A DNA stretch of 64,000 bases from Armatimonadetes bacterium Uphvl-Ar1 (GTDB lineage: Bacteria; Armatimonadota; Fimbriimonadia; Fimbriimonadales; Fimbriimonadaceae): the NCBI GenBank assembly GCA_002162075.1, contig CP021423.1:310001-374000 (forward strand), written 5' to 3'. Under the pieces are notes generated by a model. The model was given only the letters and a program-made list of their open reading frames with translations, made no database searches and was not told where the DNA came from. How positions within the stretch are numbered: position 1 is the stretch's first letter; every line of letters starts with the position of its first letter. This document shows positions 1-64,000 of this stretch, piece by piece. The position numbers and the translations under genes were made by a program.

Positions 1-1
1 A

Positions 2-418
2 TTTTTTGATAAGTTGCGGGGGTTGCAGGCATGGAGTCAGCGAGAGGACGAGCTGGCAGGGGGTCGGAAGAAGCCGCAGTGGGCGGACATTCCTTACCAT
101 TACTATATTGATTGGCGGGGGGATGTAGCGGAGTGCCGCCCGATTGAGTTGCCGGGGGATACGAACACGACTTATGATGTTCGGGGTCATGCTTTGGTGG
201 TGATTGAGGGGAGTTTTCCGACGGATGAGTTCAATCGGGATCAGCGGCGGAAGTTGGAGAAGGTGGTTTTGTGGTTGGCGGATCGGTTTGATGTTCCGGC
301 GGATCGGATTGCGGGTCATATTGATTTTGCGCCGGGGGAGACGGATTGTCCGGGGAGTTCGGTGATGGAGTATTTGCCGGAGTTGAGGCGTGTGGTTCGG
401 GCCAAGCGGGGAAAATAG
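2..418 (+). CDS. N-acetylmuramoyl-L-alanine amidase / PGRP-like domain protein (5' truncated)
   Basis: The reading frame is open to the window edge, so the N-terminus is missing. The visible 139 residues match the second half of an Amidase_2/PGRP fold: a YHYYIDWRGDV strand followed by R-P, and near the end GHIDFAPGETDCPG, which supplies the usual zinc-ligand His and Cys. The first zinc His would lie upstream of the window. The family cleaves the amide bond between N-acetylmuramic acid and L-Ala in peptidoglycan, usually in the envelope. Nothing can be said about a signal peptide. A secreted thioredoxin-like protein follows after 28 bases on the same strand. The fold is clear; physiological substrate and any extra N-terminal domain are unknown. 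Confidence 0.82.
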   Translation, partial: FFDKLRGLQAWSQREDELAGGRKKPQWADIPYHYYIDWRGDVAECRPIELPGDTNTTYDVRGHALVVIEGSFPTDEFNRDQRRKLEKVVLWLADRFDVPADRIAGHIDFAPGETDCPGSSVMEYLPELRRVVRAKRGK

Positions 419-446
419 GGATAATTGGTCGTAGAACAGAACGGCG

Positions 447-1361
447 ATGATTTTGAGTTTGGTGGCGGGGTTCTTGATGATGCCGACTCCGGTTTTGGGC
501 CGGGGGGAGTGGCTGACGGATTGGGAGACAGCGAAGCGGTATGCGGCGGCTTTGGGTCGTCCTATTTTGGCGAATTTCACGGGGTCTGATTGGTGTCCTT
601 ATTGTTTGCGGCTGCGGGAAGGGGTTTTTGAGAAGCCGTTATTTTTGGATTGGGCGGATGATGAGGTGGTTTTGTTTGAAGCAGATTTTCCGAGGGGGAA
701 GGAGTTGCCGGAGCAGTTGGTGGCTCAGAACGAGGCGTTGCAGACGGAGTTTGGGGCATCGGCATTTCCGACGGTGGTTTTTGTGACGGCGGGGGGTGAT
801 TTGTTGGGTCGGTCAGGCTTTTTGGGGAATGGCGGTGCTCGGTATTGGCTGGAGCATGCGGAGGCGCAGATGGATGCGGGTTGGGAGAAGTTAGCTGAGA
901 GTGGGGGGCGGTTGGAAATTGTGGGTAAGCCGATGGGGGCAACGGATTTTCGGGGGAAAGCGGCACCGGAGTTGGACTGGGGAACTCGGGTTTGGGGGCC
1001 GGAACCGATTCGGGACGGCAAGCCAGTGTTGATTGATTTTTGGGCGACCTGGTGCGGGCCTTGTGTAAAGGAGATGCCGAAATTGAATCGGTGGGCGGAG
1101 AAGTTTGGGGATGAGCTTTTGGTGGTGGGGGTGACGGATGAGGAGGCGGACAAAGTTGAACGGTTTGCGAGTCGGTACGAGATTGGTTACAGTTTGACGA
1201 GTGACCCGGAGCGGAAGTTGGGGAATGCGTTTGGGGTGAAGCAGATTCCTTATATGGTTTTGGTAGGTCGGGATGGGACGGTTTTGTGGCAGGGGACGGT
1301 GAACGATGGTGATCCTTTGACGGAAGCGATGATCCGGCGGGTTATTGATTCGGGACAGTGA
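447..1361 (+). CDS. Exported protein with two thioredoxin folds
   Basis: 304 residues starting with a hydrophobic signal sequence (MILSLVAGFLMMPTPVLG). Two thioredoxin-like domains follow in tandem. The first (about 22-150) has FTGSDWC50PYC53, as in Thioredoxin_7/DUF255-like disulfide reductases, and a cis-Pro in FPTV. The second (about 172-300) is TlpA/ResA-like, with FWATWC203GPC206 and a QIPYM cis-Pro. Both CXXC pairs are intact, so a periplasmic thiol-disulfide role is likely, for example reducing or transferring electrons to envelope proteins or cytochrome c apoproteins. The partner is not visible. It overlaps or nearly touches the next gene, an SGNH hydrolase, so cotranscription is plausible. 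Confidence 0.85.
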   Translation: MILSLVAGFLMMPTPVLGRGEWLTDWETAKRYAAALGRPILANFTGSDWCPYCLRLREGVFEKPLFLDWADDEVVLFEADFPRGKELPEQLVAQNEALQTEFGASAFPTVVFVTAGGDLLGRSGFLGNGGARYWLEHAEAQMDAGWEKLAESGGRLEIVGKPMGATDFRGKAAPELDWGTRVWGPEPIRDGKPVLIDFWATWCGPCVKEMPKLNRWAEKFGDELLVVGVTDEEADKVERFASRYEIGYSLTSDPERKLGNAFGVKQIPYMVLVGRDGTVLWQGTVNDGDPLTEAMIRRVIDSGQ

Positions 1362-1404
1362 TTTTTCGCATTGTTTGACGAGGGGTTGTTGTAGACTTGG
1401 ATTT

Positions 1405-2112
1405 ATGATTGCGGCGGTTGTTCTTGGGTTGGTTTGGGTTGAGAATTCGGCGGTAGTTCCCGTTGCGCGGACGGGAGCGGATTGGGAGAACCGTCATGCG
1501 GCACAGAAGACTTTGACATCGAGCGGGGAGAAGTTCCAGTTGGCGTTGGTGGGTGATTCGATTACTCATGGATGGGGTGGTCGGCCCCAGCCGGGGGCGC
1601 AGTGGGCGGGGGGTGCTCCGGAACTTTATGATTCTTTGTTTGGGCCTTATCAGCCAGTGAATTTGGGGATCAGTGGGGATCGGACGCAGCATGTTTTATG
1701 GCGTTTGGACGATGGGGTTTTGGATGGAGTGAATCCGAAGGTGTGCATGGTGATGATTGGGACGAACAATATGGGGAGTAATTCTGAGGCGGAGATCGCG
1801 GAGGGAGTAGTCGCAGTGGTGATGAAGTTGCGGGAAAAAGCTCCGAAGACGAAGGTGTTGCTCAGTTCGATTTTGCCGCGCGAGACGGAGGTGGGGGAAG
1901 TTCGGAAGAAAGTTGACCGGACGAATGGGCTTTTGGCGAAGTATGAGTGGCCCGATTGGGTGACTTATGTTGACTGTGGGCCGGGATATTTGGAGGCAGA
2001 TGGTCGAATGAAGGCGGGGCTGATGCCGGATCAGTTGCATCCGAATAAGGCGGGGTATGAGGTCTGGGGGGCAGCGATCCGACCGGTTTTGACAAAGATG
2101 ATGGGGAACTGA
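1405..2112 (+). CDS. SGNH/GDSL-family hydrolase (PAF-acetylhydrolase-like), exported
   Basis: 235 residues from the ATG at 1405. The frame extends upstream to a TTG at 1345 inside the previous gene, but the ATG is followed directly by a signal-like hydrophobic segment and is preferred. SGNH blocks are clear: GDSITHGWGG at about 50 (nucleophile Ser), a Gly in LGISGDR, GTNNMG (block III Asn), and DQLHP at 209-213 (catalytic Asp and His). The family hydrolyses esters of lipids or carbohydrates; the length and GTNN block resemble the platelet-activating-factor acetylhydrolase-like group often seen as secreted carbohydrate esterases. Substrate unknown. A second SGNH-like gene follows immediately. 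Confidence 0.86.
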   Translation: MIAAVVLGLVWVENSAVVPVARTGADWENRHAAQKTLTSSGEKFQLALVGDSITHGWGGRPQPGAQWAGGAPELYDSLFGPYQPVNLGISGDRTQHVLWRLDDGVLDGVNPKVCMVMIGTNNMGSNSEAEIAEGVVAVVMKLREKAPKTKVLLSSILPRETEVGEVRKKVDRTNGLLAKYEWPDWVTYVDCGPGYLEADGRMKAGLMPDQLHPNKAGYEVWGAAIRPVLTKMMGN

Positions 2113-2139
2113 TGAATTGTTTGTTCGTGTAGGTTGGTT

Positions 2140-2811
2140 ATGGTTGCAATTTTAGCGGCGATTGGGGTGATGCAAATGGTGGGGCCGTCGATTTTGTTTG
2201 TGGGGAACAGCCATACGGCCACAGGGGATATTCCGGGGATGGTTGTTGCAGGGTTGCGGTTGGATGGGAATTGGGCGAATGTCCGGTATCAGGTTTGGTC
2301 GGCAGGGGTCTTGAACGATTGGGCGGCAAATCCGGAGCGGGTGAAGGCGCTATCAAACGGTAAGTGGGATGTTGCGGTTTTGCAAGGGGCTTCGATTAGT
2401 CAGTCGCATAAGTACGATTATTCGCAGGCCGGAGGGATTGATCTCGCCAAAAAACTTGGGGAGAATGGGACGAGAGTTCTGTATTTCTCAGAGTGGTCGA
2501 GGGCGGGTTGGGATGAGACGGCTTACATTGAGGGGATTTATCGTGGGATTCAGAAGGAAGCAAACGGCGGAGACATTGTGCGTGTCGGATTGGTTTGGGA
2601 TCGGTTGCGGGCGAAGGCACCGCGATATAAGTTGATTAGCGAGGATGGGAACCATGCTCGGTTAGATGGTGCTTATCTTGCGGCGCGGGCGATTGCAGCA
2701 GGGATACGAGGTTCGGATCGAGATTTTGAGGTGCCAGGAATTTCGCCCGGCTTGGCTCAGCAGGTGAGCTTGGCGATGCCCAAGGTTGAAGAGCTTCTGA
2801 TTCTCCGTTAA
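2140..2811 (+). CDS. SGNH-hydrolase-like exported protein
   Basis: 223 residues from the ATG at 2140 (a TTG lies two codons upstream). A short hydrophobic start is followed by ILFVGNSHTATG at about 18-29, a variant SGNH block I in which the nucleophile motif is GNSH rather than GDSx. Near the C-terminus DGNHARLDGAY (from about 169) could supply catalytic Asp/His. The set matches a family of secreted SGNH-like proteins with weakly conserved blocks; activity is inferred, not certain. It lies 27 bases after another SGNH hydrolase, and its stop overlaps the stop of the convergent kynureninase gene. Confidence 0.65.
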   Translation: MVAILAAIGVMQMVGPSILFVGNSHTATGDIPGMVVAGLRLDGNWANVRYQVWSAGVLNDWAANPERVKALSNGKWDVAVLQGASISQSHKYDYSQAGGIDLAKKLGENGTRVLYFSEWSRAGWDETAYIEGIYRGIQKEANGGDIVRVGLVWDRLRAKAPRYKLISEDGNHARLDGAYLAARAIAAGIRGSDRDFEVPGISPGLAQQVSLAMPKVEELLILR

Positions 2812-3961
2812 CTCATTTTAGATAATGTTTGGGCAACGCGTTCAAACTCTTCGTTGGTGTTCAGAGGGTGGGGACCGAAGCGGACGAAGCCGTTTCGGGA
2901 ATCGACCCTGATGTTGTTTTGTTTGAGGTGGGAGACAATCTCTTTGTGGTTTTCGGCGGGAAGGAGGGAGAATGCGCCGAACTGGGTGGGGTCTTGGGGC
3001 TCGAAGACTGGAATGTTGTGATTTTGGAAAATGTGGCGCATTTCGGCTTGTTGGGCGAGGGAGGTGGCGCGGAGTTTTTCGACCGTGAAGTGTTCGAGGT
3101 ATTCGAGTCCGGGGAGGGCTTGATAGGCTTGGATGATGGGGGGTGTGGATTCCCACCAGGAGCGATGATCTTCGGCTCGGTCGGCGGTGCGGGCGTAGCC
3201 GAAGAGTTCTTTTTTGGCGAACCAGCCAGTATCGAGGGTTTGGTGGTTTTGGGGATTGGCGATAGCGAGCCAGCAGGAGCCGGGGCCGCCGTGGACGTAT
3301 TTGTAGGAGCCGCCGATGGCGAAGTCGGCGACGGGCCAAGTGAGGTCGATGACGCCAAAGCTGTGGTAAGTGTCGAGGAGAACGAGGGCGTCGTTGGCGT
3401 GGGCGTGGGTGATAACGTCTTTTAGGTTCGGGAAGATCTGTCCGGTGGTGAAATTGACGACGCTTATGATGACAAGGTCGGTTTGGGGAGTGATATGGGC
3501 GATGAAATCGTCGGCGGTTAGTGTTGGGACAGGCTGGGTTGGTTGGGGGTTAACCCAAGTTGTCTTGGTGAGTCCTTGTGCTTCGTAAGTGCGCAGAATG
3601 AAGTCGATGCTGTCGAATTCCAGGGATGAGGTTACGATGTTGAGGGTTCTTTGGGGAAAGCAGTTGAGGACAGCGCGGAGTCCTTGACCGGCGGAAGTTT
3701 TGAGGACGACGGAACCTGGATCAGGCAGGCGGAGGAGGGTTTTGACCTTAGTGTGGTAGGAGTCGAGGGCTTGGAGCCAGGGTTCCCAGGCGTCATCAAG
3801 ATCGGTGTACCAGTGGTCGAGGTACTCGTTGATTTTGTCTTGGGTGGCGTCGAGCGGGCGGCCGAGACTATGGTTGGCGAGATAGATGCCTTTGGGATTG
3901 TGGCGGGTAAAGAGGGGGGCGATTTGGGTTTGGATTTCTTGGGGGGTGAGGGGGAGGTCAT
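2808..3961 (-). CDS. kynU: Kynureninase (kynU), start codon out of frame
   Basis: About 380 residues can be read on the - strand from near 3949 to the stop at 2808. Kynureninase (EC 3.7.1.3, PLP-dependent) converts L-kynurenine to anthranilate and alanine. The PLP-lysine motif GSYKYVHGGPGS is present, as are NFTTGQIF, LLDTYHSFG and C-terminal RFGPHPLN. The ATG at 3961 is out of frame with the body by one base: the G run at 3950-3954 has five G, where the upstream repeat copy that shares this sequence has six and reads M-T-S-P-L-T-P-Q-E in frame. In the body frame there is no ATG/GTG/TTG before a stop. Either a consensus error or a real disruption. It lies downstream of the tryptophan dioxygenase gene, supporting a tryptophan-to-anthranilate route. 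Confidence 0.85.
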
Positions 3962-4506
3962 GGTTTTGATTCTGTTTAGGAGGTCAACCCCTCCCGACCC
4001 TTTGGGCCACCCTCCCCAACATTGGGGAGGGAAAGGCGATTTGGGTTTGGATTTCTTGGGGGGTGAGGGGTTGTGTCATGGATTTGGTTCTGTTTTGAAG
4101 GTCAACCCCTCCCGACCCTTTGGGCCACCCTCCCCAACATTGGGGAGGGAAAGGCGATTTGGGTTTGGATTTCCTGGGGGGTGAGGGGGGAGGTCATGGT
4201 TTTGATTCTGTTTTGAAGGTCAACCCCTCCCGACCCTTTGGGCCACCCTCCCCAACATTGGGGAGGGAAAGGCGATTTGGGTTTGGATTTCTTGGGGGGT
4301 GAGAGGTGGTGTCATGGTTTTGATTCTGTTTTGAAGGTCAACCCCTCCCGACACTTTGGGCCACCCTCCCCAACATTGGGGAGGGAAAGGCGATTTGGGT
4401 TTGGATTTCTTGGGGGGTGAGGGGTTGTGTCATGGACTTGGTTCTGTTTAGGAGGTCAACCCCTCCCGACCCATTGGGCCACCCTCCCAATGTTGGGGAG
4501 GGAAAG
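3918..4506. repeat. Five tandem ~118-bp repeats carrying the kynU 5' end and a GC-rich palindrome
   Basis: The segment ggcgatttgggtttggattt recurs at 3918, 4035, 4153, 4271 and 4389, giving periods of 117, 118, 118 and 118; the last unit ends against the dioxygenase gene. Read on the - strand each unit has a leader, an ATG and about 15 codons of kynU, then a palindrome of the type ccctccccaacattgggg. In the four upstream copies the kynU codons read in frame as M-T-(Q/S/P)-P-L-T-P-Q-E-I-Q-T-Q-I-A and then run about 16 codons to a stop. Copies differ mainly in codons 3-4 and in G-run length. Confidence 0.93.
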
Positions 4507-4514
4507 GCATTGGC

Positions 4515-5348
4515 TCATAATTCGGTTCGGACGGCCCAGAGTTCGGGGAAGAGGCGGATGTTGACGGCACGACGGAGGAAAGGGACGCCGCTACTGCCTC
4601 CGGTTCCGGTTTTAAATCCGATGATCCGTTCGACCGTGAGGACATGGCGGAAGCGCCAGAGGGTGAATTGTTCTTCGATATCGACGAGTTTTTCGGCCAT
4701 TTCGTAGGCGTCCCAGTGGTCGTGGGGGTGGGTGTAGATTTCTTTGAAGGCGGCGGTAACTGCGTCATTCGATTCGTAGGGTTGGCTGAAGTCGCGGCTG
4801 ATGCTGGATTCGGGGATGGGAAGTCCTTGGCGGTGGAGGTGGAGCAGGAATTCGTCGTAGATGCTGGGGGCGTTGAGGGTTGCGGTTAGTTCAGCATGAA
4901 TTTCGGGGTGATGCCGGAAAACAGATGTGGCTTGGGGATCTTTGTTGCCGAGGAGGAATTCGATGGTTCGGAATTGGTGAGATTGGAAGCCCGAGGCGTT
5001 GCCGAGGACACCGCGAAATTGGACATATTCGGATGGGGTGAGGGTTTCGAGTACGGCCCACTGTTCGAAGAGCATTCGTTGGACGTGTTTGACTCGGGCG
5101 AGGATTTTGAAACAGGGGCTGAGTTCGTCGGCCTGGATGTGCGCGATTGCGGCGCGGAGTTCGTGGATGACGAGCTTCATCCAGAGTTCTGAGGTTTGGT
5201 GTTGGATGATGAAGAGAGTTTCGTCGTGGTGGGGAGGATTGCTGAGGGGGTCTTGGGCGGAGAGGATTCGCTCGAGGTGGAGGTAGCCACTGTAATCCAT
5301 TCGGTTAGTGAAGTCTTGTTGGATCGTTGGCTCGAAAGGTCGGGACAT
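4515..5348 (-). CDS. kynA: Tryptophan 2,3-dioxygenase
   Basis: 277 residues, the normal length for the haem enzyme (EC 1.13.11.11) that oxidises L-tryptophan to N-formylkynurenine. Family signatures run through the protein: [19 protein letters not shown] near residue 45 (region of the substrate-binding and active-site His), [17 protein letters not shown] in the middle, and [20 protein letters not shown] with GGSSG and FPELW at the end (haem-ligand His and substrate-binding loop). The next gene on the same strand is kynureninase, separated by the tandem repeat array. A formamidase is not seen next to them, so N-formylkynurenine hydrolysis must be encoded elsewhere or be spontaneous. Confidence 0.95.
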
Positions 5349-6146
5349 GGATTGAGTTGTACCTTTGTGGATCAGTGAGAAAATGTGGATTTTACGCCAG
5401 TATTTTTGCGGGGTCGAGTATGTTTTGTTGCTGTGTGGGTCGAAATGAAATTTACTTTAGAGGGATTTCCCGGGTTGTAGGAGGGGGAATCTTAGGTGAT
5501 ACTGTGGATGTTCTCAAGCAGAACAAAGAACTTTGAAAACTTGATTGGGGTGAAGATCGCCGAGTCGGTCGGGAGCTTTGAAGAGAGGAGCGGTGTCTCG
5601 TTGGAGACATCCAGGCTCTCCGCCGACTCTAGCGTCTTTTTGTGAACGGGCTGTTTAAGATTTGGATTCCGAAGTTTTTGGGCTTCGGAGTCCTGCGGCA
5701 CCAACGAGTGCCCTCGTAGACGGGACATGAGCAAAAAGAGCACAAACCTCTCCGATGGCCGGCACTCGTTTTCCTCGGTGCCGGTCGTTTTTTCCCGATT
5801 TTGGTCGGAAAAAAACGAATAGGAGTTTTTGCAACCTCCACTTCAAATCAAACGCTGGACAAAGTTCTCCAGCAACTGAGCACAAACTCAATCCGATGGC
5901 ACGACAGGATAGGTTCCTTGTTCCATCGAGATTGATTATATCTGAACATGGTGGCTTTGCGTGGGATTTGATCCTCGCAAAGTTGCCAGGTTTGAGACGA
6001 TTTGTCTGGACTTGTCCAGGCAGGGGCATTGCCCCGCAAGTAAGAGGAGCGTACCAATTGTCAGAACGGGCTGTTGGCACTACAAGGGGCTAGGAAACTA
6101 GCCCCAACTTGTCTTATTTGCATTTTGGATTTAGGTTGATTTTGGA
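5349..6146. other. Hairpin-rich non-coding region (no gene supported)
   Basis: About 800 bases with no convincing protein frame; open frames overlap on both strands with no consistent codon pattern. It holds a series of hairpins: 5666-5691 (ccgaag/cttcgg), 5697-5712 (ggcac/gtgcc), 5759-5784 (ccggcac/gtgccgg), 5785-5817 (T-run plus ccga paired with tcgg plus A-run), 6006-6019 (ctgga/tccag), 6023-6035 (ggggc/gcccc) and 6086-6105, an 8-bp stem closed by a GAAA tetraloop. The string gaacgggctgtt occurs at 5644 and again at 6064, bracketing the set. This could be a structured RNA or the remnant of a small palindromic mobile element. The dioxygenase promoter should lie in the first 150 bases. Confidence 0.5.
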
Positions 6147-6992
6147 ATGAAGACGCGCAGAATTGAGGCAGGGATCGGAACCGGCGGATTGCATGAATAC
6201 CGCTGGGAGCTTCTGGCTGAGCCCGAGGGCCACCGGGTTTCGGTGGTTGGAGTCTGCGATATGGGTGTGTTGGGGAATGCAATTTCTCGAAGAGACGGTG
6301 TTGGCCGAGGGGTTGTTCTGGGGGATGAGGAGCGATGGTTTGACGCTGGACAGCGGCTTGTTGGGGGAGCGGGTTCTTGGGCAGTCGGGGCGACTGGTTT
6401 TGGTGCAGGTGGGTTTCAAGTATTTGGTGCAGGCGATGTGTTTGAGCTTGAGCGGCCGGCGGGGGCTTCGGAAATGGACGTAGATGGGGTTTCAGAAACG
6501 GGGATTGCTTTTGGTTCGGTCGTGATTCGGGAATTGGAGGTTGGGGCAGTTTGGCGAGATGGTCAATGCATTGTTTGTGCCGACTTCATCCGGGTTTCGG
6601 CGGTGAGGCGTGATCAAGGTTATTTGGGGCGAAAAGGAGAGGGAGACTGGGAGGTTGGAGAGACTTCAGACGGGTCTGTGGTGATGATTCGTGATGATGG
6701 AATTTTCCTGGTTGGGGGGTCTGGGGAAAAGAAGGAACTTGGTGTTCGCGGATATCGTCGTTTGTCGGTTCTTGGGGTAGGTGGACGCGATCGCATTTTG
6801 GGATTTGGGGTCACAGAATCTGGGCTTGTTGAGCATTGGGTCTTTGAATTGGGGTTAGGGATAACGGTGTTGACGGGACAGACTTTGGGGGATGGAGTTG
6901 TTATCGGCGAGGTCGGGGGGATTGGGGCGGATGGGACGATGGTCGGGATCGCCCACGATGGTACTGAGAGAATGATTTTGCGGTTATTTTAG
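6147..6992 (+). CDS. Hypothetical protein with repeat-like beta-strand segments
   Basis: 281 residues from an ATG preceded by ttttgga. Not recognised with confidence. Codon use (ggg, gtg, ttg) matches other + strand genes, which supports the frame. The second half repeats short Gly-rich strands with patterns such as DGSVVMIRDDG, DGVVIGEVGG and ADGTMVGIAHDG, resembling HAF-type or propeller-like repeats of secreted proteins, but no signal peptide is evident. The first half is low in recognisable motifs, and a frameshift near 6480 cannot be excluded because a second frame is also open there. It converges with the LuxR-PAS gene and overlaps its end by 9 bases. Confidence 0.45.
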   Translation: MKTRRIEAGIGTGGLHEYRWELLAEPEGHRVSVVGVCDMGVLGNAISRRDGVGRGVVLGDEERWFDAGQRLVGGAGSWAVGATGFGAGGFQVFGAGDVFELERPAGASEMDVDGVSETGIAFGSVVIRELEVGAVWRDGQCIVCADFIRVSAVRRDQGYLGRKGEGDWEVGETSDGSVVMIRDDGIFLVGGSGEKKELGVRGYRRLSVLGVGGRDRILGFGVTESGLVEHWVFELGLGITVLTGQTLGDGVVIGEVGGIGADGTMVGIAHDGTERMILRLF

Positions 6993-7730
6993 ATTTGGGT
7001 GATCGGTGAGAGCGTCGAGAAAGTTTGTGTGGGTGATGTCGAAAGCGAAGACACTGAGGGTGGCGGGTTGGCCGGGCGTTGCTTCTTCGTAAATACAGCG
7101 ATCAAGAATAGTGCGCTCTTCTCCTCTTTTGGAGAGGATGCGGTATTTCCTTTCGAGTCGGTGTGTGCCAGATTCGATTTGAGCGAGGGCTTTTGACCAA
7201 GCGGTGGCGAAATCGGCAGGATGGAATAGTTGGGTGATCGGAACTTGATTGGTTGTGAAGTCGGTGGGTCTGTAGCCAAAGAGTCGGACTGAGTCGGACA
7301 TGTAAAGGCAGTTGTAAGGGGCTTCGGCAAGGATACGAAATGCGAGAACGTTCCCTTTGATGACAATTGAGTTGAGTTCATCGGTGGGTTTGGCGTTTTG
7401 TTTCAAGCGGTTGACCTCTTGATAGAGTTGATTGATCTCTGTTTGTAGGATAGCGGAATTTTGGTTGGAGAGTTGTTGGAGATGAATTCGTTCGGACTCG
7501 AGGGTTTCGATTTGAGATTTCAGAGCGAGGTTTGCTTCTGCAAGTTGGATTTTCGAGTTTTCGTAGTGCCGAGCAATGAGTCCAGCCCGATTATTCGTTC
7601 CAGACGACTCCCGCAACCTTCGCCAGTGTCCTTCTACCGTTCGAGTGCTGATACAGAGTTGTTCAGCGATTTGTTTGTCGGTGAGTCCGGATGCAGCGAG
7701 AAGCAGTATTTCCTCTCCGCGACTTGCCAT
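6984..7730 (-). CDS. LuxR-type HTH regulator with C-terminal PAS domain
   Basis: 248 residues. The N-terminus (about 3-60) is a LuxR/GerE helix-turn-helix: EEILLLAASGLTDKQIAEQL followed by ISTRTVEGHWRRLR. Residues about 60-115 are rich in heptad-like Leu/Ile/Gln and probably form a coiled coil. From about 120 to 235 there is a PAS-like domain (NCLYMSDSVRLFGYRPTDF, then LERKYRILSKRGEERTILD, as in PAS_3). The order is reversed from usual LuxR regulators, where the sensor comes first. It is a probable one-component transcription regulator responding to a small ligand or redox signal through PAS. No target site is obvious. It is transcribed away from the M61 peptidase gene, with 176 bases between. 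Confidence 0.85.
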   Translation of the reverse strand: MASRGEEILLLAASGLTDKQIAEQLCISTRTVEGHWRRLRESSGTNNRAGLIARHYENSKIQLAEANLALKSQIETLESERIHLQQLSNQNSAILQTEINQLYQEVNRLKQNAKPTDELNSIVIKGNVLAFRILAEAPYNCLYMSDSVRLFGYRPTDFTTNQVPITQLFHPADFATAWSKALAQIESGTHRLERKYRILSKRGEERTILDRCIYEEATPGQPATLSVFAFDITHTNFLDALTDHPNLK

Positions 7731-7906
7731 ATGCTTGTCAGCTTCAGCCAGTATAACAGTCAGGGTTTTGAACGTTTGGATTCGGTTTCCCCGATTTGAT
7801 TAAATGTTCCCTATTTCAACAAAAAACCAGTAAACATGCGGGGATTCATTGATCTTCCCTTAATATGGATTTGCGTTTTGGGGGACTGTTGGTCTAAGGT
7901 TGAGAA

Positions 7907-9697
7907 ATGCGACTGGGATTGACATCGACATTGGTATTGGCATTGGCGGCGGTGGGTTTTTGCCGAGTTGATTACCGAGTGAAAGTTGTTGAGGGGGCGA
8001 CGGCGATTGATGTTGAGATGGTGATCCCGAGCGACGGGAAACCGGTGGTTGTTCAGATTCCGAATTGGGCTCCGGGGAGTTACCGGTTGGTTGAGAGTTT
8101 TAAATCGGTGAACGAAGTGACGGCTTTGCGGGCGAGCCGGAAGGTGGTTGTGAATCGGCTTGATGATAACAGCTGGGAAGTTTCTGGGGGGATGAGCGGC
8201 GACATTGTTCTTCGGTATCAGCGGGCGATGGGGTCGGCGATTGGGAATCGGCTTCACATGACAGGGCCCGCGAATTTGATGTACGTTAAGGGTCGAGTCA
8301 AGGAGGATTGCACTTTGAAATTTGATCTTCCAGCGGGTTGGCGGTCGACTTGTGGTCTGGAAGTTAAGGGCGATGGTTATGTCGCTCCGGACTATGATGT
8401 TTTGATTGACAATCCGGTGACGATTGGGATTTTTGAATCAGATTTTTATGAATTGAAAGGGGTGAAGCATGAGATTGCTTATTATGGTGGCGATGTTTCC
8501 CAGGTGAACCGGGCGGCGGTCATAGATTATTGTAAGAAGATTACGTTGTTGCAAGATGATTTTTGGAGTGGGTTGCCGTTCAAGAAATATGTTTGGCACT
8601 TCACGGTGATGAATGCGGCAGACGGAGGATGGGGGCTTGAGCATTTGAGCAGTACGACGATTGGACTCGCTTCGGGTTTGGGTCAGGGGACGGTGGGGGT
8701 GATGAACCACGAGTATTTCCATGCTTGGAATGTGAAGCGAATCCGGAGCAAGGCTTTGGGGCCGTTTGATTATCTGGTTTTGCCGAAGACAGGTGCCTTG
8801 TGGATGTTGGAGGGCGTTACGGATTACTATGCTCATTTGTTGTTGTACCGGTACCAGGTTTACAACGAGGATTACATGAAGTCGCGGATCATCCGGAACG
8901 TTCGCACGACGCGGGCGAATGCGGAGCGGATGAATGTGAGCCCATATGATTCCAGTTACCGAGTGGGTGAAGCGGCGAACGGTCGGGGTAATTCGGCCGG
9001 ATTTGGGGTGAATTATTACAATACGGGTTGGGTTGTGGGGTTGTGTTTGGACATTGAGCTGCGAGACGCGACCAACGGGAAGTATTCGTTTGATGACGTG
9101 CTTTATCAGTTGTGGGAAGAGTGCAAAGATGATCAGTCGGGATTTGAGGAGCATCGGATCCGAGAGATTATGGTTGAAATGGGGGGCGAGCGGATGGGGG
9201 TTGCCTATGACACTTGGGTGATGAAGCCGGGTGAGCTGCCGGTCGAGAAGCAATTGGAGAAGATAGGCTACCGATTTATTGAGACGGAAACGACATTTGC
9301 GGATTTGGGTTTCCCGGTGAGCTGGGGTACGGACGGGCGGCTTGTGGTTTCCCGGGGAACGCGGGACCAGGAGTGGCGGACAAACGACGAGATCGTTGAG
9401 GTGAACGGCATGGCTAAGGGGGCGGATGCTCATGTGACGGAACATGTTTGGGAAGATTGGCGCGAGATGATGAAGCCGGGCGCGACTTTGAAGTTGAAAG
9501 TGAAGCGGGGCGATGAAATTCTGGAACGGACGGTCGCGGTGAAGGAAGGGAAGACGGTGGATACGCTGATCGAAGAAATGAAAGATGCATCGGCCCGGGT
9601 GAAGGCTTTGCGGGAGGGGTGGTTCCGGGGGCCGAAGAATGGGGGAAGCCCGTGGTGGTTCCCGAGGGGTAGGTTGCTGTTTGTTGCAGATAAATGA
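7907..9697 (+). CDS. M61-family (glycyl aminopeptidase-type) metallopeptidase, exported
   Basis: 596 residues, the usual size for family M61. It has a signal peptide (MRLGLTSTLVLALAAVGFC) and an N-terminal beta-sandwich containing IPNWAPGSYRL, typical of the family. The zinc site is H268EYFH272 in MNHEYFHAWNVKRIR, with the downstream Glu in LEGVTDYYAH (E302). GWGLEHLSS ahead of it is also conserved. The C-terminal 150 residues look PDZ-like (GTRDQEWRTNDEIVEVNG). Characterised members are aminopeptidases preferring Gly/Ala; location here should be periplasmic or extracellular. A strong hairpin four bases past the stop ends transcription. Confidence 0.93.
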   Translation: MRLGLTSTLVLALAAVGFCRVDYRVKVVEGATAIDVEMVIPSDGKPVVVQIPNWAPGSYRLVESFKSVNEVTALRASRKVVVNRLDDNSWEVSGGMSGDIVLRYQRAMGSAIGNRLHMTGPANLMYVKGRVKEDCTLKFDLPAGWRSTCGLEVKGDGYVAPDYDVLIDNPVTIGIFESDFYELKGVKHEIAYYGGDVSQVNRAAVIDYCKKITLLQDDFWSGLPFKKYVWHFTVMNAADGGWGLEHLSSTTIGLASGLGQGTVGVMNHEYFHAWNVKRIRSKALGPFDYLVLPKTGALWMLEGVTDYYAHLLLYRYQVYNEDYMKSRIIRNVRTTRANAERMNVSPYDSSYRVGEAANGRGNSAGFGVNYYNTGWVVGLCLDIELRDATNGKYSFDDVLYQLWEECKDDQSGFEEHRIREIMVEMGGERMGVAYDTWVMKPGELPVEKQLEKIGYRFIETETTFADLGFPVSWGTDGRLVVSRGTRDQEWRTNDEIVEVNGMAKGADAHVTEHVWEDWREMMKPGATLKLKVKRGDEILERTVAVKEGKTVDTLIEEMKDASARVKALREGWFRGPKNGGSPWWFPRGRLLFVADK

Positions 9698-9700
9698 GAG

Positions 9701-9740
9701 CAGGCTCCACTCGATTGAGTGGAGCCTGTCATTGTTTTCG
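9701..9740 (+). terminator. Rho-independent-type hairpin after the M61 gene
   Basis: A perfect 12-bp stem (caggctccactc / gagtggagcctg, 9701-9728) with a 4-base loop, followed by tcattgtttt. It lies between the convergent M61 and PEP-CTERM genes and may serve both. Confidence 0.8.
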
Positions 9741-9755
9741 CTGAGCGGTTATGGC

Positions 9756-10904
9756 TTAGCTGTTCTTGCGTCGTCGTCGGGCGGCAATTGCGGCGGCTCC
9801 GGCGAGGACGATCATGGTAGCAGGTTCGGGAACGGCTTCAACGCTCACGTCAAACGCTTGAATTCCGTTGTTCGTGTTCATTGCGTATAGACTGAGTTGT
9901 CCGTTGAAAACACCCCACTGCACAGCTCCAACTCCGTTAGTATTCGCAACCGGTGAGCCAGTCGTCAAATTAGCCGAAGTGAGTTTTACGAAGTTGTTCG
10001 GGTCAGTAACGTCGTACACACTCACTGCATTGGCGAAGACGTTGGGCGATACAACTCCATCACCTGCGGTTGCGACTGTTGCCAGGAGCTTGCGGCCTTG
10101 ATACTCGATGAAGTCCATTGGACGTTCGCCTGCCGACGTCGTAGACTGCGAAAGTCCACTCCCATCAAAGCCAAAAGTGGGGCGATTCGCAGATCCAAGG
10201 AATCCCTGAGTACCGAAAACTCTCGAAGAGTCTTCTCTGAAAGTCATCCCCAATCGGAAATCCCCAGCAACTGTGGCGCCTCCGGGATTGATCGCAGTTG
10301 AAGTAAAAGTATTTCCTCCATCGGAGCTATCCAGTCGAACATAACCAAATGAACCACCGCCAGCCCCTGCAAGAACGGAAATATTGTTTCCTGAGCCAAT
10401 GGAATCGAGGTTGTCACCGAGCCGAATAACTCCAGTAGTCGAATTGAATACTCGCGCGACTGCTGCACCGAGGTTTGACGAGTCATACCGATAGAGCTGG
10501 AAATTGCCAGTAATTGAGGTGGCCAAATTTCCAACGTAAACTCGTCCGGATCCATCCACAGTTACCATATTGGCAAAGAACGCTCCTTGGGCACCGTTTG
10601 CTCCCGTATAGAGGGAATTGTTGAGCGTGTGCAGTTTTGCACCGGTACCACCATCAAGGACATTGATGTTCATCCCGCCCGTTCGATTCACAACAACCAG
10701 TCTGCCAGTTGTAGAGTCAAAAGCCATCCCTCGTGTAAGATTTCCAGCTTCCAAAACAGTTGCGTCATTTGCATCTGCTACGTTGAGCCAGCCATCTCCT
10801 CCACCGAAAGATGCTTTGGCGGTCAAGGTCACTTGAGCTTGGGCGCCAGCGACGAGGGTCATGAGGGCGATGACGCCCAGCGAATTGAGGGTTTTCCTTC
10901 TCAT
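9756..10904 (-). CDS. PEP-CTERM sorting-domain secreted protein, propeller-like
   Basis: 382 residues if started at the ATG at 10904, which gives a good signal peptide (MRRKTLNSLGVIALMTLVAG, ending AQA); the frame continues upstream to 11006 without signal-like features. The C-terminus is a PEP-CTERM tail: VPEPATMIVLAGAAAIAA then RRRRK. Such tails are recognised by exosortase for envelope sorting or release. The body has propeller-like repeats (GMAFDSTTGRLVVVNRTGG, NMVTVDGSGRVYVGN, LLATVATAGDG). Composition is less G/T-skewed than its neighbours, as expected for a highly expressed secreted protein. No exosortase is in the window. Biological role unknown. Confidence 0.88.
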   Translation of the reverse strand: MRRKTLNSLGVIALMTLVAGAQAQVTLTAKASFGGGDGWLNVADANDATVLEAGNLTRGMAFDSTTGRLVVVNRTGGMNINVLDGGTGAKLHTLNNSLYTGANGAQGAFFANMVTVDGSGRVYVGNLATSITGNFQLYRYDSSNLGAAVARVFNSTTGVIRLGDNLDSIGSGNNISVLAGAGGGSFGYVRLDSSDGGNTFTSTAINPGGATVAGDFRLGMTFREDSSRVFGTQGFLGSANRPTFGFDGSGLSQSTTSAGERPMDFIEYQGRKLLATVATAGDGVVSPNVFANAVSVYDVTDPNNFVKLTSANLTTGSPVANTNGVGAVQWGVFNGQLSLYAMNTNNGIQAFDVSVEAVPEPATMIVLAGAAAIAARRRRKNS

Positions 10905-11079
10905 ATTGCAAATCACCATTGATCCGCGCGAGGGGCATTCAATAACGCCGGGATCGCATCTTTGCGGACTGTCTTTACTATAACTGATGCGGTTGGGGAT
11001 TGCCACAGTAGAAATACCTGCTGGGGCATTTGTTAACGAATTTCCGAATGTTTAACGGGGATACGGGTATAGATTTGTT

Positions 11080-11949
11080 ATGTTGAGCACGATTTGCGCG
11101 GCAATGGTCCTTATGAATCCGGGGACTGGGCAGGAATTGGCCCCAGAACTTGGCGTTTTGAAGAAGCAGATGGATGAGGTGGCGGCGGGGTTCCGGGGGC
11201 GGCTGGGATATCACGTGATTGATTTGAAGACGGGGCAGCGGTTTGGCTTTCGGGACGGGGAACGGTATCCGAGTGCGAGCACAATCAAGACGGTGGTGAT
11301 GATTGAGCTGTTCAACCAGATTGAGGAGGGGAAGATGAGCTTTGAGGACAAGCTTGAGGTTCCTCCCGTGGGTCAGCGGAACCCGAGTATGTGGACGGCG
11401 CACTTGATCGAGGGGACGAAGGTGAATTTGGATGGTTTGAATTCGCTGATGATGAATGTGAGTGACAACACGGCGACGGTGATGCTTTCGCAGCATGTGG
11501 GGATTCAGAATATTGAGAAAAGGATGTTGGGCTGGGGATTTGAGAATACGGCATGTACGATTCGGACGGCGGGGAAGGGGGAGCGGCTGGAGCGGCTGTA
11601 TCAGACTTTTGCGAACATGGGGGTGACGAGCCCGGTGGAGATGGCTTCGATTTTGAAGATGATTCACGATGGGAAAGCCGCGAGCCCGGCGGCTTGCGAG
11701 AAGATGATTCGGATTATGAGCAGTCAATATTGGGATGATTTTATTGATTGGAGCGTGCCGAGTGACGTTGTGATTGCGAGCAAAGTGGGGGCGTTGCAGC
11801 GGAGCCGGAGTGATTCGGCGATTGTTTATGGACCGAGGCCTTACATCCTCACGATTTATACGGATAACGCGACGGATCGGAGTTGGGGGTTTGATTGCGA
11901 GGGGCACGTGGCGATTCGGCGGTTGGGGGATTGGCTTGGAACGGGATGA
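11080..11949 (+). CDS. Serine hydrolase, class A beta-lactamase-like
   Basis: 289 residues with a short hydrophobic start (MLSTICAAMVLMNPGTG), possibly a signal sequence. The three penicillin-recognising motifs are visible: S67TIK70 in PSASTIKTVVMIELF, S128DN130 in MNVSDNTATVML, and K235VG237 in place of KTG. The classical omega-loop Glu (ExxLN) is not evident between 155 and 180, so deacylation chemistry may differ from true beta-lactamases; some relatives of this group have peptidase or unknown roles. Resistance to beta-lactams should not be assumed. It is divergent from the PEP-CTERM gene, with both promoters in the 175 bases between. Confidence 0.85.
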   Translation: MLSTICAAMVLMNPGTGQELAPELGVLKKQMDEVAAGFRGRLGYHVIDLKTGQRFGFRDGERYPSASTIKTVVMIELFNQIEEGKMSFEDKLEVPPVGQRNPSMWTAHLIEGTKVNLDGLNSLMMNVSDNTATVMLSQHVGIQNIEKRMLGWGFENTACTIRTAGKGERLERLYQTFANMGVTSPVEMASILKMIHDGKAASPAACEKMIRIMSSQYWDDFIDWSVPSDVVIASKVGALQRSRSDSAIVYGPRPYILTIYTDNATDRSWGFDCEGHVAIRRLGDWLGTG

Positions 11950-12097
11950 ATCCGGGGCGACCCTATCATCCGAAAGAGGGGGCGAAGAAGTGGGCACCGA
12001 CGGGGGGTGGAGTTGAAGATAGTTGAGCGGATTGTATCGAACGGAGGATGAACGGAGTTTACGAAACGGTGCGTCTATGAAAAGACCTATCGTCGGA

Positions 12098-12125
12098 ACT
12101 GAAACGGTCTAGAACGTGTTTCAGT
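12098..12125. promoter_or_regulatory. 8-bp inverted repeat upstream of the ECF sigma gene
   Basis: actgaaac at 12098-12105 pairs exactly with gtttcagt at 12118-12125 across 12 bases. It ends 18 bases before the sigma-factor ATG. A second gaaacggt lies at 12063. It could be an operator, or a hairpin in the 5' leader. No regulator is assigned. Confidence 0.4.
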
Positions 12126-12143
12126 AATCAGACCGAGAAGGAG

Positions 12144-12746
12144 ATGAAACACAGCATGGCCACATTTGAAGTATCGCAGCCGATGGAATCAGAATTCCAA
12201 TCCTTGATGGAGCGCAGCTACAAAAAGGTTTTTAATTTGGCATATCGGCTGAGCGGGAATCGGAATGATGCGGAAGATTTGACGCAGGAGGCGTTTTATC
12301 GGGCGTATCGCAAATTTGACACTTTTCAGGGCGACCGTCCGTTTGAGAACTGGATTTTCCGGATCGTGACGCGGTTGTTCTTGGACATGAAACGTGCCCG
12401 AGGTCGCCGAGTACAGACGGTGAGTACGGATGCTCCGTTGCGAGCCGATGGCTACGATGACACGGTGAGCTTTGAGGCTCCGGATGATCGTCCGACTCCA
12501 GTTCAGGCTTTGCTGGGCGAAGCTTTGAGCGAGGAGATGGAACACGGATTGAAACATTTGACTGATGAACAGCGGGAGCTGGTCTGGCTGGCGGATGTTG
12601 AAGGTGTGCCTTATAACGAGATTGCAGAGAAGTTCCAGACTCCGGTTGGAACGATTCGGAGCCGATTGCACCGGGCCCATAAGCAGTTGCGGCGGGTGAT
12701 TGAGCAGATTCGGAACAAGAATCATGCTTGCGAAGGAATGGCTTAG
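12144..12746 (+). CDS. ECF (sigma-70 family) RNA polymerase sigma factor
   Basis: 200 residues preceded by a strong ribosome binding site (gagaaggag, 2 bases before the ATG). Region 2 is at about 22-90 (LMERSYKKVFNLAYRLSGNR, then DAEDLTQEAFYRAYRKFDTF and NWIFRIVTRLFLDMKR). Region 4 is at about 145-195 (EQRELVWLADVEGVPYNEIA, ending PVGTIRSRLHRAHKQLR). Regions 3 and 1 are absent, as in group 4 sigma factors. No anti-sigma gene follows; a terminator and a lipoprotein gene come next, so control may be by an unlinked partner or by transcription. An inverted repeat precedes the gene. Confidence 0.94.
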   Translation: MKHSMATFEVSQPMESEFQSLMERSYKKVFNLAYRLSGNRNDAEDLTQEAFYRAYRKFDTFQGDRPFENWIFRIVTRLFLDMKRARGRRVQTVSTDAPLRADGYDDTVSFEAPDDRPTPVQALLGEALSEEMEHGLKHLTDEQRELVWLADVEGVPYNEIAEKFQTPVGTIRSRLHRAHKQLRRVIEQIRNKNHACEGMA

Positions 12747-12780
12747 GGCCATACATTTTTCAGGGTGAATGCATGAAAGA

Positions 12781-12818
12781 GTCCTCCTGTCAATGGTGAC
12801 GGGGGGACTTTTCTGTTT
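12781..12818 (+). terminator. Terminator after the sigma factor gene
   Basis: Stem of 12 pairs including G-U (gtcctcctgtca / tgacggggggac, 12781-12808), followed by ttttctgttt. Confidence 0.75.
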
Positions 12819-12838
12819 CGGGAGTGTAGAATTTTGGG

Positions 12839-13273
12839 ATGAAGTTTTGGATGGGCGCGTTTGGTTGTGTGGTTTTGGTGGGATGTGGGGGGTTGGGCGA
12901 TGATCGGAATGAGGTGCGGGCGACTTTAACCGGGAGTTTGACGCCGAGCTTTGGGGTGAGTGTGGATACTTATGATTCGGGGAGTACGACGGCGAAAGAG
13001 TGTCGGGATGACCGAGGGGAGGATTGGTGCAGTGTTACGACTCAAGCGGATTATAAGGAGGTGCGGTTTTATTCCAATGAGCCGGGCTATTCGCACGAAG
13101 AGTATGAGATTTATGTTCGGAATAACGATACGGTAAGCGGGGTGATCCGGGTGAGGGTGGGAACGCGGGGGATTCGGGTTGTGGATCGGACAGTGACGAT
13201 TGCGGCTCGGCAGAAGGTTTTGGTGGGTTATGTGGATCGGGACGGGAATTTTGATGGTCGGAACGGGTTCTAA
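12839..13273 (+). CDS. Small hypothetical lipoprotein
   Basis: 144 residues. Type II signal with lipobox VLVGC at about 15-19 followed by Gly-Gly, so the mature protein should be lipid-anchored. The mature part is a compact beta-rich segment with two further Cys (KECRDD and EDWCSVT), which could form a disulfide. No family recognised. It lies 92 bases after the ECF sigma gene, separated by a terminator, and converges on a prepilin gene. Confidence 0.7.
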   Translation: MKFWMGAFGCVVLVGCGGLGDDRNEVRATLTGSLTPSFGVSVDTYDSGSTTAKECRDDRGEDWCSVTTQADYKEVRFYSNEPGYSHEEYEIYVRNNDTVSGVIRVRVGTRGIRVVDRTVTIAARQKVLVGYVDRDGNFDGRNGF

Positions 13274-13331
13274 TCATCTAGCTAGGGATGTAGAACAATG
13301 CTCCTTAGTTACCTTTAGGATATCCCTGGTG

Positions 13332-13988
13332 CTAATCGTCCGGATCGACTCCACCCGGATGACGATATGAGCATGTGAGGCGATTGTCAGTGAAGAGATC
13401 CCATGGGCAGAATCGCTGCCCGTTGTTATCCAATTCGAGATTTCGTTTGATGGCGGCTCCTTCGAGTGTGAATCGGAAGAATTGCTTGTGATAGAGCATT
13501 TGAATGTTGCAGTCGCCAGTCGGGCCGGGGACGCGGTCGCCTATGGTTCTTAAGGCGAGAAGTCCGGGATTGCCTTGATACTGTTGGAGGGTCGCGATAG
13601 CCCTGTTGAGGTCGTGCTGCATGAGGGGCATCTCGTACGATGACGGGTAAGCCGGTTCTCTCTTTGAATCGCGGCACCATCGTTGCTGACCGAAGTAGCC
13701 TCTTTTGAACGGGTCATTGTGGTCGAGGAGAATTTGGCTTGGCAGGACGCCTCTTTGGACGAGGGGGTCTAGATTGAGGGCAGGGTAGGCGTCATCGTGT
13801 TCACCGGCGTATACGAGCAAGGCAAAATTGATCTGTCGCCCGTTTGAAAGCATTGTTGTGGTGTGGGTCTGCTTTTTGCTTTGAGTGATTACGGCAATTA
13901 GGATTGCGGCAAGAATGGTGATAGTTGCAATGACAACGAGAAGTTCAGTAAGAGTGAATCCGCTCTGGTTATGAGATCGTTGCCGCAT
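13332..13988 (-). CDS. Prepilin-type N-terminal methylation domain protein
   Basis: 218 residues with a type IV prepilin leader: short basic start, then G/FTLTELLVVIATITILAAIL, where cleavage after Gly and methylation of Phe are expected and Glu5 is present. The rest is a globular pseudopilin-like head without recognised domains. Similar proteins assemble through type II secretion or type IV pilus machinery; none of that machinery is adjacent. It lies directly downstream of atpG, 74 bases away, with its own start context. Confidence 0.85.
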   Translation of the reverse strand: MRQRSHNQSGFTLTELLVVIATITILAAILIAVITQSKKQTHTTTMLSNGRQINFALLVYAGEHDDAYPALNLDPLVQRGVLPSQILLDHNDPFKRGYFGQQRWCRDSKREPAYPSSYEMPLMQHDLNRAIATLQQYQGNPGLLALRTIGDRVPGPTGDCNIQMLYHKQFFRFTLEGAAIKRNLELDNNGQRFCPWDLFTDNRLTCSYRHPGGVDPDD

Positions 13989-14062
13989 CTGAGCCCTTGA
14001 GAGTGGTACGGCTTATGATCGCTGGGGTTTCGCACCGTGCAAAACCTTAACAAGCAAGAATT

Positions 14063-14932
14063 TTAGCTTTTAAGGGCTTCGGCGCCAGCGACGATTTCGA
14101 GGATTTCGGTGGTGATCGCGGCTTGTCGGACTCGGTTTGCGGTGAGGGTGAGTTCGCCGATCATCTTTCCTGCGTTATCGGTGGCGGATGACATTGCGGT
14201 CATTCGTGAACCGTGTTCGGACGCGGAGCTTTCGAGAAGGGCTTGATAGGTGACGGTCAGGAGATATTTGGGGAGGAGGAGGGTGAGCAGGTCTTCGGGT
14301 TTGGGTTCGAAGGCGTACTCTTTGCCTTGGGAGGCGGCTTCGCCTTCTTCCAGCTGAGGCGGTTCGATGGGGAGAAGCTGGATGACTTTGGGTTCTTGGC
14401 GGATGGCGCTGATGAACTTGCTGTAGCAGAGGTATACGGCGTCCACTTCGCCGTTGGTGAACATTTCGCTGATGGTGTTGGTGAGGGTGACAGCATCAGA
14501 GAGATCGGCTCCGGCGGTGGGGACGGTGAACGCGTGGCTAACTTCGTACCCTCGCTTGCTGAAGAAGAGGTTGCCTTTTTTACCGACGCTGACGAGGGTT
14601 TTATCAGTGGATTGGGTGTCGAGCCAGCGTTGGGCGGTTTTGAGAAGGTTGGTGTTGTATGAGCCGCAGAGTCCTCGCTCGGCGGTGATGAGGACGAGGG
14701 CGACTTTTTTGACGTTGGGTCTTCGGTCGAGGAGGGGATGGGGTGGGAGTTCTCCGGCACTGCCAACGCTCAAGATAAATTCGTACATTTTTTCGCTGTA
14801 GGGGCGCGCTTCTTCGACTCGGTTTTTGGCTTTGGTGAGTCGAGCAGCGGCAACCAGTTTCATCGCCCGGGTGATGGACTGGGTGTTTTTTGCCGCACGG
14901 ATGCGTTGTCGAATTTGCTTGAGCGTTGCCAT
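14063..14932 (-). CDS. atpG: F1 ATP synthase gamma subunit
   Basis: 289 residues. The N-terminal helix MATLKQIRQRIRAAKNTQSI followed by TRAMKLVAAARL is the family signature, and the C-terminal helix (NRVRQAAITTEILEIVAGAE) is present. Gamma is the central rotor shaft linking the c-ring to the alpha/beta hexamer. It follows atpA by 15 bases and is the last ATP synthase gene here: the expected atpD (beta) and atpC (epsilon) do not follow. Confidence 0.97.
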   Translation of the reverse strand: MATLKQIRQRIRAAKNTQSITRAMKLVAAARLTKAKNRVEEARPYSEKMYEFILSVGSAGELPPHPLLDRRPNVKKVALVLITAERGLCGSYNTNLLKTAQRWLDTQSTDKTLVSVGKKGNLFFSKRGYEVSHAFTVPTAGADLSDAVTLTNTISEMFTNGEVDAVYLCYSKFISAIRQEPKVIQLLPIEPPQLEEGEAASQGKEYAFEPKPEDLLTLLLPKYLLTVTYQALLESSASEHGSRMTAMSSATDNAGKMIGELTLTANRVRQAAITTEILEIVAGAEALKS

Positions 14933-14947
14933 TCTCGGTGTCTGTTA

Positions 14948-16495
14948 TTAGTTGAGGTTGTGCTTGGCTTTGTATTCAGCGAGGGCTTCTTTGTTGGCCT
15001 TCTTGACGGTTTCTTGGGCATCGTCACCGAATGCTCGGCTGGTTCGGATGCTTTCGATGACATCCGGGTATTTCTCGTGGATGAAGGCGATGAGGAACTT
15101 CTCGAACTCTTGGACGTGGTTGTTGGGGACATCGTCCATGGTTCCGCTGGTGCCGGCGAAGATGGCAATGACTTGCTCTTCGACAGGGTAGGGAACGACG
15201 AGGTTTTGCTTGAGGAGTTCGGTGAGTCGCTGACCACGAAGGAGCTGCATTTGGGTCGCTCGGTCGAGGTCGGAAGCGAACTGGGCGAAGGCTTGGACTT
15301 CGCGGTAGTTGGCCATTTCGAGCTTCATCTTCCCGGCGACGGACTTCATTGCCTTGATTTGGGCGTTTCCGCCGACCCGGCTAACGGAGATCCCGACGTT
15401 GATTGCGGGGCGAACGCCAGCAAAGAAGAGGTCTGGTTCGAGATAGATTTGACCATCGGTGATGGAGATCACGTTGGTGGGGATGTACGCCGAGACGTCG
15501 CCCGACTGGGTTTCGATGACGGGGAGTGCGGTCAGTGAACCAGCTCCGTTTTCGTCGCTGAGCTTTGCGGCTCGCTCGAGAAGGCGAGAGTGAAGATAGA
15601 AGACGTCCCCGGGATAGGCTTCGCGACCGGGCGGGCGGCGAAGGAGGAGGGAGACAGCTCGGTAGGCAACAGCGTGCTTGGAGAGGTCATCGTAGACGGC
15701 CAGGGCGTGCATGCTGTTATCTCGGAAGTACTCGCCCATTGCGGCACCAGCGAACGGTGCGAGGTATTGCATAGCGTTCGAGTCAGCTGCTGATGCAACG
15801 ACGATGATCGTGTATTTGAGGGCGTCGTTTTCGCGCAGGGTTTCTACAACGCGGGCGACGTTGGCCATTTTTTGACCGATGGCGACATAGATGCTGTAGA
15901 CCTTATCTTTTTCATCGCAGTGCTCATTCAACTTGGCTTGGTTGATGATGGTGTCGATGCAGATGGCGGTTTTTCCGGTTTGTCGGTCGCCGATGATGAG
16001 TTCTCGTTGGCCTCGACCGACGGGGATCATGGCGTCAACGGATTTGATACCGGTTTGGAGGGGTTCTGTGACGGGTTGTCGGTCAACGACGCCGGGGCTG
16101 TTGGTTTCGATGAGGCGGAATTCTTCGGCGGCGATTGTTCCGAGGTCGTCGATGGGTTGACCAAGAGCGTTGACGACTCGTCCGAGGAGGGCTTTGCCGA
16201 CGGGGACTTCGATAATTCGTCCGGTTTCCTTGACGGGGTCTCCTTCTTTGATCGAGTTGGAATCACCGATGAGGACGGCTCCAATTGAATCTTCTTCGAG
16301 GTTGAGAGCGAGTCCGATGACTCCTCCGGGGAATTCGAGCATTTCACCGACTTGGCAATCGGGGAGGCCGTAGACACGGGCGATTCCGTCTCCGACTTGG
16401 AGGACGGTGCCGACGTGTTCGACTTCGGCCTTTTTGTCAAAGGCTTTCAGTTCTCGTTCAAGAATTGAGGTGATTTCTTCGGGTTTGATGGCCAT
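14948..16495 (-). CDS. atpA: F1 ATP synthase alpha subunit
   Basis: 515 residues, full length. Walker [16 protein letters not shown], the [16 protein letters not shown] stretch and the arginine-finger region SVSRVGG are all present. Alpha forms the non-catalytic nucleotide sites and supplies the arginine finger to beta. It lies between atpH and atpG with short gaps, so it is part of one operon. Confidence 0.98.
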
Positions 16496-16519
16496 GGTCG
16501 TGTTGTCTTTTTGTGGGGT

Positions 16520-17074
16520 TTAAGCTTGTTTGAGGAGGTCGTAGACGAGGGCTTCTCGCATTCGGTTGAGTTGTCCTCGGACTGATCCATCGAGCACGTA
16601 GTCGCCGTAGGTGACTTTGACGCCCATGATGAGATCGGGGTTGACGACAAATTCTGATTCGAGTTTGTTACCGGTTTCTTTCTCGATTTTGGCGACGATG
16701 GCGTTTCGTTGCTTTTGGTCGAGTTCGGCACTTGATTCGACGGTGGCTTTGACGACTCGTTCGGATTGTCGGCGGAGTTCGTCGTAAGCGAGTTTGACCC
16801 CGGTGAGTTCTTCATCTCGTCCTTTTTTGATGAGGAGCTTGATGAATGTCAGGGTGGTTACATTGATTTTGTCACCGAATGATCTTTCGAAGATGGTGAC
16901 TTTGTCAGCGGATTCGGTTTGCGGTTTGGTGAGAAATTCACGAAACCCTTGGTTATTGCGAATTGCTTCCGTGACGAGGGCGAGATCTTCACTGACTGCG
17001 GGCACGATTGATTGTGCTTGGGCGGTGTTGAAGAGGGCTTTCGCGTATCGCTTGGCAACTCGCATTTCCGACAT
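16520..17074 (-). CDS. atpH: F1 ATP synthase delta subunit
   Basis: 184 residues, typical for AtpH/OSCP. The N-terminal RYAKALFNTAQAQ and C-terminal DPDLIMGVKVTYGDYVLDGS-type motif (here NPDLIMGVKVTYGD then SVRGQLNRMR) are diagnostic. Delta connects the peripheral stalk (b) to the top of F1. Its start touches the atpF stop at 17074, suggesting translational coupling. Confidence 0.96.
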   Translation of the reverse strand: MSEMRVAKRYAKALFNTAQAQSIVPAVSEDLALVTEAIRNNQGFREFLTKPQTESADKVTIFERSFGDKINVTTLTFIKLLIKKGRDEELTGVKLAYDELRRQSERVVKATVESSAELDQKQRNAIVAKIEKETGNKLESEFVVNPDLIMGVKVTYGDYVLDGSVRGQLNRMREALVYDLLKQA

Positions 17075-17706
17075 TAGTTTTTGACCTCTACGGTTGCGAG
17101 GAAGTCGTCGATGATGCGGCGATTGCGATCGTTATCAACGTTTTCCGTGAGAAGCTTTTCGGTGGCTTGGAGGCTGAGATTGGTAACGTGGACGCGGAGG
17201 TCGGTGAGGGCCTTGCGTTTTTCACTCTCAATTTCGGCGATTGCCTGTTGTTTGTACTCTTCAGCTTTGCGCTGGGCGTCGGCCATGAGTTCTTTTTTGA
17301 GGTCTTGCGCTTCTTTGATTTGAGCCTGAATCTGTTCTCGCGCGTTGGCTTCGGTTTCGGTGAGTCGCTTTTCGTAGTCAGATTTGAGTTGAGTCATTTC
17401 TGATCGGAGGGACTCGGCTTCGCCGAATGTGTGTTCGAGTTCTTTGGTGCGGTTGGTAATTGCTTCATCTAGTGGTGCAAAGAAGAAGATGTGAAGAACT
17501 TTAAATAAAATTAGAAGGACACCGAATGATGCAATGGTCTTACCAAAGGCAAGTGGAATTCCTTGATCGGCGAGCGGGCCCTCAACGGCTTTGAATGATC
17601 CGTTTGTGTATGCCCAGAACCCAGCAACCATCAAAATAGCACCAAACACGATCATTCCAATGATGGAGGTCGCGCTAGGGCCTTGTTTAGCTTCGATTTG
17701 GCTCAT
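17074..17706 (-). CDS. atpF: Fo ATP synthase b subunit
   Basis: 210 residues. A membrane segment at about 55-75 (TIASFGVLLILFKVLHIFFF) precedes a long charged helix with alternating Glu/Lys/Gln typical of the peripheral stalk. An additional hydrophobic stretch at about 14-32 (IIGMIVFGAILMVAGFWAYT) precedes it, so the protein is longer at the N-terminus than the usual 160-residue b subunit and may have two membrane segments. It lies between atpE and atpH. Confidence 0.93.
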   Translation of the reverse strand: MSQIEAKQGPSATSIIGMIVFGAILMVAGFWAYTNGSFKAVEGPLADQGIPLAFGKTIASFGVLLILFKVLHIFFFAPLDEAITNRTKELEHTFGEAESLRSEMTQLKSDYEKRLTETEANAREQIQAQIKEAQDLKKELMADAQRKAEEYKQQAIAEIESEKRKALTDLRVHVTNLSLQATEKLLTENVDNDRNRRIIDDFLATVEVKN

Positions 17707-17802
17707 TTTCTGTTGTTTAATTCGTTTTGAAGCGTGAAAAGACGAGGTCAGGTTCGGGCGCAGTTGTCAATATGGCTACGCCCGAAGAAAGCGATGTTGT
17801 CT

Positions 17803-18009
17803 TTACCGAAGGCCAGGAACGCCGATGAAGACGGTCAAGAGGAAGACCAATTCAACGAAGGCGAGGGCGATAAGCATTGCAATCTGCAACTTAGAAATTG
17901 CTTCGGGTTGTCGTGCCATTCCGTTCATGGCACCGAAGCCGATAAGTCCGAGTCCGATTGCGCAACCAAATGCGGCAAGTCCGAGGGCGAGAGGTGCTTG
18001 TTCGAGCAT
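17803..18009 (-). CDS. atpE: Fo ATP synthase c subunit (proteolipid)
   Basis: 68 residues in two membrane helices joined by the polar loop ARQPE (MNGMARQPEAISKL). The ion-binding carboxylate is the Glu in ALAFVELVFLLT in helix 2. The residues after it lack the Ser/Thr of sodium-binding rings, so proton coupling is more likely. It forms the rotor ring. A 96-base gap separates it from atpF. Confidence 0.95.
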   Translation of the reverse strand: MLEQAPLALGLAAFGCAIGLGLIGFGAMNGMARQPEAISKLQIAMLIALAFVELVFLLTVFIGVPGLR

Positions 18010-18053
18010 GTTTTTATTGTTTCTCCAGTTGTTTCAGGATTGAAATCGCTGTT

Positions 18054-18845
18054 TTAGTGTGCAGGCGCGGCTTCTCCGTGCGATTCGTGGTCGTGTCCCT
18101 CTTCATGATCGTGGTGAGTCACGAGGGAGAGGTAGACGGCGAACAGCAAGCAGAAGATGAGAGCTTGCACAACACAGGTGAGGAGTTTGATTGGGAGCAG
18201 GAAGGCTCCGAATGGGATGAGCAAGTCTTGGCCCAAGACATTCATTGCGTCTGCAGCCCGGTGCCCACCCTCAATGTTCCCGTAGAGTCGGAGGGAGAGG
18301 GAAACATTCTTCATAACCTCCGAAATGATCTCGATGATAAATATCATCAATGTGATGGGAAGCAAGTAAATTGGAAGTTTCGGCCCAGCAAAGTGGCTGA
18401 AATGGCCCCATACGCCGTTTGCCCTAATCCCTTCCCACTGGACATAGCCGACAGCGATGAATGCAAGGGCAAGGTTAAAGCTCAAATCTGCAGTTGGAGA
18501 AGTTGGAAAGAACAAAGCTATGACGTTACTAACGAAAACAACGAGCCACAGCGAGAAAAGGATCGACATGTACTTTCGCCCATGCGGGCCAATAGTTCCG
18601 ATCGCGAGTCCTTGGATGAAAACGTAGAGCTGTTCAAAGAGTTTTGTCAGTGGTTTGGTGAAAAACTTCGAATTGAGACCAGATTTTGCTACTGCAGCTG
18701 CTCCAAAAATAATCAGGGCAACAAGTCCAACGTAAAACATTAAGCCGCTCATTTCAAGGGCGTGGGCGGCTTGTTTGCCACCTTCTCCCTTTCCATGTGC
18801 TTCTCCAGCTGCTATTAGCCAAGTCAGGTTGCTCAGGAACTCCAT
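18054..18845 (-). CDS. atpB: Fo ATP synthase a subunit
   Basis: 263 residues with about six hydrophobic segments. The essential Arg is in NVSLSLRLYGNIEGGH. The a subunit makes the proton half-channels next to the c-ring. It carries an unusual C-terminal tail very rich in His and acidic residues (THHDHEEGHDHESHGEA), predicted to be exposed and possibly metal-binding; function unknown. First Fo core gene of the operon after two small AtpI-type genes. Confidence 0.96.
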   Translation of the reverse strand: MEFLSNLTWLIAAGEAHGKGEGGKQAAHALEMSGLMFYVGLVALIIFGAAAVAKSGLNSKFFTKPLTKLFEQLYVFIQGLAIGTIGPHGRKYMSILFSLWLVVFVSNVIALFFPTSPTADLSFNLALAFIAVGYVQWEGIRANGVWGHFSHFAGPKLPIYLLPITLMIFIIEIISEVMKNVSLSLRLYGNIEGGHRAADAMNVLGQDLLIPFGAFLLPIKLLTCVVQALIFCLLFAVYLSLVTHHDHEEGHDHESHGEAAPAH

Positions 18846-18851
18846 TGTCGT

Positions 18852-19160
18852 TCAGTGGTCTTGACCTGATCTATCAAAAACCAGGGTCGCAACCGCAGCG
18901 GAGTATACCAAGACAATTCCGAGTGCGAAAACGGTTGGGCCTGGAGAACCCATCGACCGGACTGCGTAGTAGCCGATGCCGAGGGTGGGAAGCTTGAGTA
19001 CTAGTGAAGTAATGAGTACGCTTGCAGGGATTTTGCGTTGCAGTTTCGGTTCATTTTTTGCTGTAAACAGGTAAACAACACCCCATAGTCCCAAAAAGCT
19101 AACAGTACCGGCAACGGTCCCAATTGCGAGGCTGAAAATGGTCACGAAGAAATGTGACAT
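18852..19160 (-). CDS. ATP synthase subunit I-like small membrane protein
   Basis: 102 residues with three or four hydrophobic segments (FSLAIGTVAGTVSFLGLWGV; ASVLITSLVLKLPTLGIGYY; TVFALGIVLVYSAAVATLVF). Size, topology and position immediately before atpB fit the ATP_synt_I/AtpI group, which helps c-ring assembly. Sequence identity to the family cannot be checked here, so the call rests largely on context. It abuts the preceding AtpZ-like gene with no spacing. Confidence 0.7.
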   Translation of the reverse strand: MSHFFVTIFSLAIGTVAGTVSFLGLWGVVYLFTAKNEPKLQRKIPASVLITSLVLKLPTLGIGYYAVRSMGSPGPTVFALGIVLVYSAAVATLVFDRSGQDH

Positions 19161-19592
19161 CTAGCTCATTCTCTGAGTAACAACAACGGCAAAGACAATT
19201 CCGATGACCATTCCAGCCATGGCAAAAAACGGCGCAAGCTGGAAGTCGGTAGCAGACGTATTCCCCTGAATATTGTCAATCACTTTGCCAACCACCCATA
19301 GGCCGATAACCGATCCCATCAGACCATAGGCGATTGTGAGTCCTGAGCCCAAAGATTTTGCATCTTTAGGAGACATTCCAATCGTATTTCGAATTTCTGG
19401 TTTTTGCTGTTCTGCCTGTCCTTTTGCAGATTTTAGCCTGTCGTCGAGGCTCTTGACTCTGTGACCGTACTCCCGGTCTATGGAGTCAATTTCCTTGGTC
19501 GCGTTCTTGACGATTTCTTCGGTTTGATCGTGGAGGATGTCGACAGGGGAGGGGTTTTCGTTGGGGGAATCTGGGGAATCAGGTTTTTCCAC
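19161..19592 (-). CDS. AtpZ/AtpI-like membrane protein, first gene of the ATP synthase operon
   Basis: 143 residues. A charged N-terminal half (about 1-70) with Lys/Glu-rich helical segments is followed by two membrane helices (GSGLTIAYGLMGSVIGLWVV and PFFAMAGMVIGIVFAVVVTQ) of the AtpZ/AtpI type. It leads the operon atpZ-I-B-E-F-H-A-G. Its start is 72 bases from the divergent recG start, so both promoters must overlap in that gap. Confidence 0.75.
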   Translation of the reverse strand: MEKPDSPDSPNENPSPVDILHDQTEEIVKNATKEIDSIDREYGHRVKSLDDRLKSAKGQAEQQKPEIRNTIGMSPKDAKSLGSGLTIAYGLMGSVIGLWVVGKVIDNIQGNTSATDFQLAPFFAMAGMVIGIVFAVVVTQRMS

Positions 19593-19664
19593 AGGGTGAT
19601 TGTATCTGGTTTGGGAATATCTGCGACTTTGGTGGGTTGTGGAGAGTGTTTAATTGTGGAGCGG

Positions 19665-21817
19665 ATGGCAGAGCAATCAATTGGCCGGGGTTTGGACATG
19701 GAGGTGCAATTCCTGAAAGGAGTTGGGCCGAAGTCAGCGATGGTTCTGGCGAAATTGGGGTTGAAGACGGTAGAAGACGTGCTTTGGTATTTGCCGAGGC
19801 GGTACGACGACCGGTCGAATTTGCCTCAGCTTGTGATGCTCCGGCCAGGAGAGGCACAAAGTGTCCGGGGACGAGTGAGGGGGGTCACTACTCGGCGTAT
19901 CAGCGGAGGTCGGGTGATTATTCAAGCGGTGCTGGATGATGGTAGTGGTCAGGTCACTTTGACTTGGTTCAATCAGCCGTGGGTAGCCAGGGAGCTTCAA
20001 CGGATTGAGGGGGAGGTGATGGCATATGGGACGGTGAAAGAGGGGCGTAGTCGGCAATTGGAGATTGCGAGCCCGGAGTGGGAAGCGGTGGACGAGGAGG
20101 ACGAGAGCGGGGATTTTGCGCGGATTGTTCCGGTTTATGGGTTGAGTGAGGGGGTTCCACAGAAAACGGTTCGGCGGGCGGCGGCGAGTGCGATTCAGTT
20201 TTTTGCTGATCAAGTTGAGGATCCTTTGCCGGAGGATTTTCGGCGGGCGAATCGGTTGGTTCCTTTGGGTGCGGCTTTGCGCCAGATGCATGCACCGGAG
20301 AGTTCGGCTCATTTGGAGAAGGCTCGGCATCGGTTGGTTTATGAGGAGTTTTTGTATTTGCAGTTGGTTTTGCAGATGCGCCGGATGGAAGTTCAGCAAG
20401 AGGTTGGGATTTCTTTTCCTCTGGGCGAGATTGGGCAGCGGGATATGAGGATGGGGGGTGGACTTTTTGAGGAAGGTGGGGTGGATGCGCGGAGTTTGGA
20501 GGAACAGGCTTTTGCGATGTTGCCGTTCGAATTGACGGGTGCGCAGAGGCGGGTTGTGGGGGAGATTTGGGCTGATATGGAACGGGGTTTTCCGATGAAC
20601 CGGCTAGTTCAGGGAGATGTTGGAAGTGGGAAGACGGCGGTGGCGGCTTGTGCAATGTTGGGGGCGGTTCGGTGTGGCTATCAGGCGGCGATGATGGCTC
20701 CGACGGAGATTTTGGCCGAGCAGCACTGGATGAATTTACGGCGGTTGTTTGAGCCACTTGGGATTTCTGTGAATTTGTTGGTTGGAAAATTGGGGGCGAA
20801 GGATAAACGCAAGGCTTTGGAGAAGACGGCGAGTGGGGCGGCCCAGATTACGGTGGGGACCCATGCGTTGATTAGTGAGGGGGTTGAGTTTGCGAAGTTG
20901 GGATTTGTGGTGATTGACGAGCAGCACCGATTTGGGGTGATGCAACGGTTGAGTTTGCGGCAGAAGGGAGTTGACAATCCGGATGTTTTGGTGATGACGG
21001 CGACTCCGATCCCGCGGACTTTGACGATGAGTTTGTACGGAGATCTGGATTTGAGCGTGATTGATGAGTTGCCTCCGGGGCGGAAGGCGATCAAGACAAA
21101 GTGGGAGAAACCATCCAATCGCGATCAGCTTTACGGTTGGGTTCGCAAAAGAATTTTAGAGGGTCGGCAGGCTTACTTTGTTTGCCCTATGATTACGGAG
21201 AGCGACAAGATGCAGACTCAGGCGGCGGAGGATTTACATTATCGACTGACGAATGAGACGTTTCCGGATTTGAAGGTGGGGTTGCTCCATGGGCAGATGA
21301 AATCGGCGGAGAAGGAGGCGGTGATGGATCAGTTCCGGCGGGGGAGTTGGACGTTTTGGTGAGTACGGTGGTGATTGAAGTTGGGGTTGATGTTCCGAAT
21401 GCGAGTGTGATGGTGATTGAGGATGCGAATCGGTTTGGTCTCAGCCAGTTACATCAGTTGCGGGGGCGGGTTGGGCGTGGGGAGCACCAAAGCTATTGCA
21501 TTTTGATTGCGGATGCGACGACGGGGGATGCGGAAGAGAGGCTCAAGGTTCTTGAGGAGACGACAGATGGGTTCCGGATTGCGGAGGCGGACTTGAAAAT
21601 TCGAGGTCCGGGGGATGTGATGGGAACGCGGCAGAGTGGGATGTTGGAATTCAAGGTTGCGGATTTGATTAGTGATGGCCCGGTTTTGGAGCAAGCGCGA
21701 CAGGGGGCAATTGCGATTTTGGCGGAGGATGCGAACTTAAGTTTGCCAGCGAATCGGTTGATGCTGGAACAAGTGCGGAAGCGTCGGAGTGACGAGGCGA
21801 TGATTTCGGTTAGTTAG
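19665..21817 (+). CDS. recG: ATP-dependent DNA helicase RecG (frameshifted near 21340)
   Basis: About 717 residues when both frames are joined. RecG remodels stalled forks and Holliday junctions. The wedge/OB region starts at the ATG 19665 (KGVGPKSAMVLAKLGLKTVE, LPRRYDDRS). Helicase motifs: Walker A QGDVGSGKTAVAACA, DEQH box VVIDEQHRFGVMQR, TATPIPRTL, then VIEVGVDVPNA and QLRGRVGRG in the second frame. The frame breaks at the G run 21340-21344: the first frame ends ...FRRGSWTFW, while adding one G restores ...FRRGELDVLVS, the conserved reading. A consensus error is the simplest explanation; otherwise the helicase would lack its last motifs. Confidence 0.93.
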
Positions 21818-21888
21818 AAATACCAATTGTGCTTTAAGTCACGATTTTTGCGGGGGACGGGATTGCCAATTGAACCCATGATAACATT

Positions 21889-22218
21889 ATGATTATGGCA
21901 GTCGAAGAACTTTCATTGGCGGGTTTGAAGGCGAAATTGGACGATGGGGAGAAAGTGATTTTGGTTGATGTTCGCGAGTCCGACGAGCTCGAGCATGGGG
22001 TTTTGCCGGGAGTGGTTCATATTCCGATGGGTTCAGTTCCGGAGCGTTTGAATGAGCTTGATCCTGAAGCGGATTTGATTATCATTTGCCGCACGGGGAA
22101 TCGGAGTCGCAAGGTCGGGCAGTATTTGGCGAGCCACGGTTTTCACAAGGTGGCAAATTTGAGTGAGGGGATGAACGGTTGGGCGGCAGAAATTGACCCA
22201 ACAATGGAAGTGTATTAA
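21889..22218 (+). CDS. Rhodanese-like sulfurtransferase domain protein
   Basis: 109 residues, a single rhodanese domain. VILVDVRESDELEHGVLPG is the CH2A-type start, and the active-site loop is IICRTGNRSRKVG with the catalytic Cys. No signal peptide, so it is cytoplasmic. Single-domain proteins of this type (PspE/GlpE-like) move sulfane sulfur to thiophilic acceptors. Stand-alone gene between recG and topA. Confidence 0.92.
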   Translation: MIMAVEELSLAGLKAKLDDGEKVILVDVRESDELEHGVLPGVVHIPMGSVPERLNELDPEADLIIICRTGNRSRKVGQYLASHGFHKVANLSEGMNGWAAEIDPTMEVY

Positions 22219-22228
22219 GTGAATTAAC

Positions 22229-22262
22229 TTGGTCGAGCAGGGGTGCGCTCGACCAAATGATT
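22229..22262. terminator. Hairpin between rhodanese and topA
   Basis: Ten-pair stem ttggtcgagc / gctcgaccaa (22229-22256) between convergent genes. On the + side it is followed by a T-rich stretch that runs into the topA end. Confidence 0.65.
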
Positions 22263-24952
22263 CATTTTTTCTTGGGTGCGCGTTTAGTTGTTGACTTTTT
22301 GGTAGTCGTCTTTTTGGCGGTTGTGGCTTTGCGGGTGGTTCTTCCGCGTTTCTTTGATGGGCCGGCGGCTTCGCGAATCTTGATGAGTTCGAGGGCTTGC
22401 TCGGGGGTGATGGATTCGGGATCGGTCCCTTTGGGGATGGTTGCGTTGGTGGTGCCGTCGGTGACGTACGGGCCGTAGCGACCGCTCATGACTTTGATTG
22501 GTCCAGATGCGCCTTCGGGCTGTCCGAGTTCTTTGAGCGGGGCGGCGGGGGCATTTCTGGAGCGCGAACCACCTTGCGCGAGGAGTTCGACGGCGGCTTC
22601 CACCGTTAGGTTGGGAGCATCGCGCCAATCGCCCGCGTTCCCATTCTTCGTCCCACAGGATAGGTAGGGGCCGTATCTGCCAAGGAGGAGATTGATGGGT
22701 TCGTTGGTTTCGGGATGAGTGCCGATGAGCTTGGGGTAGCTGGTCAGGATATCGATGTCGCCGGGAGCGAGTTGGGCGGGGGTTACTCCGGGGGGAAGTC
22801 CGATTCGGGTGGGTTTTTCACCGGCTTCTTGCTCTTCGGGAGTTTGTTCAACTTCGAGGTAGGGGCCAAATCGTCCGGTTTTGCTCAGGATTGGCCGTCC
22901 GGTTCGGGGGTCAGTTCCGATTGCTTCCGGTCCCTTTGCTCGCTGTTCGAGAAGTTCTTTGGCTCTTTCAAGATTGAGATCGGCGGGCGGAAGGTCCTCG
23001 GGGATGGATGCGGTGTTGCCGGGGCCGCCTTCACCGCGTTGAATGAAGGGGCCGTTTCGTCCGATGCGTATGACCACATCTTCGCCGAGGGGGATGTGGG
23101 GGAAGGGGAGGTCGGGGCCTTGTTTTTCGACTTTATCAAGGATTCCTGGTTCTTTGGGGGTTCCGTAATAGAATTCCTTGAGGTGGGCGACCATGTCGCG
23201 TTTACCTTCGGCAATTTCGTCGAGTTCGTTTTCCATTTCGGCGGTGAAGCCGGTGTCGATTAGGTTGGGGAAGGCGTCTTCGAGAAGTTGAGTGACGGCG
23301 AAGGCGGTGAAGGTGGGGACGAGTTGGTTACCGGCTTTGAAGACATAGCCGCGATCTTGAATCGTGCTGATGATGCTGGCGTAGGTTGAGGGGCGCCCGA
23401 TGCCTTCCGCTTCGAGCTTTTGAACGAGAGATGCTTCAGTATATCTTGCGGGTGGTTTGGTGCTGTGCTCGGTGGCATCAACGGCATTGAGTTTGAGTTG
23501 GGCGGGGATTGTTTCTCCGACTTTGAGTTCGGGAAGGATGGTTTCTTTATCGCCGAGTTCAGTTTCGGGGTCGTCGAAACCTTCGACATAGACTCTTAGG
23601 AATCCAGGGAAGACAATTCTTTTGCCGGAAGTTGCGAAGGTGTAGGTGTTTGAATCGAGTTTGGTTTCGATTTCAGCGCGTGTTCGTTCGACTCGCGCGG
23701 GATTCATTTGGCAGGCGATGGTGCGCTTCCAGATGAGGTCGTAGAGTTTGAATTGCTCGTCGGTGAGCTTGGTTCTGATGCTTGCGGGGGTGCGGGAGAG
23801 ATCGGTGGGGCGGATTGCTTCGTGAGCTTCTTGGGCGTTTTTGGCTTTAGATTTATATTGCTTTGGTTGGGCGGGGAGGTACTCGGGGCCGTACATTGAG
23901 CTGATGACCTCGCGGGCTTCTTTGATTGCTCGGTCGGCGAGGGAGAGGGAGTCGGTTCTCATGTAGGTGATGAGACCGGTTGATCCTCCGCCGATGTCGA
24001 TCCCTTCGTAGAGGTTTTGGGCGATTTGCATCGTTCGGCGGGCAGTGAATCCGAGTTTGCGGTTGGCCTCTTGTTGCAAGGTTGAGGTCATGAATGGAAC
24101 CGGGGGGTTTTCGACTCCGGGTTTAGTTTCAACTGAGGTGACAGTCCATGGCTCGTTTGCCTTGAGCTTGGTGGCAAGGGGGGTAGCGTCGCTTATTTTT
24201 AGCCAAGTTTCTTTGGGTCGGGTGAGTTCACCAAGGGAATTGAACGACTGACCGTCGGCGATTGGTGAGGCGTTCACGCGGTCTAATTTCGCTCGGAAGG
24301 CGTTTTCATTCTTGGCAAGGGCGGCGGTCACTCCGGCGTATTCGACGGTGATGAAGTCTCGACGTTCTCGTTCTCGCATGACGACGAGGCGGACGGCTAC
24401 GGATTGGACGCGGCCGGCAGAAAGTTTGGGGGCGACTTTTTTCCACAGGAGGGGGCTGAGGGTGTAGCCGTAGAGTCGGTCGAGGATGCGGCGAGTCTCT
24501 TGGGCGCGAACAAGAGACTCGTCAACTTTACGTGGGTTGGCAATTGCTTCGCGGATGGCTTCCGGAGTGATTTCATGGAAGACGATTCGTTCGACGGTGA
24601 CATCTTTTTTGGGTTTGAGAACTTCGAGAATGTGGTAGCTGATGGATTCGCCTTCGCGGTCTTCATCTGTTGCGAGTAGAAGTCGAACGGATCCTTTGGC
24701 GGCATCTTTGAGGGCGGTGATGTGGCGTTTTTTGTCAGGAGGAATTATATAGAGAGGTTCGAATTCACCTTCGACATTGACACCGAGCTTGGCCCATTTT
24801 TTATCTTTGTGGGATGCGGGGATATCAGCGGCTTTTTCTGGGAGGTCGCGAATGTGCCCGAAACTGGCGAGGACTTCGTAGTCTTTGCCGAGGAATCGGC
24901 TGATGGTCCGCGCTTTGGCGGGGGATTCGACGACTACGAGGGTTTTTGGCAT
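22262..24952 (-). CDS. topA: DNA topoisomerase I
   Basis: 896 residues. Type IA enzyme relaxing negative supercoils. The N-terminal Toprim domain opens with TLVVVESPAKARTISRFLG and has the DEDREGE acidic motif. The catalytic Tyr lies in GLITYMRTDSLSL. The C-terminal third lacks the Cys4 zinc ribbons of E. coli TopA and instead has repeated GRYGPYL/GRYGPYV modules (also GRNGPFI, GRFGPYL), as in actinobacterial-type enzymes, ending in a Lys/Thr/Arg-rich tail (TTAKKTTTKKSTTKR) likely to bind DNA. Codons are C-rich, in line with - strand genes here. Confidence 0.97.
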   Translation of the reverse strand: MPKTLVVVESPAKARTISRFLGKDYEVLASFGHIRDLPEKAADIPASHKDKKWAKLGVNVEGEFEPLYIIPPDKKRHITALKDAAKGSVRLLLATDEDREGESISYHILEVLKPKKDVTVERIVFHEITPEAIREAIANPRKVDESLVRAQETRRILDRLYGYTLSPLLWKKVAPKLSAGRVQSVAVRLVVMRERERRDFITVEYAGVTAALAKNENAFRAKLDRVNASPIADGQSFNSLGELTRPKETWLKISDATPLATKLKANEPWTVTSVETKPGVENPPVPFMTSTLQQEANRKLGFTARRTMQIAQNLYEGIDIGGGSTGLITYMRTDSLSLADRAIKEAREVISSMYGPEYLPAQPKQYKSKAKNAQEAHEAIRPTDLSRTPASIRTKLTDEQFKLYDLIWKRTIACQMNPARVERTRAEIETKLDSNTYTFATSGKRIVFPGFLRVYVEGFDDPETELGDKETILPELKVGETIPAQLKLNAVDATEHSTKPPARYTEASLVQKLEAEGIGRPSTYASIISTIQDRGYVFKAGNQLVPTFTAFAVTQLLEDAFPNLIDTGFTAEMENELDEIAEGKRDMVAHLKEFYYGTPKEPGILDKVEKQGPDLPFPHIPLGEDVVIRIGRNGPFIQRGEGGPGNTASIPEDLPPADLNLERAKELLEQRAKGPEAIGTDPRTGRPILSKTGRFGPYLEVEQTPEEQEAGEKPTRIGLPPGVTPAQLAPGDIDILTSYPKLIGTHPETNEPINLLLGRYGPYLSCGTKNGNAGDWRDAPNLTVEAAVELLAQGGSRSRNAPAAPLKELGQPEGASGPIKVMSGRYGPYVTDGTTNATIPKGTDPESITPEQALELIKIREAAGPSKKRGRTTRKATTAKKTTTKKSTTKRAPKKK

Positions 24953-25143
24953 GGTATTTCGGTTTTGCTCCGCGGTGGCGGTGAAGAGTTTAGATCAAAT
25001 CTTTTGGACTTGCTGGTCGGGGTACTCATTGGGTTGGACGTGGGAGCGAGTGAGATGTCGCCGAATTTTTTGATTTTCTGGGTATTGGGGGAGTTTTTTG
25101 GATTCAGGGACGTTGGATTATTCGTCTGATTGAAGAATTGGTT

Positions 25144-26541
25144 ATGAAAAGGTTGCGACTGGCGGGAATATTGGTGATGTGGATATTGACGGCGGTCGCC
25201 TTTGGACAGGGGGAATGGCTCGGGGTTTATCTGCAGGGTCAGAAGATCGGATATAGCTATTCCGAAACGAAGAAAGAGGAGTTTGAAGGGAAATCGGTTG
25301 AAGTGAGTCGGTCGAAGATGGAGATTGGCACTCAGATGCTGGGGAGCGCGATGCGGATTGTTGTGGACAGTGCGACTTGGATGAGTGATGGGAAGCCGGT
25401 GCAGATGACTTATCGGATGGAAAGTGCGGGGCGGACGATGGCCGTGAATGCTCGATTTGGGGCAAATGAAATTGTGGCTTCGATGGTGACTGGTTCGGGA
25501 GAGGAGGAGAAGCGGATTCCAATTCCGGCGGGGAAGCGGATTTTGATGGATCCAGTTGATCTTGTGAATTCGGGAGGGATGCCAGTGGTGGGAAAACCGA
25601 TGGAAGTTCTGGTGTTTAGCCCGGAATCTTTGGAGTTGATCGCGGTGATGGTGGAAGCGCGGGCGGAACAGGAGATTTCGACTCCGGCGGGTCGGGTGAA
25701 GGCTCAAGTCGTGTTTGTGAATGATCCGAGGGCACCGAGTACGCTCTATCTTTCAGCTAAAGGGGACTTGATTAAGATGACGGGACCGATGGGAATTGAA
25801 ATGATTCCGGAATCGGAGGAAGAGGCGAAGAAATTCACTGGTACGGCTCAGATTGATTTGGCGGCGGCGAGTCGGTTAACTCCGGTTGGTCGGGTGAATT
25901 GGGGTGATCCCAAGGTGGAATTGATGGTGCGGGGGATTGACATGAGCAAGGTTCCAAGTGATGCTCGCCAGAAGGTTATCAAGAGCGGGGATGGCTGGAG
26001 AGTGACGTTAGGGAATGACGCCTTGCCGGATGGCTTGGTTAAGATCGCCAGTTTGAAAGGGCAGAAATCGGAATGGTTGAAGCCCGACATTCGGGTTCCT
26101 TCCGGCGATCAGGACTTTTTGGACTTGGCAAAGAAAGTAGTTGGGGGGACGCAAACCGTTGCGGGTGCGGCGGCCAAGATTCATGATTATGTTTTCCGGT
26201 TGATGGGAGTGAACGCGGGGATTGGGGTTATGCGTGATGCTCGCGAGATTTTGGAGACAAAAGAAGGAGTTTGCCGCGATCATGCGATTTTGGCGGGAAC
26301 GCTGCTGCGGGCGGCGGGAATTCCAACTCGGTTTGCGAATGGGTTGGTGCTCTATCAAGGTTCTTACTATTATCATGCTTGGGTTGAGTATTGGGACGGC
26401 AAGAGTTGGATTGGCATGGACACGACTCGTCCGGATTTGCGGTTAGGTTCGGGTTACATCAAAACGACCCAGGGGACAGTGGGTCAAGCGTTGCAGGGAT
26501 TTCTGCTCGATGGGGCTAAGATAGAAGTGGTCGAGAAGTAG
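25144..26541 (+). CDS. Exported transglutaminase-like (cysteine protease fold) protein
   Basis: 465 residues from the ATG at 25144 (a TTG lies two codons earlier). Signal peptide (RLAGILVMWILTAVAFG). The C-terminal transglutaminase core has Cys in KEGVCRDHAILAGTLLRAAG, His in YYYHAWVEYW and Asp in IGMDTTRPD, completing a Cys-His-Asp triad. The N-terminal 300 residues are beta-rich without a recognised name. Such proteins often act as envelope proteases or amidases rather than cross-linkers. It is 7 bases before the PIN-TRAM gene and probably cotranscribed. Confidence 0.85.
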   Translation: MKRLRLAGILVMWILTAVAFGQGEWLGVYLQGQKIGYSYSETKKEEFEGKSVEVSRSKMEIGTQMLGSAMRIVVDSATWMSDGKPVQMTYRMESAGRTMAVNARFGANEIVASMVTGSGEEEKRIPIPAGKRILMDPVDLVNSGGMPVVGKPMEVLVFSPESLELIAVMVEARAEQEISTPAGRVKAQVVFVNDPRAPSTLYLSAKGDLIKMTGPMGIEMIPESEEEAKKFTGTAQIDLAAASRLTPVGRVNWGDPKVELMVRGIDMSKVPSDARQKVIKSGDGWRVTLGNDALPDGLVKIASLKGQKSEWLKPDIRVPSGDQDFLDLAKKVVGGTQTVAGAAAKIHDYVFRLMGVNAGIGVMRDAREILETKEGVCRDHAILAGTLLRAAGIPTRFANGLVLYQGSYYYHAWVEYWDGKSWIGMDTTRPDLRLGSGYIKTTQGTVGQALQGFLLDGAKIEVVEK

Positions 26542-26548
26542 GAATCCA

Positions 26549-27781
26549 ATGAATCATCGCGGGAAGCTGGCGTTTGTTATTGTTTGTGGCATTTTGGGGG
26601 TGGTTTTGAGTCTGACTTTGTTGCCGCCAGTGGTTGATGGCTTTGGTCAGCGGTTGTTTGATAGTTTGCGGGAAGAATCGAGGAAGGATTCAGGGTCGGA
26701 CAAGGCGACGGAGATTCAAGTTCCGGACAAGGATGATCCTACGAAAACGACGACGGTCAAGGTGCCGCCGGTTACGGATGAAGTGGGTTCACGACCGGAA
26801 TTCCGGACTCATCCGATTGCAATTGGCTTGTTTGGATTTATTGTAGGGATGGTGGTTGGCGGAACGTTGTTGCGGGTTGGCGAAAGGTTGGGGGAGAAGT
26901 GGGAAAAGTCGCCGAGCGGTGACAAGGTGACTTTAATGTTGGGTGGTTTCACGGGGGTGATTGCGGGGATAGTCGTTTCGACTCCGTTTTGGTTTGTTTT
27001 GCAAGGGAGACCTGAAGGGGCGTTCCTGATGCTGGGGTTAGTGATGGGTTGCTCGGCAGCGATGATCTATTTGCTTCGCTCGCTTGGGCCTTATTTGCCT
27101 TGGGAGACGAGCGCGGTGAGCAAGCGCACGGGTTTGAAAGTTCTTGACACAAATGTTTTGATTGATGGTCGGGTTTATGACTTGATTCGGACTGGATTTT
27201 TGGACGGTGATTTATATGTTCCTCAGTTTGTGCTTTTGGAGCTACAGCATATTGCGGACTCTTCGGACGGTTTGCGACGGCAGCGTGGACGTCGCGGGTT
27301 GGATGTCATCAATCGAATTCGGGCGGAATTTGATGTTGAGGTGGGGACGCGTGACCGATATGCGGGGACGGAGAAAGACCAGGTTGATACGCGGTTGATG
27401 AAGTTGTGTAAGTCGCTGGGGGCGGATTTGGTCAGTAATGACTTTAACTTGAATAAGACGGCATCGGTGCAGGACATCAAGGTATTGAATATTAATGACT
27501 TGGCTTTGGCGCTCCGACCGAATGTCTTGCCGGGTGAGTTGTTGTGCGTTCAGGTGATGAAGGAAGGGAATCAGGTTGGACAGGGGGTTGGGTACTTGGA
27601 TGATGGAACGATGGTCGTTGTGGAGGGTGGGGCTGGTTTGATTGGATTGGAGGAGCCATCGGATGTTGTAGTGACTCAGGTGATCCAGACGGAGCGGGGG
27701 AAGATGATTTTTGCGGACGCGGGGAATGGGGAGAATTTGCCGGACGGACAACGGAGACGATTACCGCGTGGGCAACGGTAG
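26549..27781 (+). CDS. Membrane PIN-TRAM domain protein (YacL-like)
   Basis: 410 residues. An N-terminal membrane segment is followed by a charged region and two to three more hydrophobic segments (about 90-190). The PIN nuclease domain begins GLKVLDTNVLIDGRVYDL at about 200 with further acidic residues (DTRLMKLCKSLGADLVSND). The C-terminal TRAM domain (GELLCVQVMKEGNQVGQGVG, then LDDGTMVVVEGG) suggests RNA binding. The architecture matches the YacL/PIN-TRAM family, whose gene commonly precedes ispD. Here the end overlaps the start of the ispDF gene, the same neighbourhood seen in Firmicutes. Confidence 0.92.
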   Translation: MNHRGKLAFVIVCGILGVVLSLTLLPPVVDGFGQRLFDSLREESRKDSGSDKATEIQVPDKDDPTKTTTVKVPPVTDEVGSRPEFRTHPIAIGLFGFIVGMVVGGTLLRVGERLGEKWEKSPSGDKVTLMLGGFTGVIAGIVVSTPFWFVLQGRPEGAFLMLGLVMGCSAAMIYLLRSLGPYLPWETSAVSKRTGLKVLDTNVLIDGRVYDLIRTGFLDGDLYVPQFVLLELQHIADSSDGLRRQRGRRGLDVINRIRAEFDVEVGTRDRYAGTEKDQVDTRLMKLCKSLGADLVSNDFNLNKTASVQDIKVLNINDLALALRPNVLPGELLCVQVMKEGNQVGQGVGYLDDGTMVVVEGGAGLIGLEEPSDVVVTQVIQTERGKMIFADAGNGENLPDGQRRRLPRGQR

Positions 27782-28871
27782 GGTGATCGCGATTTTGGTG
27801 GCTTCGGGGAAGTCGGAGCGGTTTGGTACGGACAAGTTGGAGATTGATTTGGGGGGAGTTTCTGTTTGGGAGAAATCGTACCGAGCGTTACGGGATTCGG
27901 GAGTTGTGGATGGGGTGGGGGTCGTCACGCGAGCCGAGAAGGTGGCCCAGACATTGGCGCGAGTTCCGGATATGGAATTTGTGGTCACGGGTGGGGAGAC
28001 CCGGGCAGAGAGTGTCCGGAGAGGATTGGCGGCTGTTCCGGCTGGTTTCGAGATTGTGTTAGTGCATGATGCGGCGCGTCCCTTTGTATCGGCGGAGGTG
28101 ATTGAACGGGTTGTAGCGGTGGTACGCGAGCATGGGGCGGCATATCCGGCGGTCGGGGTGACGGATACGATTCGGCATGATGGGCAGTTGTTGGATCGGA
28201 CGCAGTTATTGGCGGCTCAGACGCCTCAGGGGGCGCGGTTGGATGATTTGCGATCGGCGATGATGAATCCGGCGGAGTTGACAGATGAGATGGCTTATCT
28301 GCAGGCCAATGGAGTTCAGATTTTTGCGGTTGAGGGTGACCCAGCAAATCAGAAAATTACGCATCCTGGCGATGTGAAGAGGCCCATGGAGATACGGACA
28401 GGATTTGGTTACGACGTGCACCGGTTTAGTGACGACCCGGCGAGACCGCTTTGGTTGGGGGGGGTTGAGTTTGATGATCGCCCGGGACTGGAGGGGCATA
28501 GTGATGCGGATGCCTTGCTTCATGCGATTGTTGATGCGCTCTTGGGGGCGGCGGCGCTGGGGGACATTGGGGTGCACTATCCGCCGAGTGACCCACAGTG
28601 GAAGGATTGTCCTTCTTTGAGATTTGTCGGCGAGACCGGTGAGATGTTGCGCCGAGTAGGATGGGAGATCGTGAATGTAGATGCGACGGTGGTTGCGGAG
28701 CGACCCAAGGTGATGGTTAAGGCGTTAGAAATCCGAACTGGTATTGCTGGTGCCTTGGGGATTGAAGTGGGGCGGGTGAGTGTCAAAGCGACGACAAATG
28801 AGCGGTTAGGGGCGATCGGGAATTCTGAAGGAATTGCGGGATATGCAGTTGCCACGATCAGCCGAAAATAG
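27768..28871 (+). CDS. ispDF: Bifunctional IspD-IspF (MEP pathway)
   Basis: About 367 residues from a GTG at 27768; another GTG at 27783 is possible. The N-terminal cytidylyltransferase (IspD, 2-C-methylerythritol 4-phosphate to CDP-ME) shows LVASGKSERFG, VLVHDAARPFV and AAQTPQGARLD. The C-terminal cyclodiphosphate synthase (IspF) shows GFGYDVHRF, GHSDADALLHAIVDALLGAA and KATTNERLGAIG. Fusion of the two non-consecutive MEP-pathway enzymes is known in other bacteria. The IspD signature is LVASGKS rather than the more usual ilAAGxGxR, a small departure worth noting. Start overlaps the PIN-TRAM stop. Confidence 0.93.
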   Translation: MGNGRVIAILVASGKSERFGTDKLEIDLGGVSVWEKSYRALRDSGVVDGVGVVTRAEKVAQTLARVPDMEFVVTGGETRAESVRRGLAAVPAGFEIVLVHDAARPFVSAEVIERVVAVVREHGAAYPAVGVTDTIRHDGQLLDRTQLLAAQTPQGARLDDLRSAMMNPAELTDEMAYLQANGVQIFAVEGDPANQKITHPGDVKRPMEIRTGFGYDVHRFSDDPARPLWLGGVEFDDRPGLEGHSDADALLHAIVDALLGAAALGDIGVHYPPSDPQWKDCPSLRFVGETGEMLRRVGWEIVNVDATVVAERPKVMVKALEIRTGIAGALGIEVGRVSVKATTNERLGAIGNSEGIAGYAVATISRK

Positions 28872-28889
28872 GCGTGGGAACAATCAATC

Positions 28890-29438
28890 ATGCTTGAAGT
28901 CTTGGTACGAAACGCGCAAGGAAATTTGACGGACGATAACAAGGAGTATGCAGCGAGAAAATTAGGGAAATTGGATCGCTACTTTGCGGCGGCAAGCCGG
29001 GTCGAGATGGCGCACACGGAGGATAAGCGGGGGTTGCACGAGATTGAGGTTACGGTTTATGCGGACGGGATCATGCTGCATGGGCATGAGCGGGATGACA
29101 ATTTGAATGCGGCCATTGACAAGGTCGCGGATAAGTTGGAAACGCGGTTGCGCCGGTTGAAGACGAAGCTTCTCAAGCGGGCGCGAGGGCACGGGATGCA
29201 AGTTCCGATGGGGTTGGAAGATATTCCGGAAGCGGAAACTGATTTAGGTGCGGATAGTGGTCATTTGGCAGAGAATCGGGTTTATTCGATGAAGCCGGTA
29301 AGCGTTGAAGAAGCGATCTTGCAATTGGAGTTGATGGATCATGAATTCTATGTTTTTCGGAATGTGGTGAATGATCAAATTGAAGTGGTTTATCGTCGGG
29401 CGAAGGGCGGATTTGGGTTGATGGCACCGGAAAATTAA
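28890..29438 (+). CDS. hpf: Ribosome hibernation-promoting factor, long form
   Basis: 182 residues. The N-terminal S30AE/YfiA domain (about 1-100) contains LTDDNKEYAARKLGKLDRYF and DNLNAAIDKVADKLETRLRR. The C-terminal dimerisation domain (about 125-182) has VSVEEAILQLELMDHEFYVF and IEVVYRRAKGGFGLM. Long HPF alone makes 100S ribosome dimers in stationary phase. Located 18 bases after ispDF. Confidence 0.95.
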   Translation: MLEVLVRNAQGNLTDDNKEYAARKLGKLDRYFAAASRVEMAHTEDKRGLHEIEVTVYADGIMLHGHERDDNLNAAIDKVADKLETRLRRLKTKLLKRARGHGMQVPMGLEDIPEAETDLGADSGHLAENRVYSMKPVSVEEAILQLELMDHEFYVFRNVVNDQIEVVYRRAKGGFGLMAPEN

Positions 29439-29441
29439 TCA

Positions 29442-30110
29442 CTAGTTTCCTAATTGTATAGCGAAGGTGAGGAGGTGAACTTCGGATGCACCTTGGCGGA
29501 TGAGTTCTTGGGCGCAGGCGAAAGCGGTTCCGCCAGTTGTGATGACGTCATCGAGGAGGAGGATCCGTTGGTTGGGTAGTGGTTCCGGAGCGAGGAATGC
29601 GTCTTTGAGGTTTTCGTGGCGTTGTTTGGCGTTGAGGCCGACTTGGGGTTTGGTGTAACGAGTTCGGCGGAGAAGGTGAGGGTGGACGCTGGTTTTGGGA
29701 AACGCTTGGGCGAGGAGTTCTGATTGATTAAATCCTCTTTCGGATCTTCTGGTTCGGGCTACGGGGACGGGGATGACGAGATCGTGGGGGATTGATTGCG
29801 CGGCTTTGTGAAGGATTTGGCTCAGGGGTTCGGCGAGGGGAGTGCGTCGGTCGAATTTGAGTTTTTTGACGGCTTCGGCGGCGAGGTCGTTGTAGAGAAA
29901 GGGAGCAGTGATGCTGGTGAGCGGTGGCTTTGTGGGGAGTGGGTTTGGTGCGGGGGTGAAAGTTGCCCGGCAGGCGGGACATAGTCCGGGGTGGGTGAGG
30001 TCACCGCAGAGGGCACATTTGGGAGGGTAGATGAGGTCTAGGAGGGTTTGGATCACCGCTGATTGGGAGTATGGCTTGGTGCGAAGGAATAATGTGACCC
30101 TGTTAAACAA
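29442..30110 (-). CDS. comF: ComF-family phosphoribosyltransferase-like protein
   Basis: 222 residues. An N-terminal zinc knuckle CALCGDLTHPGLCPAC is followed by a PRTase fold with the PRPP loop LLLDDVITTGGTA and the hydrophobic start IPHDLVIPVPVARTRRSERG then FNQSELLAQAF. ComFC proteins take part in DNA uptake in competent bacteria and occur broadly in non-competent ones. The start may be later (a GTG before IQTLLDLIYPPK). Convergent with hpf; the ends are 3 bases apart. Confidence 0.9.
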   Translation of the reverse strand: MFNRVTLFLRTKPYSQSAVIQTLLDLIYPPKCALCGDLTHPGLCPACRATFTPAPNPLPTKPPLTSITAPFLYNDLAAEAVKKLKFDRRTPLAEPLSQILHKAAQSIPHDLVIPVPVARTRRSERGFNQSELLAQAFPKTSVHPHLLRRTRYTKPQVGLNAKQRHENLKDAFLAPEPLPNQRILLLDDVITTGGTAFACAQELIRQGASEVHLLTFAIQLGN

Positions 30111-30291
30111 GTCTTGTCACATCTTGGTGTTTTATTGGTGCAACGTACTTAATATTGGTATCGAATTTGGTGTTTTTTCAGTTCAAAAGAGTCTTCCCAC
30201 CCCTTCCCCCCTGTTCAAGCCAGGGGCAGGCTCTCCCCATCAGGGGAGGGATGAAAACTTATCAGTCCTTTGCTGTTTTCCTTCCATGTTC
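30111..30291. other. Intergenic segment with GC-rich palindromic repeat
   Basis: Between comF and the small LuxR gene. At about 30196-30250 there is a GC-rich string with cccttcccccctg, aagccaggggcaggctctcc and ccatcaggggaggg, similar in style to the palindromes at 4 kb, 38.8 kb and 55.6-56 kb. No gene seen. Confidence 0.5.
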
Positions 30292-30336
30292 ACAAAAAAA
30301 GAAACCACCGGATTCCGTCCTTGGAATTCGGTGGTT
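30292..30336 (-). terminator. Rho-independent terminator of the small LuxR gene
   Basis: On the - strand a 14-pair stem with one G-U (30303-30336; arms aaccaccg...attcc) is followed by tttcttttttt. It lies 45 bases past the stop of the LuxR-type gene. Confidence 0.85.
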
Positions 30337-30381
30337 GTGTCTGTCCGCAGGCGACGTTGCTTGCGGGAATTTTGTTATGAC

Positions 30382-30657
30382 TTAGGCTTCGCCTTGACCG
30401 TGTCCGAAGAACGGTTCGAAGGGGATGAGTCCGAGTCGGGTCGCGGCGCGCAGAGCTTGCACGCGGTTGTTCACTTGAAGTTTTTGATAGATGTTCGCCA
30501 AGTGAAAGTCTACGGTTCGCTTCGACACGACCATTTTGTCGGCAGCTTCTTGGCTGCTGTGGCCTTGTGCGATTAAGCTCAGCACTTTGACTTCGGTTGG
30601 CGTTAGTCGGACGCCCCTTGGTGAATCAGTTGTTCTTGATGTTCCTGGCATTGCCAT
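30382..30657 (-). CDS. Stand-alone LuxR-type HTH DNA-binding protein
   Basis: 91 residues, essentially one GerE/LuxR helix-turn-helix: LTPTEVKVLSLIAQGHSSQE, then AADKMVVSKRTVDFHLANIY and QKLQVNNRVQALRAA. No sensor or receiver domain is present, so it may be controlled at the level of expression or by a partner, as with other short single-domain LuxR proteins. Own terminator downstream. A 108-base gap separates it from galK upstream. Confidence 0.85.
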   Translation of the reverse strand: MAMPGTSRTTDSPRGVRLTPTEVKVLSLIAQGHSSQEAADKMVVSKRTVDFHLANIYQKLQVNNRVQALRAATRLGLIPFEPFFGHGQGEA

Positions 30658-30765
30658 TTATCCCATTCCTCGCATTTTTGATTGCCGCCTGTGTTCTGTT
30701 TTCCATGCGGGGTTGGTTTTTTGAGATGCGTTTTGGGAATTTCTCATTTTTGTTAAGTTCCTGGT

Positions 30766-31887
30766 TCAAATCCTTAGAACTGAGGCCCCAGGTGAGGGGT
30801 GGACGGGGATGACGTTTGGGTCAGATGTTTTGACTGTAGATCGGTAGATTTGTTCGGTTTCGGAAGTAAAACTGTTAAGGAATTCTGTTTGGACAAGGGC
30901 AACGGCGGCTCCACCGAATCCAGCTCCGGTCAGGCGTGCGCCGATACAACCTGGGGATTGGATTGCGGCTTGGACGATTGTGTCTAGTTCGAGGGTGGAC
31001 ACTTCGTAGTCGTCGCGAAGGGAGACGTGGCTCGCCACCATGAGAGAACCTATTTGATCATAGTCGTTGGTGGCGAGGGCGGAAGCGAATTTCTTGGTGC
31101 GTTCGATTTCGGTGACGACATGGCGGGCGCGCTTTTTGATTGTTGAGTTGAGAATGAGTTCGAGGAGCGGAAGATTGGCTTCGCGGAGGGTGCCGATGCC
31201 AAGGATGCGGCAGGCTTCTTCGCATTGTTGCCGGCGTTCGTTGTATCCGGATTCGGCCAGGGAGCGAGGCGTTCCCGTGTCGAGGATGACGATTGATAGG
31301 TCTTCCGGAATGGGGACTGGAGTGATTTGGAGGGTGGGAATATCGATTTGGAGGGCGTGTCCGGCGATTCCACAGGCGGAAGCGAGTTGGTCCATGATGC
31401 CGCAATTGACGCCAACGTATTGGTTTTCTCCAAGCTGGCACAATTGGGCAAGTCGGGTTGGAGATTGACCGAGTTTGTCGATTTCGTTCCATGCGACGGC
31501 AGTGGCGAGAAGGAGGGCAGCGGAAGAGGAAAGTCCGCCTCCGGCGGCGGGGAGTGAACTGGTGACAGCGATCTGAAGTGGGGTTTTTGCACCGATGGCC
31601 CAGGCGGTTGCGGCGGGATATTTGCTCCAGGAATTGGGGGCGGGGAAGTCTGGGGGAAGCCGGAATGATTCCCCAGGGCCAAGCTGGGCTGAGATCAGGT
31701 GGGTTTGGTCATCGGGTGAAGGAGCGATGGCGGCGGTGATGCCAAGATTTATGGCGGCAGGAAAGACGAGACCGTCGTTGTAGTCAATGTGTTCGCCAAT
31801 CAGGTTAATCCTTCCGGGGGCCTGAGCGATATGGGTGGGTTCGGTGCCGAAGGCCGAACGAAAGAGATTTGTTGCTTCTTCAATCAT
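30766..31887 (-). CDS. galK: Galactokinase
   Basis: 373 residues. GHMP kinase (EC 2.7.1.6) phosphorylating galactose at C1. Family motifs: APGRINLIGEHIDYNDGLVF at about 24-43 (galactokinase signature), the ATP loop PAAGGGLSSSAALL, and GARLTGAGFGGAAVAL near the end. No other Leloir genes (galE, galT) are adjacent, so the rest of the pathway lies elsewhere. Divergent from the M20 peptidase transcript. Confidence 0.95.
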   Translation of the reverse strand: MIEEATNLFRSAFGTEPTHIAQAPGRINLIGEHIDYNDGLVFPAAINLGITAAIAPSPDDQTHLISAQLGPGESFRLPPDFPAPNSWSKYPAATAWAIGAKTPLQIAVTSSLPAAGGGLSSSAALLLATAVAWNEIDKLGQSPTRLAQLCQLGENQYVGVNCGIMDQLASACGIAGHALQIDIPTLQITPVPIPEDLSIVILDTGTPRSLAESGYNERRQQCEEACRILGIGTLREANLPLLELILNSTIKKRARHVVTEIERTKKFASALATNDYDQIGSLMVASHVSLRDDYEVSTLELDTIVQAAIQSPGCIGARLTGAGFGGAAVALVQTEFLNSFTSETEQIYRSTVKTSDPNVIPVHPSPGASVLRI

Positions 31888-31966
31888 GGAAATTGGTAGG
31901 TCGTTATGTGTGACCTGGTAACGATACTTGGGTTTCTGGTTGATTTGCCAGGAATGATAGGCTTGG

Positions 31967-32095
31967 TGCGGGCTGGCCTGAGCCGCCTATTTCGGGCCAC
32001 CCGCATGACTATTTGTATGGGTGAATAGTTGGCGGCATTTCTCAGCAGGAGATCGCGAGCCGGGTTTTGGTACCTGGCTCCGCAATCTCTTTTCA
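31967..32095 (+). promoter_or_regulatory. Structured 5' leader with possible pseudoknot and terminator upstream of the M20 peptidase
   Basis: Hairpin 1 (31967-32005) pairs tgcggg-c-tggcc with ggcca-cccgca. Hairpin 2 (32008-32029) pairs actatt with aatagt. The loop of hairpin 1 holds gccgcc (31982-31987), complementary to ggcggc at 32031-32036 just past hairpin 2, which would make a pseudoknot. A long interrupted stem (32049-32089; gagat/atctc, gcg/cgc, gcc-gg/cc-ggc) followed by tttt-c-att-g-ttt resembles an intrinsic terminator 31 bases before the start codon. No + strand gene ends upstream, so the terminator would act on this leader. Not matched to a known riboswitch class. Confidence 0.45.
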
Positions 32096-32120
32096 TTGTT
32101 TAGGATGTATGCTTGGGTCT

Positions 32121-33530
32121 ATGTCGACTCAGGAATTAGTAGTTCGCGTTCAGGAATGGCTTCGAGCTCACGAGGCAGAGATGCTAGCGGATTTTCAGGC
32201 GGTATTGCGGTTTCCGAGTTTGGAAGAATCTGCTCTACCAAATGCTCCTTTTGGTCAGGCGAATCGGGATGCGTTGGACTTTGCCTTGGGTTTGGCGGAG
32301 AAATCGGGAATGTCAACGCGCGACATGGAGGGATTTTGTGGTTATGCGGAATTTGGAAGTGGGAAAGGGATGGTGATGACATTGGGGCACTTGGACGTTG
32401 TTCCGGTTGGGCCGGGTTGGAAGCATGAGCCGTTTGGGGCAGAGATTGATGGGGGCTATGTTTATGCGCGAGGGGCGAGCGATGATAAAGGGCCGACGAT
32501 TGCGATGTTTTATGCGGCGCGGGCTTTGAAAGAATGTTGGCCGGAAGTTCCGGTGAGAATTCGGAGTGTTTTTGGATGCAATGAGGAGAGTGGTTTTGAG
32601 TGCATTAAGCATTATATGAAAACGGAGGAGGCGCCGACTTTGGGGGTTGCGCCGGATGCGGGTTGGCCTTGTGTTCACGGGGAGAAGGGGATTGCGGACT
32701 TTTTAATCGCGCGCGCTATGCCGGTGGGAGATTTGACGGTTTTGGAATTGTCGGGAGGGCAGAGACCGAATATCGTCATTGATTCTTTTCTCGCGAGGGT
32801 TCAGGTTTCTGCGGGTTATCGGTCGGCATTTGAGATGGCGATTGAGGAGGCTTGGGATAAGAACTTGAGTTTTGAATGGGAAGGGGATGTTTGTTCCATT
32901 CGCGGTGTCGGGAAGGCGGCGCACGGGGCATATCCTTTTGGGGGAGACAGTGCGGCGATTCGGGTTTTGCGGTTCTTGAAAGAGGCGGCACCGTTGGCCC
33001 AAGAGCGAGATTTTGACTACATGCATATGCTCACGCATATTGGCGGGAACGGAATTGGAATTGCGGGGAGTGATGAACCAAGTGGGCCGTTGACTTGCAA
33101 TTGTGGAGTGGTCGAGACTCGCGGGGACGAAGTGTTCTTTACGCTCAACGTTCGATATCCGGTGACATTTGATGGGGATGCATTGAGAGCAAAGTGCGAA
33201 GCGTTTTTGGCGGAGCTTCCGGGCGGTTACCGGCTTATTTCGATGAGTGATAGTAAGCCGCTTTACTTCCCGCTGGATCATCCGCTTGTTCGATCGATTT
33301 GTGAAATTTACGAAGCAGAAACGGGTGAAGTGAAGGAGCCAAAAACGATGGGGGGTGGAACTTATGCGCGGGCGGTTCCGAACTGTGTGGCGATCGGGAC
33401 GGGATGGGAAGGAGATGGACCAGCTCACGAGACCGATGAGCGAATGGCGATCAGCAGTTTGAACAAGATGGCGCAGATTTATGGGCATTTGTTGGTCAGA
33501 TTGGCGCAGGAAGCGGAGAAGCTGGCGTAG
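32121..33530 (+). CDS. M20-family metallopeptidase (dipeptidase PepV/ArgE type)
   Basis: 469 residues from the ATG at 32121, which follows the structured leader; the frame opens further upstream but without a plausible start. Zinc motifs of family M20: TLGHLDVVPVGPGW (His and catalytic Asp), then ARGASDDKGPTIAMF (bridging Asp), GCNEESGFECIKHY (Glu-Glu) and a C-terminal His in GPAHETDERM. The length and the PFGAEIDGGYVYARG insertion match PepV-like dinuclear zinc dipeptidases. Cytoplasmic, hydrolysing di- or tripeptides; exact substrate unknown. PepSY gene follows after 16 bases. Confidence 0.92.
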   Translation: MSTQELVVRVQEWLRAHEAEMLADFQAVLRFPSLEESALPNAPFGQANRDALDFALGLAEKSGMSTRDMEGFCGYAEFGSGKGMVMTLGHLDVVPVGPGWKHEPFGAEIDGGYVYARGASDDKGPTIAMFYAARALKECWPEVPVRIRSVFGCNEESGFECIKHYMKTEEAPTLGVAPDAGWPCVHGEKGIADFLIARAMPVGDLTVLELSGGQRPNIVIDSFLARVQVSAGYRSAFEMAIEEAWDKNLSFEWEGDVCSIRGVGKAAHGAYPFGGDSAAIRVLRFLKEAAPLAQERDFDYMHMLTHIGGNGIGIAGSDEPSGPLTCNCGVVETRGDEVFFTLNVRYPVTFDGDALRAKCEAFLAELPGGYRLISMSDSKPLYFPLDHPLVRSICEIYEAETGEVKEPKTMGGGTYARAVPNCVAIGTGWEGDGPAHETDERMAISSLNKMAQIYGHLLVRLAQEAEKLA

Positions 33531-33546
33531 GGTACGTTTAAGAGCG

Positions 33547-34080
33547 ATGTATAAGGGCATTCGTAACGTTCACAAGTGGGCGGGCTTGGTGGCGTGTTTG
33601 TTTTTGATGGTGATTTCGTTTACTGGTTTCTTTTTGGCGATCAAAGGGAAGTTGGACTGGATGCGTCCCAAGACGCAGACGGGAACGGTGGCTCCGGTTG
33701 ACGAGTTGGCTCCGGTGGGGGCGGTGATGGATTCGGCTTTTGGGGCAGGGTTTGCGGAGCTCAAGGCGATTGAGGATATTGATCGGTTGGAATTCCATGC
33801 GGAGGATGGGGTTTGGAAGGTTCTGAGCAAGGATGGGTACCGAGAGGTTCAGGTGGATGGGGTGACGGCGGAGGTTTTGAGTAAGGGGCAGCGCAATGAC
33901 CAGATGTTTGAGGATTTGCACGATTTGAGTTATTTTGCAAAGTTTTGGCACGAGTGGGGATTGCCGATTGTGGGTGTATTGCTGTTTTGTTTGAGTTTGA
34001 GTGGAATAGTTATGTTTTTTGTTCCGGTGTTCCGGAGGATGAAGTTTAAGAAAGATCAAGCGAAGAAATCAGCGGGTTAA
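33547..34080 (+). CDS. PepSY-associated membrane protein
   Basis: 177 residues from the ATG at 33547. The N-terminal membrane helix with NVHKWAGLVACLFLMVISFT then GFFLAIKG is the PepSY_TM signature, with His in the first helix. A periplasmic PepSY-like domain (about 60-120) follows, and a second helix with a further His (FWHEWGLPIVGVLLFCLSLS). Family members are often linked to iron/siderophore reduction or to peptidase inhibition. Adjacent to a peptidase gene and possibly cotranscribed with it; role inferred only. Confidence 0.85.
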   Translation: MYKGIRNVHKWAGLVACLFLMVISFTGFFLAIKGKLDWMRPKTQTGTVAPVDELAPVGAVMDSAFGAGFAELKAIEDIDRLEFHAEDGVWKVLSKDGYREVQVDGVTAEVLSKGQRNDQMFEDLHDLSYFAKFWHEWGLPIVGVLLFCLSLSGIVMFFVPVFRRMKFKKDQAKKSAG

Positions 34081-34207
34081 TTTTTCCGGCTATTTCTGGG
34101 ACTCTTTTGGGTTTTTTGTTTCTTGTTTGGAAGTGATTCGTTTACTTGATGGCGACTTCGCTGTGGCGCGCAGGTGAAGTTGCTCTTATTGAAATCAGGA
34201 GAAAGAA

Positions 34208-34912
34208 ATGAACAAAACATTAGCAGTTATTGGTCTGATAACAGTTGTTATCAGCAGTGCGCAAGCGACGATTATCACCCAGTGGAACTTCAACGATGAT
34301 GACACGGGTAATTTTCCGGGCGGGGTGAATTCCCCGAGTCCTTCGATTGGCGAGGGGCAGGCCCTTGCGGTTGGGAATGTGACTCTGGATCGGATTAGCG
34401 GAATTGGGTCAAGTGATCCGGAAGTGATTGATTTGAACCGCGCCTGGGGGGCAAGGGGGTATGACCCGTTTGAAGTTGCTCAGGGATTGGCTGGGGTCGA
34501 GTTTCGAGTTTCGACGATGGGGTTTGAGACTGTTCGGTTGAAACTTGATCAATTCAAAGATCCGAGAAGTTTGCGATTTAGTCAGATCGAAGTGTCGGTC
34601 GGGGGAATAATATACACCCCAGTGGCGGTGATTGATGGTTCGCTTGTGAATCATCCAGATTCATGGTTTAACTCGCTGGATTTTGATCTTTCGGGTGTTC
34701 AAGGAATTGGTAATAATTCGCAGATTGGGATTCGGATTGTCTCGATTTTTCCGGAGGAATCGAGTGTTGGGGGTGGTGATGCTTGGGAGACGGCGGCCGG
34801 AGTTTATTACGACCAAGTGACGATTTACTCAGAGGCGGTGCCAGAACCAGTGACGGTTTTTGGGCTGGCGGGTTTGGCTTTGGCGGGTTTGGTTCGGCGG
34901 AAGCGGGGCTAG
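34208..34912 (+). CDS. PEP-CTERM secreted protein, paralogue A
   Basis: 234 residues; signal peptide MNKTLAVIGLITVVISSAQA preceded by an aggagaaag ribosome site. The mature N-terminus has ITQWNFN, followed by GGVNSPSPSIGEGQA. The C-terminus is PEP-CTERM: VPEPVTVFGLAGLALAG then RRKRG. It shares the opening pattern (TQW-FN, SP--SIG, SSDP) with the next gene, so the two are paralogues. Probably sorted by an exosortase system to the envelope or released. Terminator-like hairpin follows. Confidence 0.87.
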   Translation: MNKTLAVIGLITVVISSAQATIITQWNFNDDDTGNFPGGVNSPSPSIGEGQALAVGNVTLDRISGIGSSDPEVIDLNRAWGARGYDPFEVAQGLAGVEFRVSTMGFETVRLKLDQFKDPRSLRFSQIEVSVGGIIYTPVAVIDGSLVNHPDSWFNSLDFDLSGVQGIGNNSQIGIRIVSIFPEESSVGGGDAWETAAGVYYDQVTIYSEAVPEPVTVFGLAGLALAGLVRRKRG

Positions 34913-34924
34913 TCGTTTAACATT

Positions 34925-34962
34925 GGCCCTCCTCTGATGAGGAGGGCCACAAGCGTTTGATT
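34925..34962 (+). terminator. Hairpin after PEP-CTERM gene A
   Basis: Perfect 10-bp stem ggccctcctc / gaggagggcc with loop tgat (34925-34948), followed by a moderately T-rich stretch. Confidence 0.65.
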
Positions 34963-35089
34963 TTGTGGGACAAACCCAGTATTAATGCGGGGAAGTTCGG
35001 CCTGAGCATTAACAATTGCTTAACGGACTTCGGCTTTCATTGTACTGTGTTCCTGGCATTTGCTTTGGAATGAATTCGGAGAAGACAAA

Positions 35090-35809
35090 ATGAAGAAGAT
35101 TGCTTTGATTGGTGTTATGTCATTTGCTGCGGTTGCAGCACATGCGGCGATTTTGACTCAGTGGGATTTTAACGGCGCATCATCTACAACGGTTGCTGGC
35201 GGAGGTAGCTCCCCTACGGCTTCGATCGGTGCGGGAACGGCTTCATTGCTTGGTACGACTGGTAGCTTTTCGAGTGGTATTGCCAACGGCGGTTCGAGTG
35301 ACCCAGTGGTAACAAGTCCACCGAACTTTGGATGGCAGGTTACGGGCTACGCCGCTCAAAGCACCGAGAATGGTGCACGAGGCGTTCGGTTTGATGTTTC
35401 GACGGTTGGTTTCCAAGGCATTAGCTTCCGGTTCGATGTCCGAAAGAGCAACACTTCCTCGCGGTACCAAGAAGTTCTGTACACTTTGGATGGCACGAAT
35501 TTCATCAGTGCAGGAATTGTCGACGGAAATGCTGGTGACACTTGGTTCAATGGAAATTCGTTTGATTTGAGCACGGTTGCTGGCGCGAACAACAACGCTA
35601 ACTTTGGTTTCAAAGTTGTTGCGATTTTTGATCCGACCAATCCGACGGCGGGTGTCTATGCTCCGTCCAACTCTGGTAGCAACTATGCAGGAACGGGGAC
35701 GACTCGTTTTGACATGGTAACGGTGAATGCGGAAGCAGTTCCTGAGCCAGCGACGATGGTTGTCCTTGGTCTGGTCGCAGCTGCCGCTGCACGACGCAAG
35801 CGCAAGTAA
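35090..35809 (+). CDS. PEP-CTERM secreted protein, paralogue B
   Basis: 239 residues from the ATG at 35090 (upstream codons in the frame lack a signal). Signal peptide KKIALIGVMSFAAVAAHA, mature start ILTQWDFNG, then SSPTASIGAGTAS and SSDPVV as in its neighbour. PEP-CTERM tail VPEPATMVVLGLVAAAAA then RRKRK. Codons use more C and fewer G-ending choices than most + genes, as expected for strong expression. Function unknown. Terminator follows. Confidence 0.9.
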   Translation: MKKIALIGVMSFAAVAAHAAILTQWDFNGASSTTVAGGGSSPTASIGAGTASLLGTTGSFSSGIANGGSSDPVVTSPPNFGWQVTGYAAQSTENGARGVRFDVSTVGFQGISFRFDVRKSNTSSRYQEVLYTLDGTNFISAGIVDGNAGDTWFNGNSFDLSTVAGANNNANFGFKVVAIFDPTNPTAGVYAPSNSGSNYAGTGTTRFDMVTVNAEAVPEPATMVVLGLVAAAAARRKRK

Positions 35810-35830
35810 GTCAACCATTGATTTGACCGA

Positions 35831-35863
35831 AAGGGAGGTGGCAGAAGTCACCTTCCTTTTTTG
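35831..35863 (+). terminator. Terminator after PEP-CTERM gene B
   Basis: Stem aagggaggtg / caccttcctt with one G-U, 8-base loop, then tttttt. Confidence 0.82.
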
Positions 35864-35902
35864 TCCTAGGGTGCTGTGGGTTTTGGGGCGAAACTGGTAG
35901 CG

Positions 35903-37000
35903 ATGAGATTGCGCTATGAGTTGATTGCGGTTTGTCCGCATACGGGGGCGCGGCGGGGGAGGATTCACACGGCGCATGGGGTGGTGGAGACGCCTTGTTT
36001 TATGCCGGTGGGGACTCAAGGGAATGTTAAGACTTTGGGGAGCGAGGATTTGGAGTCGGCGGGATTTAAGTTGGTTTTGTCAAATACTTATCATTTGAGT
36101 TTGCGTCCGGGTGATGAATTGGTTGAGCGGTTTGGAGGGTTGCACGAATTGATGAGCTGGCGGGGTCCGATTTTAACGGATAGTGGGGGGTACCAGGTGA
36201 TGAGCCTGAGCGATATGAACCGGATTGACGACGATGGGGTGACGTTTAAGAGTCATCTGGATGGGCGGGAGATCTATCTGACTCCGGAGAGGAGCATGGA
36301 GATTCAGGCGCGGTTGGGGGTGGATATTGCGATGTGTTTGGATCAGTGCCCGCCTTATCCTTGTAGTCGTGATGAGGCGGCGGTGGCGATGGAGCGGACG
36401 CATAAGTGGTTGCCGAGGAACCTGGCGGCGAAGGGGGAGAGAGTGAATTTGTTTGGGATTGTTCAGGGGGGTGTTCACGAGGATTTGCGGCGAGAAAGTG
36501 CGGAAGTTGTGCGGGAGATGGACTTTGACGGGGTTGCGATTGGGGGAGTGAGTGTGGGAGAGCCGACGGAGATGCAGTATCCGGTGGTGGCGTTCACGGC
36601 TCCGCTGCTGCCAGCAGATAAACCGAGGTATTTGATGGGGGTAGGGCACCCACAGGATATTTTGCATGCGGTGAAGTGTGGGGTGGATATGTTTGATTGT
36701 GTTTTGCCGACACGGATGGCGCGGCATCATGCGCTTTATACTTTGAAGGGGCGGGTGAATGCTTTGAACGCAAAGTGGGCGGAGGAAAAGGGGTGGTTTG
36801 ATGAGGATTCGGTGTTTCCGGTGACGGAGCGGTATTCAGCGGGTTATTTGCGGCATTTGTTTAAGGCGGGGGAGCCGTTTGGAGCGCGCTTGGCCTCGCT
36901 TCATAACATTTGGTTTTATGGACGAATGATGCAGGAGATTCGGGATGCGATCGAGCAGGGGACATGGCCTGAGTTGATGGACCGTTACGCCCAGGCTTAG
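35903..37000 (+). CDS. tgt: tRNA-guanine transglycosylase (queuine tRNA-ribosyltransferase), zinc cysteines absent
   Basis: 365 residues from the ATG at 35903. Inserts preQ1 at position 34 of GUN-anticodon tRNAs. Conserved: TPCFMPVGTQGNVKTL, TDSGGYQVMSL (active-site Asp region), FGIVQGGVHEDLRRES, IGGVSVGEP, MFDCVLPTRMARHHA (nucleophile Asp), and YLRHLFKAGEPFGARLASLH then N. The region before YLRHL normally holds a C-x-C-x-x-C zinc site; here it reads DEDSVFPVTERYSAGYLRHL with no Cys, and no other frame supplies one. The usual ARNG is ARHH. Fold and family are clear; the zinc site appears lost. Confidence 0.93.
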   Translation: MRLRYELIAVCPHTGARRGRIHTAHGVVETPCFMPVGTQGNVKTLGSEDLESAGFKLVLSNTYHLSLRPGDELVERFGGLHELMSWRGPILTDSGGYQVMSLSDMNRIDDDGVTFKSHLDGREIYLTPERSMEIQARLGVDIAMCLDQCPPYPCSRDEAAVAMERTHKWLPRNLAAKGERVNLFGIVQGGVHEDLRRESAEVVREMDFDGVAIGGVSVGEPTEMQYPVVAFTAPLLPADKPRYLMGVGHPQDILHAVKCGVDMFDCVLPTRMARHHALYTLKGRVNALNAKWAEEKGWFDEDSVFPVTERYSAGYLRHLFKAGEPFGARLASLHNIWFYGRMMQEIRDAIEQGTWPELMDRYAQA

Positions 37001-37051
37001 GGGTTTTTGGCTTTGGGGCTAGGGTTGTGGGTTGGTACGATATGGTTCGTT

Positions 37052-37564
37052 ATGGGTCTGCGTGACGTGCCGCTTGGGAAGAATGCTCCGGAAGAAGTCA
37101 ATGTGATTATTGAGATTCCTCGGTATAGCTCAAATAAGTATGAATATGACCTTGAAATGGATGCGATGAAGCTTGACCGAGTGCTTTATTCGCCGTTGTT
37201 TTATCCGTGGGATTATGGATTTTTGCCGCGTACGACTTATCTTGATGGTGACCCGATTGATGCTTTAGTTTTGGTAAGTCACCCGACGTTCCCGGGGATT
37301 GTGGTTGAGGCTAAGCCGATTGGGGTTTTGGAGATGGTTGACCAGGGGATGCCGGACGAGAAACTTCTGTGTGTGGCGAGTAAGGATCCGAGGTTTGGGA
37401 ATCGAGGTCGGATGCGGGATGTTCACCAGCATACGTTGGACGAGATTGTCCACTTTTTTGAGATTTATAAGCAGTTGGAGAATAAGAGCGTGGAGATTAA
37501 GGGGTGGAAGAAGCGGGAATTTGCTTATGAGATTATTGAGAAGTTTAAGCACGAAGGGGAGTGA
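37052..37564 (+). CDS. ppa: Inorganic pyrophosphatase (family I)
   Basis: 170 residues from the ATG at 37052, standard length. Motifs: VIIEIPRYSSNKYEYD, YPWDYGFLPRT, and the metal-binding DGDPIDALVL (DxDPxD-type). It hydrolyses pyrophosphate to drive biosynthesis in the cytoplasm. Located 51 bases after tgt. Confidence 0.96.
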   Translation: MGLRDVPLGKNAPEEVNVIIEIPRYSSNKYEYDLEMDAMKLDRVLYSPLFYPWDYGFLPRTTYLDGDPIDALVLVSHPTFPGIVVEAKPIGVLEMVDQGMPDEKLLCVASKDPRFGNRGRMRDVHQHTLDEIVHFFEIYKQLENKSVEIKGWKKREFAYEIIEKFKHEGE

Positions 37565-37585
37565 TTTTTTCCGTATAATTGAGGG

Positions 37586-38842
37586 GTGAAAGCGGCGTTT
37601 TTGACTATTGCCTTGGGTTTGGGAATGGCAGGTTGTGCGGGGGATGGGGTTGAGACTGATGCTTCTTCGGCTCCGGTTCCGGCAGTGGAGGTTCCTGCGC
37701 AGAATGGAGTGAAGGGTCAGTTTGAGAAGTTTATCGCCTTGGTTGATGGGCTACCGGAGGATGTTCGGGCTACGGCGGATGTTCGCCGCGAGGAGTGGAC
37801 GGCGGGGATGAAGGCGAACTTGATTGGGGCGGGGGAGGTGTTTTTGCCGGAAGCGGAAAAGTTGTTGGCGGATGCGTGGGATTTGGGGGAGTTTGACTTT
37901 TCGACGTTGAGTTGGGCAGAGGAGGATGAAGAATCGGAGGAATTAGCTGCACAAATGTCGAATTCGGCAAAGGCGAAGGTCGGCTCAAAATTTTTGATGG
38001 CTTTATCGGAAGCGGCGGAGGAGGGAGGTAGTTACGAGTTATCGGCTCGGGCGATTGCGGCGAATAGAAAATTGAGTGAGCGGCTCTTGGGAAGTAATCG
38101 CGTGCTGATTGAAAATTTGGTGGCGTTAGCGATTAGTTCAATATCCGAGCGAACAGCACGGCTGGTTGCAATTAGGGGTTCTTTTGGTGAGGCAGAGTTT
38201 AAGATTTTGCAGGGTGTTGATAAGGATTATCGAAAGGCGTTGGCGGACGCCTTGCGAAGAGAGTGGGCAGGTGGGTTGATTCCTTCTCTTGAGAAGGCAA
38301 AGGTGCCAGAGACAGGGGATATGGCGGGGGCGAAGTTTGACCAAGAAGCGACATTGGCGTTTGCCAAACAGTACATTGCGGTGGCTTTGGAAGAGGTTGA
38401 AGGGACGGGATTGAGCTTGGATAAGGCGAATCAGCTCATGAAAGAATTTTTGGGCGAGATACCCGAAGAAGCGGAGGAGAAGTGGTTGAAAGCTCAGCCG
38501 AATGGGTACGGCAAGGCGCTGATTTTGGATTCGTTGCCAGTTTTTGGTCAAGCGTTGAATGCGGCGGTGAAAAGTGAGGCTTCGGAGGGATTGACAGAAG
38601 TTGTGTTGGCGGCGCAGCGGGGTCTTTCGGAGACAGGGAAGTTGCCAGAGACGGTAGCGGAATTGCGGAAGTTTGGATTGAAGGACGGAGTGGTTGATCC
38701 TTACACGGGGAAGGATTTTGGTTATAATCCGGTTCGCGGGGTTGCTTGGAGTGTTGGTCCGGACGGAGTTGATGATGGGGGTTTGGACAAGGAGGAGGAC
38801 TGGTCTGAACGGGCGAAGGATCGGGTTGTGCGGGTGAAGTGA
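37586..38842 (+). CDS. Hypothetical lipoprotein
   Basis: 418 residues from a GTG. Type II signal with lipobox GMAGC at about 13-17. The body is mainly helical with acidic segments and no named domain. The end (VDPYTGKDFGYNPVRGVAWS, then VGPDGVDDGG) resembles the tail of many pseudopilin-like and planctomycete-type proteins, where a beta-rich segment reads as DPYTGKP...YSVGPDG-DDGG. Function unknown. It follows ppa by 21 bases and may share its transcript. Confidence 0.75.
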   Translation: MKAAFLTIALGLGMAGCAGDGVETDASSAPVPAVEVPAQNGVKGQFEKFIALVDGLPEDVRATADVRREEWTAGMKANLIGAGEVFLPEAEKLLADAWDLGEFDFSTLSWAEEDEESEELAAQMSNSAKAKVGSKFLMALSEAAEEGGSYELSARAIAANRKLSERLLGSNRVLIENLVALAISSISERTARLVAIRGSFGEAEFKILQGVDKDYRKALADALRREWAGGLIPSLEKAKVPETGDMAGAKFDQEATLAFAKQYIAVALEEVEGTGLSLDKANQLMKEFLGEIPEEAEEKWLKAQPNGYGKALILDSLPVFGQALNAAVKSEASEGLTEVVLAAQRGLSETGKLPETVAELRKFGLKDGVVDPYTGKDFGYNPVRGVAWSVGPDGVDDGGLDKEEDWSERAKDRVVRVK

Positions 38843-38893
38843 ACAACCCCTCCCGACCCCTTCGGGGCCACCCGCCCCAAACTTGGGGCGGGA
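38842..38893. repeat. GC-rich palindromic intergenic repeat
   Basis: aacccctcccgacccc, then ttcggggccacccgcccc, then aaacttggggcggg: the same layout as the palindrome inside the kynU repeats (cccgaccctttgggccaccc). The part ccgccccaaacttggggcgg forms a hairpin. It lies directly after the lipoprotein stop and may act as a terminator. Confidence 0.7.
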
Positions 38894-38968
38894 ATTGGCA
38901 ATCATTATCCCTTTGAGTCTGAGGTGACTATCGTTGAGATTTTCACGAGACAGAGGTAGGATTTTGGG

Positions 38969-39875
38969 ATGAAGGTTCATGTTTGGGGGGAGTTGAGTGA
39001 AGAAGAGCGGGGGGTTTTTGAGGAGTTGGAGGTTCATTTTGGAGAAGAGGTTGGGGCTGATTGTGAGATTCTGGTGCGGGGGGATGAGGTTGATGAAGGT
39101 TTGCTGAATCTGAAAGTTGTGGTGGTGCCATGGGCGGGGGTGGGGGGAGCGGTGATGAAGTCGGCGAAAGCGCGGGGGCTGTCGGTTTTCAATTTGCATC
39201 ACAACGCGGGGGCGACGGCGCAGACGGCGGTGGGACTGCTTTTGGCCGTGACGCGGGACGTTGTGGGGATGGATCGTGAATTCCGGGCGGGGAGTTGGCG
39301 GGCGCGATTTGAGGGGGCTGAGACTTTGGATTTGACAGGTCGGACGGTGGTTGTCTTGGGGATGGGGGCGATTGGGACAAAAGTGGCGGCGATTTTGCGG
39401 GCGATGGACATGGATGTGATTGGAGTGGCGCGGTCGGAGCGGGGGGAAGTTTGGGGTTTTGAACGAATTGACGAGGCATTGAGGAGGGCGGAGGTTTGCG
39501 TGTGTTGCTTGCCGTTGACGCCAGAAACGCGCGGGATTTTGGATCGGCGGAGGCTGGGTTTGATGCCGGATGGAGCGGTTTTTGTGAACGTGGGGCGAGG
39601 GGCGGTGGTTGAGGAGAAGGCGCTGTTTGATGAGCTGAAGTCGGGTCGTTTTTTTGGGGCGGGTCTGGATGTTTGGTGGAAGTATCCGGAGTCGGCGGAG
39701 AGTCGGGTTTGGCCGGGCGAGTGTGACTGGGCGAGTTTGGGGAATGTGGTGATGAATCCGCATCGCGGGGGACGGGGTGGGCGAGATGGCGCGGTGGCGA
39801 GCGGTTCGGGCAGTTTTGGATCGAGTTTTGGCGGGGGATTTGAGTGGGGCGGTGGATTTGGTGCGGGGGTATTGA
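38969..39875 (+). CDS. D-isomer 2-hydroxyacid dehydrogenase (frameshifted near 39770)
   Basis: About 302 residues when frames are joined. Family features: NAD-binding GMGAIGTKVAAILRAMDMDV, the Arg/His-type region VNVGRGAVVEEKALFDELKS, LPLTPETRGI and the C-terminal HRGG (catalytic His region). In the first frame the protein runs on past 39771 as a Gly/Ser-rich string to 39928, overlapping the next gene. Switching by one base at the G run 39767-39771 gives HRGG-DGVGEMARWRAV, then RAVLDRVLAGDLSGAVD, a normal family C-terminus, ending at 39875. Substrate (glycerate, phosphoglycerate-like or other 2-hydroxyacid) cannot be told. Confidence 0.88.
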
Positions 39876-39924
39876 AAACGGCCTGGTTCGCAACTGGGAG
39901 GGTTGAAAATCACGTAATTGGATT

Positions 39925-40632
39925 GTGAGCTACGAAGAATTGTTGGGGATTCTCCGGGAGGAATCTGAGAAGCGACGGTTGGGGAATCGTCGGCTCTATT
40001 GGATTATTGGGATTTTGGTGGCGATTCAGGCGGCGGGCTTGGGGTGGATGATTTCGACGGGGAGTGAATCGATGTCGAATGCGGTTGTGATGATGGCACC
40101 GATGATTTGTTTTTTGGGGATTGGTTTGGGGATGAGTACACGGGCCAAGACAGCTTTGTTGGCGAGCGTTGAATCGGGGGATGAGCGGATTGTCGGATAT
40201 CTGCTGGAAGCAATGAGCTCGGGTGATCCAGAGATTATCGGGGCGGCAAAGTCGAGTTTGAGTATGATTTTGCCGAGTTTGGGGGAAGATGCGATGCCGA
40301 TGGACTTGGTTCAGCAGTCGGCGTTGATGAGTCGGTTGGTTTTGGAGGATGAGGTGTTTGTGGGTTTGGTTGTTCGCTCATTTGGGAAAATTGGTCGCCC
40401 GGAGACAATTCCGATTCTGGAGGAGCTGGCATTGGACAAGAAGTCGCTTTATACGGGGAAGCAGTCGAGGATGATTCAGGATGCGGCGAAGTTGGCGTTA
40501 CCTGAATTGCGGACACGTTTGGCGCGGGAGATTATTTTGCGGAAGGTGGAGGAGGTTGATCGGCTGCGGGCGGAGATTGACGGTCGGCTGGGGGTGAAGT
40601 CCGAGGTTGCGGGCGTTTCGGTGGATGCTTAG
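39925..40632 (+). CDS. Hypothetical membrane protein with HEAT-like helices
   Basis: 235 residues from a GTG. Two membrane helices at about 25-45 (WIIGILVAIQAAGLGWMIS) and 55-72 (VVMMAPMICFLGIGLGM). The rest is helical with repeat-like segments (VESGDERIVGYLLEAMSSGD, FGKIGRPETIPILEELALD) suggesting HEAT-type repeats. Unnamed. Its stop overlaps, on the other strand, the stop of a leftover miaB-type 3' end (40631-40633), which suggests it was once directly convergent with miaB. Confidence 0.65.
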   Translation: MSYEELLGILREESEKRRLGNRRLYWIIGILVAIQAAGLGWMISTGSESMSNAVVMMAPMICFLGIGLGMSTRAKTALLASVESGDERIVGYLLEAMSSGDPEIIGAAKSSLSMILPSLGEDAMPMDLVQQSALMSRLVLEDEVFVGLVVRSFGKIGRPETIPILEELALDKKSLYTGKQSRMIQDAAKLALPELRTRLAREIILRKVEEVDRLRAEIDGRLGVKSEVAGVSVDA

Positions 40633-40637
40633 ATGGG

Positions 40638-40663
40638 TTTGCCGCTGAGACCCCAGAGGTGGG
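40638..40663 (-). repeat. miaB 3'-end direct repeat, copy 3
   Basis: 26 bases matching the 3' end of miaB (46141-46166). On the - strand it reads AHLWGLSGKPI then stop. Sequence to its right (to about 40735) is homologous to that right of copy 2 and not to miaB. Confidence 0.85.
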
Positions 40664-40908
40664 CGGCGGTGGTGGGATGTTGTTTCCTTGGATTTCGGTG
40701 TCTGATTCAGTAGTTTTGGGCTTTACTCATGTTTAGTGTGAGCATAAAGTGATGGCTATGTTGGAGCAAAAAAATGACGATATCCATGACTATCTCAATT
40801 TCGAGCCCGGCAAAATCTTGATTTGTTTTTGAATTTAAAGTTGTCAATAGTTGAATGTTCTCCACCCCAAATTTGATCATCATGGAGTGGAGTTTAGCGG
40901 TCCAACAG

Positions 40909-43331
40909 TTAAGGCTGGAGTTGTACGGTGTAGATATTGTTGGGAAACGCCATATAGAGGTCGAACAAAATTGTTCCTTGCTGTCTACCCCAACTTTCAG
41001 CCTCATTATTCGTTAGAAATCCATCTTGCCACCTCGTTTCGAATTCCACAACATGATTGAATTGACTCGTGGGCCAAAAAACCGACTGAAAGTGTTGTGA
41101 ATAGCTTGGATTTCCGGAGTCAAATGTCCTGAATGGTGTGCCGTTTCTATAGATGACAAATGTTCCCGATCCAAGCGATTTGGGAATGAAGAGGTGAGTT
41201 TGGGCTTTGCCCCAGAAGTCATCGTTTTGATCGATACCAGTGCTGTTAATGGTATGTGGGTAGACCCGAGTACCGTTGATTGTGCCGCATTGGATTCGAA
41301 CAGTTTTTGAGCTGATTGGTCTGGGGTTGCCATTTTCGACAAAGAACATGTAGACAGTAACCGTAACCAGTCCAGGTTGTCCATTTGCAGTAAATGTCGA
41401 TGTTGACTTGTCTTCAACGGCGTTACCGTTTGTCCAGATTCCAAGATCACTTCGGTCATACTGGAACATGAATCTTAGTTCTTCTTCCCCTTCGTATTCA
41501 GTGTTGATCGTCACTTGTTCCTCCTCTCCCAGCTGTACGCTTTCGGGAGTAACGATTACATCGGGGACGAACTTGAAATCATATTTAGCGGTTGCAACGA
41601 AGACATCGTTGGGCCCGTCAATACGAGTGACTTTGCAGTTCACGCTTGCGAATCCAGGTTCTTGGGTTAGTGACTTTATTTCGACCGTTTCCTGACTCGT
41701 TGTCAGGACGCCATTTGGTGCATTGGACGTTGTTCCGTTATCGGCAGTGATTTCGTAACCTTCTTCGACTGACCACTCGTATTTATAGACGGCGTCAGGG
41801 TTTTTATTTTGAATAACGGCAGTTAGATCTGAAGAATTTGTGACGCTGACGGAGCGATATTCGGCGGTGATACTGACTTTGCCTGGAGTTGTTGTGATCA
41901 GGAACTTGTGACATCTCCCACTTCTGGCGATATCTGAAACGTAGAGGATCATGTCGGCAGAAGAGAAGAAGATATCTACCATGCCAAGGAGGGCAAGTTT
42001 TTCACCAACATCTTTGCTAGAGTCCCAGTGTTGAATGTATTGAGATCCAGGTTTCTGGATTCCGCATATTCAATGACGATTTCTAACATGGCAGGAAGGA
42101 AGGTGTTTGACGTGAGAAGGGTTTCGTATAACGTCGTGAGTGCGTCTTCGACCTGGCCCTGGGAGAGTTGGTCTGCGAGTTGGGGTGCAGTTTCTCGTGA
42201 AATGTTGATTAAGTCGCTCAAGGCCGAGCTACTACCAGCAAATTTCAAAAAGTCTTCAATAGCTCCACCCTTGAGTGGGATGATGATATTTGCGATTATT
42301 GGAAGTGCCGCATCGAGAATGAGTGATTTGAACGACAGTTCCAAAATTTCGTCACTTTCGCCGGGAGCCAAGCTCACAACGTTGCCCTCGTTTCCTCCGA
42401 AACCGTATACTCTGAGTTCGTAAGTCGTAGATTGAGCAGTTTCAGGATAGAGGGGGATGTCATATGGGTCTGATACTGTAGGAGTCCATAAGAACTCGCC
42501 CTTGAGTATGTTTGCAGCAGTTCCAGTGAATCCTCCGTACCGGGATGGGGGCTTGATTTCAAATTTCTTGTATTCAGTTTGTGCTTCAGGTCCTTCGTGT
42601 TTTATGCCTTCGGAGTCAACGTACTCGACTCTTCGGAGCCATCCGGATGCTCTCCGGAGGTAATTGTTCTGGATTTTGAATTTGCCGTCGATTATGGTAT
42701 CGAGAAAGATCCCTGACGCGGAAGTTGGTTCGGCAATGGTTCCACGTCCTGCGGGGGCAGGGGTTCCACGGACAGAATCTACAACGGCTTGAATTTTTGC
42801 CGCCAAGGTTCCAGTTGTGAGCGAGATATGGCCTTGGGTGACAATTTGATTCGTCACTTCTTCAACTACTGCGCTAAATCCTGTGAAATCCTTGATCCCA
42901 TTGAGGACGGTTGCTGGGCCCTCGTCAATTTGAGACGCTCCTCCGCTTGCAAAGAAAATCATGGCCTCGGCGGTGGTTACTGCGTTGAAGACAGTTTGGG
43001 TATCACTGAGGTAGCTGATGAAGACGAGTTTGCCCTCTGTGTTTCGAACATCAGCATATTGAGGCCCATTGTTATAAATCGTGACATTTGATCGGCCGGA
43101 GGCATCAAATTTTGTGGCACCTCCGGAAGACCATGGGGTGAGGGATGAAGCCGAGAGCGTGCTACCGGTGGGAATTTGAATCTGAGCTTGAACGGGTGTT
43201 CGTGTGAAAGTAAATCCGGTTGTATTTTGGGTGCCGCTTCCGCTTCCTCCACATCCAAGTACAAACATGGCTGTGAACAGGGATGTCAGAATCAAAAGGA
43301 AGATGGCGAACCTTTTGTCAGAGTTGCACAT
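40909..43331 (-). pseudogene. Large Ig-like-domain lipoprotein, unit B (frameshifted)
   Basis: Homologous over its length to the 817-residue lipoprotein at 43617-46070, but read as two frames: 43331-41976 (451 residues, stops after VKNLPSLAW) and 41982-40909 (357 residues, starting MVDIFFSSADM). The switch lies near 42012; one extra base there would give ...LAKDVGEKLALLGMVDIFF, matching the intact copy (EKLVILGYVDVFLNAANLV). The N-terminus is a lipoprotein signal (MCNSDKRFAIFLLILTSLFT, then AMFVLGC). The C-terminal part has Ig-like/PKD-like repeats (KYEWSVEEGYEIT). Function unknown; either decayed or a consensus error. Confidence 0.7.
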
Positions 43332-43401
43332 TCTTCCATAGTGAATGAGCGAGCGTTACATAGCCGTTACATAGACAATATTTTTTAAAAATTTATGCAA
43401 T

Positions 43402-43427
43402 TTTGCCGCTGAGAACCCAGAGGTGGG
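43402..43427 (-). repeat. miaB 3'-end direct repeat, copy 2
   Basis: 26 bases differing at one position from copies 1 and 3. On the - strand it reads PITEAHLWVLSGKIA then stop, preceded by a stop codon, so only the last 15 or so codons of miaB are duplicated. Flanking bases to the left (43331-43401) are nearly identical to those left of copy 1. Confidence 0.88.
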
Positions 43428-43577
43428 CTTCGGTGATGGGATGTTACTTCCTTGGATATAGGTGTATGACTCAGTAATTTTGGGCTTTATTCATGCGACG
43501 ATACTGGAGCTTAAAGTTGAGCACCGCTGTTGGTGAATTCAGGTTCGAGATATTGATCTTCGAAAATTAGTAGAGAT

Positions 43578-43604
43578 TCTCCGCCCCTGCACAAGAGGCG
43601 GAGA
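43578..43604. terminator. Hairpin downstream of lipoprotein unit A
   Basis: Stem tctccgcc / ggcggaga with an 11-base loop, just past the stop at 43617 on the - strand. The T-run is weak, so a terminator role is tentative. Confidence 0.45.
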
Positions 43605-43616
43605 GTTCTTTGGAAA

Positions 43617-46070
43617 CTATTCTGCGTATGTGACACGGAGTTTCCATGGTTTAGCGGCCTGATCGGCTATGGTTTGGGCAAGAAGTTCCTGGTAGCGTGC
43701 CTCGGCGGCTGACGGTGACGCCCAGCCGTAATAAAGCCCGCCGGTAATGCCGGGTGGGTTGATGCTGACGGCGAATCCTGGGCAGTATTCGCTTTCAGGG
43801 AGACTGCTAGTCTCGAAGACTTGGCGCCACCGGCTGACATTTATCTGGGGCCAGTGAACGTTGGCGTTCCACTCGTACCGTTTGACTCCGTTGCCATCGA
43901 GGATCATGTAATGGGTTGCATTGGGTCGCTTAAACTTGAAGTAAGCGACCATCACACAACCGTACGTGGGTGGGGTTGTATCGTTTCTTATGAAATCTCG
44001 ACCGTAAGTGAAATTGATGATTTCATCTCCGCCTTCAATAGTGATGGGGATGATTTTTGTGTGGAATTTCTGCTGTCCACCATTTATGGAGAGATAGCAT
44101 TCCACTTTGAGGTTAACGGTTCCGGCGGCCTCGACAGACGTGAATGTAACATTGGGATTTGAACCAATGTTAGTTCGGTCAATTGTTCCGTAATTGGTGG
44201 AATCGAGGCTGAACTTGTAGAGCGGCGTTTCTTCTCCTTCATATGCCATCGCGATTGTAACGTCGTCGTTTATAGCGACACTCACGGGGTTGGGTGAAAA
44301 GGTTGGAGCGTTGACGAATCGATATTGCAAGGTCGGGTTATCGACTGGTCGCTTTTTATCTCCTTCCATGCGGAAGACCTTACACGACACGACGGCCGTT
44401 CCTGGTTCGTTGGTTTCCGTACTGATTCGGGCGAAGTCATCGAACGTTTCGATTACTCCGTTTGGAGCTTGGTTTGTTGATGTTTGACTGGTAGTTAGTC
44501 GGTATCCTGCACTCACACTCCATTCGTATTTATATGTTGAGTTGGGGTCTTTGTTTTGGATTACGGCCTTGATGATTGTCGTATCAAACACAGAGGCAAT
44601 TGGGTCGTCAGCAACGAGTGTCGCTTTTCCGCTAGTTGTTTCGATTCGGAAGATACTGGCTTGGTCGGCGTTCCCGATATCTATTCCAAGTTTCACGAGG
44701 TTTGCTGCGTTCAGAAAGACATCGACATATCCCAGGATGACTAGTTTTTCTCCGATCTGTTCGGCGAAGTTTCCTGATTGGTTAAAGAACCAGTCAGGAC
44801 CGTATTTTTCTCCAAAGTCGATCATGAGTTGGAGGATAGCGGGCAGAGCGGAGTTGAGAGTGAATCCAGTTGTCCATAGGAGTTCAACTGCTTCCAGAAG
44901 TTTTCCTTCGCTCAGGAGATTTATTATTTGAGGGAGGGCGTCTCTGGTGAGGTTGATTAGGTCTGCTATGATGGCGTTCCCACTCGCAAATTTGACGAAT
45001 TCATCGAGCCCACCTCCTCCGAGTGGAATTGCAATGTTCGCGATTGCGGGAAGAATTGCGTCTAGAATCAGTGTTTTGATCGCAATTTCGATTCCTTCAT
45101 TGATTTCTTCCGGTGTACGATTGACGTAATTGCCTTCGCTCAGGCCCATTCCGAAGGTCTTAAGTTCGTATTTAGTAGAGCGTGCATCGGCCGGGTATAG
45201 CGGGATATCGAATGGGCCAGATGTTGTTCCTGTCCATAGTGTTTCTCCAGTAACAATTCCTTTGAGCGTGTTGCCAATTCCGCCATATGGAACTGCGGTT
45301 GAAAGGTCGTGTTTTTCGTATTGTGAGACAGATTCTTTCTCGACACCAGAAGCATCCACGTAAGAAACACGTCGAATCCATGCGCGTGTACGACGAAGGA
45401 GATCATTCTTGATGGTCAGCTTTCCGTCGACCAAAGTGTTCAGGGTGAGTCCCGATTGGCTCGTCGGTTCGGCGATTGTGCCGCGTCCGGCTGGTGCGGG
45501 GCTCCCGATTTCATTGATAATTGCTTGAATGTCGTTTTGTAGGGTTCCGGTTTGAAGGGAAACATATCCTTGAGCTAGGAGTTGATCTTCTACTTCATCA
45601 ACGACTGCGGGATACCCGGCAAGATTAGGAACTCCGTTGAGCACCGTAACCGCGTCGTCACCTCTCTGGACTGATCCGCCGATTGCAAAGAAGATCATGG
45701 CTTGGGCAGTTGTTTCCGCATTAAGAGTTCTTTTATCGGCAGAGAGATAGCTAGCCAGAACTAATTTGCCTGCAGCGTTACGAACATCTGAATATTGGGG
45801 GCCATTATTAAAGATCGTGATTTCTGTTTGACCAGAGGAATTTGGTGCAGTTGCTCCGCCCGACGACCACGGAATGAGTGTTGTCAGGTTTGAGATCGGC
45901 GTTCCGGCTGGGAGTTGGATTTGAGCCTGTATAGGGGTTCTTGTTAAAGTGAATCCAGCTGAACTTTGGGGGTTGGTTCCGCTCCCTCCACAACCGATGA
46001 CAAACATGGCTATCATCAGGGTTGTTAGAATCAAAAGGAAGAAAGCGAACCTTTTGTCAGAGTTGCACAT
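43617..46070 (-). CDS. Large lipoprotein with Ig-like repeats, unit A
   Basis: 817 residues. Lipoprotein signal with lipobox FVIGC27 followed by Gly-Gly-Ser. Residues about 35-450 form an unrecognised mostly helical region (includes LIPWSSGGATAPNSSGQTEI, PAGRGTIAEPTSQSGLTLN); from about 495 there are Ig/PKD-like segments (NSTYKYEWSVSAGYRLTTS, PTFSPNPVSVAINDDVTIAM). Probably anchored in the outer membrane. A diverged tandem copy lies downstream (unit B). Codon use and strand skew are weaker than in neighbouring genes, which hints at acquisition. No function assigned. Confidence 0.78.
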   Translation of the reverse strand: MCNSDKRFAFFLLILTTLMIAMFVIGCGGSGTNPQSSAGFTLTRTPIQAQIQLPAGTPISNLTTLIPWSSGGATAPNSSGQTEITIFNNGPQYSDVRNAAGKLVLASYLSADKRTLNAETTAQAMIFFAIGGSVQRGDDAVTVLNGVPNLAGYPAVVDEVEDQLLAQGYVSLQTGTLQNDIQAIINEIGSPAPAGRGTIAEPTSQSGLTLNTLVDGKLTIKNDLLRRTRAWIRRVSYVDASGVEKESVSQYEKHDLSTAVPYGGIGNTLKGIVTGETLWTGTTSGPFDIPLYPADARSTKYELKTFGMGLSEGNYVNRTPEEINEGIEIAIKTLILDAILPAIANIAIPLGGGGLDEFVKFASGNAIIADLINLTRDALPQIINLLSEGKLLEAVELLWTTGFTLNSALPAILQLMIDFGEKYGPDWFFNQSGNFAEQIGEKLVILGYVDVFLNAANLVKLGIDIGNADQASIFRIETTSGKATLVADDPIASVFDTTIIKAVIQNKDPNSTYKYEWSVSAGYRLTTSQTSTNQAPNGVIETFDDFARISTETNEPGTAVVSCKVFRMEGDKKRPVDNPTLQYRFVNAPTFSPNPVSVAINDDVTIAMAYEGEETPLYKFSLDSTNYGTIDRTNIGSNPNVTFTSVEAAGTVNLKVECYLSINGGQQKFHTKIIPITIEGGDEIINFTYGRDFIRNDTTPPTYGCVMVAYFKFKRPNATHYMILDGNGVKRYEWNANVHWPQINVSRWRQVFETSSLPESEYCPGFAVSINPPGITGGLYYGWASPSAAEARYQELLAQTIADQAAKPWKLRVTYAE

Positions 46071-46131
46071 TCTTCCATCGTGAATGAGCGAGCGTTACAT
46101 AGCCGTTACATAGACAATATTTTTTAAAAAT

Positions 46132-47517
46132 TTATGCAATTTTGCCGCTGAGACCCCAGAGGTGGGATTCGGTGGTGGTGACGGGGATGATTTCGCCTCG
46201 GAGTTTTTCGATGTCGCCGGGGAAGTGAATTTTGCGGTAACACCGGCTGTAGCCGTGGAGGAGGTTGGGGTCTTTGGGGGAGGGGCCTTCGACAAGGACT
46301 TCGTAGGTTTTGCCGACGCAGGCGGCATTTTTGCTGAGGGTGATTTCTCTTTGGAAGGCGATCAGCTTGTTGAGGCGATCTTTGCCGACTTGGGTGGGGA
46401 CTTGCTCCATTTCGGCGGCGGGGGTTCCGGGGCGTGGGGAGTAGCGGAACATATAGGCTCCATCGAATTGGAACCGTTCCATGCAGGCGAGAGTGCCTTC
46501 GAATTCTTCTTCGGTTTCGCCGGGGAAGCCGACGATGATGTCGGTGGTGAGGCCGACATCGGGCATTTTTTCGCGGAGTTCGGAAACGATGGCGGCGAAT
46601 GATTCGACGGTATAGAGTCGTTTCATGCGTTTGAGGAGGTCATCATTGCCGCCTTGGAGGGGCATGTGGCAGTGCTCCATGACTTGGGGGACGTCGCGGA
46701 TGACTTCGATGAGATCGGTGCGGAAATCGCGGGGGTAGGGGGAGGTGTAGCGGATGCGCTCGATGCCGGGGATGCCGGCGAGGAGTTGGAGGAGTTGGCT
46801 GAAGGGGACGCGACCCTCGGCGAGGTTTTTGCCGTAGGAGTTGACAGTTTGACCGAGGAGGGTGACTTCCTTGGTGCCGAGTTCAGCAAGTCGTCGGACT
46901 TCGGCGACGATGTGTTCGGTGGGGCGTGACCGTTCTCGGCCCCGGGTAGTGGGGACGATGCAGAATGAGCAGAATTTGTCGCAGCCGTATTGGATGGGGA
47001 CGAACGCTTTGATTTTTCCGGTGCGTTCCAGGTTGCGTTGGGGAATTTGAGTGACTACGGCACCTTTTCGTTCGGGGAGGTCGAGTCGGGTTTGGAACCG
47101 TTTGCCTTGGAGGGCTTCTTCGACGAGTCCAGGGATTTCGCTGACTTGGGCGGTACCGACGACAAAATCGACGAGGGGGTTTTTCTGGCGAATCTCTTTG
47201 GCGCGGAGCTGGGCCATGCATCCGGCGACGCCGATGACGACTTCGGGTCGATTGGCTTTGATGAGATTGAGCTCACCGAGGAGGGAGAATGCTTTGTCTT
47301 CGGGCTTTCGGCGGACGGAGCAGGTGTTGAGGAGGACGACTTGGGCTTCTCGCCAGTCGGCGGCGGGTTTGAGGCCAAGTTCTTGGAGGTAGAGGGCCAT
47401 TTGTTCGCTGTCTTCTTCATTCATTTGGCAGCCCCATGTTTGGACAAAGTAGGTGCCTCGCTTTGTCTTTGGGGCGGCTGGTTTTGTGCCAGGTTGAAGG
47501 AGAGTGACGTTGCTCAT
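46132..47517 (-). CDS. miaB: tRNA-2-methylthio-N6-dimethylallyladenosine synthase
   Basis: 461 residues. Radical-SAM enzyme adding the methylthio group to i6A37. N-terminal UPF0004 domain with Cys in WGCQMNEEDSEQ, NTCSVRRK and GVAGCMAQ (auxiliary Fe-S cluster), radical-SAM CXXXCXXC in QYGCDKFCSFCIVPTTRGRE, and a C-terminal TRAM domain (YEVLVEGPSPKDP). The last residues LWGLSGKIA are encoded by the 26-base segment that recurs at 43402 and 40638. Confidence 0.96.
   Translation of the reverse strand: MSNVTLLQPGTKPAAPKTKRGTYFVQTWGCQMNEEDSEQMALYLQELGLKPAADWREAQVVLLNTCSVRRKPEDKAFSLLGELNLIKANRPEVVIGVAGCMAQLRAKEIRQKNPLVDFVVGTAQVSEIPGLVEEALQGKRFQTRLDLPERKGAVVTQIPQRNLERTGKIKAFVPIQYGCDKFCSFCIVPTTRGRERSRPTEHIVAEVRRLAELGTKEVTLLGQTVNSYGKNLAEGRVPFSQLLQLLAGIPGIERIRYTSPYPRDFRTDLIEVIRDVPQVMEHCHMPLQGGNDDLLKRMKRLYTVESFAAIVSELREKMPDVGLTTDIIVGFPGETEEEFEGTLACMERFQFDGAYMFRYSPRPGTPAAEMEQVPTQVGKDRLNKLIAFQREITLSKNAACVGKTYEVLVEGPSPKDPNLLHGYSRCYRKIHFPGDIEKLRGEIIPVTTTESHLWGLSGKIA
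46141..46166 (-). repeat. miaB 3'-end direct repeat, copy 1 (within miaB)
   Basis: Intact member of the three-copy set. Spacing is 2739 bases to copy 2 and 2764 from copy 2 to copy 3, equal to one lipoprotein unit each. Confidence 0.88.
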
Positions 47518-47606
47518 TTCTGGATTGCGGGATGAAAATGGTACCTGGCAGAGTGGATTCGGTTGAGTCCGCGATGAGGAGTTGTTGAAGGACGTATAAT
47601 CTGGTT

Positions 47607-48767
47607 GTGAATCCGACTTTGCTGAACCGTGCGGCGATTGCCCTTTCTATGGTGGGGGTGTACATAGCTGGGGTCTTGAGTTACTCCCATGCGGCCCGAG
47701 TTGAGGTGCCGTGTAAGGCAGATTCAACAGTGAATTGTGCAGCGGTGGTGAATTCGCCATTTGGTTATTTGATTGGGATTCCCGTCGCCTATTTGGGGTT
47801 GGTGACTTATTTGGTGATTCTGGGATTGGCGGTTTTGCGCGGTCGATCCTCGGGGGCTCAGTGGCAAAGAGTGACAAAGGCTGGGTTTGCGCTCACTTTG
47901 GTGGGGGTGGCCTTTAGTTTGTATTTGCAGACGATTTCGATTTCAACGATTGGTCAGTTGTGTGCTTGGTGTTTAGCGAGTGCAGTGACGATGTTGGTGT
48001 TGTTTATTGTTCACGGGATGATTTCTCAGCGCGGGGAGCCGGAGGTTGAGGAGGGTGAGACGGCGTCGACGGCTGGGCCGCGAAGAGATGTTACGGTTCT
48101 GGCGGCGATGGCAATTTTGGCGGTTGGTGCTTTCGGGGTAACGGCTAGTTCGATGCGGAAGGAACTGCTCAGCGCGAGTTCTGGATTCACTTTTGAGGGC
48201 GTGACGATGGAGGAGGTTTTGGGCTCGCCGGGAAAATTGAAAGGGCCGGAAGATGCGAAGGTGCTTGTGGTTGAAGTTGCAGACATCAATTGTCCGGCTT
48301 GCCGCACGAATTATCCTAAGATGAAGAAGATTTTTGCGGACAACGCTGGGAAGATGCGGATGAGTTTTATTCACTTCCCACTGTTCAACAAGCCGGGTCA
48401 CGAGACAAGCATTGCCGGGGCGATGATGTCCGAATACGCCGCGGATAATGGAAAGTTTTGGGAGTTTATGGATCGGGTATTTGATGAGTCGAACACTGAG
48501 CGGGTGAAGCAGGAAAGCGGTCTTTATGGGATTGCGGGCGAAGTTGGTTTGGACATTGCTGATTTGAAGAAGAAGATGGATGTTGACCGCGACAGTACGC
48601 TACTTGACCGGGTGAATGCCGATTTCTACAATTGTGTTGAGAAGATGAAGATTGGTGGAACACCGGCGTTCATCTTGGCTCCGGAGGGAGTGCAACCAAA
48701 ATCATATGGATTTGAGGGGTTTGAGGCGGCAATAAAGGAGCCAGGAATCGCGAGCCTATTGAAGTAA
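47607..48767 (+). CDS. VKOR-DsbA fusion, disulfide-forming membrane protein
   Basis: 386 residues. The first 140 residues are a four-helix vitamin K epoxide reductase domain with C36 and C44 in the loop and the active CAWC motif at 119-122 (GQLCAWCLAS). A membrane segment at about 162-182 precedes a periplasmic DsbA/DsbG-like thioredoxin domain with N-C229PAC232 (EVADINCPACRTNYPKM) and cis-Pro in KIGGTPAFIL. VKOR reoxidises the fused thioredoxin and passes electrons to quinone, so the protein should both make and regenerate disulfides. Its stop overlaps the start of mnmA. Confidence 0.93.
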   Translation: MNPTLLNRAAIALSMVGVYIAGVLSYSHAARVEVPCKADSTVNCAAVVNSPFGYLIGIPVAYLGLVTYLVILGLAVLRGRSSGAQWQRVTKAGFALTLVGVAFSLYLQTISISTIGQLCAWCLASAVTMLVLFIVHGMISQRGEPEVEEGETASTAGPRRDVTVLAAMAILAVGAFGVTASSMRKELLSASSGFTFEGVTMEEVLGSPGKLKGPEDAKVLVVEVADINCPACRTNYPKMKKIFADNAGKMRMSFIHFPLFNKPGHETSIAGAMMSEYAADNGKFWEFMDRVFDESNTERVKQESGLYGIAGEVGLDIADLKKKMDVDRDSTLLDRVNADFYNCVEKMKIGGTPAFILAPEGVQPKSYGFEGFEAAIKEPGIASLLK

Positions 48768-49843
48768 TGCCGAAGAAGCCAACGATATGCGTCGCAATGA
48801 GCGGCGGGGTGGACAGCAGTGTGGTTCCGCTTCTTTTGAAGAAGCGGGGCTTTGACGTCATTGGCGTGACGATGCAGATCTGGCAGGAGAGCCAGACGGA
48901 TCCTCGTCATGCGGGGTGCTGTTCTTTGGGCGCGGTTGAAGATGCTCGACGGGTGGCTCGGATGCTTGACATGCCGCACTATGTCATTAACTTTAAGGAT
49001 CAATTTAAGGCAACGGTCATTGATGAGTTTGTGGATGAGTATTCCAAGGGTCGAACCCCGAATCCTTGCGTGACTTGCAATCGGAAAGTGAAGTTCGATG
49101 CTTTGCTTGATACGATGCAGGAGCTTGGATGCGACAAGTTGGCGACGGGGCACTACGCTCGGATTCGATTTGACAAGGAGCGGAATCGGTATAGGTTACT
49201 GCGGAGTAAGGGCGGGAACAAGGATCAGAGCTACGTTCTTTATGCGACGACCCAAGATCAGTTGAGCAAGGTGATGTTTCCTTTGGGTGAGCTCGGTGAC
49301 AAGGCAGAGTGTCGGCGATTAGCGCGGGAGGCGGGGTTGCCAGTTGCCGATAAGCCGGACTCGCAGGAGATTTGTTTTGTGAGTGAAGCGGGTGGATATC
49401 GTTCGTTTATGCGCAAGAACAAACCAGAAATTTTTGAGGAAGGCGAGCTTGTGGATACGAGTGGTAAGACTGTGGGGACACATTCGGGGGTTGCCGATTT
49501 CACGGTGGGTCAAAGACGAGGGATTGGCATTTCACGGGAGACTCCGCTCTATGTGATTGGGCTGTTGCCAGCGGAGAATAAGGTGATCGTGGGCAACAAC
49601 GATGACTTGTTGCAAAGTGAGGTTTATTTGGAAGATATGAGCTGGGGTGCTTTTGATAGTCACGAGATGCCGATGAAAGTGATGGCAAAGATTCGCTATA
49701 ACATGGATGCGGAACCGGCGACACTTTACAGCTATCCAGAACCTGTGATTGTTTTTGATCGACCAGTTCGGGCAGTTACTCCAGGACAGATTGCGGTTGC
49801 TTATCGGGGTGAGACGGTGGTTGCGGGAGGACGAATCAAATGA
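48767..49843 (+). CDS. mnmA: tRNA-specific 2-thiouridylase
   Basis: 358 residues. Makes s2U34 in tRNA-Lys/Glu/Gln. PP-loop AMSGGVDSSVVPLLLKK at the start, first catalytic Cys in NPCVTCNRKVKFD, LATGHYARI, and second Cys in DSQEICFVSEAGGYRSF. The ATG overlaps the stop of the VKOR-DsbA gene (taatg), a sign of translational coupling. Confidence 0.97.
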   Translation: MPKKPTICVAMSGGVDSSVVPLLLKKRGFDVIGVTMQIWQESQTDPRHAGCCSLGAVEDARRVARMLDMPHYVINFKDQFKATVIDEFVDEYSKGRTPNPCVTCNRKVKFDALLDTMQELGCDKLATGHYARIRFDKERNRYRLLRSKGGNKDQSYVLYATTQDQLSKVMFPLGELGDKAECRRLAREAGLPVADKPDSQEICFVSEAGGYRSFMRKNKPEIFEEGELVDTSGKTVGTHSGVADFTVGQRRGIGISRETPLYVIGLLPAENKVIVGNNDDLLQSEVYLEDMSWGAFDSHEMPMKVMAKIRYNMDAEPATLYSYPEPVIVFDRPVRAVTPGQIAVAYRGETVVAGGRIK

Positions 49844-50190
49844 TGACCTTTCTGTTGATCTTCAATATAGTTTTGGCGGTTGTGCTTTTAGTGGGAATCA
49901 TGATTATGTTGCGGACGACCTTGGAACTACGGAAGGCGATCAAGCTGATGGATGCCCGGGTTGGGAAGCTCGATGAACGGATTACGGCACAACAACAGCA
50001 GGTGAACGAATTGCGGCAAATGCTCTCGGATCAGCCTGATCCGATCCAGACGATCATCAAGAATTTATCAGGTTTCCGAAAAAACGGGCCAGTAAAGACG
50101 TTGGTTGCGTTGGGAACGAGCCTTTTTGCGGCATACTTTAAGCAGAAACGGGTGAAGGCCTTGCCTTCGCGTGTAGAATCGAAGGACTAG
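49840..50190 (+). CDS. Small membrane-anchored coiled-coil protein
   Basis: 116 residues. An N-terminal membrane helix (LLIFNIVLAVVLLVGIMIML) is followed by a heptad-rich segment (LELRKAIKLMDARVGKLDER, then ITAQQQQVNELRQML). A weakly hydrophobic stretch (VKTLVALGTSLFAAYF) near the end may touch the membrane. Unnamed. Starts inside the mnmA stop (atga overlap) and runs into the YtxH-like gene, so the four genes from 47607 form one transcript. Confidence 0.65.
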   Translation: MMTFLLIFNIVLAVVLLVGIMIMLRTTLELRKAIKLMDARVGKLDERITAQQQQVNELRQMLSDQPDPIQTIIKNLSGFRKNGPVKTLVALGTSLFAAYFKQKRVKALPSRVESKD

Positions 50191-50192
50191 AC

Positions 50193-50426
50193 ATGAGCGG
50201 AAACGACGACAAAAATGGTTTGATGTATCTCTTGGCCGGCTTTGGCCTTGGGGCGATTATCGGGGCGGCGGCTGGTTTGCTTTTTGCTCCGAAAGCGGGT
50301 GATGAGATTCGTCATGAATTGAGCGACAAGTTGAAAGATGCGAAGCACAAGACGGAAGATTGGATTGCTGAGCAGCGGGCAAAGCGCGGCACTAAGGCAA
50401 TTGAATCTGACGAAGTAGGCGCATAA
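50193..50426 (+). CDS. YtxH-domain small protein
   Basis: 77 residues. An N-terminal Gly/Ala-rich helix (YLLAGFGLGAIIGAAAGLLF then APKAGDEIRHEL) is the YtxH signature, followed by a charged amphipathic helix. Found in stress-related operons of Firmicutes; molecular role unclear. Located two bases after the previous gene. Confidence 0.82.
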   Translation: MSGNDDKNGLMYLLAGFGLGAIIGAAAGLLFAPKAGDEIRHELSDKLKDAKHKTEDWIAEQRAKRGTKAIESDEVGA

Positions 50427-50451
50427 GTTCTAAGCATTTGAAGCGCCCCGC

Positions 50452-51660
50452 ATGAAAAGCTGGAGAATTTTCCTTTGGGTTGCCGTTGTTGCGGTGGTTC
50501 TTTGGTTCTTCTGGAATGTGCGGGGCGTTTTGTTGCCTTTTGTGCTTGCTTGGCTGATTGCGGTTTTGTTGGAACCGGTTCTGAAGATTTTGGCGAAAGC
50601 TAAGGTTCCGAGACCAGTTGCGGTTATGGGTTTGAGTTTAGTTTTTTTCGGGGGAATCGGACTGGCGGCTTGGCTGATTGGACCGAAGGTGGGCAACCAG
50701 GTTAATAATTTACGGGGAAATGTCCAGGGAGTTGTCACGAAATTGGCGGAAGAATCGGCGGATGATAATCCGTTTGTTCGTTGGAATCCAACGGTAGTGG
50801 CGAAACCAGAGGGGCCGCTCGGGGCGGTGGACAAGACGCTTGAGACTTACCGTTCTACTTTGGATCAGTTTGCCCTGCCGACGACTCGCCGGGCGTTTAC
50901 TTCTCAGTATGTTGATCCTTATCGTGAGAATATTGCGGGAGGGATTCAGGGGGCGTTCAATGGTTTGGTTGGCTTTTTGGGTAGTGCTTTTTCACAGCTC
51001 ATTTTGCTTGCGTTTACGCCTTTGTTTGCGATTTTCTTGATGATGGACATGCAGGAGTTTCGGGGTCGTTTCCGGAACTGGATTCCGCCCGCGATCCGGA
51101 TGGATGTCATGGGATTTTTGGAAGATGTGGGGGATGTTTTCCAGAATTACTTGCGCGGGATCATTGTCAATATCTCGCTATACGTTGTGGTTTTAGGGAC
51201 AGTCTTGACGGTGTTTGGGGCACCTTATTCGATCATTTTTGCGGTGGTGGCGGGAATGTTTTATTTGATTCCAAATCTGGGGGGCTTGATGAGTGTGGCG
51301 ATTTTGTTTGTGATGACGGGTTTGAGCGGAGTGACAAGCAATTTCTTTTTGACGTTGCCGAATAGCTGGGCGTTTGCGGCGGTTGTCTCGTTTGTTTTCT
51401 TCATCATCACGACGACATGGGATGTCTTGATTACGCCTCGAGTGGTGGGGAGCGCGGTGAAGTTGCACCCGTTTGTAGGGATGTTTGTGGTGTTTTGTGG
51501 TGGAGCTTTGTTTGGGGTGGTTGGAATGATGGTTGCTTATCCGGTTGCGGGAGTCATCAAGTTGGTTTTGGAGCGGGTTCTGAATGTTACGAACAAGCCG
51601 GTGACGACGGCGGCGGGATTACCGGCGGTGCCTTTGCGACATCGGAACGATTTGGGCTAG
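50452..51660 (+). CDS. AI-2E family transporter (YdiK/PerM type permease)
   Basis: 402 residues with about eight hydrophobic segments. N-terminal pair WRIFLWVAVVAVVLWFFWNV and FVLAWLIAVLLEPVLKIL; the family's characteristic stretch GAPYSIIFAVVAGMFYLIPN then LGGLMSV is present, and VGSAVKLHPFVGMFVVFCGG then ALFGVVGMMVAYPV is the C-terminal signature. Despite the family name, substrates are mostly unknown; members include Na+/H+ antiporters. Probably the last gene of the mnmA transcript. Confidence 0.93.
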   Translation: MKSWRIFLWVAVVAVVLWFFWNVRGVLLPFVLAWLIAVLLEPVLKILAKAKVPRPVAVMGLSLVFFGGIGLAAWLIGPKVGNQVNNLRGNVQGVVTKLAEESADDNPFVRWNPTVVAKPEGPLGAVDKTLETYRSTLDQFALPTTRRAFTSQYVDPYRENIAGGIQGAFNGLVGFLGSAFSQLILLAFTPLFAIFLMMDMQEFRGRFRNWIPPAIRMDVMGFLEDVGDVFQNYLRGIIVNISLYVVVLGTVLTVFGAPYSIIFAVVAGMFYLIPNLGGLMSVAILFVMTGLSGVTSNFFLTLPNSWAFAAVVSFVFFIITTTWDVLITPRVVGSAVKLHPFVGMFVVFCGGALFGVVGMMVAYPVAGVIKLVLERVLNVTNKPVTTAAGLPAVPLRHRNDLG

Positions 51661-51690
51661 GATTTTTGGCGTTTGGTCTGACCTGAGAGG

Positions 51691-52701
51691 ATGTTTGAGG
51701 CGTCAAACTGTTTGATTATGATGACGATGATGGTGGCGGCGGTTGCAATGGGGGCGTATCAGTTTGATGCGAAGACCAAGCTGGACTACGACGTAAACGT
51801 TGTCTTTGACGGTTTTTTGCCTCTGTTGGGTGGGAACGAGGGGGTTGCGGATGTGAAATTTGGGGTTCAGGTGAATGGGCTGGAGCCAGATGATTTGGGT
51901 CTTCGATCTTCGATTGAGTTGACGGCTTTTGAATTGAGTTTTAATGGGGGGAAGCTCCCGATGCTCGATGTGAATTCGGCGAAAGTGTATTTTCCGAAGA
52001 CGGCGGTGAGTTCAACCAAGACGGGGAAGGTATTGAAGTCGGATGCGCCGGACATTCAGCTCCCTGTTCGGTTGCCCGGTTTGGACATCAAGCGCTTTCC
52101 GGACATCACTTATTTGCCGATTGAGCTGGATGGACGCGCTTTGGAGACAGGATTAAAGTGGGAGTTTTCTCGGATGTTTGGAGATTCTCCGATGACTTAC
52201 TCTTGTGAAGTTAAGGAGATGCGCAACGGAACGATCGCTACGATCGCGGTAAAGGTTCGCCAATCGTATGAGGTTTTGGAGGATGAGACTTTAGAAATTG
52301 TGCCCGAAGTCAAAGGGGCCTTTGCTCGGGTGAAAACAGATTTGACGGGCGAAGGTACGGTCATTTTTGATGGTGCAAAAGGGGTTGCGGCGATGGTGGA
52401 CATGGCGAATAAGTCTGTGAGTACGGTCACGGAGATCAAATCGGGTAAGTCAACGACGAGGAAATTAGATTCCAAATTGACGGTTCGGTTGAAGGGATTC
52501 ACGATGCCGGGAACGGTTGTGCAAGCTCCGGTGAAGAAGGAGGAGGGCGTGGTTGGGTTCATGAAAGATATGTGGGGCAGGGGGCAGGATCTTTGGAGTC
52601 AGGGAGTCGGATATTTGACGCTCGCTCGGATGACATTGGGGATGTTTTTGAGTCAAGTTCCGGGTGGTGTCAATTTGGCCCGAATATTGGGTGGCGGTTG
52701 A
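51691..52701 (+). CDS. Hypothetical exported protein
   Basis: 336 residues. Start at 51691 has gagagg three bases upstream; a later ATG at 51718 gives a shorter signal. Hydrophobic segment (LIMMTMMVAAVAMGA) then a beta-rich mature part with regular strands (KLDYDVNVVFDGFLPLLGGN, SSIELTAFELSFNGGKLPML). The end (about 285-336) has an amphipathic helical segment. No family recognised. Precedes ligA by 23 bases. Confidence 0.65.
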   Translation: MFEASNCLIMMTMMVAAVAMGAYQFDAKTKLDYDVNVVFDGFLPLLGGNEGVADVKFGVQVNGLEPDDLGLRSSIELTAFELSFNGGKLPMLDVNSAKVYFPKTAVSSTKTGKVLKSDAPDIQLPVRLPGLDIKRFPDITYLPIELDGRALETGLKWEFSRMFGDSPMTYSCEVKEMRNGTIATIAVKVRQSYEVLEDETLEIVPEVKGAFARVKTDLTGEGTVIFDGAKGVAAMVDMANKSVSTVTEIKSGKSTTRKLDSKLTVRLKGFTMPGTVVQAPVKKEEGVVGFMKDMWGRGQDLWSQGVGYLTLARMTLGMFLSQVPGGVNLARILGGG

Positions 52702-52715
52702 GCATTTCCGGTTAG

Positions 52716-55583
<2,868 letters not shown>

Positions 55584-56068
55584 GCTTTTTCGGGGGTTGG
55601 GGGCGCTTTCGCCTACTTTTTCTAATCGGGGAACGGGACAAGGCCGCAATGATTGCCCCCTCCTAAGTCCTCCCCCAGAGGGGGAGGGGGGCGAACGAAT
55701 TCCGTAATGTTTGAGCCCAGCCTCAATTGAAGTAACCGGCTCAAGTCCCGGGGCAGGAACTCATCGTCAGGGGAATGGGGTCTTTGCCGATTTGATATTG
55801 TTGGACACTGTCTCCCCACCCTTAATCCCTCCCCATCAAGGGAGATGAAGGCGATTTTTGAACCAAAACCGATTGACCTTTGCCCCCTCTTAAGTCCTCG
55901 CCCAGAGGGGGAGGGGGAGCCCCATCCTGACTCCCTGATTCAAAATTGGAGCTACCCCTCTCCCTAATGCGAGGGTGGGGGCAGAAATCGATACTTCCGG
56001 GAAATTGGTCTTTCAGGTGGTATTCTTCGGGTTCACAACCAGTTCCCATTGTTTGGGAGGGAAAAGTT
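55584..56068. repeat. Intergenic region with several GC-rich palindromic repeats
   Basis: No gene seen. Contains two near-identical ~37-base copies, 55654-55691 and 55881-55918, each with a perfect or near-perfect hairpin (cctccccc-aga-gggggagg), plus related strings at about 55810-55850 (tctccccacccttaatccct) and 55952-55983. The thrS promoter and ribosome site (ggaaaag before the ATG) lie at the right end. Confidence 0.72.
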
Positions 56069-57928
56069 ATGGCTCACGAACGATACGAAGATTCGCACCT
56101 TTACCGCTTGCGGCATTCCGCGGCGCATTTGATGGCTCAGGCGATTACGGAGCTTTATCCCGGGGCGAGGCTGGCGATTGGGCCGCCGATTGAGAATGGT
56201 TTTTATTACGATATTGATTTTCCGGAGCCGGTCAGCGAAAACGAGTTGAAAGGAATTGAGAACCGGATGCGCGAGCTGGCCAAGTTGAATCAGCCTATTG
56301 AGCGCAAGGTTGCGGCATCACGCGAAGAAGCAAAGCGAGTGATTTTGGAAGAGTGCACGCTGGGGCAAGGGGAAGCGGTGGCTCATTACAAGTTAGAACT
56401 TTTGGATATGGTTCCGGAAGGCGAAGAAATTAGTTTTTATGACCAGCAAGCGACGGACAAGAAGGGTGAGTTGCGGCGGTTTATTGACTTGTGCCGTGGA
56501 CCGCATATCGAGAGCACAGCGGAGATCAAGCATTTTAAGCTGATGTCGCTCGCGGGGGCTTACTGGCGGGGAGATGTTAAGCAGAAGCAGCTCACACGGA
56601 TTTATGGGACGGCGTTTGAGACAAAGGACGATTTGGAGCTTTATCTCCATAATTTGGAGGAGGCGAAGAAGCGCGATCACCGGAAGCTGGGGCGGGAGCT
56701 GGGACTGTTTATGTTTTCGGAGAGGGTTGGTCAGGGTTTGCCGCTTTGGTTGCCGAAAGGGGCGGCTTTGCGTGATGCTTTGTGTGACTTTTTGAAAGAA
56801 GAGCAGACTCGTCGGGGCTATGAAGGGGTTGTGACGCCAAACATTGCGAATGCGAAGCTTTATGAGAAGTCGGGCCACCTGTTGACATACCGGGACAAGA
56901 TGTTCCCGTTCATGGAAGATGAGGAAAAAGAGACGTTTGTTTTGAAGCCGATGAACTGTCCTTTTCACATTGAAATATACAGCTCTTCCCTGAGAAGTTA
57001 TCGTGATCTGCCCGTAAGGTTAGCAGAATTTGGGACGGTTTATCGTTATGAGCAGAGCGGTGAATTGGCGGGGATGTTACGGGTTCGGGGCTTCACTCAG
57101 GATGATGCGCACTTATTTGTGCGACCGGATCAGTTGCTGGCAGAGTTCAAAGGCGTTGTTGATTTGATGATGGCGGTCTTGAAGAAGCTCGGTTTGAATG
57201 AGTATCGCGTTCGGGTTGGGACGAAGGATCCGAGTAGCGACAAGTACGTAGGTCACGACGAAAATTGGCAGCTTGCGGAGTCGGCGATTAAGCAGGCTTG
57301 CGACGAGTTGGGCTTGGAGTATGAAGGTTCTCCGGGTGATGCGGCGTTTTACGGACCGAAGCTGGATTTGATTATTAAGGATGCGCTTGGGCGCGAGTGG
57401 CAGATGGGAACTGTGCAGGTTGATTATAACTTACCTGAACGTTTCGATTTAGAATACATTGGTGAGGATTCCAAGCCGCACCGTCCGATTATGATTCACC
57501 GGGCGCCTTTTGGCAGTTTGGAGCGAATGATTGGGCTGTTGACCGAGCAGTATGCGGGGGCGTTTCCGTTTTGGTTGGCTCCAGTGCAGGTGGCGATTTT
57601 GCCGATAGCAGACCGGCACGTTGATTATGCGAAGCATTTGGCGGAGCAGTTGCAAGGATTTCCGAGCCAGGTTGTGGCAGAGGATGAGCAAGTTCCGTTT
57701 GCGGCGGAAGTTGTTGATTCACCGGGATTGCGGGTTACAATTGATGGAAGCCGTCAGACATTGGGCAAGAAGATTCGGGAGGCTCAGCGGGCGAAGGTTC
57801 CCTTCATGTTGATTGTTGGCGACAACGATGCAGAAGCAGGAACGGTTGGCGTTCGTGATCGGGAAGAAGGCGATTTGGGGGCGATGAGCTTGGCTGAGTT
57901 TGTTGTCCGTATACTACCAATGCTCTGA
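56069..57928 (+). CDS. thrS: Threonyl-tRNA synthetase without TGS domain
   Basis: 619 residues from the ATG at 56069; the frame extends upstream to 55946 through repeat DNA and lacks domain content there. It starts directly at the N2 editing domain (LYRLRHSAAHLMAQAI, with the HxxxH and later DLCRGPHI), so the usual N-terminal TGS domain is missing. Class II catalytic core: TYRDKMFPFM, LKPMNCPFHIEIY, VRGFTQDDAHLF and the C-terminal motif 3 HRAPFGSLERMIGLLTEQY; anticodon-binding domain at the end. Enzymatically complete by motif. No T-box leader seen. Confidence 0.95.
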   Translation: MAHERYEDSHLYRLRHSAAHLMAQAITELYPGARLAIGPPIENGFYYDIDFPEPVSENELKGIENRMRELAKLNQPIERKVAASREEAKRVILEECTLGQGEAVAHYKLELLDMVPEGEEISFYDQQATDKKGELRRFIDLCRGPHIESTAEIKHFKLMSLAGAYWRGDVKQKQLTRIYGTAFETKDDLELYLHNLEEAKKRDHRKLGRELGLFMFSERVGQGLPLWLPKGAALRDALCDFLKEEQTRRGYEGVVTPNIANAKLYEKSGHLLTYRDKMFPFMEDEEKETFVLKPMNCPFHIEIYSSSLRSYRDLPVRLAEFGTVYRYEQSGELAGMLRVRGFTQDDAHLFVRPDQLLAEFKGVVDLMMAVLKKLGLNEYRVRVGTKDPSSDKYVGHDENWQLAESAIKQACDELGLEYEGSPGDAAFYGPKLDLIIKDALGREWQMGTVQVDYNLPERFDLEYIGEDSKPHRPIMIHRAPFGSLERMIGLLTEQYAGAFPFWLAPVQVAILPIADRHVDYAKHLAEQLQGFPSQVVAEDEQVPFAAEVVDSPGLRVTIDGSRQTLGKKIREAQRAKVPFMLIVGDNDAEAGTVGVRDREEGDLGAMSLAEFVVRILPML

Positions 57929-57999
57929 AAATTGCGGGAATCTTGCTTTGGTCATAACTAATTCGGCAAATCGTGGAATACGTCGAATAGGAACCACCT

Positions 58000-58323
58000 A
58001 TGAGACAGCGAGGCTTTACCCTGGTCGAGATCATGATTGTTGTGTTGATCATTGGCATCTTGCTGACGATCGCGGTTCCTGGTTGGATGAAAATGCGGCG
58101 CACGACGCATGAGAAGGCTTGCTGGTCGGGATTGCGAATGATAGATGACGCCAAACAGCAGTGGTCTATGGATACGAACCAAGAGACGGGCGCGACCCCG
58201 ACGGAGGCTGATTTGTCACCCGAGTATATTAAAACTTGGCCGACCTGTGACGGCGGCGGAACGATTACGATTGGTTCCAACATGCAGAATGCGAGCCACA
58301 GTGTTTGGGGCCAAGCGCCTTAG
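58000..58323 (+). CDS. Prepilin-type protein (type II secretion-like pseudopilin)
   Basis: 107 residues. RGFTLVEIMIVVLIIGILLT is a textbook prepilin N-terminus with Gly/Phe cleavage site and Glu5. The head is short, with a Cys pair (C41-like ACWSG and TCDGGG). Resembles the small DUF-type pseudopilins with ATPTEADLSPEYIKTWPTCD. Ends 14 bases before the convergent permease gene. Confidence 0.9.
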   Translation: MRQRGFTLVEIMIVVLIIGILLTIAVPGWMKMRRTTHEKACWSGLRMIDDAKQQWSMDTNQETGATPTEADLSPEYIKTWPTCDGGGTITIGSNMQNASHSVWGQAP

Positions 58324-58337
58324 ATTGTTCTTGACGA

Positions 58338-59519
58338 TTATTCGTTGCGGAGACACTCGACAGGATCGAGGCGGGCGGCTTTAGTGGCGGGGAGGATTCC
58401 GAAGAGTGATCCGAGGCCGATTCCGACGGCGAAGGTCAGGGCTAGTGTCGCAGGGGTGACGAGCGGCTTGATCGATGTAGTTGATGCGATGATTTGAATC
58501 ACGATCAAGCTCACGAGAAGGCCAAGGATGACTCCGGCGAGTCCGATCAGGGCTGATTCGGCAAGGAACTGGTTGAAAATTTGCTTTCGACTTGCTCCGA
58601 CGGCTTTGCGTACGCCGATTTCTTTGGTGCGTTCGCCGACGGACATGAGCATGACGGTCATGATTCCGAGTCCACCTACGGCGAGGGCGATGGAGGTGAG
58701 TCCGACTACGAGGGTGCCGAGAATGCCGAGCACATCAAAGACAAGTTTGAGGAGGTCTTCTTGAGTGAGGACGGAGAATTGGGTGTCTTCGAGGGTTTTG
58801 AGGAGGGCTTGGTTGATGTTGGGGATGAGAACTTTGGGTTCTACGGTGTTGTCGATTTGGATGAGGAGTCGGTCGACCTGGACGCTTTCCTCGTACTTCC
58901 GCACGGTTGAGAGGGGGATATAGACGACATTGACAAGGCTGAAGGCAGAGAATGGGCTGGATTCGGCGTTTTTGTCTTGGATGACGCCGCTGACGGTGTA
59001 CGTTTCGCCGTTGATGGTGACGGGTTTGCCGATGGGAGAGGTGTCGGGGAAGATTTGGTCGGCGGCGATTGAGCCGAGGACACAGACTCGCTGGCCATCA
59101 TCTTTGGCGGTGAAGTAAGCCCCTTCTTTGAGAGTGCTGGGGTGCATTTGGAACCATTCGGGGGTTGAGGCGACGATGACGGGGTAGGCGTCGAGCTCTC
59201 CGGCTTGGATGCCTCCGCCGGCGAATGAGAATTGGGCAACGCGGGTTATTCCGGGGAGTTGTTGAAGGTCTTTGGCGTTTTGGTCGGAGAGGAATGATTT
59301 TCCGCCGAGGTTGGGGTTGAAGGAGCCGAGGTCGACTTTTCCGGGGACGACGATGAGGAGGTCGGCTCCGAGGTCATCGATTTGTCCGGTGATGTCTTTT
59401 TGGACACCGAGTCCGATGCTGATGAGGAGGAGGATGGCGATTGATCCTACGGCGACTCCGATTGTGCTGAGGAAGGTGCTCCGGGCATTTTCGAGGAGGC
59501 TTTGGAGGATCGCTTTCAT
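58338..59519 (-). CDS. MacB/FtsX-type ABC transporter permease
   Basis: 393 residues. Four membrane segments in the FtsX pattern: one N-terminal (STIGVAVGSIAILLLISIGL), a large periplasmic MacB-PCD-like domain (about 45-255), and three at the C-terminus (LVVGLTSIALAVGGLGIMTV; ALIGLAGVILGLLVSLIVIQ; LTFAVGIGLGSLFGILPATK). The MSVGERTKEIGVRKAVGASR loop is the family signature. The ATPase and adaptor subunits are not adjacent. Neighbours on the same strand are two small lipoproteins and a prepilin. Confidence 0.93.
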   Translation of the reverse strand: MKAILQSLLENARSTFLSTIGVAVGSIAILLLISIGLGVQKDITGQIDDLGADLLIVVPGKVDLGSFNPNLGGKSFLSDQNAKDLQQLPGITRVAQFSFAGGGIQAGELDAYPVIVASTPEWFQMHPSTLKEGAYFTAKDDGQRVCVLGSIAADQIFPDTSPIGKPVTINGETYTVSGVIQDKNAESSPFSAFSLVNVVYIPLSTVRKYEESVQVDRLLIQIDNTVEPKVLIPNINQALLKTLEDTQFSVLTQEDLLKLVFDVLGILGTLVVGLTSIALAVGGLGIMTVMLMSVGERTKEIGVRKAVGASRKQIFNQFLAESALIGLAGVILGLLVSLIVIQIIASTTSIKPLVTPATLALTFAVGIGLGSLFGILPATKAARLDPVECLRNE

Positions 59520-59566
59520 ACTGTAGTCAACGAGACAATTTCTTCGTCAATTACAGTGGCTGGGGA

Positions 59567-59815
59567 TTAATTACCTTCGGAGCCTTCTTCTTTCGGAGGC
59601 GACAGATCTTCGTTTTGCCCACCACCTAGGGGACCGGAGGATGGTCCTGCGCCCATTTTTTCTCGCAATGCTTTGGCGGGCGGGTTGAGATTTTTGGGGG
59701 TTGTTTTAATGATTTCAGCGTCCCCTTCTGTGACAGGCGGTTCGTTTGAACATCCAATAGCGGTGAAGGCAACGGCAGCGAACAAAAATGCGGCGAGAAG
59801 CTTCATCGTGCTCAT
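59567..59815 (-). CDS. Small lipoprotein, paralogue 1
   Basis: 82 residues. Lipobox TAIGC at about 18-22 after a hydrophobic run (LLAAFLFAAVAF). The mature part holds EGDAEIIKTTPKNLNPPAKA and a Gly/Pro/Glu-rich end. Shares the EGDAEI-x4-5-KN-NP motif with the neighbour at 59912, so they are tandem paralogues. Function unknown. Confidence 0.75.
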   Translation of the reverse strand: MSTMKLLAAFLFAAVAFTAIGCSNEPPVTEGDAEIIKTTPKNLNPPAKALREKMGAGPSSGPLGGGQNEDLSPPKEEGSEGN

Positions 59816-59860
59816 ACCTTCAAGTTACCTGAGATGACTTTGAATTGTGGTGGGTTTGAT

Positions 59861-59894
59861 AAAAAAACCGGGAGTCCATTTTGGACTCCCGGTT
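59861..59894 (-). terminator. Terminator of small lipoprotein 2
   Basis: Perfect 12-bp stem (aaccgggagtcc / ggactcccggtt) with a 5-base loop; on the - strand it is followed by ttttt. Confidence 0.85.
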
Positions 59895-59911
59895 CCAGAG
59901 AGACCTCTGGT

Positions 59912-60127
59912 TTAGTTTCCTTCTGGTGGCGGCTCCATGGTGGCACCGCTTGCGGCTCCTCCACCAGATTGCTCGCGCTTGCTTTTAGCGTCAGGATTTT
60001 CGTTTTTCTCGGTTTGACTGACGATTTCGGCGTCGCCTTCTTCTACCTTTTCACCTTGCGCGCACCCGATGAGGGCGAACGAAGAGACAAGGCAAAGGAG
60101 AGCAAGAGCTCGTCCCAGGATCGACAT
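59912..60127 (-). CDS. Small lipoprotein, paralogue 2
   Basis: 71 residues from the ATG at 60127. Signal with lipobox ALIGC at about 18-22, then EGDAEIVSQTEKNENPDAKS and a Gly-rich tail (REQSGGGAASGATMEPPPEG). The reading frame continues upstream without a start that makes sense. Directly after the prepilin stop, so probably cotranscribed with it. Confidence 0.75.
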   Translation of the reverse strand: MSILGRALALLCLVSSFALIGCAQGEKVEEGDAEIVSQTEKNENPDAKSKREQSGGGAASGATMEPPPEGN

Positions 60128-60128
60128 C

Positions 60129-61029
60129 TTAGTACCAGACCTCTTCGAACGGAGCGGTTGGCTGAACGCCATCCCAGTCCGGGGTGAAGCTGAAGAGGTG
60201 GCAGTAGTTGTTGTCGTACCATCCGCCGCCCGGTCGTGCATTATTGTCATAGCGTGTCCACGGATCGTTGCGGAAGTCAGATGCACCATTCTTTTGCATA
60301 CCAAGTCGCTTGAACTTAGCTGAAGAGTCGGTGTAGGTCCAGTTTTCGCCGTTTCCAAAGATGTGGTGCGAACCGAATTCAGCTTGGGTAGCAAAGATGA
60401 TGACGACAGACCATGTACCGTTTGCACCTGAGCAGGTCGGAGTTTGAGGAACATAGGAGCATGCAGTTGTTTCTGCACCCGTGCAGTAGAGTGACGGGCT
60501 TGTGATCGCTGCACCCTTCATGTTCAAGTTACCCCAGTAAGCGTGGCCACATTGGCGTTTCGCTGACTCGGTTAACGGAGGTTGCGCTTTGACCTTGGAG
60601 CAGACCGTTGTAGGTGTAGCCCACTTCAGCCGGTGTTTTCAAGAACGGACCGGTGTAGACGTTGTATTCTCGACCGCCATCAATTTTCATGATGGAGTAG
60701 TTCTTGCGGTAGGGCTGGGTTGAGTTGACCGGGTGGGTGTTGTGCCAGTTGACCCATGCTGCATTTGTTGAGCGGAGGTCAGCCGGAACGTCATGGAAGA
60801 AGTTCTGTCGCCAGACGCCAAGGTATGAACCGTAGGCAGCCGGGAAGTTATCATCGTAGTCTGCTTGGTAGATGATGGTTGCGGTACCCAATTGCTTGAC
60901 TTCGGCCAAGCTCTTGGCTTTCTTAGCTGCGGTCTTAGCTTGTGCGAAAACCGGGAACAAGATTGCTGCGAGGATTGCGATGATCGCAATCACGACGAGC
61001 AGTTCGATTAGTGTAAAGGCACGCTTCAT
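60129..61029 (-). CDS. Prepilin-type H-X9-DG-like protein (frameshifted near 60546)
   Basis: About 300 residues joined, from the ATG at 61029. RAFTLIELLVVIAIIAILAA and VFAQAKTAAKKAKSLAEVKQ are the classic DUF1559-type pseudopilin N-terminus. The first frame ends ETPMWPRLLG. The second, from about 60545, reads HAYWGNLNMKGAAITS and ends with WTYTDSSAKFKRLG-like H-X9-DG-region strands. One extra base at about 60544-60548 (ggcc) would give ETPMW-P-HAYWGNLNMKG. Such proteins are abundant pilin-like surface proteins. Consensus error is likely. Confidence 0.82.
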
Positions 61030-61203
61030 TTTGGTATGAATCCTTGCCAGAACCTCAAGTTGAGGCTCACGACTCATTGATTATATGCGAAATTCGATCC
61101 ATTCGGACCTTGAGTTTCCAAAAATTGTGGAATTGACACCAGAGAGTCAAATTGAACCGAACGTGGGCCATTTGCCCCGTCAGAAAATAGGCCTAAAGAC
61201 CTA

Positions 61204-62508
61204 TTAGGTGAGGCCGGCTTGGTGGGCGAAGGCGAGGGTGGCGGGGTTGATGATCAGGTCGTTGAGGTTGACGGCTCGTGTGAGGGACATTCCGGCGAGG
61301 GTGCGGCAGCGGGAGAGGGCGACGTAGACTTGACCGTGAGAAAACGCGGGGCGGTCGAGGTCGATGTGAATTTGGTCGAAAGTTAGGCCTTGGGATTTGT
61401 GGATGGTGATGGCCCAGGCGAGTTTGAGGGGGAGTTGGGTGAATGATCCGATTGGCTCGGTGACGATTTGGTTACGGGAGCGATCCCATTGGTAGCGAGA
61501 TTTTTCCCATAGTTCGGGTTTGACTTCGACGAGTTTGTTGTCTTCGTCGAGTTGGACTTGGACGGAGGATTCGGCGGTTGATATGACGGTTCCGAGGGAG
61601 CCGTTGACCCATTCGGTGCTGTTCTTGATGAACATGACGCGGGCGCCGGGTTTGAGGCGTAGGGTTTCTTCGGCGGGGAGTTCGCGTCCGAAGTTTCCTT
61701 CGACTTTGGCTTTGTAGTGGACTTCGGTGGCGGGGAGTTCCATCAGATGTTGGTTATTGATGAAGTTAGCGCGTGCGTTGGTGACGGTGAGAGTGAGGGT
61801 TTCGGGGGATGCGGGAGGGGCGACGCGGGAGTTGATGAGATCGAGCTCTTGGGGATCGCCGGATCGGATTTGGTCGAGGACATAGAGGAAATCGGGGTCG
61901 GTGGCTTGGCGGTGAACGGTTTTGAGCTCGATGACATCAATTCCCATGTCTTTGACAATTTGGGAATCGAAAAAGAAGGGGCTGTTGTAATGGTGGGCAA
62001 GGAACTCTCTTTCGGCGGGTGATCCGACGACGGGTTCGAGTTGCCAGATATCGCCAAAAGCGACGATGGGGACACCGCCGAAGGGGTATTCGGATTGGCG
62101 GTTTTTGCGGAGGGAGATGCTGATAGCGTCGAGGAGGTCGGCCCTGACCATCGAGATTTCATCGAGGTAGATGAGTTGGAGGGCGTTGATCAGGCGGGAT
62201 TTGGGGTGTCCGCCACGGAAGAGAGGGATTTCGGCGGTTTCGGGATCCATAGGACCGAGGGGAAAATTGAAGAAGCTATGAATGGTTTGCCCCCCGGCAT
62301 TGAGGGCGGCGATTCCGGTGGGGGCGACGGTGACACTTTTGAGTTCGAGAGTATTGCGGAGGTGACGCAGGAGGGTGGATTTTCCGGTTCCGGCGCGTCC
62401 GGTGACGAAAATGAGTCGGCCCCCGAAGGTTGATTCTTGGATTTGTTGGAGGGCGGCTTGTTGTTCGTGGCTGAGGGTGGGTTCTCCGGGAAGGATTGAA
62501 GTTGACAT
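61204..62508 (-). CDS. PIF1-like ATP-dependent helicase/AAA protein
   Basis: 434 residues. Walker A FVTGRAGTGKSTLLRHLR, VTVAPTGIAALNAGGQTIHS then FF (PIF1 motif Ia), DEIS box LIYLDEISMVRADL, FGDIWQLEPVV, and C-terminal AITIHKSQGLTFDQIHIDLD with YVALSRC. It is a superfamily 1B 5'-3' helicase likely acting on G-quadruplex, fork or repair substrates. The region is convergent-free; the tRNA-Arg gene lies just upstream of its start. Confidence 0.93.
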   Translation of the reverse strand: MSTSILPGEPTLSHEQQAALQQIQESTFGGRLIFVTGRAGTGKSTLLRHLRNTLELKSVTVAPTGIAALNAGGQTIHSFFNFPLGPMDPETAEIPLFRGGHPKSRLINALQLIYLDEISMVRADLLDAISISLRKNRQSEYPFGGVPIVAFGDIWQLEPVVGSPAEREFLAHHYNSPFFFDSQIVKDMGIDVIELKTVHRQATDPDFLYVLDQIRSGDPQELDLINSRVAPPASPETLTLTVTNARANFINNQHLMELPATEVHYKAKVEGNFGRELPAEETLRLKPGARVMFIKNSTEWVNGSLGTVISTAESSVQVQLDEDNKLVEVKPELWEKSRYQWDRSRNQIVTEPIGSFTQLPLKLAWAITIHKSQGLTFDQIHIDLDRPAFSHGQVYVALSRCRTLAGMSLTRAVNLNDLIINPATLAFAHQAGLT

Positions 62509-62535
62509 TGATTTGAAATTCCTCCCTTGACGATT

Positions 62536-62611
62536 TGGCCCGGCTGAGAGGATTCGAACCTCCGACTTCTTCCTCCGGAGGGAAGCGCTCTATCCACTGA
62601 GCTACAGCCGG
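62536..62611 (-). tRNA. tRNA-Arg (anticodon CCG)
   Basis: 76 bases on the - strand. Acceptor stem ccggctg / cagccgg, D-stem gctc/gagc, anticodon stem cttcc/ggaag with loop ctccgga giving anticodon CCG, T-stem ggagg/cctct with loop ttcgaat, discriminator G and encoded CCA. Reads CGG codons. Confidence 0.95.
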
Positions 62612-62621
62612 GTGCGGTTTG

Positions 62622-63179
62622 CTATTTTAGCTGATCGGTCATGAAGAGTGGTGCTTTGGCGATTTGTTCGAACGGTACGGGGTGGGAAAGGAGGCCGTTG
62701 ATGCGGAGGGTAGCGATTCCGTGAATGAGCGCCCAGGCGTGGAGGGCACGGGGGTCGTTTGGGTTATGGGTGTTGAAGTGTTTGAGAAGGGTCTTGTAGG
62801 CAGCGGTTGAGGCTTGCTCGAGTTCGGAACTTTCGCAGTTGGTGGCGAGGATGGGGGAGAACATGAGTTGGTAGAGATGGGGGTTGTGGACGGCAAATGT
62901 GATGTATGTTTCGCACCCGGCGGAGAGGTTTTTTGCGGGAGCGAGGAGCATTTCTAGTTGTTGAAAGCCTTTGGAGGCGAGGGCGGCGAGGAAGTCTTCT
63001 TTTGTGGGGAAGTGTTTGTAGGGGGCGTTTGGGCTGACGTTGACAGTTCGGGCAACTTCTCGGAGGGAGATTTTGTCGGGGCCATGGGATTCGAGGATGG
63101 GGAGTGCGGCTGTGATGAGGGTATCGCGGAGGTTGCCGTGGTGGTATTTCTTGGGGCTTTCGGGATGTGATGTTGACAT
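62622..63179 (-). CDS. TetR-family transcriptional regulator
   Basis: 185 residues from the ATG at 63179; an ATG nine bases earlier would overlap the operator. N-terminal TetR helix-turn-helix: LRDTLITAALPILESHGPDK, ISLREVARTVNVSPNAPYKH then FPTKEDFLAALA. The C-terminal ligand domain is of the WHG type (AFHAW-like here RALHAWALIHGIATLRINGL). Probably represses itself and the divergent oxidoreductase through the inverted repeat at 63188-63214. Confidence 0.92.
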   Translation of the reverse strand: MSTSHPESPKKYHHGNLRDTLITAALPILESHGPDKISLREVARTVNVSPNAPYKHFPTKEDFLAALASKGFQQLEMLLAPAKNLSAGCETYITFAVHNPHLYQLMFSPILATNCESSELEQASTAAYKTLLKHFNTHNPNDPRALHAWALIHGIATLRINGLLSHPVPFEQIAKAPLFMTDQLK

Positions 63180-63187
63180 TGTCACCA

Positions 63188-63214
63188 TTCACTGTTTATG
63201 ATGTTGACAGTGAA
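63188..63214. promoter_or_regulatory. TetR operator candidate
   Basis: ttcactgt (63188-63195) and acagtgaa (63207-63214) form an exact 8-bp inverted repeat with an 11-base spacer, in the gap between the TetR gene and the divergent oxidoreductase gene. Size and placement fit a TetR-dimer site. Confidence 0.75.
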
Positions 63215-63256
63215 CACTTTTGATTTTGGTTGATCGAAGGGTTCGGAGTCAAGGAA

Positions 63257-63826
63257 ATGAAGAAGATTTTGGTTTTGGATTGCCACCCGAGGGCGGGGAG
63301 TTTGGGTTCGGCTTTGGCCGATGCTTATGCGGAGGGAGCAAAAGGGGTGGACGTTCGGAGGCTGGCATTGCGCGATTTGAAGATTGATTGGGGTCGTGAT
63401 CCGGGAAAGAAGCCGCCAGTTGAGCTTGATATAGCGACGGCTCAGGCAGCGATTGGTGAGGCAGATCATTTGGTTTTTGTGTTTCCGGTTTATTGGGGGA
63501 CATTTCCGGCGCAGCTGAAAGGATTTTTGGATTTGGTTTTCACGAGTGGGTTTGCGTTTGAGTACCAGGAGAATGGAATTCCGAGGGGGTTGCTTGCGGG
63601 AAAGTCGGCGCGCCTAATTTATACGAGTGACACTCCGGGATTTTTGTGGCGATGGGTGATTGGGATGCCGGCGGAGAAGACTTTGCGGATGGCGGTTTTG
63701 TGGCTTTGTGGGATTCGGAAGGTTAAGCGGACGATGTTTGGTCCGGTGGTGAAGAGTGCAGCGGATCAGCGGGCGGGGTGGTTGGAGCGAGTGCGGGGGT
63801 TTGGTGAGAGGGATAGTCGCAAGTAA
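63257..63826 (+). CDS. NAD(P)H-dependent oxidoreductase (flavodoxin-like fold, Kef-type/MdaB)
   Basis: 189 residues from the ATG at 63257 (aaggaa ribosome site). Flavodoxin_2 features: ILVLDCHPRAGSLGSALADA, DHLVFVFPVYWGTFPAQLKG then FLDLVFTSGFAFEY, and RGLLAGKSARLIYTSDTPG. FMN/FAD-dependent two-electron reduction of quinones is the usual activity. Divergent TetR regulator and shared operator suggest induction by a xenobiotic or quinone. Confidence 0.92.
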   Translation: MKKILVLDCHPRAGSLGSALADAYAEGAKGVDVRRLALRDLKIDWGRDPGKKPPVELDIATAQAAIGEADHLVFVFPVYWGTFPAQLKGFLDLVFTSGFAFEYQENGIPRGLLAGKSARLIYTSDTPGFLWRWVIGMPAEKTLRMAVLWLCGIRKVKRTMFGPVVKSAADQRAGWLERVRGFGERDSRK

Positions 63827-63893
63827 CTTCTTTCACTTTGTTCTTAACTTTGCGAATTGATTTCATGGGATGCGCGTGGGGAATACTGTAGCT

Positions 63894-64000
63894 ATGCGCA
63901 GATTTGTGGTGGTTGTTGTTGGTTTGAGTTTTATGGGATTGGCTCAGGCGACAATTGGGTTGGACGTTCGCGATGTGGTCGCGGCTCAGGGGCGGGGAGT
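63894..64000 (+). CDS. Exported protein, 3' truncated by the window
   Basis: Frame from the ATG at 63894 stays open to the edge. The first 19 residues (MRRFVVVVVGLSFMGLAQA) are a signal peptide. Too short to name. Confidence 0.6.
   Translation, partial: MRRFVVVVVGLSFMGLAQATIGLDVRDVVAAQGRG

Follow-up and report, generated by a model that had tools for sequence, protein, structure and literature searches.

Five tandem copies of the kynU start joined to a dispersed G/C-rich palindromic element in Armatimonadetes bacterium Uphvl-Ar1

Between the tryptophan 2,3-dioxygenase gene kynA and the kynureninase-like gene kynU, the genome of Armatimonadetes bacterium Uphvl-Ar1 contains five tandem units of 118 bp, each of which comprises a G/C-rich palindromic element, the kynU leader, the ATG and 15 codons of the gene. 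We think it likely that this array results from a recent tandem amplification, which was nucleated by the element, a dispersed G/C-rich repeat. Within one genus, a single-copy state, an amplified state and several parallel arrays are thus available for comparison base by base. Such a comparison bears on the mechanism by which DNA next to G/C-rich triplex motifs and REP clusters becomes unstable.

The kynA-kynU intergenic region

The analysed genome (G000) consists of a single contig of 2.985 Mb, and the window is the 64-kb stretch G000:C1:310001-374000 of it. Tandem Repeats Finder revealed 5.0 copies with a period of 118 bp (93% matches, score 1014) in the intergenic region, by a wide margin the strongest tandem array of the window, and thereby confirmed the five copies of the kynU start plus palindrome described in an initial annotation of this DNA (Table 1). 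On the minus strand, kynA is followed by the five units and then by the kynureninase-like gene. The unit extends from the C-arm edge of the element to codon 15 of kynU, and the start peptide repeated in the units is MTxPLTPQEIQTQIA. The four complete mini-frames of approximately 31 codons that had been reported between the two genes were also found, all of them intact. Each terminates 22 nt ahead of the following ATG by a TGA that is provided by the GGTTGA end of the element. In unit 5, on the kynA side, the palindrome is one base shorter than in the other units. Where units differ by one base, caution is advisable, as homopolymer undercalls are likely in this assembly.

Table 1. Features of the array, its flanking genes and a further element copy (positions within the window)
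Feature	Position	Strand	Evidence or remarks
Kynureninase-like gene (kynU)	2808..3961	-	Pfam KYNU_C and Aminotran_5; TIGR01814, 94.8 bits
Tandem array, 5.0 x 118 bp	3918..4508	-	Unit: element, kynU leader, ATG and 15 codons
Mini-frame, 31 codons and stop, MTQPLTPQEIQTQIAFPSPMLGRVAQRVGRG	3984..4079	-	Reading frame
Element copy, unit 1, adjoins kynU	3985..4034	-	Covariance model, 72 bits
Mini-frame, 31 codons and stop, MTSPLTPQEIQTQIAFPSPMLGRVAQRVGRG	4102..4197	-	Reading frame
Element copy, unit 2	4103..4152	-	Covariance model, 72 bits
Mini-frame, 31 codons and stop, MTPPLTPQEIQTQIAFPSPMLGRVAQRVGRG	4220..4315	-	Reading frame
Element copy, unit 3	4221..4270	-	Covariance model, 72 bits
Mini-frame, 31 codons and stop, MTQPLTPQEIQTQIAFPSPMLGRVAQSVGRG	4338..4433	-	Reading frame
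Element copy, unit 4	4339..4388	-	Covariance model, 65.6 bits
Element copy, unit 5, adjoins kynA	4457..4505	-	Covariance model, 61.3 bits
Tryptophan 2,3-dioxygenase gene (kynA)	4515..5348	-	TIGR03036, E 9e-117; PF03301
Single intergenic element copy	38844..38895	-	Covariance model, 77.9 bits

The units have a mosaic structure: the leader includes two parts with two variants each, and all four combinations are present, as expected from recombination between units. It is extremely unlikely that the array was created by the assembly and that the true genome harbors a single unit. Although the assembly appears to contain homopolymer errors, several linked substitutions, combined in mosaic fashion, distinguish the units, the array comprises just 590 bp within a genome contained in a single contig, and assemblies of congeners show comparable arrays.

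The 31-residue peptide of the mini-frames was assigned to no family in NCBIfam. Rfam gave no credible match on the array, where the best hits were to unrelated families with E-values of 1.5-4.7, and identified one tRNA only in the whole window. The predicted RNA fold of the complete unit was ordinary (z -1.07), while the element together with the leader was modestly stable (z -2.19). With regard to selection on the mini-frames, there are too few differences among the units, which are too alike to show constraint.

The reading frame of kynU

The match of kynU to TIGR01814 falls below the equivalog cut-off of that model. All units hold the kynU ATG and 15 codons as had been annotated, but the fifth ATG (3961), the one joined to kynU, does not share the frame of the gene. 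The shift amounts to one base at a C-run near 3950, where one C is missing (CTCCCCCTC, compared to CTCCCCCCTC in both unit 3 and the sister genome). From the last upstream stop (3984-3986) to well inside the gene, the kynU frame did not contain any ATG, GTG or TTG. Judged from the sequence, the frame break is probably a homopolymer undercall of the assembly, since within the same 40 kb further reading frames are broken by losses in G-runs. Compared to the sister genome G006, one-base losses in G-runs were found at 11931 and 21340 (recG-like helicase gene). The alternative is a real frameshift, by which kynU would be inactive or phase-variable in this strain and the array would lie ahead of a decaying gene. 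The absent C and the lack of another ordinary in-frame start nearby speak for this explanation, yet we hold it to be unlikely because the losses in G-runs, including that in the recG-like gene, indicate homopolymer errors and the other 380 codons of kynU are intact.

The palindromic element

Alignment of copies gave a consensus of approximately TTTCCCTCCCCAAnnTTGGGGAGGGTGGCCCnnnGGGTCGGGAGGGGTTGA, about 50 bp long, with two hairpins that are backed by two-sided changes (7 cells; none of 500 shuffles scored equally high). The element begins with the hairpin CCCTCCCCAAnnTTGGGGAGGG, which is followed in the long form by a second small hairpin and then by GGGAGGGG; the short form is devoid of the second hairpin. 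By covariance-model searches, approximately 40 elements were detected across G000. The initial annotation had noted that the palindrome also occurs elsewhere as an intergenic repeat, and a copy at this second site in the window was indeed recovered with E = 1.4e-17 in 464 kb. At E <= 0.01, with some hits to the reverse strand of the palindrome included in the counts, there were 30-78 matches in five of seven congeners, 13 in G007 and 56 in G017, a member of another genus. G001 had no match at this threshold, and the remaining genomes that were searched had few or none. The element is a genus-level dispersed repeat. The literature on RIME and Bru-RS elements and on Fimbriimonas repeats yielded nothing relevant.

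The element ends with the domain GGGAGGGG, a mirror image of the G-arm of the first hairpin (arms CCCTCCCC/GGGGAGGG). With at most one mismatch, a mirror third domain was present in 24 of 30 distinct elements compared to 4% with shuffled tails; scored as a direct repeat instead, the third domain was found in eight of the 30. Two copies (879841 and 1862740) have arms and a third domain that are longer together. In arm variants the third domain is mostly still GGGAGGGG, hence third-strand covariation is weak.

This is the architecture of purine-motif intrastrand triplexes. Holder et al. (2015) described G/C-rich motifs of this type as abundant and stable in vitro (PMC4666352). For these motifs a band consistent with a polymerase stop was reported, as well as an association with local rearrangement and genome instability in E. 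coli, the mechanism of which was termed unclear (PMC4666352). TMECO, defined as CCCTCNCCC N3-6 GGGNGAGGG N3 GGGNGAGGG (consensus CCCTCNCCCN3-6GGGNGAGGGN3GGGNGAGGG; PMC4666352), and other class II motifs share with the element the presence, in a single strand, of a C-rich arm, its G-rich complement and a further G-rich domain as well as many dispersed copies; a link to local instability has been reported for the published motifs. The element differs from TMECO in its arms and third domain, and in its long form, which is the one present at kynU, the second loop is a hairpin of approximately 14 nt; its triplex is putative. Identification of the element as TMECO was rejected, as the consensus does not fit the published pattern.

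The ITxF rule for class II motifs demands a pyrimidine arm, a purine arm and a mirror-matched third purine domain with stems of 6-15 nt and at most one mismatch. The three domains were recognised in 29 of 35 elements when the second loop was allowed to reach 20 nt, and four of the five kynU units showed a perfect third-domain match of 9 nt. A second loop of 1-6 nt, as in the rule, was present in 15 of the 35 elements, namely short forms, while it measures 14 nt in the units at kynU. Since the TMECO consensus is unmatched and the second loop at kynU has this length, we describe the element as triplex-like and do not file it as an ITxF member. Its domains suggest that it can probably fold into an intrastrand triplex; the energetics computed for the element are those of hairpins only.

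The locus in related genomes

G006 is the nearest relative compared. Its kynU is 91% identical, and long collinear stretches exhibit approximately 87-95% DNA identity. The kynA-kynU spacer of G006 contains a single element and a single kynU start that runs uninterrupted into kynU. In G007 (75%) one decayed element lies in the spacer ahead of a single kynU start, and in G001-G005 kynA and kynU adjoin without an element at the locus. As a single copy is present in G006 and G007 and none in G001-G005, the simplest history suggested by these sequences is that an ancestor shared by G000, G006 and G007 first acquired the element in the spacer, and that the amplification at kynU, known only in G000, came later.

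These data corroborate the annotated view that the units arose by amplification, and an unrelated origin of the units was looked for in the relatives and not found. The idea that the palindrome had been inserted into the 5' coding end of kynU had to be abandoned: in G006 and G007 the element resides in the spacer, upstream of the kynU start, so that the point where codon 15 meets the palindrome represents a duplication junction. This junction, ATCGCC/TTTCCC, derives from AATGCC/TTTCCC to the left of the first element and ATCGCC/CCCCTC within kynU, so that both parental breakpoints carry GCC.

Element-containing arrays at other loci

Arrays that contain the element were also found elsewhere in G000 and in further species of the genus. 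At 2308.2 kb of G000 there are 2.0 copies of a 119-bp unit, which includes the 3' end of a reductase-like gene. A second array at 1377.6 kb (G000:C1:1377001-1378600; 2.2 x 148 bp) adjoins the 3' end of an enoyl-CoA hydratase-like gene and overlaps it in part. G007 carries 3.3 copies of 108 bp at the orthologous locus (G007:C286:4000-6086), thus a period different from that in G000. At the sites of the 2308.2-kb and 1377.6-kb arrays G006 does not contain the element; further element arrays, mostly intergenic, are present in G003 and G006. Four arrays were read closely, those at kynU, 2308.2 kb and 1377.6 kb and that of G007. In these it is the flank next to the third domain that is duplicated, and the junction is located at the C-arm edge or at most approximately 40 nt from it, a polarity of flank side and junction that is amenable to a bench assay. 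Both hydratase arrays start with an extra, element-less copy of the flank ahead of the first element. Spaced segments of G000 with a total of 400 kb served as a sample of the background rate and contained three long-period arrays, one with the element (the 1377.6-kb array, already known), one with a related palindrome and one with neither; for a firm claim of array enrichment at elements this sample is too small and the loci are too few.

Four complete start regions between kynA and kynU make a role in kynU expression possible. The initial annotation suggested that repeated start sites might tune kynU translation. A model in which selection maintains the array because four extra kynU starts and five hairpins tune kynU, either by a re-initiation ladder or by shielding of the spacer mRNA, perhaps with the unit number as an expression dial, agrees with the intact upstream ATGs and frames, the regular distance of their stops to the next ATG and the position of the array within the kynA-kynU gene pair. 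Against it stand the ordinary fold of the unit and the similarity of the units, which reveals no constraint on the frames. Moreover, comparable arrays are intergenic or duplicate 3' ends of genes, and tuning of start sites cannot explain units that carry 3' ends. We regard tuning of kynU by the array as possible but unsupported, and maintenance by selection as quite improbable. A serial translation re-initiation ladder, in which cells differ in unit number and thereby in their KynU:KynA ratio, is very unlikely; if true, a triplex-forming repeat would act as a copy-number dial on an operon.

Possible origin of the array

We propose that the three domains of the element fold as a purine-motif intrastrand triplex in single-stranded DNA and that the folded element may stall replication or loop out a strand. 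A 3' end that had arrived at codon 15 of kynU could then re-anneal at the GCC beside the element, which would duplicate the element and the gene start. Unequal recombination might later have lifted the unit number to five and mixed the units. The mini-frames would then be by-products, whose translation and effect on kynU expression are possible, and repeats of this kind can give rise to novel short reading frames that are already equipped with a start.

Such an origin by slippage or template switching appears to be favoured by the single copies in G006 and G007, the GCC at the junction, the mosaic units and the recurrence of arrays elsewhere. The approximately 40 genomic elements, the mirror third domain and the joint lengthening of arms and third domain point in the same direction, as do the two array sites of G000 that lack the element in G006 and published precedents: G/C-rich triplex motifs have been linked to polymerase stops and local instability (PMC4666352), and tandem REP units with flanking DNA have been described (PMC3733652, PMC3116915). 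Several observations count against amplification of this kind, namely the 14-nt second loop of the kynU form, which is outside the published triplex search rule, the weak third-strand covariation, the small number of loci behind an enrichment of arrays at elements and the extra element-less flank copy at the hydratase arrays, which goes beyond simple slippage.

Similarity to other palindromic repeats

REP, BIME and REPIN clusters have in common with the element that they are short palindromes, mostly intergenic and sometimes tandem with flanking DNA (PMC3733652, PMC3116915). The element is BIME-like in that it is a dispersed palindromic repeat reiterated in tandem with flanking DNA. Unlike REPs and REPINs as defined in PMC3733652, it neither ends with a GTAG or CGTC tag nor flanks a cognate Y1 transposase gene within 1.5 kb, and no linked RAYT was found. 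The kynU array differs from REP clusters in that the reiterated flank holds the start codon of the gene downstream together with 15 of its codons.

Two Y1 transposase genes (G000:C1:447815-448150 and G000:C1:959031-959282) were identified in the genome. Their flanks carry distinct palindromes of their own, GACCCCTCCGGGGTC and ATTGGTC...GACCAAT. Since a different palindrome flanks each Y1 gene, further REP-like families probably exist in G000. The Y1 transposases were rejected as drivers of the array on account of these different palindromes. Mobilisation and amplification of the element by a RAYT in the manner of REPs or REPINs could be reconciled with the presence of the two Y1_Tnp genes, with the frequent tandem arrangement of REP clusters with flanking DNA and with the spread of the element, evident from sites occupied in G000 and empty in G006. 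We nevertheless strongly doubt it, because both genes are bordered by other palindromes, no match of the element lies within 1.5 kb of either gene and the consensus is devoid of a GTAG or CGTC tag. Amplification nucleated by the element itself remains our preferred explanation.

A 75-bp tandem repeat with the related palindrome CCCTCCCCATCAGGGGAGGG, outside the element model, was noticed at 2149-2375 of G000:C1:467001-487000; this palindrome possibly represents another family.

Like Rickettsia palindromic elements (reviewed in PMC10969869), the element can occur in frame inside reading frames; the former are approximately 150 bp long, and the element at kynU resides in a spacer. In G006 (G006:C4:151000-152500, 658-849), three short-form elements of 48 bp and a degenerate fourth are located in frame within the reading frame of a sugar ABC-transporter ATPase and encode the repeated sequence NPSLTLPKLGEGTDDG. 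Four element-like palindromes inside a minus-strand reading frame of 384 codons (G006:C2:256000-257500, 586-846) are possibly another in-frame case.
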